Shown piece after piece: positions 1 to 64,000 of a stretch of DNA of 64,000 nucleotides. Under the pieces are notes generated by a model. That model had not been told where the DNA came from. It saw only the letters and a program-made list of their open reading frames with translations, and ran no database searches. How positions within the stretch are numbered: position 1 is the first letter of the stretch; each line of letters starts with the position of its first letter. The position numbers were made by a program, and so were the translations under genes. The stretch comes from Thelephora terrestris (Eukaryota; Basidiomycota; Agaricomycetes; Thelephorales; Thelephoraceae). The stretch covers positions 248,001-312,000 of the forward strand of contig WIUZ02000026.1 of assembly GCA_015956445.1 (NCBI GenBank). Reading direction: 5' to 3'.

Positions 1-1500
1 GCCGTCTTCCAGCTCCCCGTATCCCTCTCCATCGGTTCTCGTGGCCGAACCATCCGTGTGATCGCCTCGAATTCCTAATGTGTGTGGATTCCGTTCCGCA
101 CCGCTCTTTCCTTCCGCTTGCGTACATGCGTCCAACTTTCCACCCCTGCCTTTGTGGTTCACTTATTGGGTTGCTTGTGAGGTGCCAATTCACTACTCTT
201 TCTCGTGCTCTTTCCAGACAACCTTACGTCTATCAACGTCTCATGTTTTTCTGACAACCACGCCCCCGCCTCGTCACGCGCCACTCCTTGTCGCATCCCA
301 TGAGCACACTTCTTCTAGGCCCTTCCGCAATCTTACTCCGTCTGTGTTGGAAATACCCCTATCACATCCTTTGAGTATTTGCTTAGTATCCCCCACCTCT
401 CACTGACATACCTCTGTTACGCGTTACAATTCCCTCGTTTCCCTCTCTGATTCTCGTGGCCGAACAATCCGTGCATCCGCCTCGATCCCTTCTTCATGTG
501 TGTAGGTACAATTCCTTCCCAATTTCTCCCTCGGCTTGCCGTCCTACTTCCCCTCATTCCCCGGTTGGGCAATCTACCCTTTGCCTTGTTCGTGTTCCCA
601 CCCATCTTCCGGACGATCCAACCCTTCCGGTCAGTTTATTCCTCTTCTGGTTCACCCATCGTGTTACTTGCGAGACGCCCATCTAATCTTTCTTGTCGTG
701 TCTTTCGCAGAAGCGTTACGTCCATCAATGTCTCCTTCTCTTCCGATAAGCACATCCCGCCCCGTTCAATCATTGTCGGGTCTCGCGGTGAATATGTCCT
801 CAGGTTCTCTTGCAGCTGAACCCCTCCCGAAAACGCCTTTACCACAGCTTTTGTGAGTACCTGTTCGACAACTCCCACCTCCCGCCAGCGCCCCATACCC
901 ATCTCCTCTGGTTCCCCTGGCCAAACCATCTGTGCGCTCGCCTCGATCTCTCCTCCATGCGTGTAAGCCCCATTCCTTCCCGCCCTCTCTCTCTCAGCTT
1001 GCCATCTTACTTTTTCCTGTTTGATCCGCTTCCGTTCCCCTGGTTGGCAAATCTACCCCTCGCCTGGTTCGTTTTCCCACTCATCCCCCAGCTGGTCTAA
1101 TCTTTCCGGTCAGTTTATTCCTCTTCTGGTTCACCCATCGTGTTACTTGCGAGACGCCCATCTAATCTTTCTTGTCGTGTCTTTCGCAGAAGCGTTACGT
1201 CCATCAATGTCTCCTTCTCTTCCGATAAGCACATCCCGCCCTGTTCAATCATTGTCGGGTCTCGCGGTGAATATGTTCTCAGGTTCTCTCGCAGCTGAAC
1301 TCCCCCCCGTCGTCAAAAACGCCTTTACCATAGCTTTCGTGAGTACCTCACTGACTCCATTCCAGTCGCTATCCAGCCCCCGTGTCTGTGCCCTCCGATC
1401 TTCTCGGCCGTTTCACTCCTTCTCGGGGAACAACCAACTCTCGTTGTCGTTTAATAGCTACATCTCATTGTCCGCCGTTTATTCCCGAGCCCTTATGTAT
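1..1500 (+). repeat. Tandem array of a ~420-480 bp CT-rich unit (about 3 copies)
   Basis: A marker reading CCGAACCATCCGTG recurs, diverged, near 46, 462 and 921, so the unit is roughly 420-480 bp. The best-conserved part is a direct duplication of about 240 bp: 621-858 and 1100-1347 are nearly identical at an offset of 479 bp. A more diverged copy lies at about 150-400. The plus strand is pyrimidine-rich, and several short ORFs cross the array but share frames only because they are copies. An inverted relative of the whole unit sits at 15.93-16.56 kb. I do not recognise the family; no coding function is supported. Confidence 0.75.
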
Positions 1501-3128
1501 GTTTAGCCTACAATCGTTTGTGTAAATACCCCGACAGAACCTCTCTGTCGAACTACAACATTCGGAATTTGTATCCCTAACCTATCATCACTGTGCTCAG
1601 CGAAGGCTTGTTCCGGATCGTCCGATACTTTTGTGAGAGATGAAAGTACGAGAGGGCGTCTAGTATTACAAATTTGCCATTCAAGTCTGCAATACCCCTC
1701 CAACAGGCTCCCTACCCCTCAACGTTCAACCACAACTTCCTGTAGCCCATCCAGCACAACCTTTCCAAATCTGATCTAATTTCGTTAGCTCAATCCCCAT
1801 ACGTCTCGCAACAGGGAACTCCAAGCTGGCCACTCATGCCTTATCATCGGCCGCCCAGGATTAGCCCGATGTCGTCGTCCTGCACATCGACGTTCACCGT
1901 CGTGAAATTTCCACCAGAAGATGCAGCTCCCTTGCCCGGTCATCGCCACTATCGTGCCCTTCCTAGTTATCCCAGGTGTCTTCTCAAGATCTCGACGCTA
2001 GCAGGCCTCTTGTTCTCAGTGTCGTCCTCTCTGCTCACGAATCAAGTCTTAGGTCGTTGGTTCATCTTTCACCACTTCAACCTTAGTTGTATATCTTTTC
2101 CCTCGTCCGCAACCTGCCGTTCCTATTGCAAGAACCTTCTCTCACTGCCTCGCAGCCTTTTTGCAAGTTTTGTGGGGTTTCGCACTTCACGGCACAAGCT
2201 CGCTCCCACTCTCCACCTACGCAAAACAGACGTCTCGGCACACACTTTACATTGAACTCAGGTGAGCAGCACGTCGCGTGCTATCTCTGATCTGCATTGA
2301 CCGAAACAAACCAACAGTAACAACGCACCGCCCATCCTTCAATCCCCTTCCTGCTCCCCTCTGCGCCCTGCAACCCATCTTCCAGATCTCACGAAAATGC
2401 CGGGGAGTCCAGCCAGTCTCTGGTCCTCTCCCACGACTCACGCCCTCTGCCGTCTTCCTCACCATCTATCCAGACCTAGCCTATGACAGGCACACCAAAT
2501 ACTAAGTCGCAAGCTCCGTTCGTTGCAGCTTTTTGCATACTTACACGCAAGCCGTTCATATACCTACTGTTCTAGTTAGATCGTATTATTCACCAGGTGC
2601 TCGACGTCACCTTGCGCCTGACTATAAACAACGTTAGCTTGAAGTTCAAAGACTTCTCGGTTTCAGCGCGCCTTGTTCCTTCTCTCCCTCGTCTGGAACC
2701 TAAACCCACCTTGTTCGACCTGCGTCCCTCCCATCTCGCCACAGTAGAGCCGACTACCTCTTGTTTTCCAGCGCACAACGATAATGTGCAAGTCATTTGA
2801 TACCTCGTCAACTCCAACTCGCCTTTCCTCGAATGTTCACCCCGCCCGCCTTCCTCCGACCCGCCTCATACTGTATCCCCACGCGCACAAGTCCGTTAAT
2901 ATGGACCATTTCTTGTGTGTGCTGACGCACGCATTCTGAGCGTTGGTCGTCGGAATCGACCACGCTCGTTTTTCCACTCGGCGCCTAGCAACGACAATGA
3001 ACTTTACATATAGCCTGTAGAATTATCTTGTTCGTTCGATCCTCCACATTGTTAGCATGGTTGAACTGTATATTCATTTGTGCGCGTACATGGAGTCAAG
3101 GTTTTCGGCCAAGAAATACATACCAAAA
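1501..3128. other. No gene recognised; CT-rich intergenic DNA
   Basis: Pyrimidine-rich on the plus strand with several overlapping short ORFs (for example 1836-2255) that show no domain, no convincing splice partner and many Pro/Ser/Leu codons expected from CT-rich DNA. It lies downstream of the KDZ transposase and should include its 3' flank and, if the element is complete, one element end, but I could not find terminal inverted repeats by eye. Confidence 0.5.
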
Positions 3129-6100
3129 TCAGGACATATAGTAGTCGTCGTCGTATTCGAAACCAATCCCAAGCTTATCGCTAGTCTCTCCCTCGTTGTA
3201 GATTTTACAATCGGCATCAAGATCCAGACCAATCTCGTCGTCGCTGTCATCCTCGTCATCAGAGTCTCCCGGTTGGGCGACGCCATCCTTTTCACGAGGA
3301 GTAACCACTCCTGTCGAGGACAGGCCACTTGGCGATAGGCTCTCGTGGACACTTGAGGAACCTGGTGGGTACCCCACTGCTGGATGAATAATCTCAGCAG
3401 TCCAGGTATAGGTTTTCGTCCATGCAGGGTCGAGCCCCAACCCGAGGAGACGGGGTAGCCACTGACTAACCAGAGAGACTGCGAGCTGGTGATACGTGTC
3501 CGCCTGCCTGCGAGCGTAGGCGTCGATCCCGTGTTGAATGTCGGCTGTGACGAGGCCCAAGCGAGACTCAGCTTTTTCACCCCACCAAGTAGACTTCCAC
3601 TCGAGGAATGCAATGATCCGGCGCATCTCTTCCTGGAGTAACTCTGACTCCTCCTTCCAGCGGTCCGCTCTTGCCCTACATGTCATCCACTCATGGCGGA
3701 CCGTTTCGTTCACTTCCTGCTCGGAAGGATCATGAGACCCTGAAGATCCACTCCAGATCCAAGACATGGTGTAACGGCCATCTCCGACGCCCTGCTCGTC
3801 TAGCTCCTTCCCCGGCCCGCGGTTGTCATTGTCGGTGAGCTCATGATACTCCTTGCGCCAATCGCCCGTGGGATCCAAAGAAAGGAGTGCGGTGTATGCG
3901 AGACGGTAGCGCCGTACCACCCGGTTTACTCGAACTTGGACCCCGGATTCAACGGACCTTGACTTCGTCTGAACCTTTTGACCTTCTCCAACCACATTGG
4001 ATCTGAAATACGTCCTCAGGCTTCGGAGGGTCCGCCTGAGACGCCTCAAGTCCACCAAGCCGTCTTGGGCTTGGGCTAGGCGAAGCGTGAGCTCGGTTTC
4101 CGCAATACCCTTGTGACATAACAATCGTTCGTCCGGGGAGAGTTGGGAGGGGAGGGAGAGCGGCCAGAGTTCAGGTTTTGCTTCGTCAAATTCGTACGAA
4201 TCTTCGGAGGTATGATGGTCTCGTTCGCCGGGTAGGTATCCAGACACCTGTGGCATATACACAGCCTGGGCGGTCTTCCACAGCTTGACCCGTCGCGCGA
4301 GAGCATTCCTTCGCTCCTGAATTTCTGCTTTCTGTGGATCTGTCCGTGGTGTTTTGGACGCTAGGTGTGTTAGGACTTGCTGTCTACGAGAGTGAGGGGA
4401 ATGAAATCCTGCACGTCAAGAGAAGTAGGGCTACACGTACTGTTGGTCCTCGAGTTCGAGACCCATACGTACAAAGGAAAGGGGTGATAGTTGATGGGGG
4501 AGCGTATTGTTAGCTGTGGGATCAAGCGCTTCGATCTCTGCGAGTTTTCGCTTTGCGGAACTGAAGTTCGAAGCTACAAAAACCAGAGTTAGTAACGACA
4601 GTGTAATAACGAAGTAGCATGAGCAACGAATATACCTGTCTCAACCACTTTATATGGGTCTGGCTGCAAAGGGTCTACCTCCCACCTACGTTTTATCATC
4701 TTCCATTCATGAACCGTCCCATGGGGCCTGTGCTCTTCGAAATCCCTGCAAGCGTCCTCACTCTTTTTCGCCATGTTGATAGCTTCGCGCAGGTTCCTCA
4801 GTAGCAGCGGCCCTGCAGTTGGCTTGTTAGTCGTTGCATAAATTCAATCAACATATAGAGATCTACCAAATCCAACAATCTTCCGCCAATTCCATCCACC
4901 CCAATGACCATCGAGTGCAGAATGTCGGGCGCCAGCACCCATCTCTCGTGTGGAAATCGACGCCGGGTTGGTGTGAGCCCATCCCGACTCGATATTCTCC
5001 CCATGGGTACGTCCGACGCCCGGGCGGTAGTTAAACGAGTACCGTGTGTGACAGCTTGATCCATGAGCAGGGAGGTGGAACTTTGGGATGAAGAATTCCA
5101 GCGCGAACTTGTCCTCAGGAATATGGAGCTCGTCGGAATAACCCTGAATCCGTTGGAACAATTTGATGGACCAACGGCACGCGATATCGTAAGAAACCTT
5201 GACTTTCTTGATCTTCTCGTCTTTCATGGTGGACAGGAAGATGTAATCCATGTTGACAAACCTTGTACAAAATGATTAAACACGAAGGTGCACAATTCGT
5301 GTACAACATACCTCTCTCCCTTTTGTAAGTCGACAACACCATTTTTACGAATGAGACCGTGCCGACATACTATGGCACCCACGCCAGAGACGGTGAAATC
5401 TTTCGATCGTTTTGAATTTGCATGGTTTACCGCATGGAACTCGGTTCCACACGTCTCGATCTGTTGAGGAATGAACACGTGAAACAGTGGAACGAGCAAG
5501 AATTCCTCACGTCAGCTTCATCGGTATGTCTCTTGAGATGGGCGTTGAACTTTTCGACATTCACAAAGTATGCCAAGCCAGACCCGAGCTCCGGATCTGT
5601 GATCCCCCACGTCTTTAGCTTGAGTCTGAAGTTTGCATCTATTGCAACAAAAAGGCTATACAGCCACCTACAACGAAGAATCACTGGGTGTCACGGTACA
5701 AGATGGTAAGGAGGGGACATACGCCTTATCGTCAGGTTCGTTCTCCCATTCCGGAGGTAAATTCCGTCCTGGATGCGGACACGCTGGGCACTCAATCGCC
5801 AGAGCCCCGTCACCTAGTTCGTCAATCGTTGCAGAGGTGTGTCCTGCTGCCCCTCGCTTGATTTCCTTGAGGTGGCGCCACTGTCGGACACACCGCGAGA
5901 TCTCGTGATATCTGTACTGTTAAATGATATAAGCTACAAAACTCACGTTACAGATTGACTGACACACCTTGATCTTTGTATGTCCACGATTGTCGGTCTT
6001 TTGCATGATCGCGGTGTAGAAGTCGTACAGGTTTAACTTCCCTTGCATCGATATTTTGTGATATGTATCCAAGAGATCGAAGGTGAAGACGGTCTTCGGC

Positions 6101-7018
6101 TGAAGAATTGATGCGGGGAACCAACGAACCCTCAGGAACTGGCGGAAAAGGTCCAGGAACGAGGTATGGGGGCATGTGCAAAACCGAATGCGGACGAAAT
6201 GGTAACCAGAAAGATCAACGACAAAGATGCGTTTGGTGTCTGTATTCACAGGGCAGGCGCCGCCAGAATGAGAGAGGTTGATGACCAGCCCGAGGCTTTC
6301 GAGGGATACGGTCTCGAAGAAAGCACCATTCCACCGCTTAGGCTGACATCAGCTCGAGTCACTGGCACGGGTCCCTCACATACCTGTATTTTGTGGAGCG
6401 GGAGGTCCCGGTGGAATAAAACCGTGCACGCTGAGCAGCGCAACGTCCCCTCCAAACAGTCGTAACATCTGAATGTGGCTGGGTGGCGCGAGCAGTCTGG
6501 GCATGGTTGGGAACAATTTGACGCGTCACCCAAACCTTCCAGACGTAACAATTCGTCGAGAAATATCGATCGATGCTGAACCCACTGCTCCATTTTTGTC
6601 TGAAATCGCGAATGAGTTTGAGGTGGCGGGAGAAAAATAACGCACTTACACTGTCATTTTCCTGAACAGTCCTTATGCGCCTCCGCTTTTTGTCTTTTTT
6701 CTTGACGGTGTCGGAAGGGGACTCAGCATCTGCCAGCACCCCGGTCTCCTCAAGGGCATCGACCTCGGCGACATTGACCTCGGTTCTTCCGAGGTTCTTA
6801 CTCGTCGAGGATTCTTCGGATGGGGGTAGCTGGGAATAATGCTTGAGGGTTCTCCTACTCGCCTTGATACGTCCCGTTTTCTCAGAAGATGAGATGTCCC
6901 AGACGCGGACATTCTCCACGGTCTTGTTGTTTGGGTCGAAGTTATATGACTCGAATGTTGCATTACCTTTCCTTTTCTTGCGAACGGCTTTGGAGCCGCT
7001 TCCCTGGCGTTTAAGCAT
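3129..7018 (-). CDS. KDZ-type transposase with CxC2-like cysteine cluster, ten exons, apparently intact
   Basis: Transposase of the Kyakuja-Dileera-Zisupton superfamily, common in basidiomycetes. Exons (minus strand): 7018-6650, 6599-6384, 6342-5968, 5916-5723, 5667-5511, 5460-5312, 5261-4867, 4812-4636, 4573-4441, 4383-3129. All nine introns (41-62 nt) have GT-AG ends and compatible phases, giving 3420 nt, 1139 aa. N-terminal basic region; exon 2 carries the cysteine cluster (CPDC, CYDC, CSAC, H-rich tail). The DDE core shows AIDANFRL (Asp about 394), SYDIACRW (Asp about 512) and GRTHGE (Glu about 575), with family motifs CRHGLIRKNG, KGERFVNMDYIF and IPKFHLPAH. The C-terminus is a helical region then an acidic tail. 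No in-frame stop was found, so it could be active. TIRs and target duplication were not identified. Confidence 0.93.
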
Positions 7019-9630
7019 ACTCTGAAGGACGAGGGACGTCGGGGAGTGCCAGCAGAGTCAACACGCGCGATTGGCACACGTGTATGGATGGGCGGATTAA
7101 TAAAAATTGCTCTGCCGGGGATTCGGCAACCCACGAGTGGTCGGACCATTCAGGGAACATACTTGCGTGGGTTGATGGTGGACTTCAAGCAAATCTTTGA
7201 TTGTGATCGGACGCATCTCCTCCTACCTGCCCCTCGCACTCAGCAGTATTCTGCCGTTCCATCCCTCTCTAGTGCCTTTTCCCTGCTGCACGTAGGTATT
7301 CTGCAGGTATTACATCAATTGCGCGGGCTCTCTAACAGCCCGGCCGCCCGAATCGTCTGTGACCAATTGTGTATCGACAGTACTTCTGAGGTATGTTACT
7401 GTCGGTGGTCTCTCACGATCTCACCCCTTACTCTAATCGTCCCTCATTGCCCCTCCACTCTACTACTATCAACTACTGCGCAAACCTGCCTGACTGGATC
7501 TAACCGGACACGTGCACCGACCCATAGTGGTTCCAGGTCCGTCTGGTTTTTAAGGTGCGTGTATTGTTTAATCGTGACGCGCGAAGGTGCTGACAAGTAC
7601 GCTCTCGGTATGACCACGAATCTAGCCCAGTTTTATGCGACCCTGATCAACATTACATTCGCTCCGATACTTCAAGCCTCGCACCTCGCTCCATGGCGCT
7701 CCCCAGTATCCCTCTCTTTCTATTCATCTCACAGTCCGGTCCACCTCGTCCCCGGTACGAACGCTGTATTTATTCTCAGTACCTAGGGTGTGGCGCCCTT
7801 TTCTTCGGCGTTTCTGAAGTAATTTGACATTTCGTGGTCGAACGAATCGCCGTGATCTTGCGGTATGTATGTTTAGCTTGTGTTCATGACTCCTAGCACA
7901 CTGTCCGCTCTGTTCACAACTCCTAGCACTGTCCACTGTGTCCTCACATTTTTTGTAGTCGCTATATCATTCCAAACCCCAGTCTCAACTCCTCCCCCAC
8001 CCGCACGGTTTCTGCCTTTATTGTGGGGTTTGAGGGATTTTCGGCTCTGAGCGACGTCTGACGTCTAGTTTGTGGTTTGAAAACCTCTTGTTATCAGTTT
8101 TCATACAGGACTAGCCATATCCCCTTCGTGTATCGCTTCCTCTCGAATGTACAACTTTCCGGCTTTCTTACTTTTACGGTTACCTGAACGCGAGCAACGC
8201 TGAACAAGCCACCAGTGCTCTGAATCAGTCTTGCGAGGGATCTTTCAATCGATTATCGAACGTACAATCAAAGTCTGCAACTCTTCGAAACCGCCCTGGA
8301 TCTATTTCAACACCATAAGGCGTGCGACTCGATAATCCAAGGATGTGACAAGTCTGAAGGAAAGCCCCCGCACCGAATGCTGAACGATAGAATACACAAT
8401 TGATAAGTTACATATCTGACCCCGAGTGATGCACCCTTTCGCTGCATGGTAGATTCTGACTCGCGGTCCATCCTCTATCTCACAACCTAGCTTTTGGTCG
8501 CTGACGTTGTGAATGAAGCTGGCTCTTGACGGCACCTCCTTAATCGAGACCCTCGGGATACGGCGAGAGAAGGTATGGGGTTTGTGTGTATGTTGTGATA
8601 CAATGCATCCCAACGTATTGGACTTGTTCTCTGATTACTCTGTATAGTACACTCGACGAGACTATTTTACTTTGCTCGCAGAGTAGGATACTGTACTGGA
8701 TAAATCCACCCACGGTTCCATCAGCGTGAATGTGTTTCCGCCAAACCCTTCCGATTTGTGTGAGGAAACGGGGCAGACTAGAAGAGCCCTGGTTAAGGAA
8801 GGGGTCGTTCGAGTACTGTACATACTATATAGTACACATATGAGTTACAGGAGCCACCAACTCAAATATCCATCTTGTTAGATATTCGTTCTGCGCGGTG
8901 TGAGTTGGGAGGGTGACGACCTGGTGCACCGCAATCGAATATTGTGCTCGGCTGACGGTTTCCATAGACCAGGACTCATATCATAGGAATAACTCCATGA
9001 AAGTCATATCTCAATCTGCAAGTGCCTCTCGGGAGGTCCAAGGGGCACCTGCAGCAACGGATGTCCGCAGATGTCTTCCAATTGATATCGCATATCCAGG
9101 ACTTAATCGATTGATCACCTTTGATAACCTAAACGGATATCTTCCGGATTTCAAAATCTGTTCGCAATGTACGTTCGCCATGAAGGTATGATCCACACAT
9201 TTGTAATAGCATGTTTTCTGGAAACTTGAAAAGGCAGGATCCGATCTTTCGATTGGTTTTAGGGCTAAGAAACTTATGTGATTTGTTTCTACCGAGGGGA
9301 ATCTAATGGTTCTATGCAAGTGCACGTTTCCTCACTAACTAGTTATGTGTAAGAGTGGAGATACCCCTCAGGTAGACTGGGATGCGGGCTTTTCCCTCCT
9401 GGGTTTGCGATGAATGCCGCTTTTAACACGCCGATCGACCTTAGATGTGCATGATGGGGGAGCAGAGGGAAAATCGTGTATAGGGCGCTATGTAAGGGAG
9501 CACGGGAGATCAGAGCATACAAGAAGGCGCAGCAGGTAGTATACGGAGACGGGCGCAGAACTGTGATAAGCTACGGCGGACGACAAACAGATTTTCAGCA
9601 GACATAAGTTGAACGCTACGGAAGGGAACT
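7019..9630. other. No gene recognised between the KDZ transposase and the next gene
   Basis: The first few hundred bases are the 5' flank of the KDZ gene. A 246-codon open frame on the plus strand (7046-7786) overlaps this flank but shows no domain or splice logic. Around 8.0-9.6 kb the sequence is of mixed composition with only short ORFs (8302-8613 minus, 8913-9191 plus, 9011-9325 minus) that overlap each other and resemble nothing I know. I see no repeats of note here. Confidence 0.45.
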
Positions 9631-10728
9631 TCAATTCAGGACCTCAATAGTGCCAGCAGCAAGACGAGAATTGTAGGCATATTTCGCGCGGTCCCACGAA
9701 TCAAATTTACGGTGGTTGCTATGTGAGACGCCAGTAACCCACGGTGCAATTTCTTGCCTGGGCGACATTAACAAGGTGATTGCAAGGAGAAATCAATGAA
9801 CCAAGCTTACCATGCTAAAAAGATACCCACATACAACCCTTTGCTGACGACGTAGTATTCTGAGTAGTCGGCGAGTCCACTGGCCGTTGGAGGAACCCGA
9901 TAAGGACCGGGAACACCTGTGATGATGTATTAGGGTTTGACATCTGCGGCAAGGGACGATACGAACCAGGCCGAACAAATTCAGGATGATGGGTATAATC
10001 AGGGCGGCCGACAAACCTCCTGCTGGAAATGATGAGAGGGTAGCGGCCATGCATGATGGGGGCTTGGGTGTCATCCGGAGTTGGGGTTGGCGCTCTAGTT
10101 GGGGTTGGGACCGGAGTCGCAACTGGAGGTGCGGTCGCGTTGGCGTTTGGAACAGGCACTCGATTGCTGGAGCAGCGACCGAACGTAGAGGTTGACAACG
10201 TTGACGGGGTTACGTCGCTGGTACTGGAGACAGAGGTCGAGGTTGAGACCAAAATCGCACCGAAGTCCTCGGTCCACGGCTGTTGGATGGGCTCTGGAAG
10301 GGGCAAGTGTCATGGCGGAACACTGAGAAGGATGTGAGGAGGATGTGGGACTTACCCGGGTCAATCGCAAGAGCGGTGAAGTTTAAAGAGAGCTCTGGCC
10401 CAGCTGTATCCAGCAGCCGATCAGCCCTCGTCAAAAGGGTGTCAATGACATAGCGAATGTCCCTCAGCTCGGCTTCGGGGAGTTGGATCATGAGGTGGAA
10501 CGACATGCGAAGGAGGCCGTCGCACATGTCGAAGGCAGAGGTAGGAGAGAGTTCAATGGAACGTCTGGCATTCCGTTGACGAGGCATCACGAGGTTCAGA
10601 GGTGGAGGGGAAACTGCAGGGGCAAAAGGCAAGCTGGGGTAAAATGTGGTGGGGGTGGGGAAGAGCTGTCGTTCGAGTCCGGTGGTAGTTAAGCATTTGC
10701 AGGGCTGAGCTTTTGGGTACTCGAACAT
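9631..10728 (-). CDS. Protein with C-terminal viroplasmin / RNase H1 N-terminal-like domain, four exons
   Basis: Exons: 10728-10356, 10293-9967, 9916-9811, 9757-9631 (933 nt, 310 aa). Phases agree and introns are 50-62 nt; the second intron uses a weak GTTCGT donor, the only choice that keeps frame. The N-terminal half is a Pro/Thr-rich and helical region without known motifs. The C-terminal part reads VPGPYRVPP, then EYYVVSKGLYVGIF, then WVTGVSHSNHRKF and KYAYNSRLAAG. This pattern (aromatic-VV-x-GxxxGIF ... GxSxxxxxxF ... A-x-x-x-Y) is that of the small domain found at the N-terminus of RNase H1 and in caulimovirus viroplasmin, which is widespread in basidiomycete proteins of unknown role. 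No catalytic RNase H domain is present. Function unknown. Confidence 0.82.
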
Positions 10729-12137
10729 CTTGAAAGGGTTTTTGTGGGAAAGAAACCCCAGCGTGGAGGTTGCGTGGCTTCGGGCAAGAGCGACGATCTC
10801 CCAGAACTAGCCACCCAATCACCACCGATCTGATCCCTGTCCCGACCTCAAAGAACGAAGAGAGATCTACGCGTCAACGTGTCAAATTTCGACGTTCAAC
10901 GCCAACAAGCAATTGTCTAGAAGGTGGTCACATCAATTCGGGTTTCCATTCACTCACATTCTCGTTCCTCGGACTGCCCAAGAAAGAGGTCTAATTTTGA
11001 TAAGAAACATTTGCATCAAAATTGGCATGACCACTGCTTGCACGAGCGCGATCCCCTGCGATAAACCTGGATGGTCCACTACCGTACGCTGCCAACACTC
11101 CCGGAATGGAGCGTTGACTCGTACGATACCGGTGAGCACTTGAATTCCCGGGGAGAATCGTGTTCTCATGCACATGGTCTAAGCCTTTTGTTTACACGCT
11201 CAGACCTGATTTTCCGAAATTAGTTGTATGCCGACGTTCCATTCCACCACATCACACCGAATAACGTGACCGGTGCCCACCGAGCACTGAGGCATATGTT
11301 CGCTCACCTCTTGGATACTCTAGTTGGGCGCGCAGAACGTTGGTATACTCCGACCGCCACAACGCAGCATGTCGGTTGAGCTGGTGCCTCCTAGCCGCAA
11401 TAATAGGCACTCTGGAACATCGCACGTGGGTGGGTAATTAGCCAGAATCTAGCATCCGAAGCCAGACTTGCTATCTAGGCGTTCATTATTACAGGATCAG
11501 CCGTATTGACCACGATTGGATTCGACTCCGAAAGAGACTACATGCAGGATGCCGGTCACCGTCGATCGCCACGATAAAGGCATATTGACCAACGCCACGG
11601 ACGTCGACAGAGCTTGTTGTCTCCCAGGGGTAACGGTCGGCATCCCAAGACTCTGCCGTTTGGTGTATGGCCCTCCACGTTTGGGCGCGATGGTTGAATC
11701 TTTCAAAGAAGGCTACCTACCTGGTACTCGTCCGTACGATTGGCCACGACTAAATCAGAAGCCGATCCCACGTGTTGACATTGTCAATTAGCGTGTTGCC
11801 CTCCGAGGCTACAGCTCTGAAATCCTAACAGGTATGTCCCTCTCTAGACTTTCGCAAAGTCAGAAAATCAAACCGGAAGATAAAATATCCAGGTGGCAAT
11901 TGTTCAGAAAGTTTGCGCCAATTGTTTGTCGAGTTGCCGCACTCGCCTTCCGGCCTTCGGCGCAACGCTGGAATTTCTCAAGAAAATCTTATTATTTTAA
12001 TAAATACCTTCCGAATTAACACAGCAGGAGATGTAGTTGAGGGGCGAATATATTAAGAGGCTTGTCGGCCTACGTCTGATTACATCCAGTCCCCATACCT
12101 TGTCTCAAATCTTTGCTCTTAACATCGTCTCATCCCA
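10729..12137. other. Intergenic, no firm gene; weak ORF at 11516-11791
   Basis: An open frame at 11516-11791 (plus) has a protein-like composition near its end (VYGPPRLGAMVESFKEGY) but lacks an ATG at the right place and a recognised domain. A short ATG-started frame from 11027 runs into a GTGAGC donor near 11130, so a spliced plus-strand gene is possible. I cannot connect the pieces and do not call a gene. The last 100 bases are the promoter of the gene starting at 12138. Confidence 0.35.
12049..12055 (+). promoter_or_regulatory. TATA-like box ahead of the 12138 gene
   Basis: TATATTA lies about 85 bp upstream of the ATG, followed by a pyrimidine-rich stretch leading to the start, a common fungal promoter layout. 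Position and composition only; no transcript evidence. Confidence 0.4.
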
Positions 12138-15100
12138 ATGCCATCTAAGCGGTCGGAGGAGAAGAAGAAGGCCCAAGCAACGACGGCGGATGCCCCCAAG
12201 GTGTCCCGGGTCGGGTGGAAGACCGGAGAGCAGTTGGAGTGGATGCTCACCGAGTGGGCGAGTTTTGTCCATCATCAAAACGAGAAGACACTAGATCGTT
12301 TCTGGCCCCGCGTTTACCACGGTTGGGCTACCCGGTGGCCGATCATTCCCAGTCCCGAGTCCGTGGCAAAGCACGGTTCCAAGGAAAACGCAATCCTTGT
12401 TATTCGTATGGAACTCCGTACGGTACGTCAAGTAGGCTCCTCTTCTCATACTTATGTGACTCATCCCTCTTCAGAAAATTCGCAATTGGTTTCACAACCA
12501 CGGCCGCCCGGGTTCCAAAACTGGCAAGTCAGACTTACGGCTCACTCAAGGCGACAAACGAAAGCTTGCTCCGGTTCAATTTTACTGTTCCTACGCCTGG
12601 AACAAGGGCCTTGAGAAGATTGTGCTCGACCGATGGCAAGCTCAGAAACACTCTTACATGTCAACGGACGACGACGACCCCACCGCTGACACGATCGATA
12701 CGTCTGGTTCCGGCTCACACATCCCCATAAACTTCAAAATCATGGTCGCAAAGGAACAATACAACTTGTTAACTCCGGCGCAGAAGAAAGAGATTGACAA
12801 TCGCCGCGAGGAGGATGTACAGAAAAAGTACAGGTCGATACCGGATATCAATGACGATGGAGAGAGGATTAAAAAGCTCCGCGAACACCATCGGTGAGAG
12901 TTTCCTGTTGGTCACTGCCTGCGGTACCCTCTCTAATCAGCCATCAAATCTAGAAACCAGCCATCGATCTCGACTTCAATTATGCGCGTTATCAAGAACC
13001 TTGAAGACCAGACGGGGGCCATCGCGCATGTACTGGTTGGTTATATGGACCCTGAGACTGGAGCCCCATCGTTCGCAGGGTATGTTCAACTGCAGTGCAG
13101 CTCCTACACTCCGTCGCTTTGTCTAACACTTGTTTTTTGAATCAAGGTATTGCCAAGGGAAAACAACCGAGGGCCTGGGCTTTAGTCATTTCTATGGGGA
13201 TACATGGGAGAAGACTGTTGTGAGTCCGTTCAGAGATTGGGGGATGGCTGTATTTGGTGGTATGTCCCTTCGAGTGATGTTGGAGGGCACACGCTGACTC
13301 TTCCCATTAGAACTAGGCACCAAGCGCCGTTCTTCATTCTTGCTCTCTCCCGGCGACCAGGGATCCACACCAACTGCCTCATCCTCCACGAATTCTGACG
13401 CCATGGTCATTGACAAACCCACGGAAACCCCGCCTGGGTTTGGTAGCGTCATCGTCGACGGTAATGGACCTGTCGGGGGATCTAGCACGACACCTTTTCT
13501 CCACGTCTCCGGAACGACTCAAGCCGTACCACCTCAAACATTGGTTCCCTCTCCCGCAGTCGACCAACTTTCCGCTATGACACTCCAAACTCCTGGCAGC
13601 AATCTCGGATTCCCTGAGCCTATACAGCTGTACGACTTCAACCAACCTATCACCTGGGACATGTTTCCATCTTCCCAGTTTGTCGGGAGTGTCAATGACT
13701 ATCCCGAAATCGTTCTGCCCACGCCCACCGAGTCTCTCGTTGTTACTCCCTCATCCACTCGGTCAGTTACACCCAACAATCAAGTCGTTATTCCCCCCAC
13801 TGTTTGGGAACCTCCTTCTCCTTCTGTTGTTACCACTCTTGTTCTTGATGCCACCGCAACCTCTGCTATTACCCATGAACCGGCCTCTCTTGTCACTTCC
13901 CCTGTTCTTGAATCCCTTCCATTAACGTCCAACCAAAACATGATTCCCGAGCCTGCGCCTCTTGTCTCTCCTCTCGTTCTTGGAACCGCCGCAGCCACAG
14001 CCACAGCCAATCAAACTGTGGTGTATCCTCTTGCCCATGAATCCTCTTCTCTCGGTGTTCCTGTTCTTGGACCCTCTCAGATAAATCAAACCACGGGTCT
14101 TCCCATGCCCCACCGGCACATTTCTCCTCGCCTTCCTTCTCGTACCCTCGAATTTTCTCAGCCCATTGCGCCCAACCAAATTGTTGTCGCCCAAAGACCT
14201 ACATCTCACCTCCCGGCGACCGACCCCCATTCCACCGCGTTGCAGCATTACCCTGATCGTTCGGGACTAACGACCAAAAGTTCCTACAAAACTAGAGGCA
14301 AGGCTGGCACGACTACCACCACCCGGCGAGACTCGCTTGATGGTGCACCGGACATCATACTGTCGCTGGGCTCATCCGGGTATGAAGTCGCCAAACCTTC
14401 ATCACAGCCAGGGCTCCCTGTCACGTCCGAGAGCGATACGGATAGCTCCACCCAGCCCTCCACGCCTAGCACCCCCTCCTCTGCATTCTCTCCTGAGATT
14501 ATCCCGTCGTCGCAACAGACCATTGAGGAATGTATGGTAATGCCTGCGGAGGCACTTATTCAAGCCAAGTCTTCTGCCAGTAACCCCGTGGGGCCTTCGT
14601 CTCAGCGGTTGGCTGATGACGCCTCGACCACTCTTGCGGTATCCAAGACCACCCCTGCCCCTAGTTCGACTCTCCGTGAGGTCCCCACTTACGCCATGGA
14701 CAAATCAGATTTCCCTTCGTGGTTTGATGACCGCGAGAAACTCGATTACGTTTTGTCTGTGGAAGGTGGAGAATTGTGGAAAAGGCTCATCGCCGCCTGG
14801 ATCAGGCAAGAGAGAAGGGTCGGTTTTGGGTTGAATGAAAAACTTGTAAGTGAGAAAGGCGTCATTGTTTTATGGCATGTTCTAACAACTCGCCGCAGGG
14901 AGCAAGTCTGTCCTCAAAGAACAAGCCCCGTATCTTGGGAGATTATTTCAAGTGGCACCACAATCCCACCAAGGGGGATTCTGTCGCGTTGCCAGCGTTT
15001 GGGAACGAGGTAGCAGCCTGGTGGTCAAGTCTCCAGCCCGAGTGGCGCCAAAAGGACGAACTCTCCCCCAACGATCAGAACAACTACTCCTATATCCTTG

Positions 15101-15438
15101 CTGGCGGGAAGAAGGGTGTCTTCCTCCTGATCCTCTGTTTGGCGTGGTGGGATAAAGCCCATGGCCGAGATGTGGAGAAAGAGAAGGCCAGACGTTGTGA
15201 TGCTGCAAAGGCTGGGATGGGCGAAACTGCACTCAACCTTGACAACCTGCTCACTCACGAAACTAAGTGGCTCGAAATCGTCAACGACCTCCTCTTCGTC
15301 ATGGAGCTCGCTCAAGCCTGGCCGGTTCCCGGTGAAGGGACCTCTGGTGCTCTCGCCGACACCCCCGGCGATACGCGAACGAAACGAGCAGCTGAGCGAG
15401 GTTCCGGCTCAACTCGAAAGAAGGCGAAGAGATCCTGA
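12138..15438 (+). CDS. Unknown 1005 aa basidiomycete protein with Ser/Thr/Pro-rich centre, six exons
   Basis: Exons: 12138-12422, 12475-12893, 12954-13079, 13147-13259, 13311-14845, 14899-15438. They total 3018 nt with agreeing phases and introns of 51-67 nt. The N-terminus is basic (MPSKRSEEKKKAQ) followed by a Trp-rich helical region (GWKTGEQLEWMLTEW; IRNWFHNHGRPG). The middle (about 13.4-14.7 kb) is low complexity, rich in Pro, Ser, Thr and Val and likely disordered. The C-terminal region is again Trp-rich (FPSWFDDREKLDYV; GVFLLILCLAWWDKA) and ends in a basic tail (GSTRKKAKRS) that could be a nuclear signal. I recall proteins of this general build in mushroom genomes, but they have no assigned function. 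A TATA-like box and pyrimidine tract precede the start. Confidence 0.85.
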
Positions 15439-18400
15439 TCTTGCTCTACACCTCACTGGCTCCTGATGGCGTCCCTCTTCCCCTTCTGAGTACCCTCTAA
15501 AATAATTTGAACGTTTGTTTTACCCCGCGATCTGAATTGCCGTCACCTATCTACCTGTCTTTACATGTGTCTAGTCGCGTCCCATGCTGTATGCCTCCGT
15601 ATTTACGCCCGGCACGCTGTCAACCCACAATCTACCTGCCTCTCTTTACTTACGTTTGCGTGTGTTGCCTATTGTGTTACCCGCATTGAAACTTTGATAG
15701 GTTTGTCAAAAACGAAGCACAGGTGATAAGAATGATGACTGAGCCGAGGGCACCGCTTGTTTGATGGTCAAATTCTCTCACAAACAACGGCCAGATGCAT
15801 TGTAAGTCGGGACATGTACAATCGTGCGCACGAGAAGACTAGACGTAGGAAAATTCTGCACGACAGAGAGAATCGGTCAAGCACGTGCAAGTAATGATTG
15901 TATGTAAAAATACAGGGCCTATCTACACGAAGACTGGACCCTTGCAGGCATTGGGTGGAACGAGTTCAAGCGCAGGTGAAATACGTCGGGGATGGGGAGC
16001 CAGTGGTAAAGAGGGAAGCATACTCATGAAAAGAGAACAACGGTGAAGGTTGTGCCCGAGAAGGGACAAAAATGGGATTGGGAGGACCTGATGGAAACAC
16101 ACACTGCGGATGCGAGAATGAGTGAGCGGGACGAGGACGCAGTTGTCGAAAGTAAAAGAGACGTCGACGGACGTAATGGACGGAAGGTCATCTGAAAAGA
16201 GCACGAAAAGTGAAATTAATTAGTGTTTCACAAGCAACACGATAAGCGAACCGGTAGGGAGAGACTTGCCGGAAGTATTGGACCGCCAGGGTGATGAGTA
16301 GGAAGACGAACAAGAGGGGAGGCAGATTTGCAGACCGGGGGGACGAAACGGCAGACCAAACCAGGGAAAGTGGGGTGTAGTGCAGAGGGAGAGAGCAGGG
16401 AAGAACGGAGTCTACGCATGAGAGTTTGAGACAATTGCACAGGTGGTTTGGCCACGAGAACCAGTGGAGGGGGATACAGGGAGCTGCAAGGCAGCTGAGA
16501 CGGAGGTGTGGAAGACGAGAAGCTGAGACCATTGAACGGGTACTCACGAGGGGGACGATAAGAGCGCTTTCGACGAAGAAGGGGAAGTGTACACCATAGG
16601 GCGCAAGAACGAGTGCATGGGAGACGATGCGGTTGGCCAGCTTTGTATGAGTGGAGAACGAGTGAGTTTGAGTTGAATCTGGGAGGTGCGGCGTGGGGTG
16701 GCCGGGCTGCTGGAGGTCGTGATGATCGATGAAGAGGAGTACGTGATGGGGGGCTTAGCAAAGGTACAGAGCGTGGTGAATTATACCATCGTCTCCCGCG
16801 AACTCCTGTATCGGACGGATTGCAGCAAGTCGTCGCCGCGTGATGTGACAATGGTTAGTGCCTATTTACACCAGGGAATTGAAAACCGAGTTGTATATTG
16901 TAGAAATAATGACAAGGGGTAAAATCAATTTTAACTCTACAAAATTGAGGCGGTCACATGGGTGAAACGGCCAAGAGGACTAGCGGGAGGGATACAGGGA
17001 GCTAGAAGGCGCCTAGGATAGAGACGCGTCAGCGAGGGGTAGGAGTTTCAAACAGTACTCGCAGGGGACTGCGATAAGTTGTTTCAGACAAGGGAGGGGG
17101 AATCAAGTCACGGGGATGCTTAGGAGGGAAACACACTCACGATGAGACCCGATAATGAGCGAACGGGCAGGAGGGATTGTCAGAAAAGGGACGAGAAGTC
17201 AAGCTTCAAGGAAGGACCTGACACAGAGTTATATCGGTGAGATGTAGCAGCTGCTGAAGACAAACTCACCGGGGATGCGATAAGGGAGTTTTGATGAAGG
17301 AAAGGGCACGAGGGGAAATATGTTCTTCACAAGTCACGACAAGGGGTGAGGACGTGGTTGTCGAGGAAAACGAGATCATCGGAGGACGTGAATTGTGGCT
17401 GAGAAGCGCACGAAGGACTGAATGAATTGGTGTTTCACAATAAGGACGATAAGTGTACCAGAAAGGAAGGAGCTCACCCCAAAGATCGATCCGTCCCAGC
17501 GACAGGATATGTTAGTGGGTAAGCGAGGCGGGGGCAGTAGACATCTGATTTTGGCATAGAAATGTGGACCGTAGGGTGTCCGTTGACCAGAGGTGCTGGA
17601 AATGAGGGGAAGTTGGATTGCGGTGCTGAGGAGAGGATGGGAGTAGGTTGGGAAGGGGAGAGCCGTGACTGCTGGATGACGCGGTCAGCGAACGAACAGG
17701 AGGAGGTGTATAGCCAAACTAGGCTGACGCCCATTGTCGAATCAGAAGTACAACACCCTGGAGCGCTGAGTGGATCGCCGAGGCGGAAAGCGGACCGTGC
17801 GCGCCGCACGGCAAGGGTTGCTTCGACGGGCGGTGAAATGGTGGGAATCTCGAGTTCCATTTCCGGTCCTCCGAGCCAGAGGGGTGGGTGGGTCGGGAAT
17901 GGGCGAGAATCCGTTGACCGATCAAAAGTGAGTGGCGGGAGGACGATTACCAATCCAGGAGGGACCATCCACCAATTAAAAGCGTGGGAGCCAGGCAAAC
18001 GCAATGAATGGGCAAGGGGGATGAAAACGCGCCACGTGGGTGACCAAATGGAGGAGGCGAGCTGCAAATCTGAGGAAGAGGAGCATGTCAGAGCCGGGTG
18101 GCATGCAAACGTACGACGTTCGTAGCCAATCAGGAGAATATTGTCAAAGGCAGACGTGATAACTAAGAAATGAATAGAAGGGGGGTATTGCCGCCATCTA
18201 TGGGGGAACGGCCTGAGCGAGAAGCGTGTCCATCTAGGAAACACAAACGCGAGAAGCGTGGCCGCCGGTAAATGCGAGAGGAAGTTTCTCGCCAAACCTG
18301 AAAGGAGGGAGAAGCGGGTAGTGAGTGGGAAGATACCTGTCAACAAGTGATTGATGATTGGCCAGTGAGGAAGGTGGGAGGGTGGTTGTCGACGATGGAG

Positions 18401-19380
18401 GGGCAATGTGGGCGGGTCGGGAGAAGTCAGCGTCCGCCGACCAACCAGAAGCAGAGGATCTGGGGGACACGATAAACGAAAAAATGGACGAGGGGAAAGG
18501 AGCTTGCCCGTCTGGGAAAGACAGAAGTGCAGTTTCTGAGGGGTCTGTCGACCTATCAAAGGCGCGGCAGGAGGAAGGTGGGACGGAATAGAAGGAGACG
18601 GCATCGTCATCGAGCAGTGCGACAAGGAAGTAAATAAGTAGAAAGGAAAGCGAAACGCTAAGTTGGGACGTGACCAGCTCGACGAAGAATGCGATAAGTG
18701 AGATAACGAATGAGGAAGGGTGGATTACCGAGCGGGAAAGGGGGAGGCGTCCGTCAAACGATCCACACGGATCAGTAGATCGGGAACAGAATCGGGCGTC
18801 CCACGAGCTGCAATATGCCAGGTTGAGTAGACGGGAGGGCAGACGATGTGGCTGAGTGGATCAGGAGGAGGGGAAGACGACGAAACAAGAAGTTGTACTG
18901 CAGCGTCGTGGGCGCCGATCAGAAACATTGGGTGAACATGAGCCAATAGGGATGAAGAATTCTCCTTCTCACGGTCACGGTACGTCCGCGAACCCCGGGA
19001 AAAGCCCCAAGGGAGGAGGAGGAGGATTTCCCGACTGGAAATCGGCGCGGAGGTTCGCGTCGGGGAGCTTGGCGCTCATGGTAGGGAGGCATCGCGCCAT
19101 CACCTGCGAAGTCGATATTTCGCACGGCTGCAACGCGTCTCTCGTTGCGAAAGGCAACGAAGGAACCCTAGATTAGGATATATGTAGTGTAATTATTGCT
19201 ATACAGCAAGGGAGGGGGTTTGCCTGCCTGCGGGAAAGTACGAGAGCGGACGCCGGCAGGGCGAGAGGACCCGCCCGGTTTGGCAACACGGTTCCCTGCC
19301 GGCAATCAATAAGCATCGTTGAAAAGGGCCTGGGAACAATCTGTCGCCTCACACTGCACAACGCGGGAGGGCAGTTGTCA
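15439..19380 (-). repeat. GA-rich decayed repeat region, including an inverted copy of the 1-1.5 kb unit
   Basis: Between about 15930 and 16560 the reverse complement matches the left-end unit along its length (same order: TTCTCGTGGCCAAACCA, then the region ending in GTGTTGCTTGTGAAACAC, then TTTTCAGATGACCTTCCGTC). Shorter related pieces recur near 17330-17470 and 18590-18680. The plus strand is purine-rich throughout, giving long but compositionally biased ORFs on both strands (17474-18625 minus, 383 codons; 17562-18125 plus), neither of which shows a domain. I consider the stretch non-coding repeat debris. Confidence 0.6.
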
Positions 19381-19832
19381 GATCAAAGTTAACAATCTGG
19401 ACAACCACAGCTGAGGTCGGGGATTCCTGCAAGCACCGGCAGCACTCGGAGGGCTCAGGGTGGGTTTCAACCTTCCAGTAATTTTCACGAGCACTTGAAC
19501 TGTCAGGGACCGAGTGAATTTAAGCCTCCGACGTTCTCACTCGCGCAACGGATAAATTAGAGGGCTCTCGACCAGGCGGTTTTCTTTACAAAGGAGACAC
19601 CACCCTTGAATCGAAGGAAGGCCAACCTCCGGAACCAAGGTGAGGAAACCTGGTGACGCCAAGGTGATCCATAAACCGTGAGTGTTATCAGGTTTTCAGA
19701 CGGTCGCGATACTTCCCAAACAACCCAATCGATATCTCGACAGATACTCCGCCTCCTTTCACACACTCAATCCTGATCCCTGGACACAGCCCCATGTGCA
19801 AGGCTTAACCATCGTGGTTGGCGTATCACACA

Positions 19833-21062
19833 ATGTCGCGTTCTCCCCTCCCACAAGAAATCTCCGACCACATTGTCGACCTCTTACACGACAAACGCGA
19901 TGCTCTCAAAGCATGTTGTCTCGTCTCTAGATCATGGATTCCACGCACCCGAAAATACCTTTTCCATGAAGTGGCTTTCGATTCATCCGATGACTTCGAG
20001 GCTTGGTACAAGACTTTCCTGGATCCCGTCAATTCGCCTGGGTGTTATACCCGCTTTTTGTCCCTCGGCTACCCACATAACACCCTTGATGCAGCTGCAG
20101 TTGCAAACGAGTATGATTGGGTCCGCCAGGAGTTTTCCAATGTTGTGTGGTTGAAGGTCCGGTCTGGTGAGAGGGTGTTGGACTTTTGTTTTTTCCACTG
20201 GCACTGTGCCCTGAATCTCTCTGTGTAGGTTGGGAATTCTGGTCCGTCTCAAGCATTCTCAGCCTCGTCTGTTCTCTTCCAATTCTCAAGGACCTGGATG
20301 TGGATTGTCGTCTGACATGGGGCGACGACGACAGTGCCACCTTCCAGCCTTCGGCCTCGCCACCGTTGACCGGGACTCTCAAACTTTGTCTAACTCGTGG
20401 GATGGGATCTTTCATAGACCGACTGCTAGAACTCCCAAACGGTGTTCACTTTCAAAAAATTGAATGCTCGCGGGAGCTCGGTGGGCATTCTTGGTATACG
20501 GCGGACGTTATGGCAGATGTGGTGAAGGGGTGCTCTAATACCCTTGAGTGCGTCGATCTCAATTGTGAGAACCTCAGTAAGTCTCATCCCTTCGGTTGCC
20601 CTTGCGGATGGTGACCGGCCTCTACTTAAATGTATATCAGCGAATCCTTGGACGCCCTCAAATCCAATAATCTCAAATCCAATTGACTTCTGTGACGCGA
20701 GAAGACTCAAAGAGGTTACATTCCGGCTTTCTGACCTCGACAGTTCATGGTGCCGTTTGGCGCTTCAGACCCTCACATCCGAACATAGAGATCTCCGTCA
20801 GATCTCAATCCACGTCCCTGCACACTCCCCTGGCCACCAACCAGAATTGCCTGAACGGATCTACGAGGAGTGGATAGGAATCGACCTCACCCTTGTTCGA
20901 CTATGGGAGCTGCATGCAGTCCACATCCGGCTCATATGTGTCATGAAAGGGGGGAAGCAGGAGGAGTGTGATAGCTTAGAGAAGCTGCTGCCGGAGGTGA
21001 TGAAGAAAGAGATATATGAACTGGTTGATCACGATTTTTTGCGTTCATGTCACACACTATGA
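19833..21062 (+). CDS. F-box / leucine-rich-type protein 1, three exons
   Basis: Exons 19833-20166, 20229-20576, 20641-21062 (1104 nt, 367 aa); introns 62 and 64 nt, phases agree. The start is the ATG opening MSRSPLPQEISDHIVDLLHD, the usual N-terminal F-box of basidiomycete proteins; the F-box continues KACCLVSRSWIPRTRKYLF. The rest has Leu-spaced strands typical of degenerate LRR-like F-box proteins (LPILKDLDV; LLELPNGVHFQKI). F-box proteins link substrates to SCF ubiquitin ligases through Skp1; the substrate here is unknown. It is a paralogue of the gene at 29411: same order of landmarks, including the intron before the last third. It ends 51 bp before the TA target site of the Tc1-like element. 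Confidence 0.88.
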
Positions 21063-21113
21063 GAGACGAGAATCTGATATAGTATTATGTAGTATGATAA
21101 AAGTGCCCAAGTA

Positions 21114-23910
21114 AGGTTGCCCTCGTTCACTTTCGACCAATGACGTATGTCGTGACCACGTTGTGACCAGGGGCGAAAACATCGGAAATTATGTATAATA
21201 ATAATATCATGAATATCAATATTTCGATGTCAACGCAAATTCAGATAATGTGGTGTAATACACAGGAAAGAACTGTGAGCTAGAATGTTCACAATCTGGC
21301 TTCGAGATCTTTCTTCCACGAAGGGGGAAGGACTCGGTGACTGTGGTACTTCTTTCCGGCCCACGCAGCCTGTTCGCCGTTTAACCCATTACGGTAGGCG
21401 TCCATGAATCGGTTCGAGCGGTTCAAAAAGCTGAAATGAATGAGTGAGTAAAGTGGGTGGAAACAAGAGATAGATATTACCGGCGCATGAGCGAAAGTGG
21501 AATCGAGTCCAATGACTGGAGAGTGTTTTTCTCGAGGTCTTCTTCCCTTGATGAGGCGGGGAGTTGACGGTAATCCCACTTTGCGCGCCCCCAACACTGC
21601 TCGATGAAATTAAGTTCCGGATGGAACTTGGGGAGGAAAAGCACCTCAAAGCCACGGTTTCCGCAGTGTTCCTCGAGCAGAGAAGTAACACCTTGGAAAT
21701 CGGGCTGAGAGTACAGCGTTCGGCGAATGCAGCAATCGGTGCGACCGGGAGGGCAATGGAACTTTGGGCACTCCCGTTTAAGATCACGGATCCGATCGCC
21801 GAGCCCCCTTTCCTCGAGAATGAGTTTCATCCCCTTGAATAGGCCGGCAGCTTCGTGGCCCTCAGGAAAGTAAAGTGAGTGGGGAGATCCATCCGCGAAA
21901 GTTCCGGGGGCCATCTGAACCTTCTTCCCTAACTTCTTCCCATTGGGTCTATGGAGTTGTTTTCCAGACCCGTCAAGGGACGGAGTCTCTACCAACCGGT
22001 TCTTTCCCGGTTTGGAAGTCTTCACGGGCATCTTCCGTGCGGAAAGCGCAGTGTCGGCTCGTTTAAGGTGTGTTGTCGCATTGTCAAAGACAAAGAAATG
22101 GTCGTCGTGGGGGTAGTGCCTCCTAACGATGTCCATTGCCACAGTGACCTGCGCCAGTATGTCACGGTTTGTGAAGTATCCGTCGCGCTGTGCGCCAGGG
22201 CGGATGACAACACGAGCTGACTCCTTCCCATCAGGTGACTGCAGCCACCCATAGTCAGCCGACACGAAGTCTGCAACCATGAGTGAAGGGCCTTCACCCT
22301 TTGGCCTGGGGACTGCAGTCTCAGCGTTGGAGACCCAACGGCGTTCACGGCGATCGTTCGCGTAGAACACCGTCTCATCGTGGACCCAGGTTACAGTATT
22401 TCGTGGGCAGTTGAGCGTCGCTCATGTTCTTGTGGGGGGTAGATGGATCTGCGCCCTCGTTGAAGGTATACGCTGGGTTTTCCATGTTTTCCTTCGTCCA
22501 AACACGAAGCCGGTGCTCCTTTATGAGCCAAAATGGGAGGAATATGTTCTGTCGGCATTCGACGACATCGGGGCGCTCGTGGCCATCAACATATTGGCCG
22601 GAGGGGGTGTCCATCCATAAATAGTCAAGTTTGACCATCCAATGCCTGGCGGTTGCGATGGAGATCGAGATGGCAGTCCCGTACTTGGTCTTCGTGTCGT
22701 GGCGGCTAAGGTACTTGACGAGGTCTTCAGCCTTGACATACTTGCCGATGGCCCGAAGGTGCGTTTGTAGCTCCTCGCGCAGGCCGTCTTCTGTGTCGAG
22801 GTGGGGTACGTTTCCGGATCCCCACTCTTTTGTTGGCAGTGATGTTGGGTCCGCTATGAATGCGTGGATCCAGCGGCGGAGGACCCTTCCATAGTAAGGT
22901 CCTCGACCCTTCGTCACTGCAACATATTGAGATGTTTTAACCCATCGACCGTGGGTAAGGAAGGCGTGGAGGAGCAACAGCATGTCTTTGATACTCGTCT
23001 TGAGGTTGTGATTCAGCGTTACCCTACGGTATCCTTTCCCGGTTGCTCTTGGTGGTTTCAGGATCAATTTCAGGTTGGCGATTGCATTTATTGTTGGGAT
23101 CTTCAACGGGGCTGATCGGTTGGGAATCCTGTACTGGATGGGTTTGTCGAAAGGTATGTTTTCGGGCTCCTCCACCAACATGGGGTCGAAATCAGGGATT
23201 CCGACCGTCCAAAGGTCACTGACCAACTTCATTTCATCAGGGGGTTGAAACAAGCCCTCTCGGTTCTTTCTCGCCTTTGAAATGGTCACATCAGCACCTG
23301 TCGCATTGGGGACCATCGCCCACATGGGGATATCAGGATGGTTGCCACTCGGCGATCGTTGATCACCATTGTTGGGCCACGTTAGGGACTTGCATAGGGG
23401 GAACTGAATGCTGGTTTAGCTCTGGAACCCGCCACTGGATGATGTTGGGCCTCGACCTACCTCCCCTGGGTCACGCTTGAGGTTGTGCTTTGCCAGTGTG
23501 ATGCGCTTGTGATTTGTTGTGGTCGCACCACCGTTTAGCATGGCGGTTTTGGCCCTGCGGTTTGGCGGCGGCATACTGGAGTAGACAAAACTTCAATCTC
23601 CAAGAGCCGCCCTTCCTTCTACCTTACCCGAATAACCACGATAACCACTTAACAGATTAGATAAGCAAGATACTACGATAATTGTAAATTAATAACACCA
23701 TCTCAAAACCTTGACGGGTATGTGTTTTAAGACCCAGCAATCGTGAAAACTATGGATTCGAGCAAAAGTACGGTTCTCCCGCTCAGGTAGGGGGTAATAT
23801 GAAGGAGGAGTTATTAATTTATATTTTTTGTCACGCTTTCTGAGTGGTTTGGCTGGGAGATGGGCCGTGGGAGGCCTACGTCGTTGGTCGAAAGCGAACG
23901 AGGGCAACCT
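21114..23910 (-). mobile_element. Tc1/mariner-superfamily DNA transposon, 2797 bp, with TIRs and TA target duplication
   Basis: The left end starts AGGTTGCCCTCGTTC at 21114, and the right end (23910 backwards on the minus strand) starts with the same 15 bases; the match continues for about 33 bp with two mismatches. Each end abuts a TA (21112-21113 and 23911-23912), as expected for the IS630-Tc1-mariner superfamily. One transposase gene fills most of the interior on the minus strand. About 290 bp of the right subterminal region also occurs at 26490-26786, marking a second, incomplete family member. Confidence 0.88.
21289..23574 (-). pseudogene. Tc1-like DDE transposase, nearly full length with one apparent frameshift
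   Basis: The start MPPPNRRAKTAMLNGG is at 23574. Exon 1 (23574-23461) joins in phase to 23403 over a 57 nt intron, and the reading continues through a helical DNA-binding-like region to about 22400. The catalytic part follows: YANDRRERRWV, VADFVSADYGW (first Asp), HFFVFDNATTH (second Asp) and FHPELNFIEQCWG (third acidic residue), the last being the typical Tc1/IS630 motif. A 50 nt intron (21431-21480) leads to the last exon, ending at 21289. Between about 22425 and 22395 the frame must shift by one base to reach VTWVHDE; no intron with sound ends, correct phase and no stop fits except an 85 nt one that would remove likely coding sequence. I therefore call it probably inactive, unless this is a sequence error. 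Confidence 0.8.
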
Positions 23911-23912
23911 TA

Positions 23913-25090
23913 GTCATAAACATTGTTCGGCCGATCAGGTTTAAAGTTTGTCCAGCCAATCAGAGATAAGTTTTGTCTACCGTGAGAATATCATACTTCC
24001 CCTGTATTTTTGACTAGCTGGAATCCGTGTTCACAGCTGAAGCGCTGATGATTGACCTGTATTTTGTTTTTACTTAAAGATCTGGCATTGTGCCGAACCA
24101 CCGCAACGGCACTCATGAACCGCACACCATTGTCTCCCTCCACTCCGGGGCGACCATATGAATCTGAGAATAAGATGGGATACAAACTTTTCCTCCTCAT
24201 TGCGTGTTGCCAATCACCGTGGGCAAAGGACGTGAACGCTGGGGCCCAGGAGCATGATGACCCTATGTTCTTACTCTTCACATGTACCTCCCAGAGGACA
24301 TCGGAGCATCACAAACACTCTATCTCAGAAGGCCACTGTGGCGATGTTAATGTAGATCAAATTGCGAAGAGGGGGGAAGAGTATCTGAAGCAGCGATGTT
24401 CTCGATGGTCCGATGTTATTTCTGTGCTTCGTGATTGGCGAAGGCAGTTATCGGAACAGGTCCCACTCAGCAGACAGGTCCTTGGCGCGTTTTGGGAGGG
24501 GGTAGCGGCTGGTAGCGGTGGAACCTCTCAGATATGGGATGGGCAGAACCGTATATAATATCCTTGCTAAACATGCAACTGGGAGAGACGGAAGGAGCGT
24601 GTTGGAGGAGTGCGACACCGATGAGCACCACCCGCTGTCGTAAACAAAACCCGTTCATCCTTGAGGGAATTCGCAAAAAAACCAAATCCCCTCGCATATT
24701 TTTTTTTCAAATAATCTGGCAGGTGGGTTGGCGGCGCAGTTCACCCGAGGACACTGGAAGTGGTATTTGTGGCGTGCAAAGCCGAGGCGACTTACGTCGT
24801 CAATGATGCAGCATGACACGTGTCAGAGCGTACAAAGCATGGATATGGATGAACATGCATATATATAGGGAGGGGAGGGGTGAGGGCCTAGATGAGAAAG
24901 ATGAGAGGGAGAGCCGGAGAGGCGAAGCGTCGAGAATCGAGAAGGGAGAAGACGATATGAGCCAATGAGAGACATAGAGCCCCATCGACCAATCGGATCT
25001 CGAGTTTGCCTTGGGGAGCCAATGAGAGAGCGTCTTTATCTTAGGCGCCGATATCCATGCTCTTTAATATATAGGATTGTACTTTTCTCT
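23913..25090. other. No gene recognised; unique-looking DNA between transposon pieces
   Basis: A long open frame on the plus strand (24052-24558) begins at a TTG and shows no domain. TATA-like strings occur at about 24858 and 25065 without a gene after them. I looked here for the missing left terminal inverted repeat of the second Tc1-like copy and did not find it. Confidence 0.4.
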
Positions 25091-25094
25091 TTTT

Positions 25095-25960
25095 TCCACC
25101 TTTGCTTACGAAAAGCGATAGTAAAGTGACAGATAACTTTTTTGCAATGTTGGTGATACGTTCTTCAGGCTGGCGAACGGTTGCCAAGATGGTACTTGCG
25201 GATGTACAGCCTGTGGCAGGGGGGTATTTCTCTAAGCACCTGGTGCAGTATACATGTTTTCAGGCAAGGGGAATGACTCAGCCGGTTCCTCAACGCATGG
25301 TGGACAACTGTGAGACCAGTTCAGCAGAGGAGGGCGGAGGGGCCTCTTTCTCGCTTCTCCCAGGAGCTTCTGCAATCTGTGCTCCGCGTTGTGACCTCCT
25401 CCAACGGACAAAGTATGGTTTGGATGTGGTGTGCAGCCAGACGTTGTGTTCTCCTAGCATTTCGCCAAGAATTTCCATGCCTTTGTGGATGAAGAAGCCC
25501 CATGTTCACCTGGAAGCCGAGTGCAGCGAGCAATTTCATCTGCTTCTTAATTTCGCGCCAGGCGCGATTTATGGCTGCCTCCGAACCATAAACACTGAGA
25601 ACCCACCTTGTCTTGTCAAAGCGAACATATGCCCCGAATTGTCATAGCAGGTGGGCGAAACACCCATCACCCTGCCAGTTGATCGAAAACCTGTCCCAGA
25701 CTTCTGGAACCTTGCCTTGAGCAATCTCCTCAATCTTCAGCTTCAGCGCCCCAACTGCTTTCGTGTCAATCCCAACCACCTGAATGAGACAACCCGGTGG
25801 GTGCATGTACCTCGTTGCCATGATTTGAGCAGTTCGCTCGCGACCGTACTAAAGTTCCAGTCCATTGTAAATCTCCTTCTGAGCATTGTAATGTTGGGGG
25901 GAATGAGAGTGAATATTGGCTGGAAAACGCGAGGAATAATCGTGCGTGTGTGGGGGCTAG
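25095..25960 (-). pseudogene. Probable remnant of an RBR-type E3 ubiquitin ligase (KH-like region plus start of RING)
   Basis: Reading the minus strand in shifting frames gives, in order: TKAVGALKLKIEEIAQG; FGAYVRFDKTRWVLSVYGS followed by AINRAWREIKKQMKLLAA; then, after a frame change, MEILGEMLGEHNVWLHTTS; and finally KHVYCTRCLEKY. In some fungal RBR ligases a region with repeated strand-helix motifs (IDKRxRxLxxYG; GLxxLxxxLGxxNVxLDxxS) precedes a RING1 with GHxYCxxCL. The order and spacing match that plan. Several frame changes and stop codons mean it is not functional. It lies directly beside transposase N-terminal coding sequence (26102-25968), suggesting capture or insertion. The match is from memory of the family pattern, so confidence is moderate. 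Confidence 0.5.
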
Positions 25961-25967
25961 GAAATCT

Positions 25968-26786
25968 AGCTCAGTGGCTTCCAACCACAGATACACCTTG
26001 TCTGCCTTTTCCGACGTTTAGCCAGCACAACATGTTTGTGATTTGTTGTCGTTGCACCACCATTTAACATGGAGGCTTTCGCGCTGCGTTTTGGTGGTGG
26101 CATGCTGGGATAGATCATCAGAAAAACCAATGGAAGATCCTGATGGGTTTTGAGGCTCATGAGGCGGGGAAATTCGTTTTGTTTTGTGTCCCATGCACCA
26201 CCAAGGGCGTTGTTGATGATGGCCTGGTAAGTACCCCCGCTGCTGACGAGCCAGGAAGGTGAGCTTGCATCGGTATCTCCCGATGATCTCTGCTGAGTTT
26301 GACTTTCCTAATTTATTCCTTGGTTTTTTCTATCTTAGGACTGATCGACTTCACCGCCTTCCGACTTGTGCTTGTGTGAGCCCCTTTACAAGAGGAAATG
26401 TCTCTACTCTCATTTGAGCTGATCCTGATCGCCTCAGCAGGTTGAATCTAATTTTTTGATGATGGAGCCCCGAGCCGTCCCTCCCACTCAACCTTGATAA
26501 CTCCGATAACCACTTAACATATTAAGTAAGCAAAATAGAACAAAATATTACAAAAATTGTATATTGATAACTCCGCCTTGGAACGTTGAGGGGAAGGCAT
26601 TTTAAGACCTAGGATTCACAAAGGCCGTGTATCCAAACAAAAACTAGGTCTCATTGCTCAGATAGGGGCCGACGTGAAAGAGGAGTTATTACTCTGTGAC
26701 TTTTTGTCACGGTTTCTGATAAGTTTGGCTGGGAGACAGACCGTGGGACACGAACGTCATTGGTCGAAACTGAACGAACGCAACCT
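25968..26786 (-). mobile_element. Truncated second Tc1-like element (right end and first exon only)
   Basis: The right end reads, on the minus strand from 26786, AGGTTGCGTTCGTTCAG, a diverged copy of the 21114-23910 TIR, next to a TA at 26787-26788. The subterminal DNA to about 26490 matches 23615-23910. An ATG at 26102 opens MPPPKRSAKASMLNGGATTT, matching the first exon of the intact copy. About 340 bp of extra DNA sits between this exon and the matching end. No transposase catalytic region and no left end are present; the E3-ligase-like remnant takes that place. Confidence 0.75.
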
Positions 26787-26905
26787 TAGATAGAGTCAAA
26801 CATGGTCTGTCTGCTGCACAGCCTGGTCTGTGCACAGATGACTAAGTCTCTTGGTAATAATATAAAAATAGAATGAGTTGTGCTGACCCATCCACAATAA
26901 CACAG

Positions 26906-27873
26906 CAAATGGCAACCGGGACAATTCTCTCACAGGTGATCATGCCTGTCACCATCTTTGGCTGGTGTTCTACATCCGTAATGATCACCTGTGAAAGAAT
27001 TTATCCTGATGGGCACACGACCATCACCCAACCAGCAGGCAACTTGGTTTGCCACCTTCACTGCCCCACCAGCTGTGTTTTATTTTTCCATTCTTCTTGG
27101 TATGGTGACACACTTTGATGTGTTTGTGTGTGTTCCCACATGCTGGTCATGTTCTGTTCTTTTCTCTATTTTGCCTACTGGGTTGTGCCCCTGGACCTAG
27201 TGGCAAACACCACAGGTCCTTGGGTGTAGCTCAGGTCATGGTTGCACTCCACTTATGGACCTAGTTGCAAATGCGATGATGGGTCCATAGGTGTGGTGTG
27301 TTCATTTCTCTGTCCCTCTTCTGTGTTGTGCTCATGGGCTTGGTGGCACATACCACAGGTCCTTGAGTGTGGTGTGTTTTCTCCTCTGTTTTGCCTACTG
27401 GGTCATACCCAAGGACCTGTCAAATGCCACAGGTCCTTGGGTATGACCCAAAACAGAGAAACAGACACACCAAACTCAAGTACCTGTGGTGTGTGCCACC
27501 AGGCCCATGAGCACAACACAGAAGAGGAACAGAGAAATGAACACACCACACCTATGGACCCATCATCGCATTTGCAACTAGGTCCATAAGTGGAGTGCAA
27601 CCATGACCTGAGCTACACCCAAGGACCTGTGGTGTTTGCCACTAGGTCCAGGGGCACAACCCAGTAGGCAAAATAGAGAAAAGAACAGAACATGACCAGC
27701 ATGTGGGAACACACACAAACACATCAAAGTGTGTCACCATACCAAGAAGAATGGAAAAATAAAACACAGCTGGTGGGGCAGTGAAGGTGGCAAACCAAGT
27801 TGCCTGCTGGTTGAGTGATGGTCGTGTGCCCATCAGGATAAATTCTCTCACAGGTGATCATTATGGATGTGGA
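26906..27873. repeat. Foldback: ~450 bp inverted arms with 9-nt loop
   Basis: The left arm (26972-27420) and right arm (27430-27869) are reverse complements with only scattered mismatches and small indels; the centre is AAGGACCTGT, nine bases, ACAGGTCCTT. Both outer ends carry GATCACCTGTGA followed by AGAATTTATCCTGATG. A third copy of that terminus, inverted, lies just outside the left arm (26924-26940), so two termini face each other across about 40 bp. Each arm includes units of the minisatellite found at 33.6-36.1 kb. ORFs of 115, 81 and 69 codons here occur in mirrored pairs and are by-products of the inversion. Confidence 0.88.
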
Positions 27874-27884
27874 CTTACACCTTC

Positions 27885-28740
27885 CTCCTGTCTTGGGTGA
27901 CTCAAATCTTCCCCCAAGGCTCTAAAAATCACAGTATTGGATATGTGTACTTGATAAATGTTATGTTGTAAAGTGAGTCCTTGGGAGCGGTGGAAGCAGA
28001 TGGGGATGTTATACCAGTAGGCAGCCCCAGAGCCCATGAATACCTAAAGAAGTCATATCCCGCAATGCAAAGATGCATGTACAGGAAATTAGAAGGGATT
28101 GAGGCTCTCCTACCCCCTTGAGTTGGAGAGGAGGGCTGAGCTCCATCCACAAGACTCTAAAATTTCATCAATTGTGCAAGCCTTTCATATCTCTCCACCT
28201 GGGTGGGAGGGGTGAAAGAATTATGCCCATGATGAAGATTAAGAAGAAGATCATATCCCAGACAATCTATTTGCCTGGAATATAGTTCAGAGTACAGGCC
28301 CAGATATACAGGAGCTTCACTATAAGTGGGGGAACTTTTCTACCTTCCCACCCATGTGAGGAGGAGCTAAAGACTTGCACAGTCACCTAAAAACCTACAT
28401 CTGTTATCCACATGGTTTGGGTATTCCTCAGACGATTTCCTCCAACTTATGGAATTTTCGGAGCCTCGTGGATGAAGCTCAGCCCTCCTCTCCAACTCAA
28501 GAGGGTCGGAGGGCCTCAATCCCTTTCAAGCTCCTGTACACACATCTTTGTATTGTGGAATGTCTCTTCTATTCATGGGGATTTGTGCTGCCTACTAAGA
28601 TAGCACACAAATCGACTTCCATCCCTCCCAGCACCCACCCTACCCATCTTGGTGGAAAAGGGCTGGAGGCCAAACCTTTGTCGAAGAATCTTGAATTGTT
28701 TTTCCTGTACTATGGAAGATTTACAAGGTATTAGCGTCTA
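27885..28740. repeat. Inverted repeat and diverged copies of the ~295 bp repeat family
   Basis: 27995-28150 and 28455-28610 are reverse complements at roughly 75-80 percent by eye; the best part reads GCTCAGCCCTCCTCTCCAAC on the plus strand at about 28472. Near 27893 the plus strand contains GGGTGACTCAAATC followed by GCTCTAAAAATCACAG, both hallmarks of the repeat tandemly arrayed at 30.9-31.9 kb. No gene is recognised in this stretch. Confidence 0.6.
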
Positions 28741-29020
28741 CTTCTGTGATTTTCAGAGCCTTCTGGAACAATTTGGGTTATTTCCTCCCAACACACAGGA
28801 GGGCCCAACTCCAATCATGCAGGTCTCTTCCAAAGTTCCGGATTTCTCTTGAGAGTCCTGCTTGCTTCTATAGTAGTCTGGGAAATTTAGATATAATACT
28901 TTGATGGGCTCATACATTTGCCCAGTTCACCTTAGTGACCATGTGGAAATATCCCAAAGGTGGCCCACAGCTTTTTCCAAAAGTCATCTTGAATCCCTCC
29001 CCCCCATGCTTCTGAGTTGG
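28741..29020 (-). repeat. Inverted fragment of the ~295 bp repeat, left of F-box gene 2
   Basis: On the minus strand it reads GAGGGATTCAAGATG, then ATATTTCCACATGGTCAC, then GAACTGGGCAAATGTATGAG, matching in order the unit at 31.2-31.6 kb and 38.7-39.1 kb. Together with the plus-strand array starting at 30895 it brackets the F-box gene with inverted copies of one family. Confidence 0.65.
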
Positions 29021-29351
29021 TAAACGTTCGTAATCAAACTTGAAGAGAGTGGATACAATCACGTAGGCATATAACGGTCATCGCTCAAGAATCGGTACTT
29101 AACTGCCGAATTTTATCAACCACAAACAACTGACAAAAACCAACGGAACAGCCGGAGGGGGAGGAACATTGACAACGGAACTGATCGCAAATGGCCTTCA
29201 TGGGGTAAAGCAACCCCGGATTTACAGTGGGCAACAGTCTCAGCCAAAAGTCGATCAGTTGACAACAAGACCCCCCTCCTTGCCGTTGCGGGGATCACAA
29301 TGTGCGACCCCACGAAATCACATCAATGACAACCAAATCACAAATGAATAG

Positions 29352-29362
29352 TATATATATAA
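29352..29362 (+). promoter_or_regulatory. TATA-like box of F-box gene 2
   Basis: TATATATATAA lies 49 bp upstream of the ATG at 29411, a plausible core promoter element. The short distance implies a short leader. Inferred from position only. Confidence 0.5.
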
Positions 29363-29410
29363 TGAGTTGATCTTGGCTGCTGGTCAACCACAGTCCAGTT
29401 AACAACTGTC

Positions 29411-30683
29411 ATGTCGCCTCCCTTCCTTGCACAGGAGCTTCTGGACCATATAGCTGACTACCTTCACGACGATCGTGAGTCACTTCAGGGATGCTCCCTT
29501 GTCTCCAAGTCATGGGTCTCAAGAACCCGCAAGCACCTGTTTGCATATGTCACTTTCAGGACCGGCGAAAACTTACAGCTGTGGAAGCATACGTTCCCCG
29601 ATCCACTCTCCTCTCCAGGCCACCACACCCGGTTTCTCTGCATTAGCTCGGTCTATGCCGTGTTGGAAGATAAAGGGGCAAGCTGGATCCAGGCTTTCTC
29701 AAATGTTCATTCCTTCAAGGTCTACACCGGGGAGAAAAACCTTGACATTCCAGGAGTCATCCCCTTCATTTCCCTTGTCCCATTCCATGGATTCTCCGCC
29801 GCCCTCGAATCGCTCACCATCGGGATCCACGACTTGCCCTGTGAAGAAGTGCTGGAGTTTATCTTGTCTTTCCCACTTTTGAAGGATTTAGATGTCATCA
29901 GATTGGGAGACCAAGGGGAAGATTTGGAAGAGGACCAAATGAACCTCCAGATTCCGTCGGCCTTCCCTCCACTCTCTGGGACCTTGGATCTCACGGCAGT
30001 CCGTGATAATCTCCTCGACTTTTCAGTCAATAAACTATTGAAGCTGCCCAATGGGATCCACTTCAAGAGGCTTCGCCTATGGCACAGAGACATAGGGGAT
30101 GCAAGTGAAAGGAACGTTGCTGCCATAAGGGACCTCATTGACCAGTGTTCCCCAACACTCAAAGACCTTTGCATCTGCTTTGATGGTGGGGTTATGCAAC
30201 ACCTGTCCACTGTAACATTTCTCAGATTAGTTTCTTTACTCAGAGACCTCAAGCTTGGAGGCTGGAAATGCAAACAACTTTTTCCTCGATCTCTCCATGG
30301 CAAAATACCTGGAATCTTTGACACTCCGTCCATGGGCATTGAATGTTGGGTGGGTCATCAGAACTCTCAAAACTGTCCCCAGCAATCACAAAACTATCAA
30401 GATCAGAGTTGTGTATGATATTGTATTTGTCGACCGTCCGGTCAGGGGTCTACAGTTCGGGGATGCAGTTGACCCTATCATCTTTGGACAGTGGTTGAAA
30501 CTCGATGGACTGGTTGTCCACCTCTGGGAGTCAAGCAAAATCACCACCAAAGTTTTTTGTCACGACCGGCTATGGCAACCCTGGGGGGTAGAGGTGGCAA
30601 CTAGGGCTCTGTTGCCAGAGGCAACAAGCAGAGGGCTTGTTGTGGTGGAGAGGTTCCATCACAGACTTTGGTTCTATGATTAG
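29411..30683 (+). CDS. F-box / leucine-rich-type protein 2, two exons
   Basis: Exons 29411-30185 and 30244-30683 (1215 nt, 404 aa). The intron (58 nt, GTGGGG donor, TTTACTCAG acceptor) is needed because exon 1 otherwise leaves the conserved frame; the join gives CFDETSSLEAGNANNF. The F-box reads AQELLDHIADYLHDDRESL with CSLVSKSWVSRTRKHLF. The later Leu-rich strands (FPLLKDLDV; LLKLPNGIHFKRL) match F-box gene 1 closely, so the two are paralogues about 9.6 kb apart. F-box 2 lacks the first intron of F-box 1. Probable Skp1-binding adaptor of an SCF ubiquitin ligase; target unknown. It is bracketed by inverted copies of the ~295 bp repeat. Confidence 0.87.
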
Positions 30684-30894
30684 GGGTAGGCACTTTTGCT
30701 CGGTTGTGTCCTCTTCTGACATTTGGGCTTATTGGTTCAGCCTTTGTGACTGGTGTCCAAAGCCACACCCTGCTCAAACCAAAACTGCTCATCGGTCCCA
30801 ATAGAATTTTGATTTTGTTTGATTAAAGGGTGACTTAGGACTGTGAGTTAGAACAACAACATTTAATCTCCCCCAGGAAGACTTGAATATCATA

Positions 30895-31860
30895 GAGGAC
30901 ATCTGTGGGATCAATCCCCACCCACTCTGAAGAAAATTGGCGGACCGGTTTTCGAGATATTTCCACATCTTTACCAGGAGGAAAAGTGTCCTCTGGGCAA
31001 ATGTATGAGTGCATTAGAGTCCCATAGTAGGGTTCCCTAGACTACTATAGGGCCAAGGAGGACCTTCCAGGAGAAATCCAGAATTTTGGAGGTGTCCTGC
31101 ATGATTTGACTTTGTGCCTCCTGTGTGTTGGGGAGGGGGTGACCCAAATGGTTCCACAATGCTCTAAAAATCACAGAAGTGGACACATACACCTTGTAGA
31201 TGCTCATAAGGATGGGGGAGAGGGTTTCAGGATTTTTAGGCAAAGGTCTGGACCTCCTGTTTGGACATTTCCATATGCTCACCAGGGGGAACTGGGCAAA
31301 TGTGTGAGCACATCAGGGTCCAGTATCCACATTCCCCAGACTACTATAGCACCAAGGAGGACCTTCCAGGAGAGATCAAGAATTTTGGAGGTGTCCTGCA
31401 TGATTGGATCCCCTTGTGGGTGTTGGGAGGGGGTGACCCAAATGGTTCCACAATGCTCTAAAAATCACAGAAGTGAACACATATACCTTGTAGATGCTCA
31501 TGAGGATGGGAGAGAAGGATTAAAGATTTTTGGGCAAAGGTCTGGCCCTCCTGTTTGGACATTTCCACATGCTCACCAGGGGGAACTGGGAAAATGTATG
31601 AGCACATCAAGGTCCCATGTCTGCATTCCCCAAGCTACTATAGCACCAAGGAGGACCTTCCAGGAGAGATCAAGAATTTTGGAGGTGTCCTGCATGATTG
31701 GACCCCCTTGTGGGTGTTGGGAGGGGGTGACCCAAATGGTTCCACAATGCTCTAAAAATCACAGAAGTGAACACATATATCTCTTAGATGCTCATAAGCA
31801 TGGGGGAGAGGGATTCAGGATTTTTGGGCCCAGACCTTTACCACCAAGATGGGTGCAATG
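30895..31860 (+). repeat. Tandem repeat, unit about 294-299 bp, ~3 copies plus a 5' leader
   Basis: The marker GACCTTCCAGGAG occurs at 31061, 31360 and 31654. Each unit contains GGTTCCACAATGCTCTAAAA and TCCTGTTTGGACATTTCCA. The leader, from GAGGACATCTGTGGGATC (30895) to the first marker, is repeated almost exactly at 38353-38520. Because the later unit length is divisible by three, an uninterrupted 251-codon frame (31106-31861) runs through the array; I regard it as a by-product. Confidence 0.85.
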
Positions 31861-33639
31861 AATGGTCAGGAGGCATGGGGGTGGATTTGAAATGCTGCAA
31901 CCAGTGAGCAGGACAGAGAGCACATCTCACAGTTCCAAGCCCTATGTACAAGGAGCCTGGATAGACTTGAGGTTGTCCCACCCTTGTTGGCTGGGAGAGG
32001 AGGGGCCTTGAATGACTGGGCCTTGGCAACTCTAGGGGGTTGGTTATGAGGCACACTGGTTATCCGCACAGGATAGGATACAACTAGAGAATGCAGAGGC
32101 AGAAAGTCAGCAACATGAGGAGTTTAGTGTGGATATTTTCCCATCCTGCTCTCTTTGAGAGGGCGGGTTGAGATGATTCCACAAGGGACTAAAAATCACA
32201 GGAGTGCATGTACACACTCAACAGACCTTACAAACTGTGGGGACAAAGAATCCAGGGTTTTTGTACAAACATCTGGTCCTCCATCTCCCACCCAGCAAGA
32301 TGGGAGACTTGAAGGTGAGAATGGCAAGACAGATCACAAGAACCTAGGAGACGAAATACAAGATAATAAGGGGACCACAGGGAAACTCTAACGGTACTGC
32401 TAGGCTTCAAGAGAGAAGAAGAAGAAAGAGGAAAAGGAGAGAGAAGCTGGCTGCTTGATTGGGATAAAGGTATTTAGTATTTAGATATATATAAAAGTAG
32501 GAAAGCTCTGAGAAGCCAAGGGATAGAGAAGAAATGAACAAAGGGAAGCTGATAAAAAAGAGAGGAGGGGAGAGATCACATTAGACAGAAGAGAAAAGTA
32601 GGAGCAAGACGTGTGGCTGAGAAATAAACCAAAAGTATTAGTAGCTAGAGAGCATAAATGGTGCAGAGAGGAGGTGTGAAAATGTTGGGGAATGCACAAA
32701 GGTGATGGGAAATAAAACCACCACTAAGGGAGAATGTGAGTTGCAGATATTGACTGTGGGTCTAGAGTTGCAGGTCAGGAACACAGATCACAGGTGGGAG
32801 ATGATGAATGCAGGTCCAGGGGGTTAAAGATGAAACTGAAATACTACAAAGAGAGTAGAACAAAGAAACAATAATAGTCAGACAGATGGAAGGGATATAG
32901 AAGTGTGAGAAGGCAGAAAAAAGGTGGGGCCAGTTCATAAAGAGACAAACAAAGAGAAAGAAAGGCTGTGCCTAGTCAGGATGGTGGACAGGTCTTGGTG
33001 ACATTTTGTAAGCCTCCTGTGGCAGCTGTTGAGGGTGAGATAAGGTAGTGTTCAGCCCCATCTTTGAATAGATGCATGACAATGTATGGGACATACTACA
33101 TCCAGGGACCAGCTGTGTCTGCAATTCAATTGGTGAATATAGGGAGAAAAATACATCATACCGATGCCAAGCTGTGTCTGCAACTCAGTCAATGGGTATT
33201 TAGCTTCTTAGAGTCAATAGTAAAAATCACTACATCTCTGAAATTTCAGGAACAGTCCAAGCCAATTGCAGATGCAACTTGGCCTTTGAGACTGAAAAGA
33301 AATGTAAATCCTGAACAATGCAGAGGAATTTGGAAGTAATGTGTGAAAACATAAACAAATTCTCAGCCTCCAGCAACTTGACTTTTGGTAAGATACCACA
33401 TTCAAGCACATAAATATGAAAAGTGCCAGCTTCATGGGGTGTTAGACATGCTGGGCTTTCTGTACAGAATCTGGCATAGAAAAGGCGTATGAAATCCACC
33501 CTTATGTGCACAGAGACAAAACCAATTGCTTCAGCAACCTAGTCTTTGGTGAGCACCACCTTCCAGCACAAAAATGTGCAAAGCTCCAGCTTCCTGGGGG
33601 CATAGACATGCTGGGCTTTACACAAGGTATGGCAGGGAA
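31861..33639. other. No gene; diverged repeats and purine-rich low-complexity DNA
   Basis: 32150-32310 is a diverged copy of the ~295 bp family (GACTAAAAATCACAGGAGTG). 32400-32960 is A/G-rich low-complexity sequence. Around 33100-33340 a short phrase (AGCTGTGTCTGCAA) is repeated. 33535-33640 matches 34985-35095 and leads into the minisatellite. ORFs here are short and unconvincing. Confidence 0.5.
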
Positions 33640-36092
33640 GGGTAGAAAAAACACACCACACCTCAGAACCCATCGTGTTTGCAACTAGGTCCATCAGTGG
33701 GATGCAACCATGGCCTGACTACACCCAAGGACCTGTGGCATTTGCCTCTAGGCCCAGGAGCATAAGCCAGTAGGCAAACAAAGAAACAGGCACATCACAC
33801 TCAAGTACCTGTGGTATATGCCACCAGGTCCATGAGCATAACACAAAAGAGAAAGAGAGGAATAAACACACCACACCTCAGAACCTGTTGCGTTTGCAAC
33901 TAGGTCCATCAGTGAGATGCAACCATGGCCTGACTACACCCAAGGGCCTGTGGCGTTTGCCTCTAGGCCCAGGGGCATAAGCCAGTAGGCAAACAAAAAA
34001 ACAGACACATCACACTCAGGTACCTGTGGTATGTGCCACCAGGTCCATGAGCATAACAGAGAAGAGAAAGAGAGGAATAAACACACCACACCTCAGAACC
34101 TGTTGCGTTTGCAACTAGGTCCATCAGTGAGATGCAACCATGGCCTGACTACACCCAAGGGCCTGTGGCGTTTGCCTCTAGGCCCAGGGGCATAAGCCAG
34201 TAGGCAAACAAAGAAACAGACACATCACACTCAGGTACCTGTGGTATGTGCCACCAGGTCCATGAGCATAACAGAGAAGAGAAAGAGAGGAATAAACACA
34301 CCACACCTCAGAACCTGTTGCGTCTGCAACTAGGTCCATCAGTGGGATGCAACCATGGCCTGACTACACCCAAGGACCTGTGGCGTTTGCCTCTAGGCCC
34401 AGGGGCATAAGCCAGTAGGCAAACAAAGAAACAGACACATCACACTCAGGTACCTGTGGTATGTGCCACCAGGTCCATGAGCATAACAGAGAAGAGAAAG
34501 AGAGGAATAAACACACCACACCTCAGAACCTGTTGCGTCTGCAACTAGGTCCATCAGTGGGATGCAACCATGGCCTGACTACACCCAAGGACCTGTGGCG
34601 TTTGCCTCTAGGCCCAGGGGCATAAGCCAGTAGGCAAACAAAAAAACAGACACATCACACTCAGGTACCTGTGGTATGTGCCACCAGGTCCATGAGCATA
34701 ACAGAGAAGAGAAAGAGAGGAATAAACACACCACACCTCAGAACCTGTTGCGTTTGCAACTAGGTCCATCAGTGAGATGCAACCATGGCCTGACTACACC
34801 CAAGGGCCTGTGGCGTTTGCCTCTAGGCCCAGGGGCATAAGCCAGTAGGCAAACAAAAAAACAGACACATCACACTCAGGTACCTGTGGTATGTGCCACC
34901 AGGTCCATGAGCATAACAGAGAAGAGAAAACAGAGAAGTAAATGCATCACACCCAGGAACCTATCGCGTCTGCAACTAGGTCCCCAAGCCTTGGGTGAGA
35001 CACTATCTTCCAGCACATTAATGTGCAAAGCTCCAGCTTCCTGGGGGTATAGACGTGCTGGGCTTTACACAAGGTATGGCAGGGAAGGGTAGAAAAAACA
35101 CACCACACCTCAGAACCCATCGCGTTTGCAACTAGGTCCATCAGTGGGATGCAACCATGGCCTGACTACACCCAAGGACCTGTGGCGTTTGCCTCTAGGC
35201 CCAGGGGCATAAGCCAGTAGGCAAACGAAAAAACAGACACATCACACTCAGGTACCTGTGGTATGTGCCACCAGGTCCATGAGCATAACAGAGAAGAGAA
35301 AACAGAGAAGTAAATGCATCACACTTCAGAACCTGTTGCGTCTGCAACTAGGTCCATCAGTGAGATGCAACCATGGCCTGACTACACCCAAGGACCTGTG
35401 GCGTTTGCCTCTAGGCCCAGGGGCATAAGCCAGTAGGCAAACAAAGAAACAGACACATCACACTCAGGTACCTGTGGTATGTGCCACCAGGTCCATGAGC
35501 ATAACAGAGAAGAGAAAACAGAGAAGTAAATGCATCACACTTCAGAACCTGTTGCGTCTGCAACTAGGTCCATCAGTGAGATGCAACCATGGCCTGACTA
35601 CACCCAAGGACCTGTGGCGTTTGCCTCTAGGCCCAGGGGCATAAGCCAGTAGGCAAACAAAGAAACAGACACATCACACTCAGGTACCTGTGGTATGTGC
35701 CACCAGGTCCATGAGCATAACAGAGAAGAGAAAGAGAGGAATAAACACACCACACCTCAGAACCTGTTGCGTCTGCAACTAGGTCCATCAGTGGGATGCA
35801 ACCATGGCCTGACTACACCCAAGGACCTGTGGCGTTTGCCTCTAGGCCCAGGGGCATAAGCCAGTAGGCAAACAAAAAAACAGACACATCACACTCAGGT
35901 ACCTGTGGTATGTGCCACCAGGTCCATGAGCATAACAGAGAAGAGAAAACAGAGAAGTAAATGCATCACACCTCAGAACCTGTTGCGTCTGCAACTAGGT
36001 CCATCAGTGGGATGCAACCATGGCCTGACTACACCCAAGGACCTGTGGCGTTTGCCTCTAGGCCCAGGGGCATAAGCCAGTAGGCAAAAAAA
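33640..36092 (+). repeat. 215 bp minisatellite, about 11 units
   Basis: The marker CCTCAGAACCTGTTGCG falls at 33876, 34091, 34306, 34521 and 34736, exactly 215 bp apart, and continues with small variants to about 36090. One interruption at 34980-35095 repeats the sequence of 33535-33640, so the array has internal higher-order structure. The unit contains AACTAGGTCCATCAGTG, CACCCAAGGACCTGTGG and GCCACCAGGTCCATGAGCA, all of which also occur in the foldback arms at 27.0-27.9 kb. Confidence 0.92.
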
Positions 36093-36106
36093 CAGAAAAG
36101 CACATG

Positions 36107-36330
36107 TCAAAACCATGTGAAACACAAGAAAACATAAAAAACGCGTTTTTCATGTGTTAAAGCATGAAAAAACGCGTCATAACATGACCTGACACCAAAA
36201 AGGCATGAACAGAACAGGTTGAACATATGAAAACATAAAAAACGCGTTTTTTCCATGTCACAGCACAAAAAAAAACGCGTTTTTTGTGCATTGACATGGA
36301 AAAAGCGTGTCATGGTATGGCACAATACCA
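36107..36330. repeat. Cluster of A/T-rich hairpins centred on ACGCGT
   Basis: AAAAAACGCGTTTTT-type palindromes occur at about 36138, 36240 and 36276, plus AAAAAACGCGTC at 36166. The flanking phrases (GAAAACATAAAAAACGCG) are repeated. See the finding on this cluster. Confidence 0.7.
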
Positions 36331-36564
36331 AAGAAACCTAAAAGACACGAAAAAACACGTTAATTTGAAGCAAAAAATGAAAAAAACACGTACAAAACAC
36401 AAGGCAGGACATAAAGAAAATAGAATTGACTCACCACAACAGAGAAAGAGAATAAACACCACATATCATGTGGACTTCACCACATCAGAGGGTGGAAGTC
36501 ACCACATCAGGTGTGGGACACCAGGTAGTGGTGATGACGGGCGAGAGCAAGAGTGGTTGATGGG

Positions 36565-36700
36565 ATCAATGATCACATGTGACAGAATTTATCCTGATCG
36601 GTGAACGCGCGTTGCCCGAGCGGCGGGCAACTTGTTTTGCCACCTTCACGGCCCCACCAGCTGTGTTGTATTTATTTTCATTCTTCTCATTGTCCTGTAG
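36565..36700 (+). repeat. Copy of the foldback terminus at the end of the minisatellite block
   Basis: GATCACATGTGACAGAATTT followed by ATCCTGAT, then a region with CAACTTGTTTTGCCACC and GCCCCACCAGCTGTGTT, matches 26984-27095 in order. The minisatellite block 33.6-36.7 kb therefore ends like one arm of the 27 kb foldback and may be an expanded member of the same family. Confidence 0.7.
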
Positions 36701-36767
36701 TTGTCAACCCAGTGAACGAAAAAAAAATTAAAAAAATTAGAAAAAATTCCAGGACATGGGAAATAAC

Positions 36768-37078
36768 AAACGCGGTCGATCCCGCTAAACGCGCCCTCGA
36801 ACGAACGAGAATTGAACGAGGAATGCCTTATTTTCGCCCTGGTTTAAGTTGGCATTGCCAGCTCACCCGCGCGGATTGATGGGATTGATCGAGGTTGCCC
36901 TTTTGGGAAGACATGGCTTCCCCACCAGGTATTCCCAAAAAGGCAGGCACGTTCAATCAATCCCATCAATTCGCGCGGGTGAGCTGGCAATGCCAACTCA
37001 AACCCAGGGCGAAAATCTGGCATTCCTCATTCAATTCTCGTTCGTTCGAGGGCGCGTTTAGCGGGATCGACTGCGTTT
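36768..37078. repeat. GC-rich palindrome, arms ~130-140 bp
   Basis: The left arm (36768-36910) and right arm (36935-37078) are reverse complements with few mismatches: CGATCCCGCTAAACGCGCCC at 36778 is answered near 37053. The loop is about 25-30 bp (around AAGACATGGCTTCCCC). Outside are A/T-rich tracts (AAAAAAATTAAAAAAATT on the left; TTTTTTTAAAATTTTATTT on the right), so the whole may be a ~420 bp foldback/MITE from 36717 to 37135. ORFs in it are mirror images. Confidence 0.85.
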
Positions 37079-37135
37079 CTCGTTCTCTATATGTCCATAT
37101 TTTTTTAAAATTTTATTTCAAACATTTTTTCCCCA

Positions 37136-37657
37136 ATCTTCGGAGGGCAGCCAAGGCCTGACATGAATAATTGCCAATCTGGATAACCCATGGTTGTGTC
37201 TGGCAGGTTATGATGTGGACACGGATTATTGTGGGTTCAGGTCTTGTGAGCATAGGCACAAGTGGGGGCAGACCGGTCACAGGTCTGCATGGGTCTGCTT
37301 GTACTATATCAGCAGTACGAGTAAGGCCTGTGGACAGCAACAACACAATATATCTGGACCTAGCACAATATAGGTCTGTACAATTTTGCATTTGGTCACT
37401 TGATATTGTGAAACTAGGTATTGGCCATAATGTCATATATACTGTACAAGAAGAAGTTGCTCTCTGGCAGAGAGCACATCAGCAAACTCACGTGCGACTT
37501 CTGCGACTTCTGCCGCTTTCAACGCTTATCACTAACTTCATAGGTCGAGGGTTCTTTTGGTTCACTTCAGAGTCCTCTTTTGCATGCACTTCCGAGATTT
37601 ATTTCTCCACTTTCAGAAGTGGTTTCAAAGTGACACATAAGTCAAATAAAAAGTGAG
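37136..37657. other. No gene recognised
   Basis: Unique-looking sequence; a 161-codon plus-strand frame (37171-37656) has no recognisable motif and starts at the edge of the palindrome. It probably represents the 3' flank of the transposase fragment that follows on the minus strand. Confidence 0.35.
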
Positions 37658-38425
37658 CTATTGAACCAACGGCGACATAACTAATTTGTAAGCATGGGGA
37701 TCAATAAAATGATTTACATAGAACACTTTGAATATATCTAGGGATTGGGTATAATTGAATGAATGGTCCAGATGAGAGTTGTTGAAAATTGGAAGGAGGT
37801 GTGCGGCACAAACTATTGAGTCTACGCTTATGACAGACATATTCCGCTGACCGGAAGTTGATTCTGGTTGCATGATGTGCATCCCATTATCATGGTCAGG
37901 TTCATCGTGCCATAATTTGTACCAGTGGACAAGCACACAGGCGTGAGTTTCGGATCCATACCTGAAGGAGAAAAATAAGTAGACACGTGCAACCTGTAGA
38001 TCATGCATCCCTATCCCAGGGGTGCCACGCATTGTGACATACACACAGTCATACCGAGGGCCTGGTATTTCGCCCATTCCCCAACAAGAAACAGCCTGGA
38101 CCACTTCATGGAACATCCCACCTGGGCTGCATTGGTTGCCGGGGGCAGAGAATATTGACATGGCAGACTTGTACGTGTGGATTTGAAAAACACGGTTGCC
38201 GGTTGAAGGACAGTCACGGTGCAACAGTTGGTGTGGCGGTGTTGTGGAGAGTGGATTGAGGTGATAATACAGATACTTTTGGACAAGGAGACTGAGGTCC
38301 TCTTGATGAATGACAGTACCAAGCGAGTGAAGACAAGTGTAGACTTTTTCAGAGGACATCTGTGGGATCAATCCCCACCCACTCTGAAGGAAATTGGCGG
38401 ACCGGTTTTTGAGATATTTCCACAT
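37658..38425 (-). pseudogene. C-terminal fragment of a Plavaka-like transposase, truncated by the ~295 bp repeat
   Basis: The 255-codon minus frame from about 38350 downwards reads GPRYDCVYVTMRG, LQVARVYLFFSFRYGSETHA, VHWYKLWHDEPDHDNGMH, IVCAAHLLPIF and SLDIFKVFYVNHFIDPHAYK. This is the pattern of the C-terminal end of Plavaka (CACTA-related) transposases and their large relatives in Agaricomycetes. The catalytic core is missing. The first 24 codons (38425-38353) are not transposase but the leader of the repeat at 30895, so the repeat has cut into the gene. The family call is from pattern recognition. Confidence 0.65.
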
Positions 38426-39075
38426 CTTTACCAGGAGGAAAAGTATCTTCTGGGCAAATGTCTGAGTGCATTAGAGTCCCATAGTAGGGTTCCCTAGACT
38501 ACTATAGGGCCAAGGAGGACCCTCCAGGAGAAATACAGAATTTTGGAGGTGTCCTGCATGATTTGACTTTGTGCCTCCTGTGTGTTGGGGAGGGGGTGAC
38601 TCAAATGGTTCCACAATGCTCTAAAAATCACAGAAGTGGACACATACACCTTGTAGATGCTCATAAGGATGGGGGAGAGGGTTTCAGGATTTTTAGGCAA
38701 AGGTCTGGACCTCCTGTTTGGACATTTCCACATGCTCACTGGGGTGGACTGGGCAAATATATGAGCACATCAAGGTCCCATATCTGCATTCCCCTAGCAC
38801 CAAGGAGGACCTTCCAGGCAAAAGCTAGAATTTTGCAGGTGTTCTGCATGATTGGACCCCCCCTGTGTGTTGGGAGGGGGTGACCCAAATGGTTCCACAA
38901 TGCTCTAAAAATCACAGAAGTAGACACATATGCCTTGTGGATGCTCAGAAGCATGGGGGGGAGGAATTCAGGATTTTTGGGCAAAGGTCTGGCCCTCCTG
39001 TTTGGACATTTCCACATGCTCACTGGGGTGAACTAGGCAAATTGTATGAGCACATCAAAGTCTCATATCTGCATT
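38353..39075 (+). repeat. Second tandem block of the ~295 bp repeat, with leader
   Basis: 38353-38560 is nearly identical to 30895-31100 (leader GAGGACATCTGTGGGATC, then GGCGGACCGGTTTT, then CTAGACTACTATAGGGCCAA). Two and a half units follow to about 39075. Where it meets the Plavaka-like fragment defines a repeat boundary. Confidence 0.85.
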
Positions 39076-39948
39076 AAGTTACCAAAAAAGACACTACGTT
39101 CCCTTACTCAATATGCCTTTTTCGAAACCCCGCAGACATAGAGCCTCCCAAGCTTGGCTAATGAGATATATGGGAGGAGGGTATCATGGCAGAACTCTAT
39201 TTCTTTCACTGGTATTCTACCAGGAGTTGATTGGACAATGTTCTTCCCCTGGTCATCGTGATCTCACCACCTTGAAGTTCTTGAAAGGTGCTAGAGACTT
39301 TTGAGGATCACTCATCGACAACGTTGGCAACGAAGCCACTGCAATCTTTTCAATCGACTTGATGACCGATGTGGAGTATAGTTTTCTACAAACTACAATC
39401 GGTCCGAGACATCTGCAATTGCTAACCTCTGGAAGAATCCCAAAAAGCAAGGTGCACGATGGTTTCCCAGAGTCCTATTCACAAATTATGAGGCTTGGTT
39501 GGAGCTCCACCATCTTGAAGGTCAGGTGGTTTCGTCGATCCACTACCATCACTCACGTTTTCTTGAAAGGATCTTAAAGGTTGTTGTTTGGACCATAAAG
39601 TCACTCTAGGGTAACCCAGTCGGATGGCCTGGCCTGAAGGGGTACGGACATCAATGGGAGGTGAAGTCTGTTGCGCCGGGGTGCATTGCCCAATCACCCC
39701 ACATGCTCACCACACCATCCATGTATCTACAAGCATAGTTCATCCTCGCCCCTGACCCGGTCTTCCTTGGAAAAGGGCACCACCTCAAACATGGGTAAAT
39801 AAACAATAAACATAAACATGAGACAGTAAGTGTTGGTGAATAAGCATGGGTGGGTAAGTGTAGGTTGGTAAGAGGGAAGTAGTGGATGTGAGGTGGGGAG
39901 TGTGAGGCAGTGAGAGCAAGTGTAAGGTAGTGATTTTGAGGTGGCAAG
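39076..39948. other. No gene recognised
   Basis: Several short ORFs on both strands (39113-39304 plus, 39253-39450 minus, 39359-39577 plus) overlap one another; none has a recognisable motif. From about 39800 the plus strand becomes G/T-rich. Confidence 0.4.
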
Positions 39949-40235
39949 CACTGGGTCCAGGATAGAATAGGTTTCTGGGGATTATTCTAAATAATATTCA
40001 GAATATAATCAGAATAATAAACATGTCTTATTTTAAACATATTCTAGCCATATCCTAGGATTATTTTATTCAAATCTGATGCCCAGAGCCAACTCTGCTG
40101 AGAGTTCATTTGCATTTGCATATTCCTTGAATGTGGGCAGAATCTGTTTTGAAAATAATACATTTACTATTTTAATTATATTCAGAATATTGTTTAGAAT
40201 AATCCCCCAAAACCTATTCTACCCTGGACCCAGTG
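39949..40235. mobile_element. 287 bp MITE with CACTG termini
   Basis: The left end CACTGGGTCCAGGATAGAAT and the right end (minus strand) CACTGGGTCCAGGGTAGAAT are inverted repeats, extending with mismatches to about 70 bp (TTATTCTAAAtAATATTC). AAG occurs on both sides, compatible with a 3 bp target duplication. CACTG termini with a 3 bp duplication are typical of the CACTA/CMC superfamily, to which Plavaka belongs. No coding capacity. The A/T-rich core contrasts with the G/T-rich surroundings. Confidence 0.8.
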
Positions 40236-41640
40236 AAGTGTGAGTAAGTGTAAAGCGATAGACGTGAGTGAGTGGTTAAAGCTAAGTAGTAGGTGTGGGT
40301 AGACGAGTGTGAACCGTAAAGGGTGAATGTTTAGGTTGGTGTGAGGCGTGTGAGTGAGTAAGTGGGTTGTAGTAGAATTTGGATGTTAAGTGTGAGTGAG
40401 TAAGGGTGGAGTAGTAAGGGTAGTGGAAGTAGGTGTCAAGGGTGAGCAAGTGTGAGATGGTAGACATGAGAGGGTTGTTGTAGTGTGAGCTGTGCAGAAC
40501 AATGTGGATGTCTAGGTCGGTGGGTTAAAGAGCGGCTAGTGCGGATGGGTAGGCTGAGTGTCAAGTGAGGGGGAATAATGTGGTTGTGGTGTAGGTGGGT
40601 AGGGGGTGTGCAAAGGAGGTTGTGGGGGTCTACAGAAGAGCGAAAGTGTAAGCACAAGCAGGTGTGTGTTGTGGAGGTTAGGTTAGGTTGTTCAGGAATT
40701 GGAGTAGAGTTGTGCTGCCATGTGTGTGTGTGTGTGTGTGGAGAAAGCTTACAAAGCTTGGGAGGTAGTTTTGATCATATCATGACATCTTGACATAAGC
40801 CAGGTGAGGAGTGTGCTGTAGAGTTTGTAGGAGACCGGTATGGCTGTGAGAAGGTGTAGAAGGGCAAGGTGTTTGGAGAAAGACAAGTGGTATGGAGTAG
40901 AGGGTAGGAGCAGGTGGGTTGTACAGTGAGTGTGGTGTGGCTTAGGAGTAGCTGGTCAGCAATAACAGATAGTGTAAAGTTGTGGACTGTGTAGAGTCAC
41001 AGTAGCTGTGTGTGTGAGACTGAAAAAAATGGGTGTAAATGCTCAAAAGGGTGTAGGGGGTAGGTAGGTTGTGTCCAGCAGGTATGGGCAGTAGCTTGTA
41101 CAATGGCAGGTGTGGATAGGAGTGTAAGTGTAAACAAGAGTAAAGTGTGAAAAAACTGTGGTTGCGTAGAAAAAAAAAGGCATGGGGGAGTGAGGTTGTG
41201 GTGGGGGTAGGTGAGTGTGAGTGAGTAATCGTGAGGAAGTGAGGGTAGGTGGTAGGTGTAGCTTAGTAAGCGAGAAGTGGCAAGGGGTAAGGTGGTGAAT
41301 GTGGGTAGTGAGCGTTAGTGGAGTAACAGTGAAGTTGTAAGTGTGAGGTAGTAAGTTCAAGGCGTAGGTGTGAGGTAGAGTACTTGTGGTGTTAATTGTG
41401 GGGTGGCAAGTGTAGAGTGGTAAGTTTGAGCAAGTGAGGGTAAGGTGGTAGACGTGCGGAGGTAGTGTGAGTGAACAGGGGTGGAGGGGCAATCACAAGG
41501 TAGGAGATGTGAGGTGGTAAGGGCAAGTGAGGAAGTTTGAGGAGGTGAGGGCGAGGTGGCAGGTGAGGGGTGGTAGGAGTGGAGTGGTAAGGGTGGATAG
41601 TTGAGTAATCAAGGTTGAGGTGGGATAGTAACTGTGGCTG
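40236..41640 (+). repeat. G/T-rich low-complexity region (GTGAGTGTAAG-like), with a (TG)10 tract
   Basis: Irregular repeats of GTGAG, GTAAG, GTGGT and similar words fill the plus strand; the simple repeat (TG)10 lies at 40721-40740. The region also extends leftwards around the MITE to about 39800. Minus-strand ORFs rich in His, Leu, Pro, Thr and Ser (for example 41043-41492) simply reflect CA/CT-rich DNA. Confidence 0.75.
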
Positions 41641-41650
41641 GCAAACTAGT

Positions 41651-41695
41651 CCTATTATGCCCAGACGGCCCAACGGGCCGTCGGGGCATAATAGG
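41651..41695. repeat. Strong hairpin, 21 bp stem and 3-nt loop
   Basis: CCTATTATGCCCAGACGGCC with its C, loop AAC, then the reverse complement with one A/G mismatch. It sits exactly at the change from the G/T-rich region to the ~640 bp repeat array, suggesting a boundary or terminus. Confidence 0.75.
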
Positions 41696-41699
41696 GAGT

Positions 41700-44600
41700 A
41701 AGGCTAAAATAGATTCTGCATGCAAATATATCCATCTTCATCAGCCAAACTTGGGTCATGTGACCAATAGTCAGAGAGATATTGCCTGATCATTGTGGAA
41801 AGCCATATCCCGTCGGCAACGCCAACGAACCAATAAACACCCCCCATATAATAGACAAATGTCGTAGATAGACGTTAATTACATGCCCCCCCGGTTTTAT
41901 TCTATTGTCTAATGTTGTTTACATGCGGAGATACCCATTTTTTCGTGTTTTTCGTGTTTTTAGCAGTTTTATAGAGGATGCGTGCCAAACGACCCAATTG
42001 ACCAACCACCTTTTAGTGAACAAACTTGTAGAGCAACAAAAACCGCATATTATCGCACTTTGAGTTGAATATTTACCGCGGATTACAAGGCAAGAACCGC
42101 GATCGATTGTGTTTTCGAGCCGAAAACCGTCAGCAGACGGCAACGACAGTCGTTGATAATTCATGCATAATATGTCGGTACTAAATCAGGCTATCTATGC
42201 ATATAATAACTGCGCGGTGAGGCTTTTCCCATAGATTATTTGTAGGGGGTGGTACATCGCTCGCGATCACCCACGCGAATCGAACATTGGTGGCATCCGG
42301 CAACGACGGGTTCCACTCTGGGTACCATACTACAGTGAGGTAAAATACTCGTCCATACAGCACCTGCAACCCCCCGCTTAAATAATTGTATCCAACCTTT
42401 CCGGTCCTAAGACACGATGGCCTCCTCTCCTCAACTCAGTGCCACGCGGTGGCAACAGATTAAGAGAAAAGAGCTAATAAACACCCCACAAGTGGCAGAG
42501 AACAAACACAGCCAGACGTCACCTACATACTCCGCCGCTTTTATTTTATTGCCCAACATTGCGTACACTCGGAGAAAATTCATTTTCAGCGATTTTGGGG
42601 GCCTTAGCAGCTCCATAGAGGGTGTACGCCGAACAACTGGATCAATCAAGTATGCCATGGTGAGCAAACTTGCAGAGCGACTAAAAATGCACATTATTGC
42701 CCCCCAAGTTGAATATCCTTCACGAATTACAAGGCAAAAACAACGATCGACTGCCATTTCCAGCCGAAAACCGTCAGCAGACGGCAACGACAGACGTTAA
42801 CGGTTTACGCGTAATACATTGGTACTAAATCAAACTATCTATGTACACAATAGCCTCCCGCTGAGACTTTTTTTATAGATCACTCGTAGGGGGTGGTACA
42901 TCACTCGCGATCACCCGCGTAAACCGAGCGTGGGTGGCACGCAGCAACAACGGAAGTCGAGCCGGGTACCATACTATAGTGAGAGAAAATATTCACACGC
43001 AAAATAACTACAACGTTCCGCCGAAAAGACTGTCCCAAATGCTATGGGAAACACGATATGACGGGCCCCCCTGCTGAGCTCAGTGCCACACGGCGCCGGC
43101 AAGAACAATGAACGAATAAACAAGCAGCATACCATAGATAAAAAATGTAGCCATACCTTACCTACATATCCCCCCGCTTTTATTTTGTTGTCTAATAACG
43201 CCTACTTGCGCAGAAAGTTGTTTTTCGGCATTTCTAGTGCTTTTCGTTTGTTGCAGGGGGGGCGCGTGCCAAACAAACCAATTAATCAAGTATGCTACAG
43301 GGAACAAACCTGTAGAGCGACCAAAACTACATATTATCGCGCTTGAAGCTGAATATTTTCTGTGAAAAATAAGGCAAGAACTACGATCAATTGTAACTTC
43401 GAGCCCAGAATCGTCAGCAGACGGCAACGACAGTCGTCGATAGTTTATATCCAGTCTATCGAGACCAAATCAAGCTATCTATGCTCATAACATCTCCGCG
43501 CTGAGATTCTCCCTATAAACTATCTGCAGGGGGTGGCACATCGCTCGCGATCACCCGCGCGAACCGAACATTAGCGGTGTTCGGCAAGGACGGGTTCAAA
43601 CCTCGGCACTATACTGTAGTATAATAAAATACCTGCATATAAGGTACCTACAACTTCCCGCCCAAATAAACCTTCCAAATGGGACGGGAGACGCCACACT
43701 CCAGCCTAAGCCATCTAGAGGGAAGACCCAGGCAGAATCCCCGCGGGACGAGCAACCGTGGGAATACGCGAGGTAACTGCCGAGAGTCACGCCTCAGGAA
43801 TGGTGGCGCGAAGCCGTGGGAAGCCACACGGAAACTCCCGGAACGACACCCCAAGCAAGAGAAGCGTGCGGCAGCACGGAACAACGCCAAGACAAAAACC
43901 GAACATTGGTAGGATCCGGCAACAATGGGTATTAGCCCGAGCACCACACCACAGTGGGACAAATTGATTGTATATAGGGTACCTACAACGTCCCGCTTAA
44001 ATATTTGTACCAGCAACTATTGGTGACGCAATACCACGATCACCCTTCCTCAGCTCGGTTCCACACGGCACCGGCAAAGAAAATGAGTGAATAGAAACCC
44101 CACATACAGTAGAAAAGAAGTGTAACAAGACCCTAACTGAACACCCTCCCGCCTTTCTTTATTGTTGAACGTCGCCTACATGCGGCGAAAATCGTTCTTG
44201 GTGTTTTTTATATATACCTGTTTTATAGAGGGCGCGTGCCAAACAAACCGATCAATCAAGTATGATATAGGGAGAAAAGTTGTAGAGCGAATAAAATTAC
44301 ATATTATTGCACCTCAAGTCGAATTTATTTCGCGGCGCATGAGGCAAGCACAACAATCAGAACACTTTTTGAGGTAAAAATGGTGGGCGGACGACAACGA
44401 AAGTCGTGATGCTGCACACATATCAGATTAAAACAAAATAGAGCTACTCATGTATAAAACAGCTCCGTGCTGAGACGTTTTCCATAAATTATTTGTAGGC
44501 AGTTGTACATCGCTGCGTTCACCCGCGCGAACCGAACGTTGGTGGCATCCGGCAACGACGGGTGTCAACCCGGGTACCATAGTCCAGTGAGACAGAGCAC

Positions 44601-45050
44601 TTGTATGTATAGTACTTACAACGCTCCGCTTACAAAACCTTCTCTTGCATGTGAGGGAACGCCACATCACAACGTAACCTCCTTTGAGGGAGGACACTGC
44701 GGCAGAACCCGCGTGGGATGAGTGATCGTGGGAATCCGTGTGGTAACCGCCGAGAGCCACTCACGGACAGCGGCCCAAGCCCGTGGGAAGCCGATCGGAA
44801 AATGCCGGACTGAGGTCTTGAGCGAGAGAAGTGTATGGAGCGCAGAGAGGAAAAGGCAACCTGTCGTCTGATTGCCCAAGAATGGCGGTAACTATCAGCA
44901 GTGTCCGGACTGACCTGTCCGCAGTGCTATCAAAGCGCCAAAATCCACTGTGGAACCTAACCCGGACGTTAGCAGTCGTGGGAAATCACAGATGCCAGAG
45001 GAAATCTGGGCATTGACCTCCCGAACGCTACCTGAGGCCAATTTCGACCT
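41700..45050. repeat. Four diverged copies of a ~640-970 bp unit
   Basis: The phrase GTCAGCAGACGGCAACGACA occurs at about 42128, 42770 and 43411 (about 642 bp apart), with a diverged form near 44383. Each unit holds, in order, a stretch with CGCTTTTATT and GTCTAATG-like words, a conserved ~180 bp block, GGTGGTACATCGCTCGCGATC and GGCAACGACGGGTTC...GGTACCATAC. Units 3 and 4 carry an extra ~250 bp with GGGAATACGCGAGGTAACTG-like sequence. The conserved block is open on the minus strand in three units (see findings). I do not recognise the family. Confidence 0.75.
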
Positions 45051-45328
45051 CCCCCAATATCCTTCAACATTCTAAGCACGCCCGCAGCCACTCGCATACA
45101 CCGATTCAAACCTCACACAGTCAAATTGAAACGCTAACCCGTCAACTGTCAAAAACCCCACTATCGGTGATCGTAGCTGCCTCCGAGGCAGGCCAAATTC
45201 AGGTCCAGGCACTGTTCCGCACGAAGTGATTATTGCGATGCCGGTGGACACCTCGCCCTGTAGGCTGCAAGGTGAGCACTGTTTTCTCTTCGCTAATCCA
45301 TCCGACTCAATATCATGCTATGCAGATC

Positions 45329-48300
45329 ATGATCAGTTCTCTACCGAAGGATACCAACGAGTGCACAGGAAACGGATGGCTCACGTATGGCCATGCCTTA
45401 TTCGATCAAGCCTTCGAGTAAGTTCCATATCTCTGAATTCAACGCGAGTCACAGGCACTGACCGAACTCAGGCCCTCGCGATTGCTCCTCCCTCGCTCTT
45501 CTCGCCACACTCATCCCCTCCCCCCCCGCTCCTCTCCCCCAGGGCTATATCCTTCTCGTTATCCTGCCACTCGACAAACCTGCCCCCACGCACGATCTTA
45601 TCTACGCCCCTCGTTTAGATAAGAAGATGTTTGAAAGGTTCGCTTTCTCCCCACTAGAGGAGATGAGATTGTTCACATTCGCGTTTATAGCCCTGAGGAA
45701 CGCGTAGAAGATTTCGAGACCCATCAAGGCCTCCTCCGGGATGGGATCCAAGTCAAAATGCGTGGTGTATCACCAACGATCTACCGAGCGGAGGACAAAG
45801 CCCTCCATTGTCCCTACGCGGGGTGCAAGGTCAAAATGTCGAACTCGTGTAACTTCCAGGTTTGTGCCATGGTATTACTTTATCACCCCTAATCTGAAGA
45901 CGGATATACCAGGGACATGTGAAGAAATGCAGATACGCCGTGTCCGGTGTAGGCGTCAAAACCGCCTCAGCATACCCGACGCCAACACCGGAGATCCAAT
46001 CCCCCTACTTTCCTGACGAAGACATTACCATGGAAGAGGCCGACGAGATGTACAACGACGACCCGACACTATTCGACATGCCGATGGAGGAAGATTTTTT
46101 CGACGACGCGGATGAAACATTGGTCGAGATCCCGGGCGCCCCCGATGAAGATGACGACGCTCAAGGTCAAGATAACCTCCTAAACATCGACACCCATGAA
46201 GACAACGACGAGGACAACGACGAATTTACGGACCACAGCACGGACGAAGAACGATCTGGTCCCCTACATAAAGATGCGACAGCAGCCAGGTGGTCAGAAG
46301 ACACCATTCAGACTGAAGCCATGTCCCGGCTCGGGATCTGCGTCAACACAGCTGCAAGGGTTCTGATATGTATTGCTTGCGCTTCTGCCATCAGGCCTCT
46401 CGAATTACCCGGACACCTCATCACCTCTCACCCTCCCATGTCGACCAGCACTGCATTCTCCCAAGAGCTCGCAAACACGTACGACCTCCGCATAGACCTC
46501 GAATCACGACCTGGATCCATCATCACCGCAATCTATGGCCTGGACTTAGTAGATGGGTATCTCGCTTGCGACACGTGCGGACACGCCTGCAAATCCCGTG
46601 ACTCGATGAGAAGGCACATGAGAGCGATTTCTGGTTGCAAAACCTTCCGAGAACGCCTTGTACAAACCTTTCGTCCCAAATCCAAGCGACTTTATTTCGG
46701 CGTCAACCTCGATCCCGAGCCCAGAGAAGAATTGGCTGACTCGGCTTCCCTCGATCCCCTCGTCTACCTCAAAAAAAAGTACGCGCCCATACCCTTCAGC
46801 GACATCCCGATCAAGTCTCTGAAGACTCCAAGGGACGCTCACCACTTCCTCGCCCTCGAAAAATGGGACGTATACGTGGAGGGAAGGACTGGGGCAGAGA
46901 TAACACATGCCGTTAGGGAACGAGAGCCTGAACTTCGAAGCGAAGTCCGGATCTGCGTGGATCGGTTTGCGGTTGACGTCACCCAGAAACTGAGCACAGC
47001 TGATCATCAGACGAAAGCTGCTATGGGCGACTATGCTGGGTAAGTAGACCGTCGACTGCTATGGTTTCAAACATCTCGGCTGAATATCATATTAGAATTG
47101 GCCTCACCTCAAGCAAGTTCAAAGACTTGCAGAATGAAGAGACGAGGAAGGCGTATGGGAAGGTAGCGACCGACCTCGTCGTCTTCTGCCTAGGCGTCAT
47201 CACCGGCGAGATCAGCCAATTCCGGACAAGCTTCACTCAAGAAATCGCTGACGCCGGTACCAAGTTCTTGGCCACGCTGCAAACAACCTCTACCTCCGAT
47301 CAGGATGGGGCCCTTCAAACATTCCTCTTCTTGCTCTTCAATCAGAAAAGACGCGGCGAGGCCGACAAATACACCTTCCTTGCCTTCTCCTTTCTCGTCC
47401 TGTACTCGTTCAACGAAAGCGGAACTCTCCGGCCGTGCAACGTCTTCACACAATTCTTTTCCAAGACGATTTTCTTCGCTCGAGGTGCAATATTCAATTG
47501 CATCACCTCCGACGCCACGACGGAAAACAAGGGATTTTTTGAGTGAGCTTAATTCCGTAGATCGAGACGCGTCATCTCACCTTGTACACTACAGAGTCTA
47601 CGAAACCTACAAACACCTGCTTCTGATCCGATCCGATTATCCGCTGTCCTCGATCTACACCACGAAGAACCTGGCGAAGAAGGTCTCACGTGACCAAGAG
47701 CGGGAGAACAAAGTGAATTTTGTTGGACCTGGGAAAGAGACGGCTATAATGGGGAAGATTGCGGTCAACCTCGGGAGTTTCGGCGAGTGGTACCGAAAGC
47801 TGTTGGAGGAGGTAAAGAGGATGCAGTCGGACCTATTCAGTGGAATCGGCTTTGAGGATGAGGAGTGGCTGTTGGTCACGGTACCAGAGGTTCTCGTAGA
47901 TGAAGTCAACACAAGCAACCCGGGGTTTTCCTTTGGAGACATGGAGAGGAACGACCTGTCAAAGTACGAAAATGCTGCTCTGAGGACCCTCTTCGAGCAC
48001 CCTCGCCTCAAGGGTCGGTTCGGCACCATACTCCCGGGAGGAAGATTCATTCTCAACGCCGTCGGCTGTCACGAGTTTCTTCAAAGGTCCTCCCTCACCC
48101 GAACGAAAATGGCAACCCTTCTTCATATCTCAGGTGGTGGGCCTGCGCGTGGGACAGAGTTCACAGCAAGCTACCTCCGGAATCATCCCCAGGGTGACAT
48201 CCGAAACGTGAGGGTCATTGACAACGAACTATGTCTAGTCGGATCGTACAACAAGACATCGGGCATTGTACGTTTATTCCTCAAAGCGGTGAGAACCACG

Positions 48301-51300
48301 TTGATCGTGTTTGTTTTTTAGACCGAGAGGCGAAAGAAGATATACCGGTTCGTTCCGAAGAGTCTTTACCAACCCTGCATCATCGACTGGTTCATCATCC
48401 GGCCGGTGGAGATCATCCTTGCAGGAGCTCTCGGGCTAGATTCCGCGGTGGAGGAACTACGGTACCGGCTTTTTCCCGGGGTTTACCATCCGTTCACTTC
48501 AGAGGTCTTCTCTAAATGTCTGAAGAGGGACTCGCATCTTCACCTTGGTCAAGGGATTGGACTCTCGGACTTCCGAGACCTTCAATGCAACATTGTCGAT
48601 CAGCACCGGGACCCGGAGGCGATCAAGCTCAAGAGTTCGGACAACGTATCTGACCTTCAACAAGGTCATTCCCCCTCCATGGCGGACGAATATTACCTCC
48701 TAAGGCCCGATCGTCCCTGTGACAGGGGCGCGATCGCAGCATACCATCGTGCCTCAAGTTGGTGGCAGCACATCACTGGTATTCAGATTTCAGTTTTAAT
48801 GAGAAATCACACTGACGTTTCTTCTCAGGAATCCAACCGATAGAATCCCCTTCCAAGTCCAATCAAACAAACGCCCACCACCAGATAGGCCACGCGCCGT
48901 TCACCTCGACGCCGGGGCTCGAATCGGAAATAAACCGGTTGGTGAGTCAGGTGGCGAACCTCAGTATCAGCCTCCGTTCAACCATCAACGATTCGATCGG
49001 GAGCGCGCTTGCCTTACAAGAGAGGAGGGGGTTGAACACAGAACCTTCGTCTCAACTTCAACGCGAACTTTATGTTCCCCACCCGTCACTCACAAGGCTG
49101 CTTCGGAATTTCCTAGGCAACGGCTCAGCCACGTTCAAGACCCCGGAGCAAGCGGAGGCGATTGAATTTGTCCTCGCGCACGAACGTCATCTCCTGTTGG
49201 TTGGACCAACTGCGATGGGGAAAACACTTGCTTACATGCTCCCCGCTGCCAACCGCGATCACGGGATCACCTGCGTCCTTCTCCCTCTTTCCGCTCTCCA
49301 CACCGACTTTGACCGCAGGTGTACGGACCTGAAGATTGAAAGCTCACGATGGACGCCACAGAACGACCGACCGAGGACGAAGATCATTTACGTATCACCT
49401 GAACATGCACAGACTAAGCGGTTCAACGACCACGTCTTTGAATTGCATCGACTCGGACTCCTCAAACAATTCGTAATCGACGAGGTTCATCTTGTGAAAA
49501 GTCACTCCGACTTCCGTTTTTGCTTCTCGGCGTTAAAACCCCTTCTCAGCTGTGGTGAGTCTGAAAACCAACGTTGTACGGTGAAGTCTAAGTTCAGTTA
49601 CAGGCGTCCCCTTCTTGTTGATGACAGCAACTTGTCCGCTTCCCCTTCGATCCGAGATCTTGGGCGCTTTAGGAATCAGCGATTGCCACATCATCCACGC
49701 CCCCACAGACAGGCCCGAAATCTCTTACCGGGTTGACATTTCTCCAACTCTCGATGAAGCGAAGGAGAAGTTGGTGGTGGCTGTCGAGGACCGGCTTGCC
49801 AAGACAAAGTCGACTTCGTTCCGAGGGCTGGTCTATTGCCGAAGTAAGAAGGATGTTGACGAGATTGCTGAGAGGTTGGGGTGCGACGCGTTTCACGCAG
49901 GACGACCGGTCGAGGAGAGAAAAGCCAGCTTCCAGAACTGGGTCAATGGGAAGAAGAAGTTTATCATCTGCTCGTCGTTGCTGGGCTGCGGTATCGATAT
50001 CGAAGGTGTGGCCGTCGTCTTCCATTTTGGAACTCCCTGGTCAATCTTGGACTTTGCTCAGGAGAGTGGCAGAGCTGGGCGTGGAGGCAAGGCCTCAATC
50101 AGTGTTGTCTACGCTGCAATGGATGAACGGGAGCCTGATGACGGGGAGGAAAATGCTCTCTATGGCAAGAAGACAATGAGGGAGTGGACACTTCAGAACT
50201 CGATCTGCCGTCGGGTTACTCTCAGCTCCTTCTTGGACGACCGGCGCACCACGTGCACTCTCCTCAAGGGTGCGGTTCCATGCGACGTGTGCTCTGCAAA
50301 GTCGTTGGAGCCACACCCAGGACTCCTGGTTCCATTTTCAACCCTCACAATCCCCTCTGAGAACGCTCCCGAGGCGATGCACCTTCCGACCGTCCCACAG
50401 TCTTCTCTAGAATATGTGGTTAGCGAGAACTCACTGCCGACGACCAAGTAAGTTATTTTTTTGATCTCTCGAGGCTTGCGCTGATGCGAACCTATCCAGA
50501 TCACTCACGTCGCATCCTGAACTCGTCACACCCGCCAATCAAGGACCAGCCCCTTTGAGCCAGCTAAAGCGGAAGCGTGATGAAGAACCAAGGTGAATTT
50601 ATTCCTTAAACGTGCCCTGCACGATGCTGACAACGAATTCTCTGGGAGTGGGGCAAACAAACGACAGCGGGTTAGCCAGGTCACAGGCCCGATCCAACCT
50701 TCCGAGACAGTGACGGTACCGCGGCGGACGGAGAACCCTCTCCTCGAGGACATCGAACGCAAGGCTTTGGCGGCCATCCACGAGCGAAGGAAGCACATAC
50801 CAGCATCTTCGACTGTCTCGGTCTCAAAGAACATCTGGGCGAACGAGCTGGTGCTTGAGATTGCGGCACAGATGGTCCACGAGGTGAGAGCTGATGTCAC
50901 GGAAAACTACCGTGGGTGCTCGCCTTGCTATATGATAGCAGGTGAGGCGGGCACTACCCATCGGTCTGGAAAGGGATGTCCCAAGATGCCGCTTACCCGA
51001 TCAACTGTGGGCTGGACGGATTTCAAGGATAACCTGAAGTTTGCAGAAGGGATCATGTGTTGGAATTGCCTCTTGCCGACGGTAATTTTGTTGCCACATT
51101 TTGAACGCCCCGTTGACTAGAGATCAAACAGAATGAAAAAACGAACATGGCCGGTGCCGTCTATCATAACACCGATGAGTGTACTCTACGGCACTACATC
51201 CGCCCTGTCCTCTTCGCGTTTTACCAGTACGGCACGGATGATCTCAAGAAGTTTGTAGAAGAGAACCTGGGTGTATGCCCATGGGGGCAGGGTATCGATT

Positions 51301-51401
51301 CGTACATCGAGTGGCTGACAGCTCAACCAGGGAACGATATCCCAAACCATCTCAGGTTGTATTGGTGGACTCTGATGTTCTGGAGGATGTCGCGAGGGTG
51401 A
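45329..51401 (+). CDS. OrsD-like C2H2 zinc-finger / RecQ-type SF2 helicase fusion (telomere-linked-helicase-like); 5' exons uncertain
   Basis: Resolved exons: 45658-45859, 45913-47039, 47096-47542, 47595-48267, 48322-48778, 48829-49554, 49604-50447, 50500-50592, 50649-51081, 51132-51401. All phases agree and introns are 49-56 nt. From 45913 to the stop there are 1689 codons without interruption. Upstream, an ATG at 45329 opens a plausible first exon (GNGWLTYGHALFDQAF), but its links to 45658 are unclear. The N-terminal part holds C2H2-like fingers: CPYAGCKVKMSNSCNFQ-GHVKKC; LICIACASAIRP ... H; LACDTCGHACKSRDSMRRH, the OrsD-type pattern. The helicase part has GPTAMGKT (Walker A), VIDEVH (motif II), LMTATCP (III), FIICSSLLGCGID (V) and QESGRAGRGG (VI), the RecQ family set. 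Likely a nuclear 3'-5' DNA helicase. It is followed by telomere-like repeats. Confidence 0.85.
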
Positions 51402-51640
51402 ACTGATTAGTTTGCGTCCGCTATCACGCCGTCGTAGTGCCCTTTGTACAGAGTTAGGTTACTTTCGAACAGAGCTCTTGCACTCTGTCTGTTACAGCTG
51501 AAGTCCGGTTGAGGGGATCTGGTATGACGGGCGGTCTGTCGAACCACTTTGGCGGATACACACGTCACGCTCTGGAGAAGATACAGACGCTGGAACATTT
51601 TAGGAATTAACTGGGTCCATTCAATACCATACATGCACCT

Positions 51641-52030
51641 CGGACAGTTAGGTTGGGTGAACTAACCCATCGGCCAGTTAGGTTAGGTTAGCTAACACTT
51701 CGGACAGTTAGGTTAGGTTAGCTAACACTTCGGACAGTTAGGTTAGGTTAGCTAACACTTCGGACAGTTAGGTTAGGTTAGCTAACACCTCGGACAGTTA
51801 GGTTAGGTGAACCAACCCATCGGACAGTTAGGTTAGGTTAGCTAACACCTCGGACAGTTAGGTTAGGTGAACTAACCCATTGGACGGTTAGGTTAGGTTA
51901 GCTAACACCTCGGACAGTTAGGTTAGGTGAACTAACCCATCGGACAGTTAGGTTAGGTTAGCTAACCCATCGGACAGTTAGGTTAGGTAAACCAACCCAT
52001 CGGACAGTTAGGTTAGGTAACCTAACCCCT
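51641..52030 (+). repeat. Thirteen 30 bp repeats containing TTAGG blocks
   Basis: CGGACAGTTAGG recurs exactly every 30 bp at 51641, 51671, and so on to 52001 (the copy at 51881 reads TGGACGG). Each unit has GTTAGGTTAGGTTAGCTAAC or the variant GTTAGGTGAACTAACCC, so a short inverted repeat (GTTAGCTAAC) is part of the unit. The blocks resemble TTAGGG telomere repeats and start 240 bp after the helicase stop codon. Confidence 0.95.
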
Positions 52031-52096
52031 CGGACAGTTAAGGGTTAGGAAGTTAGGGGTTAGGAGGTTAGGGTTATGAGGTTAGGGGTTAGGACA
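52031..52096 (+). repeat. Degenerate TTAGGG-like interstitial telomeric sequence
   Basis: Six to seven irregular blocks (AGGGTTAGG, TTAGGGGTTAGG, TTAGGGTT) follow the 30 bp array directly. TTAGGG is the usual telomere repeat of basidiomycetes; orientation places the chromosome end, if this was once one, to the right. The tract is too degenerate and internal to be a live telomere. Confidence 0.8.
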
Positions 52097-52325
52097 GGTT
52101 TATTATCTCTCGGGCCCGCGAGAGCGGGCCCTTTGCACCACACGGCCCGAGAGGGCTCCATTGTATATAACAAAAAAGCTGGGATATCTACCAAACCCAA
52201 TAATGGAATGATTCAATTTACACCGGGTCGCAACTGTGGGAAACTCACTGCCCAATAACATTTCAATGTTTCAACGTTCACATGGATCGAATTCCTGCAC
52301 AATGCCTAAGACCTAATCTAAAGGG

Positions 52326-53060
52326 GAACGACACACACCATGTGGAACGTAGCACTGAAGAGCAGATGGCAATCTCTACGAAGTGTGTAGCTCCCATTAG
52401 GGAATGAATAGCACAGACCAAGGAGGACATAGCACTGAAGCGTAGATGCCAATCATTAAAAAGTGTGTAGCTCTTATCAGGAGACGAATAGCACATGCCA
52501 CAGGGAACGTAGCACTGAGGACCACATAGCAATCACCAATGAGCATGTAGTTCTTACCGGGAGATGAATAGCACACACCAAGGGGAATGTAGCACTGAAG
52601 AGTAGATGCCAATCATTACGAAGTGTGTAGCTCCCATAAGGAAACGAATAGCACGCACCAAGGAGGACATAGCACTGAAGTGTAGATGCCAATCATTAAA
52701 AAGTGTGTAGCTCTTATCAGGAGATGAATAGCACACGCCACAGGGAACGTAGCACTGAGGACCACATAGCAATCACCAATGAGCATGTAGCTCTTACCGG
52801 GAGATGAATAGCACCCACCAAGGGGAATGTAGCACTGAAGAGTAGATGGCAATCATTACGAAGTGTGTAGCTCTCACTAGAAAATGAATAGCACACGGCA
52901 CGAAACATGTAGCACTGAAGCATAGATGCTAATCATTAAAAGGTGTGTAGCTCTCACTAGGAGATTAATAGCACATGCCACAGGGAACGCAGTGCCAAAG
53001 AGTAGATGGCAACTATAATGAAGTGTGCAGCTCCCACTAGGAGAAGAACAGCACACCCCA
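52326..53060 (+). repeat. 80 bp satellite, block 1 (about 9 units, 240 bp higher order)
   Basis: GAATAGCAC-type markers occur at 52406, 52486, 52566 and 52646, exactly 80 bp apart. Units alternate in sets of three: 52417-52640 resembles 52657-52880 more closely than neighbouring units resemble each other. Consensus words: GTAGCACTGAAG, CAATCATTA, GTGTGTAGCTC. The same satellite makes up block 2 at 62.2-64.0 kb. The 71 overlapping minus-strand ORFs of about 70 codons are by-products. Confidence 0.93.
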
Positions 53061-53274
53061 AGGGAAAGACACCAGCATACCATCAACGGTGCCACATGAG
53101 CACCCGCACCCCATTCACTCTGCACAATCTTACTGATTTTTCTTCGAGCTCAGCAGATGAATCAAATTCCTACAAGATGCCTAGGATAAGTAAAAGTCAA
53201 TCAAGAATGATAATGTACAGAATTTACAGTCCCAACATATGATCAACGGAAAGTGGTCGTGCAAAGTAGTCACA

Positions 53275-56200
53275 TCAATATCCAAACCCAGATAGGTAAA
53301 TGGATTGCTCGGAAAATAACATCGCAGATGCTGCGTCTTGTAAGCAAGCAGCCACAGCCTCAACAAGCCCCTGCTGAAAGTCTACCTGCTCATGGTATCC
53401 AAAGGTGGGAGCTGAGCTACTACCACCAACACCGTCTTGACTAGCTCCAGAGGTATCCGGTGCTGGAACAAAGATGGCGCTCTCCTCATCCAGCATTGGC
53501 CTATCTTCCATCATCTGGTAACACTGCCCATCGTCGTAGTCGTCGTCGTCACTGGAGGCGTTGCGGATCTCGCCGTCATTGCCGGATAAGAGGGCGTCAG
53601 CTTTAGCCCTGTTATCGTTGTCGTTGGAGGCTATACCAGCTAGAGCATCGTCGTCATCATCGGAGCTGTTGAAGATTTCACCATCGTCATCTGGAGAGAG
53701 GGTGTCAGCCTTAGCCCCGTCGTCGTCGTCGTTTGAGCCAATACCAGCTACAGCGTCGTGGTCGTCGTCGGAGGTGTCGAAAATTTCACCGTCGTTGTCT
53801 GAAGAGGGGGCGTCAGCTTCGGCTCTGGTGTCCTCGTTGTTGGAGCCAACACCAGCTGTAGCATCCTCGTCTTTGCCGGAGACGTTGAAGATTCCACTGT
53901 CGTCGTTGGAAGGAGGGGTGCCAGCTTCGGCTCTGGTGTCCTCGTCGTTGGAGCCAACACCAGCTATAGCATCCTCGTCTTTGCCGGAGATGTTGAAGAT
54001 TTCACCGTCGTCGTTGGAAGGAGGGGTGCCAGCTTCAGCTGTGTTGTCCTCGTCGTTGGAGGCGATACCAGCTACAGTGTCATGGTTGTCGGAGGCGTCG
54101 TTAGGCATTGAGGAGGAGGAGCAACCTGGGGCTTCGACCATCAGACTTTGAAGGCTGTGATCAACGTAGCTTGTCCCAATACGTTCGCCGACGATAGAGT
54201 ACACCGCACCCCAATACCCACCCCTCCCAGTTTCTTCCAACATCCTCTGAGTCTGCACCGCCGCTTCTTTGGGCTTCCCACGAACGATAGAGCCTTGAGT
54301 GGTAGGGACATCTTCAGCCTCATCGTAGGTGGCCTCGGGGACAAATCTGCGAGTCGCGAGTCGCTTCGGCCTGGCAGTCGTCTTGACTTCCTCCACGGTC
54401 AAAGTAACCTCCCTGCGTTTTGAGGCTTTTGGCCCGCCCCCACCCTTTGGTCCTTTTCCGGCGAACAAGTCAGGTGGCAAGGATCGAATTTCCCCGGACA
54501 AAAGTTTCGCCACAATCTCCTCGTCGATCTTTATGCCACGGCAGGAGATGTAAGGTTCTCTTTTCTTCCTACAGCAACTGCTGCAGTTGCACTCGTTGCA
54601 ACAGGAAGGACAAACGAAATCATCCTTGAATTGCTCAAATAGGATATTGTGGTATCTAGTATGGGCATGGATAATCCAGTCAAAATCCACCCACATTAAC
54701 ACAGAGCAGGAGTACCTCTTAGCTATGCACAAAACACAGTAGTTCCTTGTACAATCGCGACAAGACATCTTGGGACGCGTGTTCGAGCTTCGACATTGGT
54801 GACAGGAGGTGGGCTCGGAAAGTTTGACGTTGCGGTAGGGTCCCTCCGCATTTGCGCTGCCCGTCCGTTCCTGCAAGGAGGTTGTCTCGGTGCTTGTTAC
54901 ACGAGGCACCGGAGCATCCGAGTCGCTGCCATGTCCATCGACCATGTTTGCCACCTCACTGGTTGATGCAATGGACAACGTAAGAGCACTGCCACCTACG
55001 GTAGGCCCTGAAGCACTGAGCTCGGTCAGGGGGGAATCCGGCACTGGGTCGGAAGGCAAACAATCACCGGCAGGAATGCTCGAGGTTGTCTTCGCAGAGG
55101 TGCTCCTTCGACTCTTGGACTCCAACGAGTGAGGGGAGGCTCCCACCGATTGCAACCTCGCATGGCGCGCAGGAATCCGAATGGTCAAGGGCCTTGGGTG
55201 GAAATCCGGGGATGATGCAGAACTCGGAGCGGGGGTAGGGGAACACGGCTCCAAGAACACAGGGGTCATGCGGAGGAGAGCGGTATCGATGGAGATATCT
55301 GGGTTTGGTCCCCAAGGCTGTTGGTTGATGATCTCGTCCATAGTCATAATCGAACGTAGATCGGTGACAGGAACCGTATCCTCCAAGCTGAGGTCACCAT
55401 AGTTAGGCGCGCTTAGCCAATCCCACGGCGCTTCGGCAGATCGAAAAGCATCCGATGGTGTGACCTCATCGCCTGGACCCTCGGAAGCGATAGCCGACGA
55501 TTCAAAGAATTCGTTCAACACGGCGTCTCCGGGCTCTTCGTCAGACTCAACCTTACAAATTCTTCCGATGATATGCCCGGTAACGAACCGTGCTGATAAG
55601 TGCTCAGAAATTTCGTCGTTGGGATAATTAGGGTAAGCGGGTATCTCGTATGTTTCTGCCGTAGGATCGTTATCAAGGTCGTACGCAAGCACAGGCAGGT
55701 CACTGGCGTCTACATCCGAATCCGAAGCCTCGAAAGGTTGAGAGTGGGGTGTGGGACTCGAGGTGTCCCAAACAGCAAGGTAGGCATTCTCACGGACAGG
55801 AGTGGTCATGTGTTGATCAGAATGCGGGTTAGGGGGGATTGATTCGGAGGCTGTCTCATGTGTCCCATCAGGGAACGCTTCTCCTACTGCACGCGCCTCT
55901 GATGTTGACGCAGCTGTGGATGATGACTGGTCGATCATGATCTCGATTGGCCAAATTTTCCCTGGCAAAGACAGCGGCAGAGACTCACGGAAGATACGGG
56001 GGACGTCTCGGAGCGTTTGGTTGGAATTTGGGGCAAACGGGATCCCTTGGTCGGGGAGGGCTCGCCAGCAACGATCTCAACCTCCATGGAACTGTCGGTC
56101 AAGGGGGAGTCTTCGTCGATGTCAATGATACTCTGCGCACGCTCGGGGTGAGGAGTAGATGACCGAGAACCGAGCTATGGGCAGTTGACGTTAAACAGTT

Positions 56201-56447
56201 CGAGACATCCGACCACAGGTTTGGTGGACATACCATCTGGGCGTTAGCCACAGGCATCAGGCGCCACTGCGGGGATTCACCATCACCGACAGTTGGATGA
56301 TTATTAATCTCCGGTTCTAACGGCACTCGTTCGACAAGTCCCGTAGCCTTCAAGACAATAAAGCAAGAAATCAGCGGACTTCGGAACAGGAGAAGAAGGG
56401 CGGCTGACCTCGTGAATGGTTGCGTTCGATTCGATATAATCCTCCAT
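53275..56447 (-). CDS. 4CXXC_R1-type zinc-finger protein with tandem acidic repeats, 1001 aa, four exons
   Basis: Exons: 56447-56409, 56347-56234, 56174-55989, 55941-53275 (3006 nt); introns 61, 59 and 47 nt, phases agree. The last intron has a poor polypyrimidine tract, but the alternative 27 nt acceptor leads to a stop. Start MEDYIESNATIHE. Around residue 510 there is a cysteine domain: CHQCRSSNTRPKMSCRDC, YCVLCIAKRY, CPSCCNECNCSSC and ISCRG. This is the plan of the zinc-finger domain of the monoamine-oxidase A repressor R1 (zf-4CXXC_R1), found in nuclear proteins. The C-terminal third has about six copies of a ~34-residue acidic repeat (SNDEDTRAEAGTPPSNDDGE). Expected to be nuclear; role unknown. 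It reads toward satellite block 1. Confidence 0.87.
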
Positions 56448-57422
56448 GAACACCCGAGCGCTAACTTGTGCGGATCGATAGGTTGAAAAGACGTGCGGCG
56501 CAGGAGATAAGAAGAAAGGGTTAGGTAGGCTTTGGAACGATCCCTTGCCTTATATGACACGTCACAACGAGGCGTGACCAGAAGCAGGCCTACCCTGCAC
56601 GCCCACCCTATAGATGAGGTGTACAACGCCAAATCCGATAGGGAGGTCCAGATGCGAACCACGTAAGCAGTGTGACTGATGAGAATTTCCTTTTCGGGAC
56701 AGAGTTCCCGGTCTCACCGAACCAAGTCCTCCGTCATCACGACAAACTCCATCACGCTCTGGCCTTTCCTGCCATGTACGGATTCCACCGCGCCCCATTC
56801 TCCCTCCATGCTCTCCACGCCTTCTCGGCTCATCGCCCCACCAATCTTCATCGCCTGTTTGCACGCTCACTGGCGTCGCCACGCCTCGGTGCTGGAGGCA
56901 AAAGGCTTATACCCCAGATCAACGTACGTCCATCACTTGAATGTTGTCGGATGTCGGAACACCGACTGCCACCACGACAAGTAGCGACAATGATGGTGAT
57001 GGTAGCAACATCTGCCCGTGAGCCATGTCCCACCTGTATGTACGCTCCCTCCCTCTGGCTTCTCGACTCAGGCGACGTGCGCGAGCCTCACTTGCACATG
57101 TCCCCACTCAACACTGTTTCTCCCTTGTTCTTTGTAGCTGCAGCCTTCTAGCTCCACCTGGCTCGCAACCTCTGCCAGCGCCCCCTCTACCATTTATTCC
57201 AGCCATTAGTTTTCCCTTCTCGCTTTCCATAGAATTGTGTCGTATCAGCCAAATATATGTACCGACCGTGTGGAACATACGGACCAGACAAAATTGAGAA
57301 AAACTAAGCCGCGTAACCGGACGCTCTACCAATTTCGATTTGAAAAGAGATAGCACACATACAAACACAGCTCCAAGTCCATACAAAACAAAGGTCCACC
57401 GGCTACAAGACGCACAAGATTT
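56448..57422. other. Intergenic; no gene recognised
   Basis: Contains the promoter of the 56447 minus-strand gene and the 3' flank of the gene ending at 57423. A 159-codon plus frame (56672-57151) starts at GTG, has no domain and overlaps a minus frame of similar size, so it is not called. Confidence 0.45.
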
Positions 57423-58095
57423 CTAGGCAACGGACCCCCCGACGTCGCCCAAGTCGTCGACACCGTCAAAGTTGTCAGCGCCATCAAAGTCATCAACATC
57501 ATCAAGGCCACCAAAATCATTGGCATCTACATCGTCAAAGCTTTGTCCATCCCCGAACATGTCGTCAAAGCTTTGTCCATCCCCAAACATATCATCAAAG
57601 CTCCCGCCATCCCCAAACATATTGTTAATCTCGCCATCAAGATTACCTATGCTGGAAGCCTCGTCGGCGTCACCAGCGGTTTCTTCCACTCCTTCACCTT
57701 CACTCTCACAGCTCTTCTGACCTTCGTTGCCGTTCCCTGTCGCTGACTGTTGCGACTCCTCTTCGAGACGTTCGATTAATGCCAACATTTCACCCATCTC
57801 TGCCGAGACTGCATCCAGGCCCTCCTTCAACTTTTCCTGGCGGGTGATGAACTTCCTGGGCGCCTTGACCCCTTTGATAGAACAACCCTTCCTTTTGCTC
57901 CTACAACTGGTGCACGCATTTTCGGGAGCAGACCTCGGGACCTGGCAAGCGGTGCCAGCCTTCAAACAGAGCTCGCATGGGCTGTAACCGGATATCAGGT
58001 ATGGACAGAGCCGTATGCGACATAACTCACTTTCTAACTGTCAAAAGCTTGTGATCTTTTCTTCCCAGATCGGATACGAGTGCAGAGCGCATCAT
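57423..58095 (-). CDS. Small cysteine-cluster, acidic protein of 207 aa, two exons
   Basis: Exons 58095-58031 and 57981-57423 (624 nt); intron 49 nt, phase 2, giving VRNPCELCLKAGTACQV across the join. The cysteine run C-x2-C-x6-C-x11-C-x2-C-x6-C (CELC ... ACQV ... CTSCRSKRKGCS) resembles the Zn-binding patch of the Zn2Cys6-like proteins that are numerous in Agaricomycetes. A predicted coiled coil follows (EKLKEGLDAVSAEMGEMLAL). The C-terminus is strongly acidic with repeats of MFGDGQSFDD and an Asp/Gly/Phe-rich tail. Possible DNA- or protein-binding nuclear factor; I do not recognise the exact family. Confidence 0.75.
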
Positions 58096-58941
58096 AAAAT
58101 ATAGGAGCGATGGCCGGGAAGAAACAGTAATGGATACGATGCAAGGAAGAGAGCAGTTCCAAACCGGGGGGCAAAAAAAATGGGGATGGTTGCATTAAAT
58201 ACATTCACAAAACCTTATCTAATCAATTGCGAGCACCCGCGTCGGGACCCACAAGGTGTGAGCAACCGTGTGAATTGTGAACTTGCACCTGATGGCTTGT
58301 TCAACTTGCCCCCAACGTAAATTCCCCTCTGCTATATACGCTTGGGTGAATCCGGGCCAGCTGCACGCGCCAGAAATCCAGCCCCAGCTCAAGATGAAAC
58401 ACTCCTGCCCAAGTCCTGCTCTCGGCGGTCGGAATTCTGCCCCAAAAAGTCTGAACCCACGGTGTCGATCACCCTGCTCTCGGGAACGGTGATTGGGCGT
58501 CGGGCCTTGGGGTAGACCCCGTTTACCCCACACATCTGTTGGAGCACGTGTGCCCCGTTACCAGTCCTCCGAATCACACTTCGGAAGGTCCACCAGAAGT
58601 CTTTCCCGAAGAGTTGTCACATGGGTGAAGGGATGACCCAGGATGACCCGGGATGACCCGATCTTTTTATTTTTATTTTTTAAAGATGACCCGATCATTT
58701 GCACCCGAAGAACCTCCTCTACCCCCATGGGTTTAATCTTGAGCGTTGAGCGACCCCCCTGTCGCTCCACTCGGTTAAACCCTCGAAACACCTCTCCCTC
58801 CTCCATGCACTGTGAGGTGGAACGTACGTTGGTAAGCGGTAACGCACAGCCTCCTCCTTTCGCTCAGTACTCAACTCCGCTGCATTGCTAGGGCGCCCTC
58901 ACACGGTGCGAACACCAAAACCCCCACCCCTCATTTCGCAG
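58096..58941. other. No firm gene; probable promoter and first exon(s) of the next gene
   Basis: A short direct repeat GGATGACCC(A/G)GGATGACCC lies at about 58632-58660 and 58686. An ATG at 58806 opens MHCEVERTL before a GTAAGC donor, so it may be the start of the gene continuing at 58942, but phase could not be confirmed. Confidence 0.35.
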
Positions 58942-60845
58942 CGGATAACACCCCGGTCAATGTCGTTGCAAACATCTCTGCCTTGGCAACGGTTGCCCGG
59001 CTTTCAACAACGCCCATCAGGGCTGTACGCCATCACGACCTCGGTGAGTCAGCTCACACATCTCAGGGTGTATCACCACCACACTCATAACCCACACAGC
59101 TGCCCCATATCAGCCCATATCCCAACAAGAGTCTTTGGCCTGCTCGGCCATGACGCAGTGTACATCTCCAATTTACCTCATACCGAAGATCACCCTGTTG
59201 AAGGTTCGTGCCCGCACCCTGTCGGATGGGATTCCGCGACTTTCCTACAGGAACGACCCACCGTACGTGTCATCAGCATTGGCTGATTTCCACGTTACTG
59301 ATGTGACCGCCAGGTGGAGCTTGCTGTACAACTTTTATGCGGATAGGCTGCTCGGCTTGACCGTGCTTCCGCCGCCCGTGCATCAGACTCGTGAGTTCTT
59401 TTGTGAACAGACAGTATTGCTTCGATTTTAACATTCGAACCACAGAGACGAAGTGGTATGCAGTTAGACTCAACCAGCACGGAATCAGGCTGGACAGCAG
59501 GTAATTCACCCCGCCCTATGCCTCACACAACGTCTAACCCCACTCATCACGACAGATCTTCTGACGCCACAACCGGTCTGCAATTCGAAAACCGGGCACT
59601 CTACATTGGTTCACATACAAGCCCCTTCAAACTGATCGGCAACTCTGGACAGGTGCCACCGGGACGGATTCGTCACTTCAAACAACCATGATCAGCCTCG
59701 TCAAGAAATACGTCACCTGTGGGATAAACAGGGGGCCGTTCGCAGACGAGTAAAACAGCGTGAACGGTCAGATGGCAACTTTTATGTGGCACACCGTCGT
59801 CGGTGGCCATTTCGCCCTCGTGAGTCTTTCTTGGCACCTTTCTTGTGTCGGTGCTGATCCATCTGATGCTGCGTTCTGCGAAGCTTGCCGTTCCTAATGT
59901 CATGCAGGGTTAGGTTACTGTGGGAATGGTACCAGCGGAAGCAATGGCGATGAGAGTGGTGCCGTAGCAGCTGCTGTCTCTCTGCCTCGTACCGTCGCTT
60001 TCACATCACTTGTAACGATTCTCTATACGCCGTCGCAAAGACTGAACACTAGGGATCGGCAGATTCTCTCGCCAAACCTGCGGATCAAACTGTCAAATGT
60101 GCTCCGGCACCTCAGATCCACAACCGCTCCCCAGAATCCCCCCACAAACGGGAAAAAGAACGGAGAGGGTGCCACTAATTCTAATTCAGTCGGTGCTTTG
60201 TCTTGTGCCAATTGTGGTACGAGCGCTACTTCCTCGTGGCGAAGGGATGATGTTGGAAATAACTCTGTAACACGTGCGGTGAGCAATTGGTCCCCCAAAC
60301 TCTATCCTAATCTTTCCGAAATCTAATCCTGATTTTTCCCACCCTGTCCGTCCAATGTCACTCTCATCTTCAGGTATCTATAACGAGTTGCATGCCACGC
60401 ACCGTGCAAACTCTATGAAAAAGACCGTTATCAAACACTGGAAGCGTGTGCCGGCTGCCTCCGGGCTAGCGCTTATACCGATACCTCCCCTACCGCCAAC
60501 ACTCGTTTGACCAAACGGGCACCCGCCGAGGTCCTTGTTTCTCTTTCAAAAGCTTAGGAGCGTGCTTCCGGCGAAGGGAGAGCTGTCAATGATGACGAAG
60601 ATGAGGAGGAGGACGAGCCCAGAAGGAAGCGCGTCAAGTGAGGTGCCAGCGATAACACTCCCACTTATCTTGCTAGGCGAAGGAGCGCAAGGACCAAGCC
60701 TTCCACTCGTGAACCTACTCCCGAAAATAAGGATGACAAGGATGACGACGCTGACGCTGATAGTAAGAGGCAAAGGAAAGGGTCTCAGCGTGATATCTTC
60801 CTGGCAGAGAGCCGCGCGGGAAGTCTGTCCCTGCCCCAATGGTGA
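58942..60845 (+). pseudogene. GATA-type zinc-finger gene, apparently disrupted
   Basis: Resolved pieces: 58942-59043, 59100-59390, 59446-59500 and 59556 onward, joined in phase over about 55 nt introns. They give LSDGIPRLSYRNDPPYV, RWSLLYNFYADRLLGL, TKWYAVRLNQHGIRLDS and LQFENRALYIGSHTSPF. Further on, at 60204-60278 and 60374, is a GATA finger: CANCGTSATSSWRR ... CNTCG, then IYNELHATHRANSMKK (17-residue loop, HRxxSMK tail). GATA fingers bind DNA and regulate transcription. Within the finger one base is missing near 60262. The C-terminal acidic/basic region (NDDEDEEEDEPRRKRVK, then RRRSARTKPSTREP, stop at 60843) is in yet another frame and preceded by an in-frame TAG near 60555. Either a decayed gene or sequence errors. 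It may also be two genes. Confidence 0.6.
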
Positions 60846-61078
60846 TAAAATGCCTCCGTATGTAGCACTGTAGATTATACCCTATACTCGTAAACATGCG
60901 CGTGTGGCACGCCAGCAAACAAAAGTGAGCTAGAAATGGACTCGGACCGGATGATGTCACCCATTCTGATAAGGCGTCTTTTTTATCGGAGCGCCCATCA
61001 GATCGGGACAATCGACACGGCCCCGATCGTTTGCAGAGATAACGATTAACTTGCCACCCTGCCTCCATATCTCATCTG
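60846..61078. other. Short intergenic region, nothing recognised
   Basis: About 230 bp between the GATA-finger gene and the next start; no clear TATA box or repeat. Confidence 0.4.
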
Positions 61079-62211
61079 ATGACTTGCTCAACTCCCTGGG
61101 TCCCATCGCTAAACGGGAATATCCTACCCCCGTTTCAGGCACTCCAGGAGGTCGAGACTCAGAGACTCAAGCCAACTCCAGACGACCACCCGCCCTGGGC
61201 GCTCAGAACCCTGCGAACCCAGCTGTCAACCGTCCCTGAGGCTGTAGATACGGTATGGGAATCCGTGTTGGCGCTGTGGCGCCTCAAGTACCTGGAGGCT
61301 CACCTCAAGACTGCACCACAAGAGTTCATGGCTAGTTGGCAGTCATACGTGTCGGCCTGGTTGGTGCGTCCCCTAAAATATTTGCATCGGGAAAAATGAA
61401 CACACTTTGTGGCCCTCAGCATCGTCATCGGGACGTATGCCGATTATACAAGCTCGAGCCGTGCAAAGTCGTCACGGAATACGCTATGCACTTGGAAGGG
61501 GCCAAGTTGTTGAAACCTGGAACTAGTCGACTGTTCGAGGAGGAAGACACCCATGGGATCGACAACTCTCCCCCTGAGAGTACCCTCACAGGCAGCGAGA
61601 CGGGCCCGAAGGGGAAACAAGTCGATCGGAGCGCACTGTCCGTCTCCAGCACCAAGGTTAAAAAACCTGTAGCTCCTTCCAGAAAACGAGATCTGGCGAC
61701 ACGATCGCCGGAGAAGGTCGATCCAGCCTCAAAGCGAACGCGGATCTCCACCCGGTCAATGTCCAAGGCTATACCTGAGGATGAGGTGATTGGGAAAGGG
61801 GACATCATAGGACCTCCGGCACTGCCCCAAGACCCCAGGTCAAACAACCAGACACCAGCAACCCCTCTACCGACAACGAGGACAACAGCCACTAAGACAG
61901 GGGCACCCCAACCATCTCCGATACCTGCTGGACCAAGCCATGGAGTCCAGCTCACGCAAACCACCATCTGGTATGCCGACCTGGCCAAGTTCGACGAGCA
62001 GGCTTCGGATCCAACCCTCTCGGCGGTGGGGTTGGAGAATCTTCGTTCCGAAGCTCGGTCAATTCAGTTCAGGGAGAAGTCTGAGGCAGAGGGGATTATG
62101 ATGAAGATGAAGGATCGTCGGGCCATCTGGGAGGGGGTTCTGGCCAGGTTGAACAAGCGGATCTCAAAAGCAGGTGGTACAGTGCTTGTGGAGGCTATGA
62201 GGAATGAATAG
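61079..62211 (+). CDS. Unknown 358 aa protein, two exons, stop codon inside the 80 bp satellite
   Basis: Exons 61079-61363 and 61420-62211 (1077 nt); the intron is 56 nt, phase 0, joining YVSAWL to HRHRDVCRLYK. The N-terminal third is helical and Trp-rich (AVDTVWESVLALWRLKYLE). The middle is Pro/Ser/Thr-rich with basic clusters (APSRKRDLATRSPEK; ASKRTRIS) that could be nuclear signals. The C-terminal 80 residues form a likely coiled coil (ENLRSEARSIQFREKSEAEG; IWEGVLARLNKRISKAGG). The last three codons and stop (AATGAATAG) coincide with the satellite consensus GAAGTGAATAG, so the array starts within the gene's end. No family recognised. Confidence 0.75.
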
Positions 62212-64000
62212 AACAAAGCAAGTAGAACATAGCATTAAGGACTAGATGGCAACAATCAAGGAGTATGTAGATCTTATTGGGAATCGAACAGCACACACCA
62301 AGGAGAACGTAGCACCAAGGATTACATGGTGGTGATTAGAAAGTGAGCAGCCCTTACTGGGAACTTCATAGCATACGCCAAGGGGAAAGTAGCACCGGAG
62401 ACTACACGGCGATCACTAAGGGGCACGTAGCTCCAATTGGGAAGTGAATAGCACATGCAAAGGAGGACGTAGCACTGAGGATCACATGGTGATCATTCCA
62501 AAGTGTGTAGCTCTTATGGGGAAGTGAATAGCATACGCAAAGGAGGATGTAGCATCGAATATTACATGGCAACCATTAGACAGCATGTAGCTCTTATTGG
62601 GAATTTAATAGCACACAAAAAGGGGAACGTAGCACTGGGGATGACATCGTGATCAATAAAAAGTGTGTGGCTCGCATTGAGAACTGCATAGCACACGCCA
62701 AGGGGGGCACAGCACTGAGAATTACATAGCGATGATTAGAAAGTGAGTAGCTCTCATTGGAAATCCCATAGCACACACCAAGGGCAACGTAGCACCAAAT
62801 ATTACATGGTGACCATCAAGGAGTATGTAGCCCCTACTGGAAATTGTATAGCACATGCCAAGGGGGACGCAGCATTAAGGATTACATGACGATAATCAAG
62901 GGGTATGTAGCTCCCATTGGGAAGTGAATAGCACACGCAGAGGAGGACGTAGCACCGAGGATTACATGGTGATTATTTAAAGTGTGTAGCTCTTACAGGG
63001 AAGTGAACAGCATACGCCGAGGGGAAAACAGCACCGTATATTACACAGCAATCATTAGAAGGAGCGTAGCTCTTACTGTGAATCGAATAGCACACACCAA
63101 GGAGAACGTAGCACCGAATATTACACGGCGACCATCAAGGAGTATGTAGCCCCTACTGGAAATTGTATAGCACACGCCAAGGGGGATGCAGCATTAAGGA
63201 TTACATGACGATAATCAAGGGGTATGTAGCTCCCATTGGGAAGTGAATAGCACACGCAAAGGATGATGTAGCACTGAGGATCACATGGTGATCATTCCAA
63301 AGTGTGTAGCTCTTATGGGGAAGTGAATAGCGTACGCAAAGGAGGACGTAGCATCGAATATTACATGGCAACCATTAGACAGCATGTAGCTCTTATTGGG
63401 AATTTAATAGCACACACCAAGGGAGACGTAGCACTGGAGACTACATCGTGATCAATAAAAAGTGTGTGGCTCCCATTGGGAATTGCATAGCACATGCCAA
63501 GGGGAACGTAGCACTGAGGATTACACAGGGATCATTACAAAGAGTATAGCTCTTATTGGGAATTTGATAGCACATCCCATGGGCAGCGTAGCACCGGAGA
63601 CTACATGACATTCATCAAGGAGTATGTAGCTCCCATCAAAAAGCAAATAGCGCATGCCAAGGAGGATCCAGCACCGAAGATTACATGGCGGCGACCAAGG
63701 AGTATGTAGCTCCTACTGTGAGTTGTATAGCACACGCAAAGGTGGACCGTGGCACTCAGGATTACATAGCGTTCATTAAAAACAGTATAGCTCTTGTTGG
63801 GAATTGCATAGCACACGCCAAGGGCAATGTAGCACCGAATATGACAAGGCAATCGTTAGAAAGTGTGTAGCTCCCATCGAGAAGTGAATAGCGCACGCCA
63901 AAGGGGAGGTAGCACTGAGGACTAAACGGCAATCATTGAGGAGTATGTAGCACTCACTGCAAAGTCAATAGCACACGCCAAGAGAAGGTAGCACTGAAGA
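62203..64000 (+). repeat. 80 bp satellite, block 2 (about 22 units, continues past the window)
   Basis: Units are 80 bp (for example GAAGTGAATAGCA at 62441 and 62521) with the words GTAGCACTGAGGATTACATG, GTGTGTAGCTC and TTGGGAA. Two higher-order periods are visible: 62421-62720 resembles 63221-63520 (offset about 800 bp, ten units), and 62771-62990 resembles 63090-63310 (offset about 319 bp, four units). It is the same family as block 1 but more diverged. The array is cut by the end of the window. Confidence 0.93.

Follow-up and report, generated by a model that had tools for sequence, protein, structure and literature searches.

A probably subtelomere-enriched fungal gene family with a predicted tyrosine-recombinase domain between OrsD-type fingers and a RecQ-type helicase

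A gene in a 64,000-nucleotide stretch of the Thelephora terrestris genome (the window; C19:248001-312000 in a 40.6-Mb assembly of 60 contigs) encodes a protein with a three-part architecture, in which an OrsD zinc-finger domain is followed by a tyrosine-recombinase (YR) domain with an intact catalytic set and then by a RecQ-type helicase. This arrangement is the main result of our analysis. Judging from conserved residues and a predicted fold, a repeated fungal gene that resembles a chromosome-end helicase also holds a previously unrecognised, predicted cut-and-rejoin enzyme in the middle of its protein. A YR domain inside a helicase gene points to a possible role of such genes in moving or rearranging DNA, beyond unwinding it. 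The reading we favour, with somewhat more confidence than doubt, is that of a three-part DNA-processing enzyme (C2H2/OrsD fingers, YR, RecQ helicase) belonging to a subtelomere-enriched family and most likely selfish.

The preliminary description had counted nine exons in the gene; we find 12 (Table 1), with an unsound junction between the first two. The spliced model starts exon 2 at 45542, with the acceptor split as CA/G; the canonical CAG acceptor puts the exon at 45543 and breaks the frame between exon 1 and exon 2, and the N-terminal ~30 residues are therefore provisional. The remaining ten introns are all GT-AG and keep the frame. Residue numbers follow the 1818-aa spliced model, which includes the proposed exon 1. 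The open copy of the gene on contig C14 shows five coding-base differences (2 synonymous and 3 non-synonymous codons). The match between C14 and C19 continues far beyond the gene (99.0% identity across 14.2 kb); we therefore take the two for alleles or for a segmental duplication, and reject independent insertion.

Table 1. Features of the gene and its surroundings, in window coordinates.
Feature	Position	Strand	Basis or remark
Block with 98-99% identity to sequence adjoining the (TTAGG)n arrays at the ends of C4 and C11	40236..41647	+	sequence comparison
Proposed exon 1 (earlier ATG)	45329..45417	+	uncertain; out of frame with exon 2 via canonical acceptor
Gene body, exons 2-12	45543..51401	+	GT-AG introns, open frame; C14 copy open too
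Exons 2-5	45543-45637, 45658-45859, 45913-47039, 47096-47542	+	
Exons 6-9	47595-48267, 48322-48778, 48829-49554, 49604-50447	+	
Exons 10-12	50500-50592, 50649-51081, 51132-51401	+	stop TGA 51399-51401
First C2H2-like finger, CPYAGC...HVKKC, residues 113-135	45809..45930	+	pattern match; intron-split
OrsD zinc-finger domain, residues 274-367	46345..46626	+	Pfam PF12013, E 1.3e-7
Predicted tyrosine-recombinase domain, residues ~655-1030	47596..48778	+	conserved residues, predicted fold; intron 48268-48321 inside
YR catalytic codons	R839 48148-48150, K874 48253-48255, R963 48574-48576, H994 48667-48669, Y1003 48694-48696	+	
DEAD / RecA-like domain 1, residues 1135-1284	49140..49638	+	Pfam PF00270; intron 49555-49603 inside
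Helicase_C / RecA-like domain 2, residues 1340-1434	49804..50088	+	Pfam PF00271
30-bp minisatellite, 13.6 copies, 88% matches	51640..52049	+	period 30; 238 bp past stop codon
Degenerate 15-bp TTAGGGG-like tract	52037..52094	+	repeat analysis

The central domain carries the catalytic Arg, Lys, Arg, His and Tyr in this order, and all five are identical in 16 of 16 diverged sequences aligned. The sequences aligned include 14 of the 53 distinct database proteins among the matches listed; P0008, a listed helicase aligned in addition to these, is without the R-K-R-H-Y set. The set is kept across diverged paralogues and across fungi. After the second Arg, the window protein has Asp in place of the His of tyrosine recombinases; this residue is His in 11 of the 15 other sequences. 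When the predicted fold was scored with VIA-align, which merely re-scores candidates supplied by Foldseek, the first 37 of 50 matches were YR or topoisomerase structures (Z to 11.1), and the structural alignments with tyrosine recombinases had 8–13% identity. Foldseek alone gave weak matches, the best in the PDB being an integrase (E 0.34 and 0.69). In a viral fold library no match reached E 0.001; the listed ones include several named integrase or Tyr recombinase. Searches of Pfam, NCBIfam and PHROGs yielded no model that puts a name to the region in the protein or in the relatives searched. From its residues and modelled fold, the protein likely functions as an active recombinase, and the conserved Tyr and Arg residues should allow direct point-mutant tests of YR function. 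Unlike Xer, Cre, Tn1549 Int, lambda Int and Flp, this YR shares one protein with OrsD fingers and a RecQ helicase. The domain had been overlooked in the preliminary description.

The Pfam families proposed there as a check (OrsD, DEAD and Helicase_C) were all detected in the spliced protein (OrsD with 32.5 bits against a cut-off of 26.6; DEAD, E 8.5e-14; Helicase_C, E 2.4e-17), bearing out the claim that OrsD and RecQ are joined in one protein; OrsD also stands ahead of the helicase in the database relatives P0001, P0033 and P0054. The four RecQ-type motifs quoted earlier indeed share one uninterrupted frame, with GPTAMGKT at residue 1156, DEVH at 1248, TATCP at 1280 and QESGRAGRGG at 1425. 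For the C2H2-like finger at residues 113-135, Pfam gave no match above cut-off. After Helicase_C comes a set of Cys resembling that of RecQ (ICRR...C...CDVC), and the corresponding Cys are invariant in seven relatives of A1; no Pfam model of the RecQ zinc module was reported for the spliced protein, though the four-Cys pattern is present. In a PDB sequence search with the helicase part, the first 37 of 60 matches shown were all RecQ-type or generically named (RecQ5, BLM, RecQ, RecQ1, WRN, RecQ4 or just ‘ATP-dependent DNA helicase’, with RecQ5 and BLM in the lead), and DDX23, the first outside this set, came 38th. The outcome did not change with a profile built from ten relatives, and the relatives match TIGR00614 recQ_fam (NCBIfam) under its cut-off. 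Since RecQ-type chains fill the first 37 places ahead of DDX23, we assign the helicase part to the RecQ class.

RecQ-like genes at telomeres were reportedly in print for Ustilago in 1998, and we know of no settled function assigned to such genes at fungal telomeres since then. Like the telomere-linked helicases (Ustilago UTASa/UTASb, Magnaporthe, S. pombe TLH), the window family is RecQ-type and multicopy, and its copies tend to lie near contig ends, some of which may be chromosome ends; the YR between OrsD and helicase may set it apart from the classical members, and some of its copies are internal. The OrsD–RecQ fusion, earlier thought less familiar, has already been described: in the available parts of the papers concerned, OrsD is reported in Ustilago UTASb, with a RecQ-like telomeric element (PMC10532341), and for Metarhizium an OrsD/recQ gene is mentioned (PMC11457142). 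It is the recombinase domain, not the OrsD–RecQ pairing, that is the unfamiliar part of the protein. In Fusarium, telomere-linked helicases adjoin telomeric retrotransposons, and the available text of that paper has 0 occurrences of ‘tyrosine recombinase’ (PMC12857005). Neither a YR-RecQ fusion nor the terms ‘telomere-linked helicase’ and ‘tyrosine recombinase’ together were found among the papers listed from the literature searched, most subscription papers being outside its coverage.

Crypton transposons and Starship captains likewise have a eukaryotic YR enzyme, which in their case serves mobile DNA. Up to E 5, Pfam reported six families for the window protein; DUF3435, the Starship captain domain, is not one of them, and neither is a Crypton-type domain. 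There is also no DDE family among these six, unlike in KolobokH and AcademH, and the AcademH transposase is of the DDD/E type. According to the available parts of the sources, both are fungal transposons with a helicase, which is a RecQ in KolobokH (PMC9587614, PMC10799480), and the KolobokH transposase is DDD/E too (PMC9587614). The term ‘helicase’ has 0 occurrences in the available text of the Crypton paper (PMC3212892).

A protein search of the genome gave 34 rows, which were grouped into 14 family loci. Six loci matching weakly as ordinary helicases (three on C1 and one each on C34, C58 and C3) were omitted; C16 and C12:1804k, which match in the helicase part only, were kept. Ten of the 14 are no more than 50 kb away from a contig end, against 7.4% expected, and the other four are internal. 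At the same distance, the controls gave 0/30 for other DEAD places, 4/29 for a 2.9-kb repeat element (likewise 4/29 at 30 kb) and 5/29 for a 236-bp repeat. Of 37 rows, 30 entered the DEAD control, with C8:723411 (a family member), C9 (size not known) and five neighbouring rows (presumed to be the same gene) left out, and each repeat control used 29 listed copies on contigs of known size. The DEAD place nearest to an end, on C12, is 52 kb away, just beyond the limit. As the family loci are non-independent, a binomial test overstates the enrichment. Three of the ten end-near copies are directed toward the end and seven away from it. We read 24 contig ends (all 22 of the 11 copy-bearing contigs and both of C1, the sole copy-free contig sampled); two, on C4 and C11, finish in (TTAGG)n, each with a family copy about 10–27 kb inside. 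The window block that matches sequence just inside these ends (Table 1) therefore gives this locus a stretch resembling subtelomeric DNA, about 3.7 kb before the gene.

The earlier view of a telomere-linked locus thus survives in part: the ten end-near copies, the copies at both (TTAGG)n ends and the 40236-41647 block uphold it, while four internal copies, some contig ends that are assembly breaks, mixed orientation, an array that is not a telomere and the internal position of all (TTAGGG)4 matches speak against it. Support for a link of the family to chromosome ends is real but qualified, and a multicopy, subtelomere-enriched family resembling telomere-linked helicases is the best explanation. 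We think it unlikely that the bias is an assembly artefact, with a long repeated gene family ending contigs anywhere and no real telomere link. Family copies do themselves end contigs and so inflate the bias, because C11 begins within the 3′ flank of one; C22 seems to extend past the end of C8, as judged from coordinates and equal scores only, and (TTAGG)n was met at just 2 of the 24 ends. However, the two repeat controls are far less biased at 50 kb, and both (TTAGG)n ends carry a copy, C1 being the only copy-free contig read. The end bias and the copies near both (TTAGG)n ends would also suit an ordinary telomere-linked RecQ helicase, encoded by a subtelomeric gene that the host tolerates and contributing to the upkeep of telomeres or to survival when telomerase is lacking, with the YR fold as a relic DNA-binding scaffold; this we regard as rather doubtful, since a scaffold would not need the five catalytic residues that are identical in all 16 diverged sequences.

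Alternatively, the protein might serve as transposase to a discrete DNA transposon of the YR kind, similar to Crypton or Starship; the helicase would then assist replication, and the position near chromosome ends would reflect survival alone. The complete YR set, the internal copies and the 99–100% identity to the C10 copy among five copies (on C4, C8, C10, C11 and C12) fit this proposal, which nevertheless seems improbable to us. The boundaries of the five-copy family are ragged, with break points differing on both the 3′ and 5′ sides, and the C10 and C12 copies are colinear for ~17 kb at 98–100%, save for a 2.9-kb insertion in C10 (a 2.93-kb repeat element that interrupts the copy), so that their independent insertion is doubtful. 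Given the ragged breaks and this colinearity, the pattern resembles subtelomeric duplication more than fixed-end insertion. A Crypton would have sharp limits, marked by short direct repeats. Local alignment of the window-gene flanks gave no inverted or direct repeat above shuffles (scores 16 and 15, respectively; shuffles mean about 14, maxima 21), and no fixed element ends were found at the five-copy family boundaries or in these flanks.

In the three-part enzyme that we favour, the C2H2/OrsD fingers would locate the target DNA, the YR part, acting as pairs or tetramers, would cut and rejoin strands through Tyr1003 as a 3′-phosphotyrosine, and the helicase would open the substrate or move the resulting junction. 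Its role would most likely be selfish, spreading or rearranging the gene-bearing DNA mainly near chromosome ends; such a subtelomeric mover is our leading guess. As a tentative extension, on which our doubts outweigh our confidence, telomere-linked helicases as a class could be zinc-finger–YR–RecQ fusions that move or amplify subtelomeric DNA, cutting perhaps where palindromes form telomere-like arrays, of which the GGTTAGCTAACC units next to the gene would be an example; it is then conceivable, with the same reserve, that the name ‘helicase’ reflects only the recognisable half of the protein. If many fungal telomere RecQ-like genes carry a live YR, their spread, their end position and the instability of fungal subtelomeres would share one testable cause, and biochemistry would gain access to a eukaryotic lineage of YR enzymes that bring their own RecQ helicase and DNA-binding fingers.

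The telomere-like array reported about 240 bp downstream of the gene is real, as is the TTAGGGG-like tract, and begins 238 bp past the stop. Its identification as a telomere was rejected: it is a 30-bp minisatellite with internal TTAGG, 37.4 kb from the end of C19 (337,500 bp). The unit contains TTAGGTTAGG, many units also contain the palindrome GGTTAGCTAACC, and there are 31 TTAGG within 457 bp over array and tract; the length and sequence of the minisatellite vary between C19 and C14. Perfect (TTAGGG)4 matches number 45 in the genome, all internal and most in inverted pairs 0.9–9 kb apart, with outer sequence common to 26 of the 30 loci compared, as a repeat element with long inverted termini would produce. 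Some contigs also have exact (TTAGG)22 tracts in their interior, namely C18, C23, C25, C45 and C59, and C26 has one at 1.8 kb from its end.

Inside contigs of the source assembly there are TTAGGG/TTAGG tracts paired in inverted orientation at a spacing of 0.9-9 kb, and the outer sequence is common to 26 of the 30 such loci fetched around perfect (TTAGGG)4 matches (L013-L042). These paired loci appear to be DNA elements whose long inverted ends bear telomere-like repeats, a layout like that of tiny chromosomes. The pentamer (TTAGG)n terminates two contigs, C4 and C11; a TTAGG telomere would be unusual in a basidiomycete.

The two 80/240-bp tandem arrays in the window form one family, and contig C14 begins within an array of the same kind. 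The relative of the OrsD/recombinase/helicase fusion gene on C10 is interrupted by a 2.93-kb repeat element, for which a genome search returned 27 near-full-length copies (91-97% identity) among the matches listed. A 236-bp repeat, present in ~30 copies genome-wide, matches its own reverse strand at ~73% and is palindromic and MITE-like. As for other reading frames in the window, the one with a DDE_3 match is likely a transposase remnant, and the 933-codon frame contains an internal 108-bp repeat.

Coordinates of repeats, paired elements and reading frames
Feature	Location	Strand	Remark
(TTAGG)n contig end	C4:1382308-1382500
(TTAGG)n contig end	C11:794871-795803
Inverted TTAGGG/TTAGG pair (example)	C1:3383656-3385342
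Inverted TTAGGG/TTAGG pair (example)	C2:468281-469918
Inverted TTAGGG/TTAGG pair (example)	C13:503639-505226
80/240-bp tandem array	window 52332-53063
80/240-bp tandem array	window 62230-63994
215-bp tandem arrays	window 33645-36092		96% matches
236-bp repeat	window 40000-40236
2.93-kb repeat element	L054:6160-9092 (fetched C10 region)
ORF	window 21480-22421	-	DDE_3 endonuclease, E 2.2e-8
933-codon frame	window 53278-56076	-	zf-4CXXC_R1, sub-threshold, E 4.7e-4
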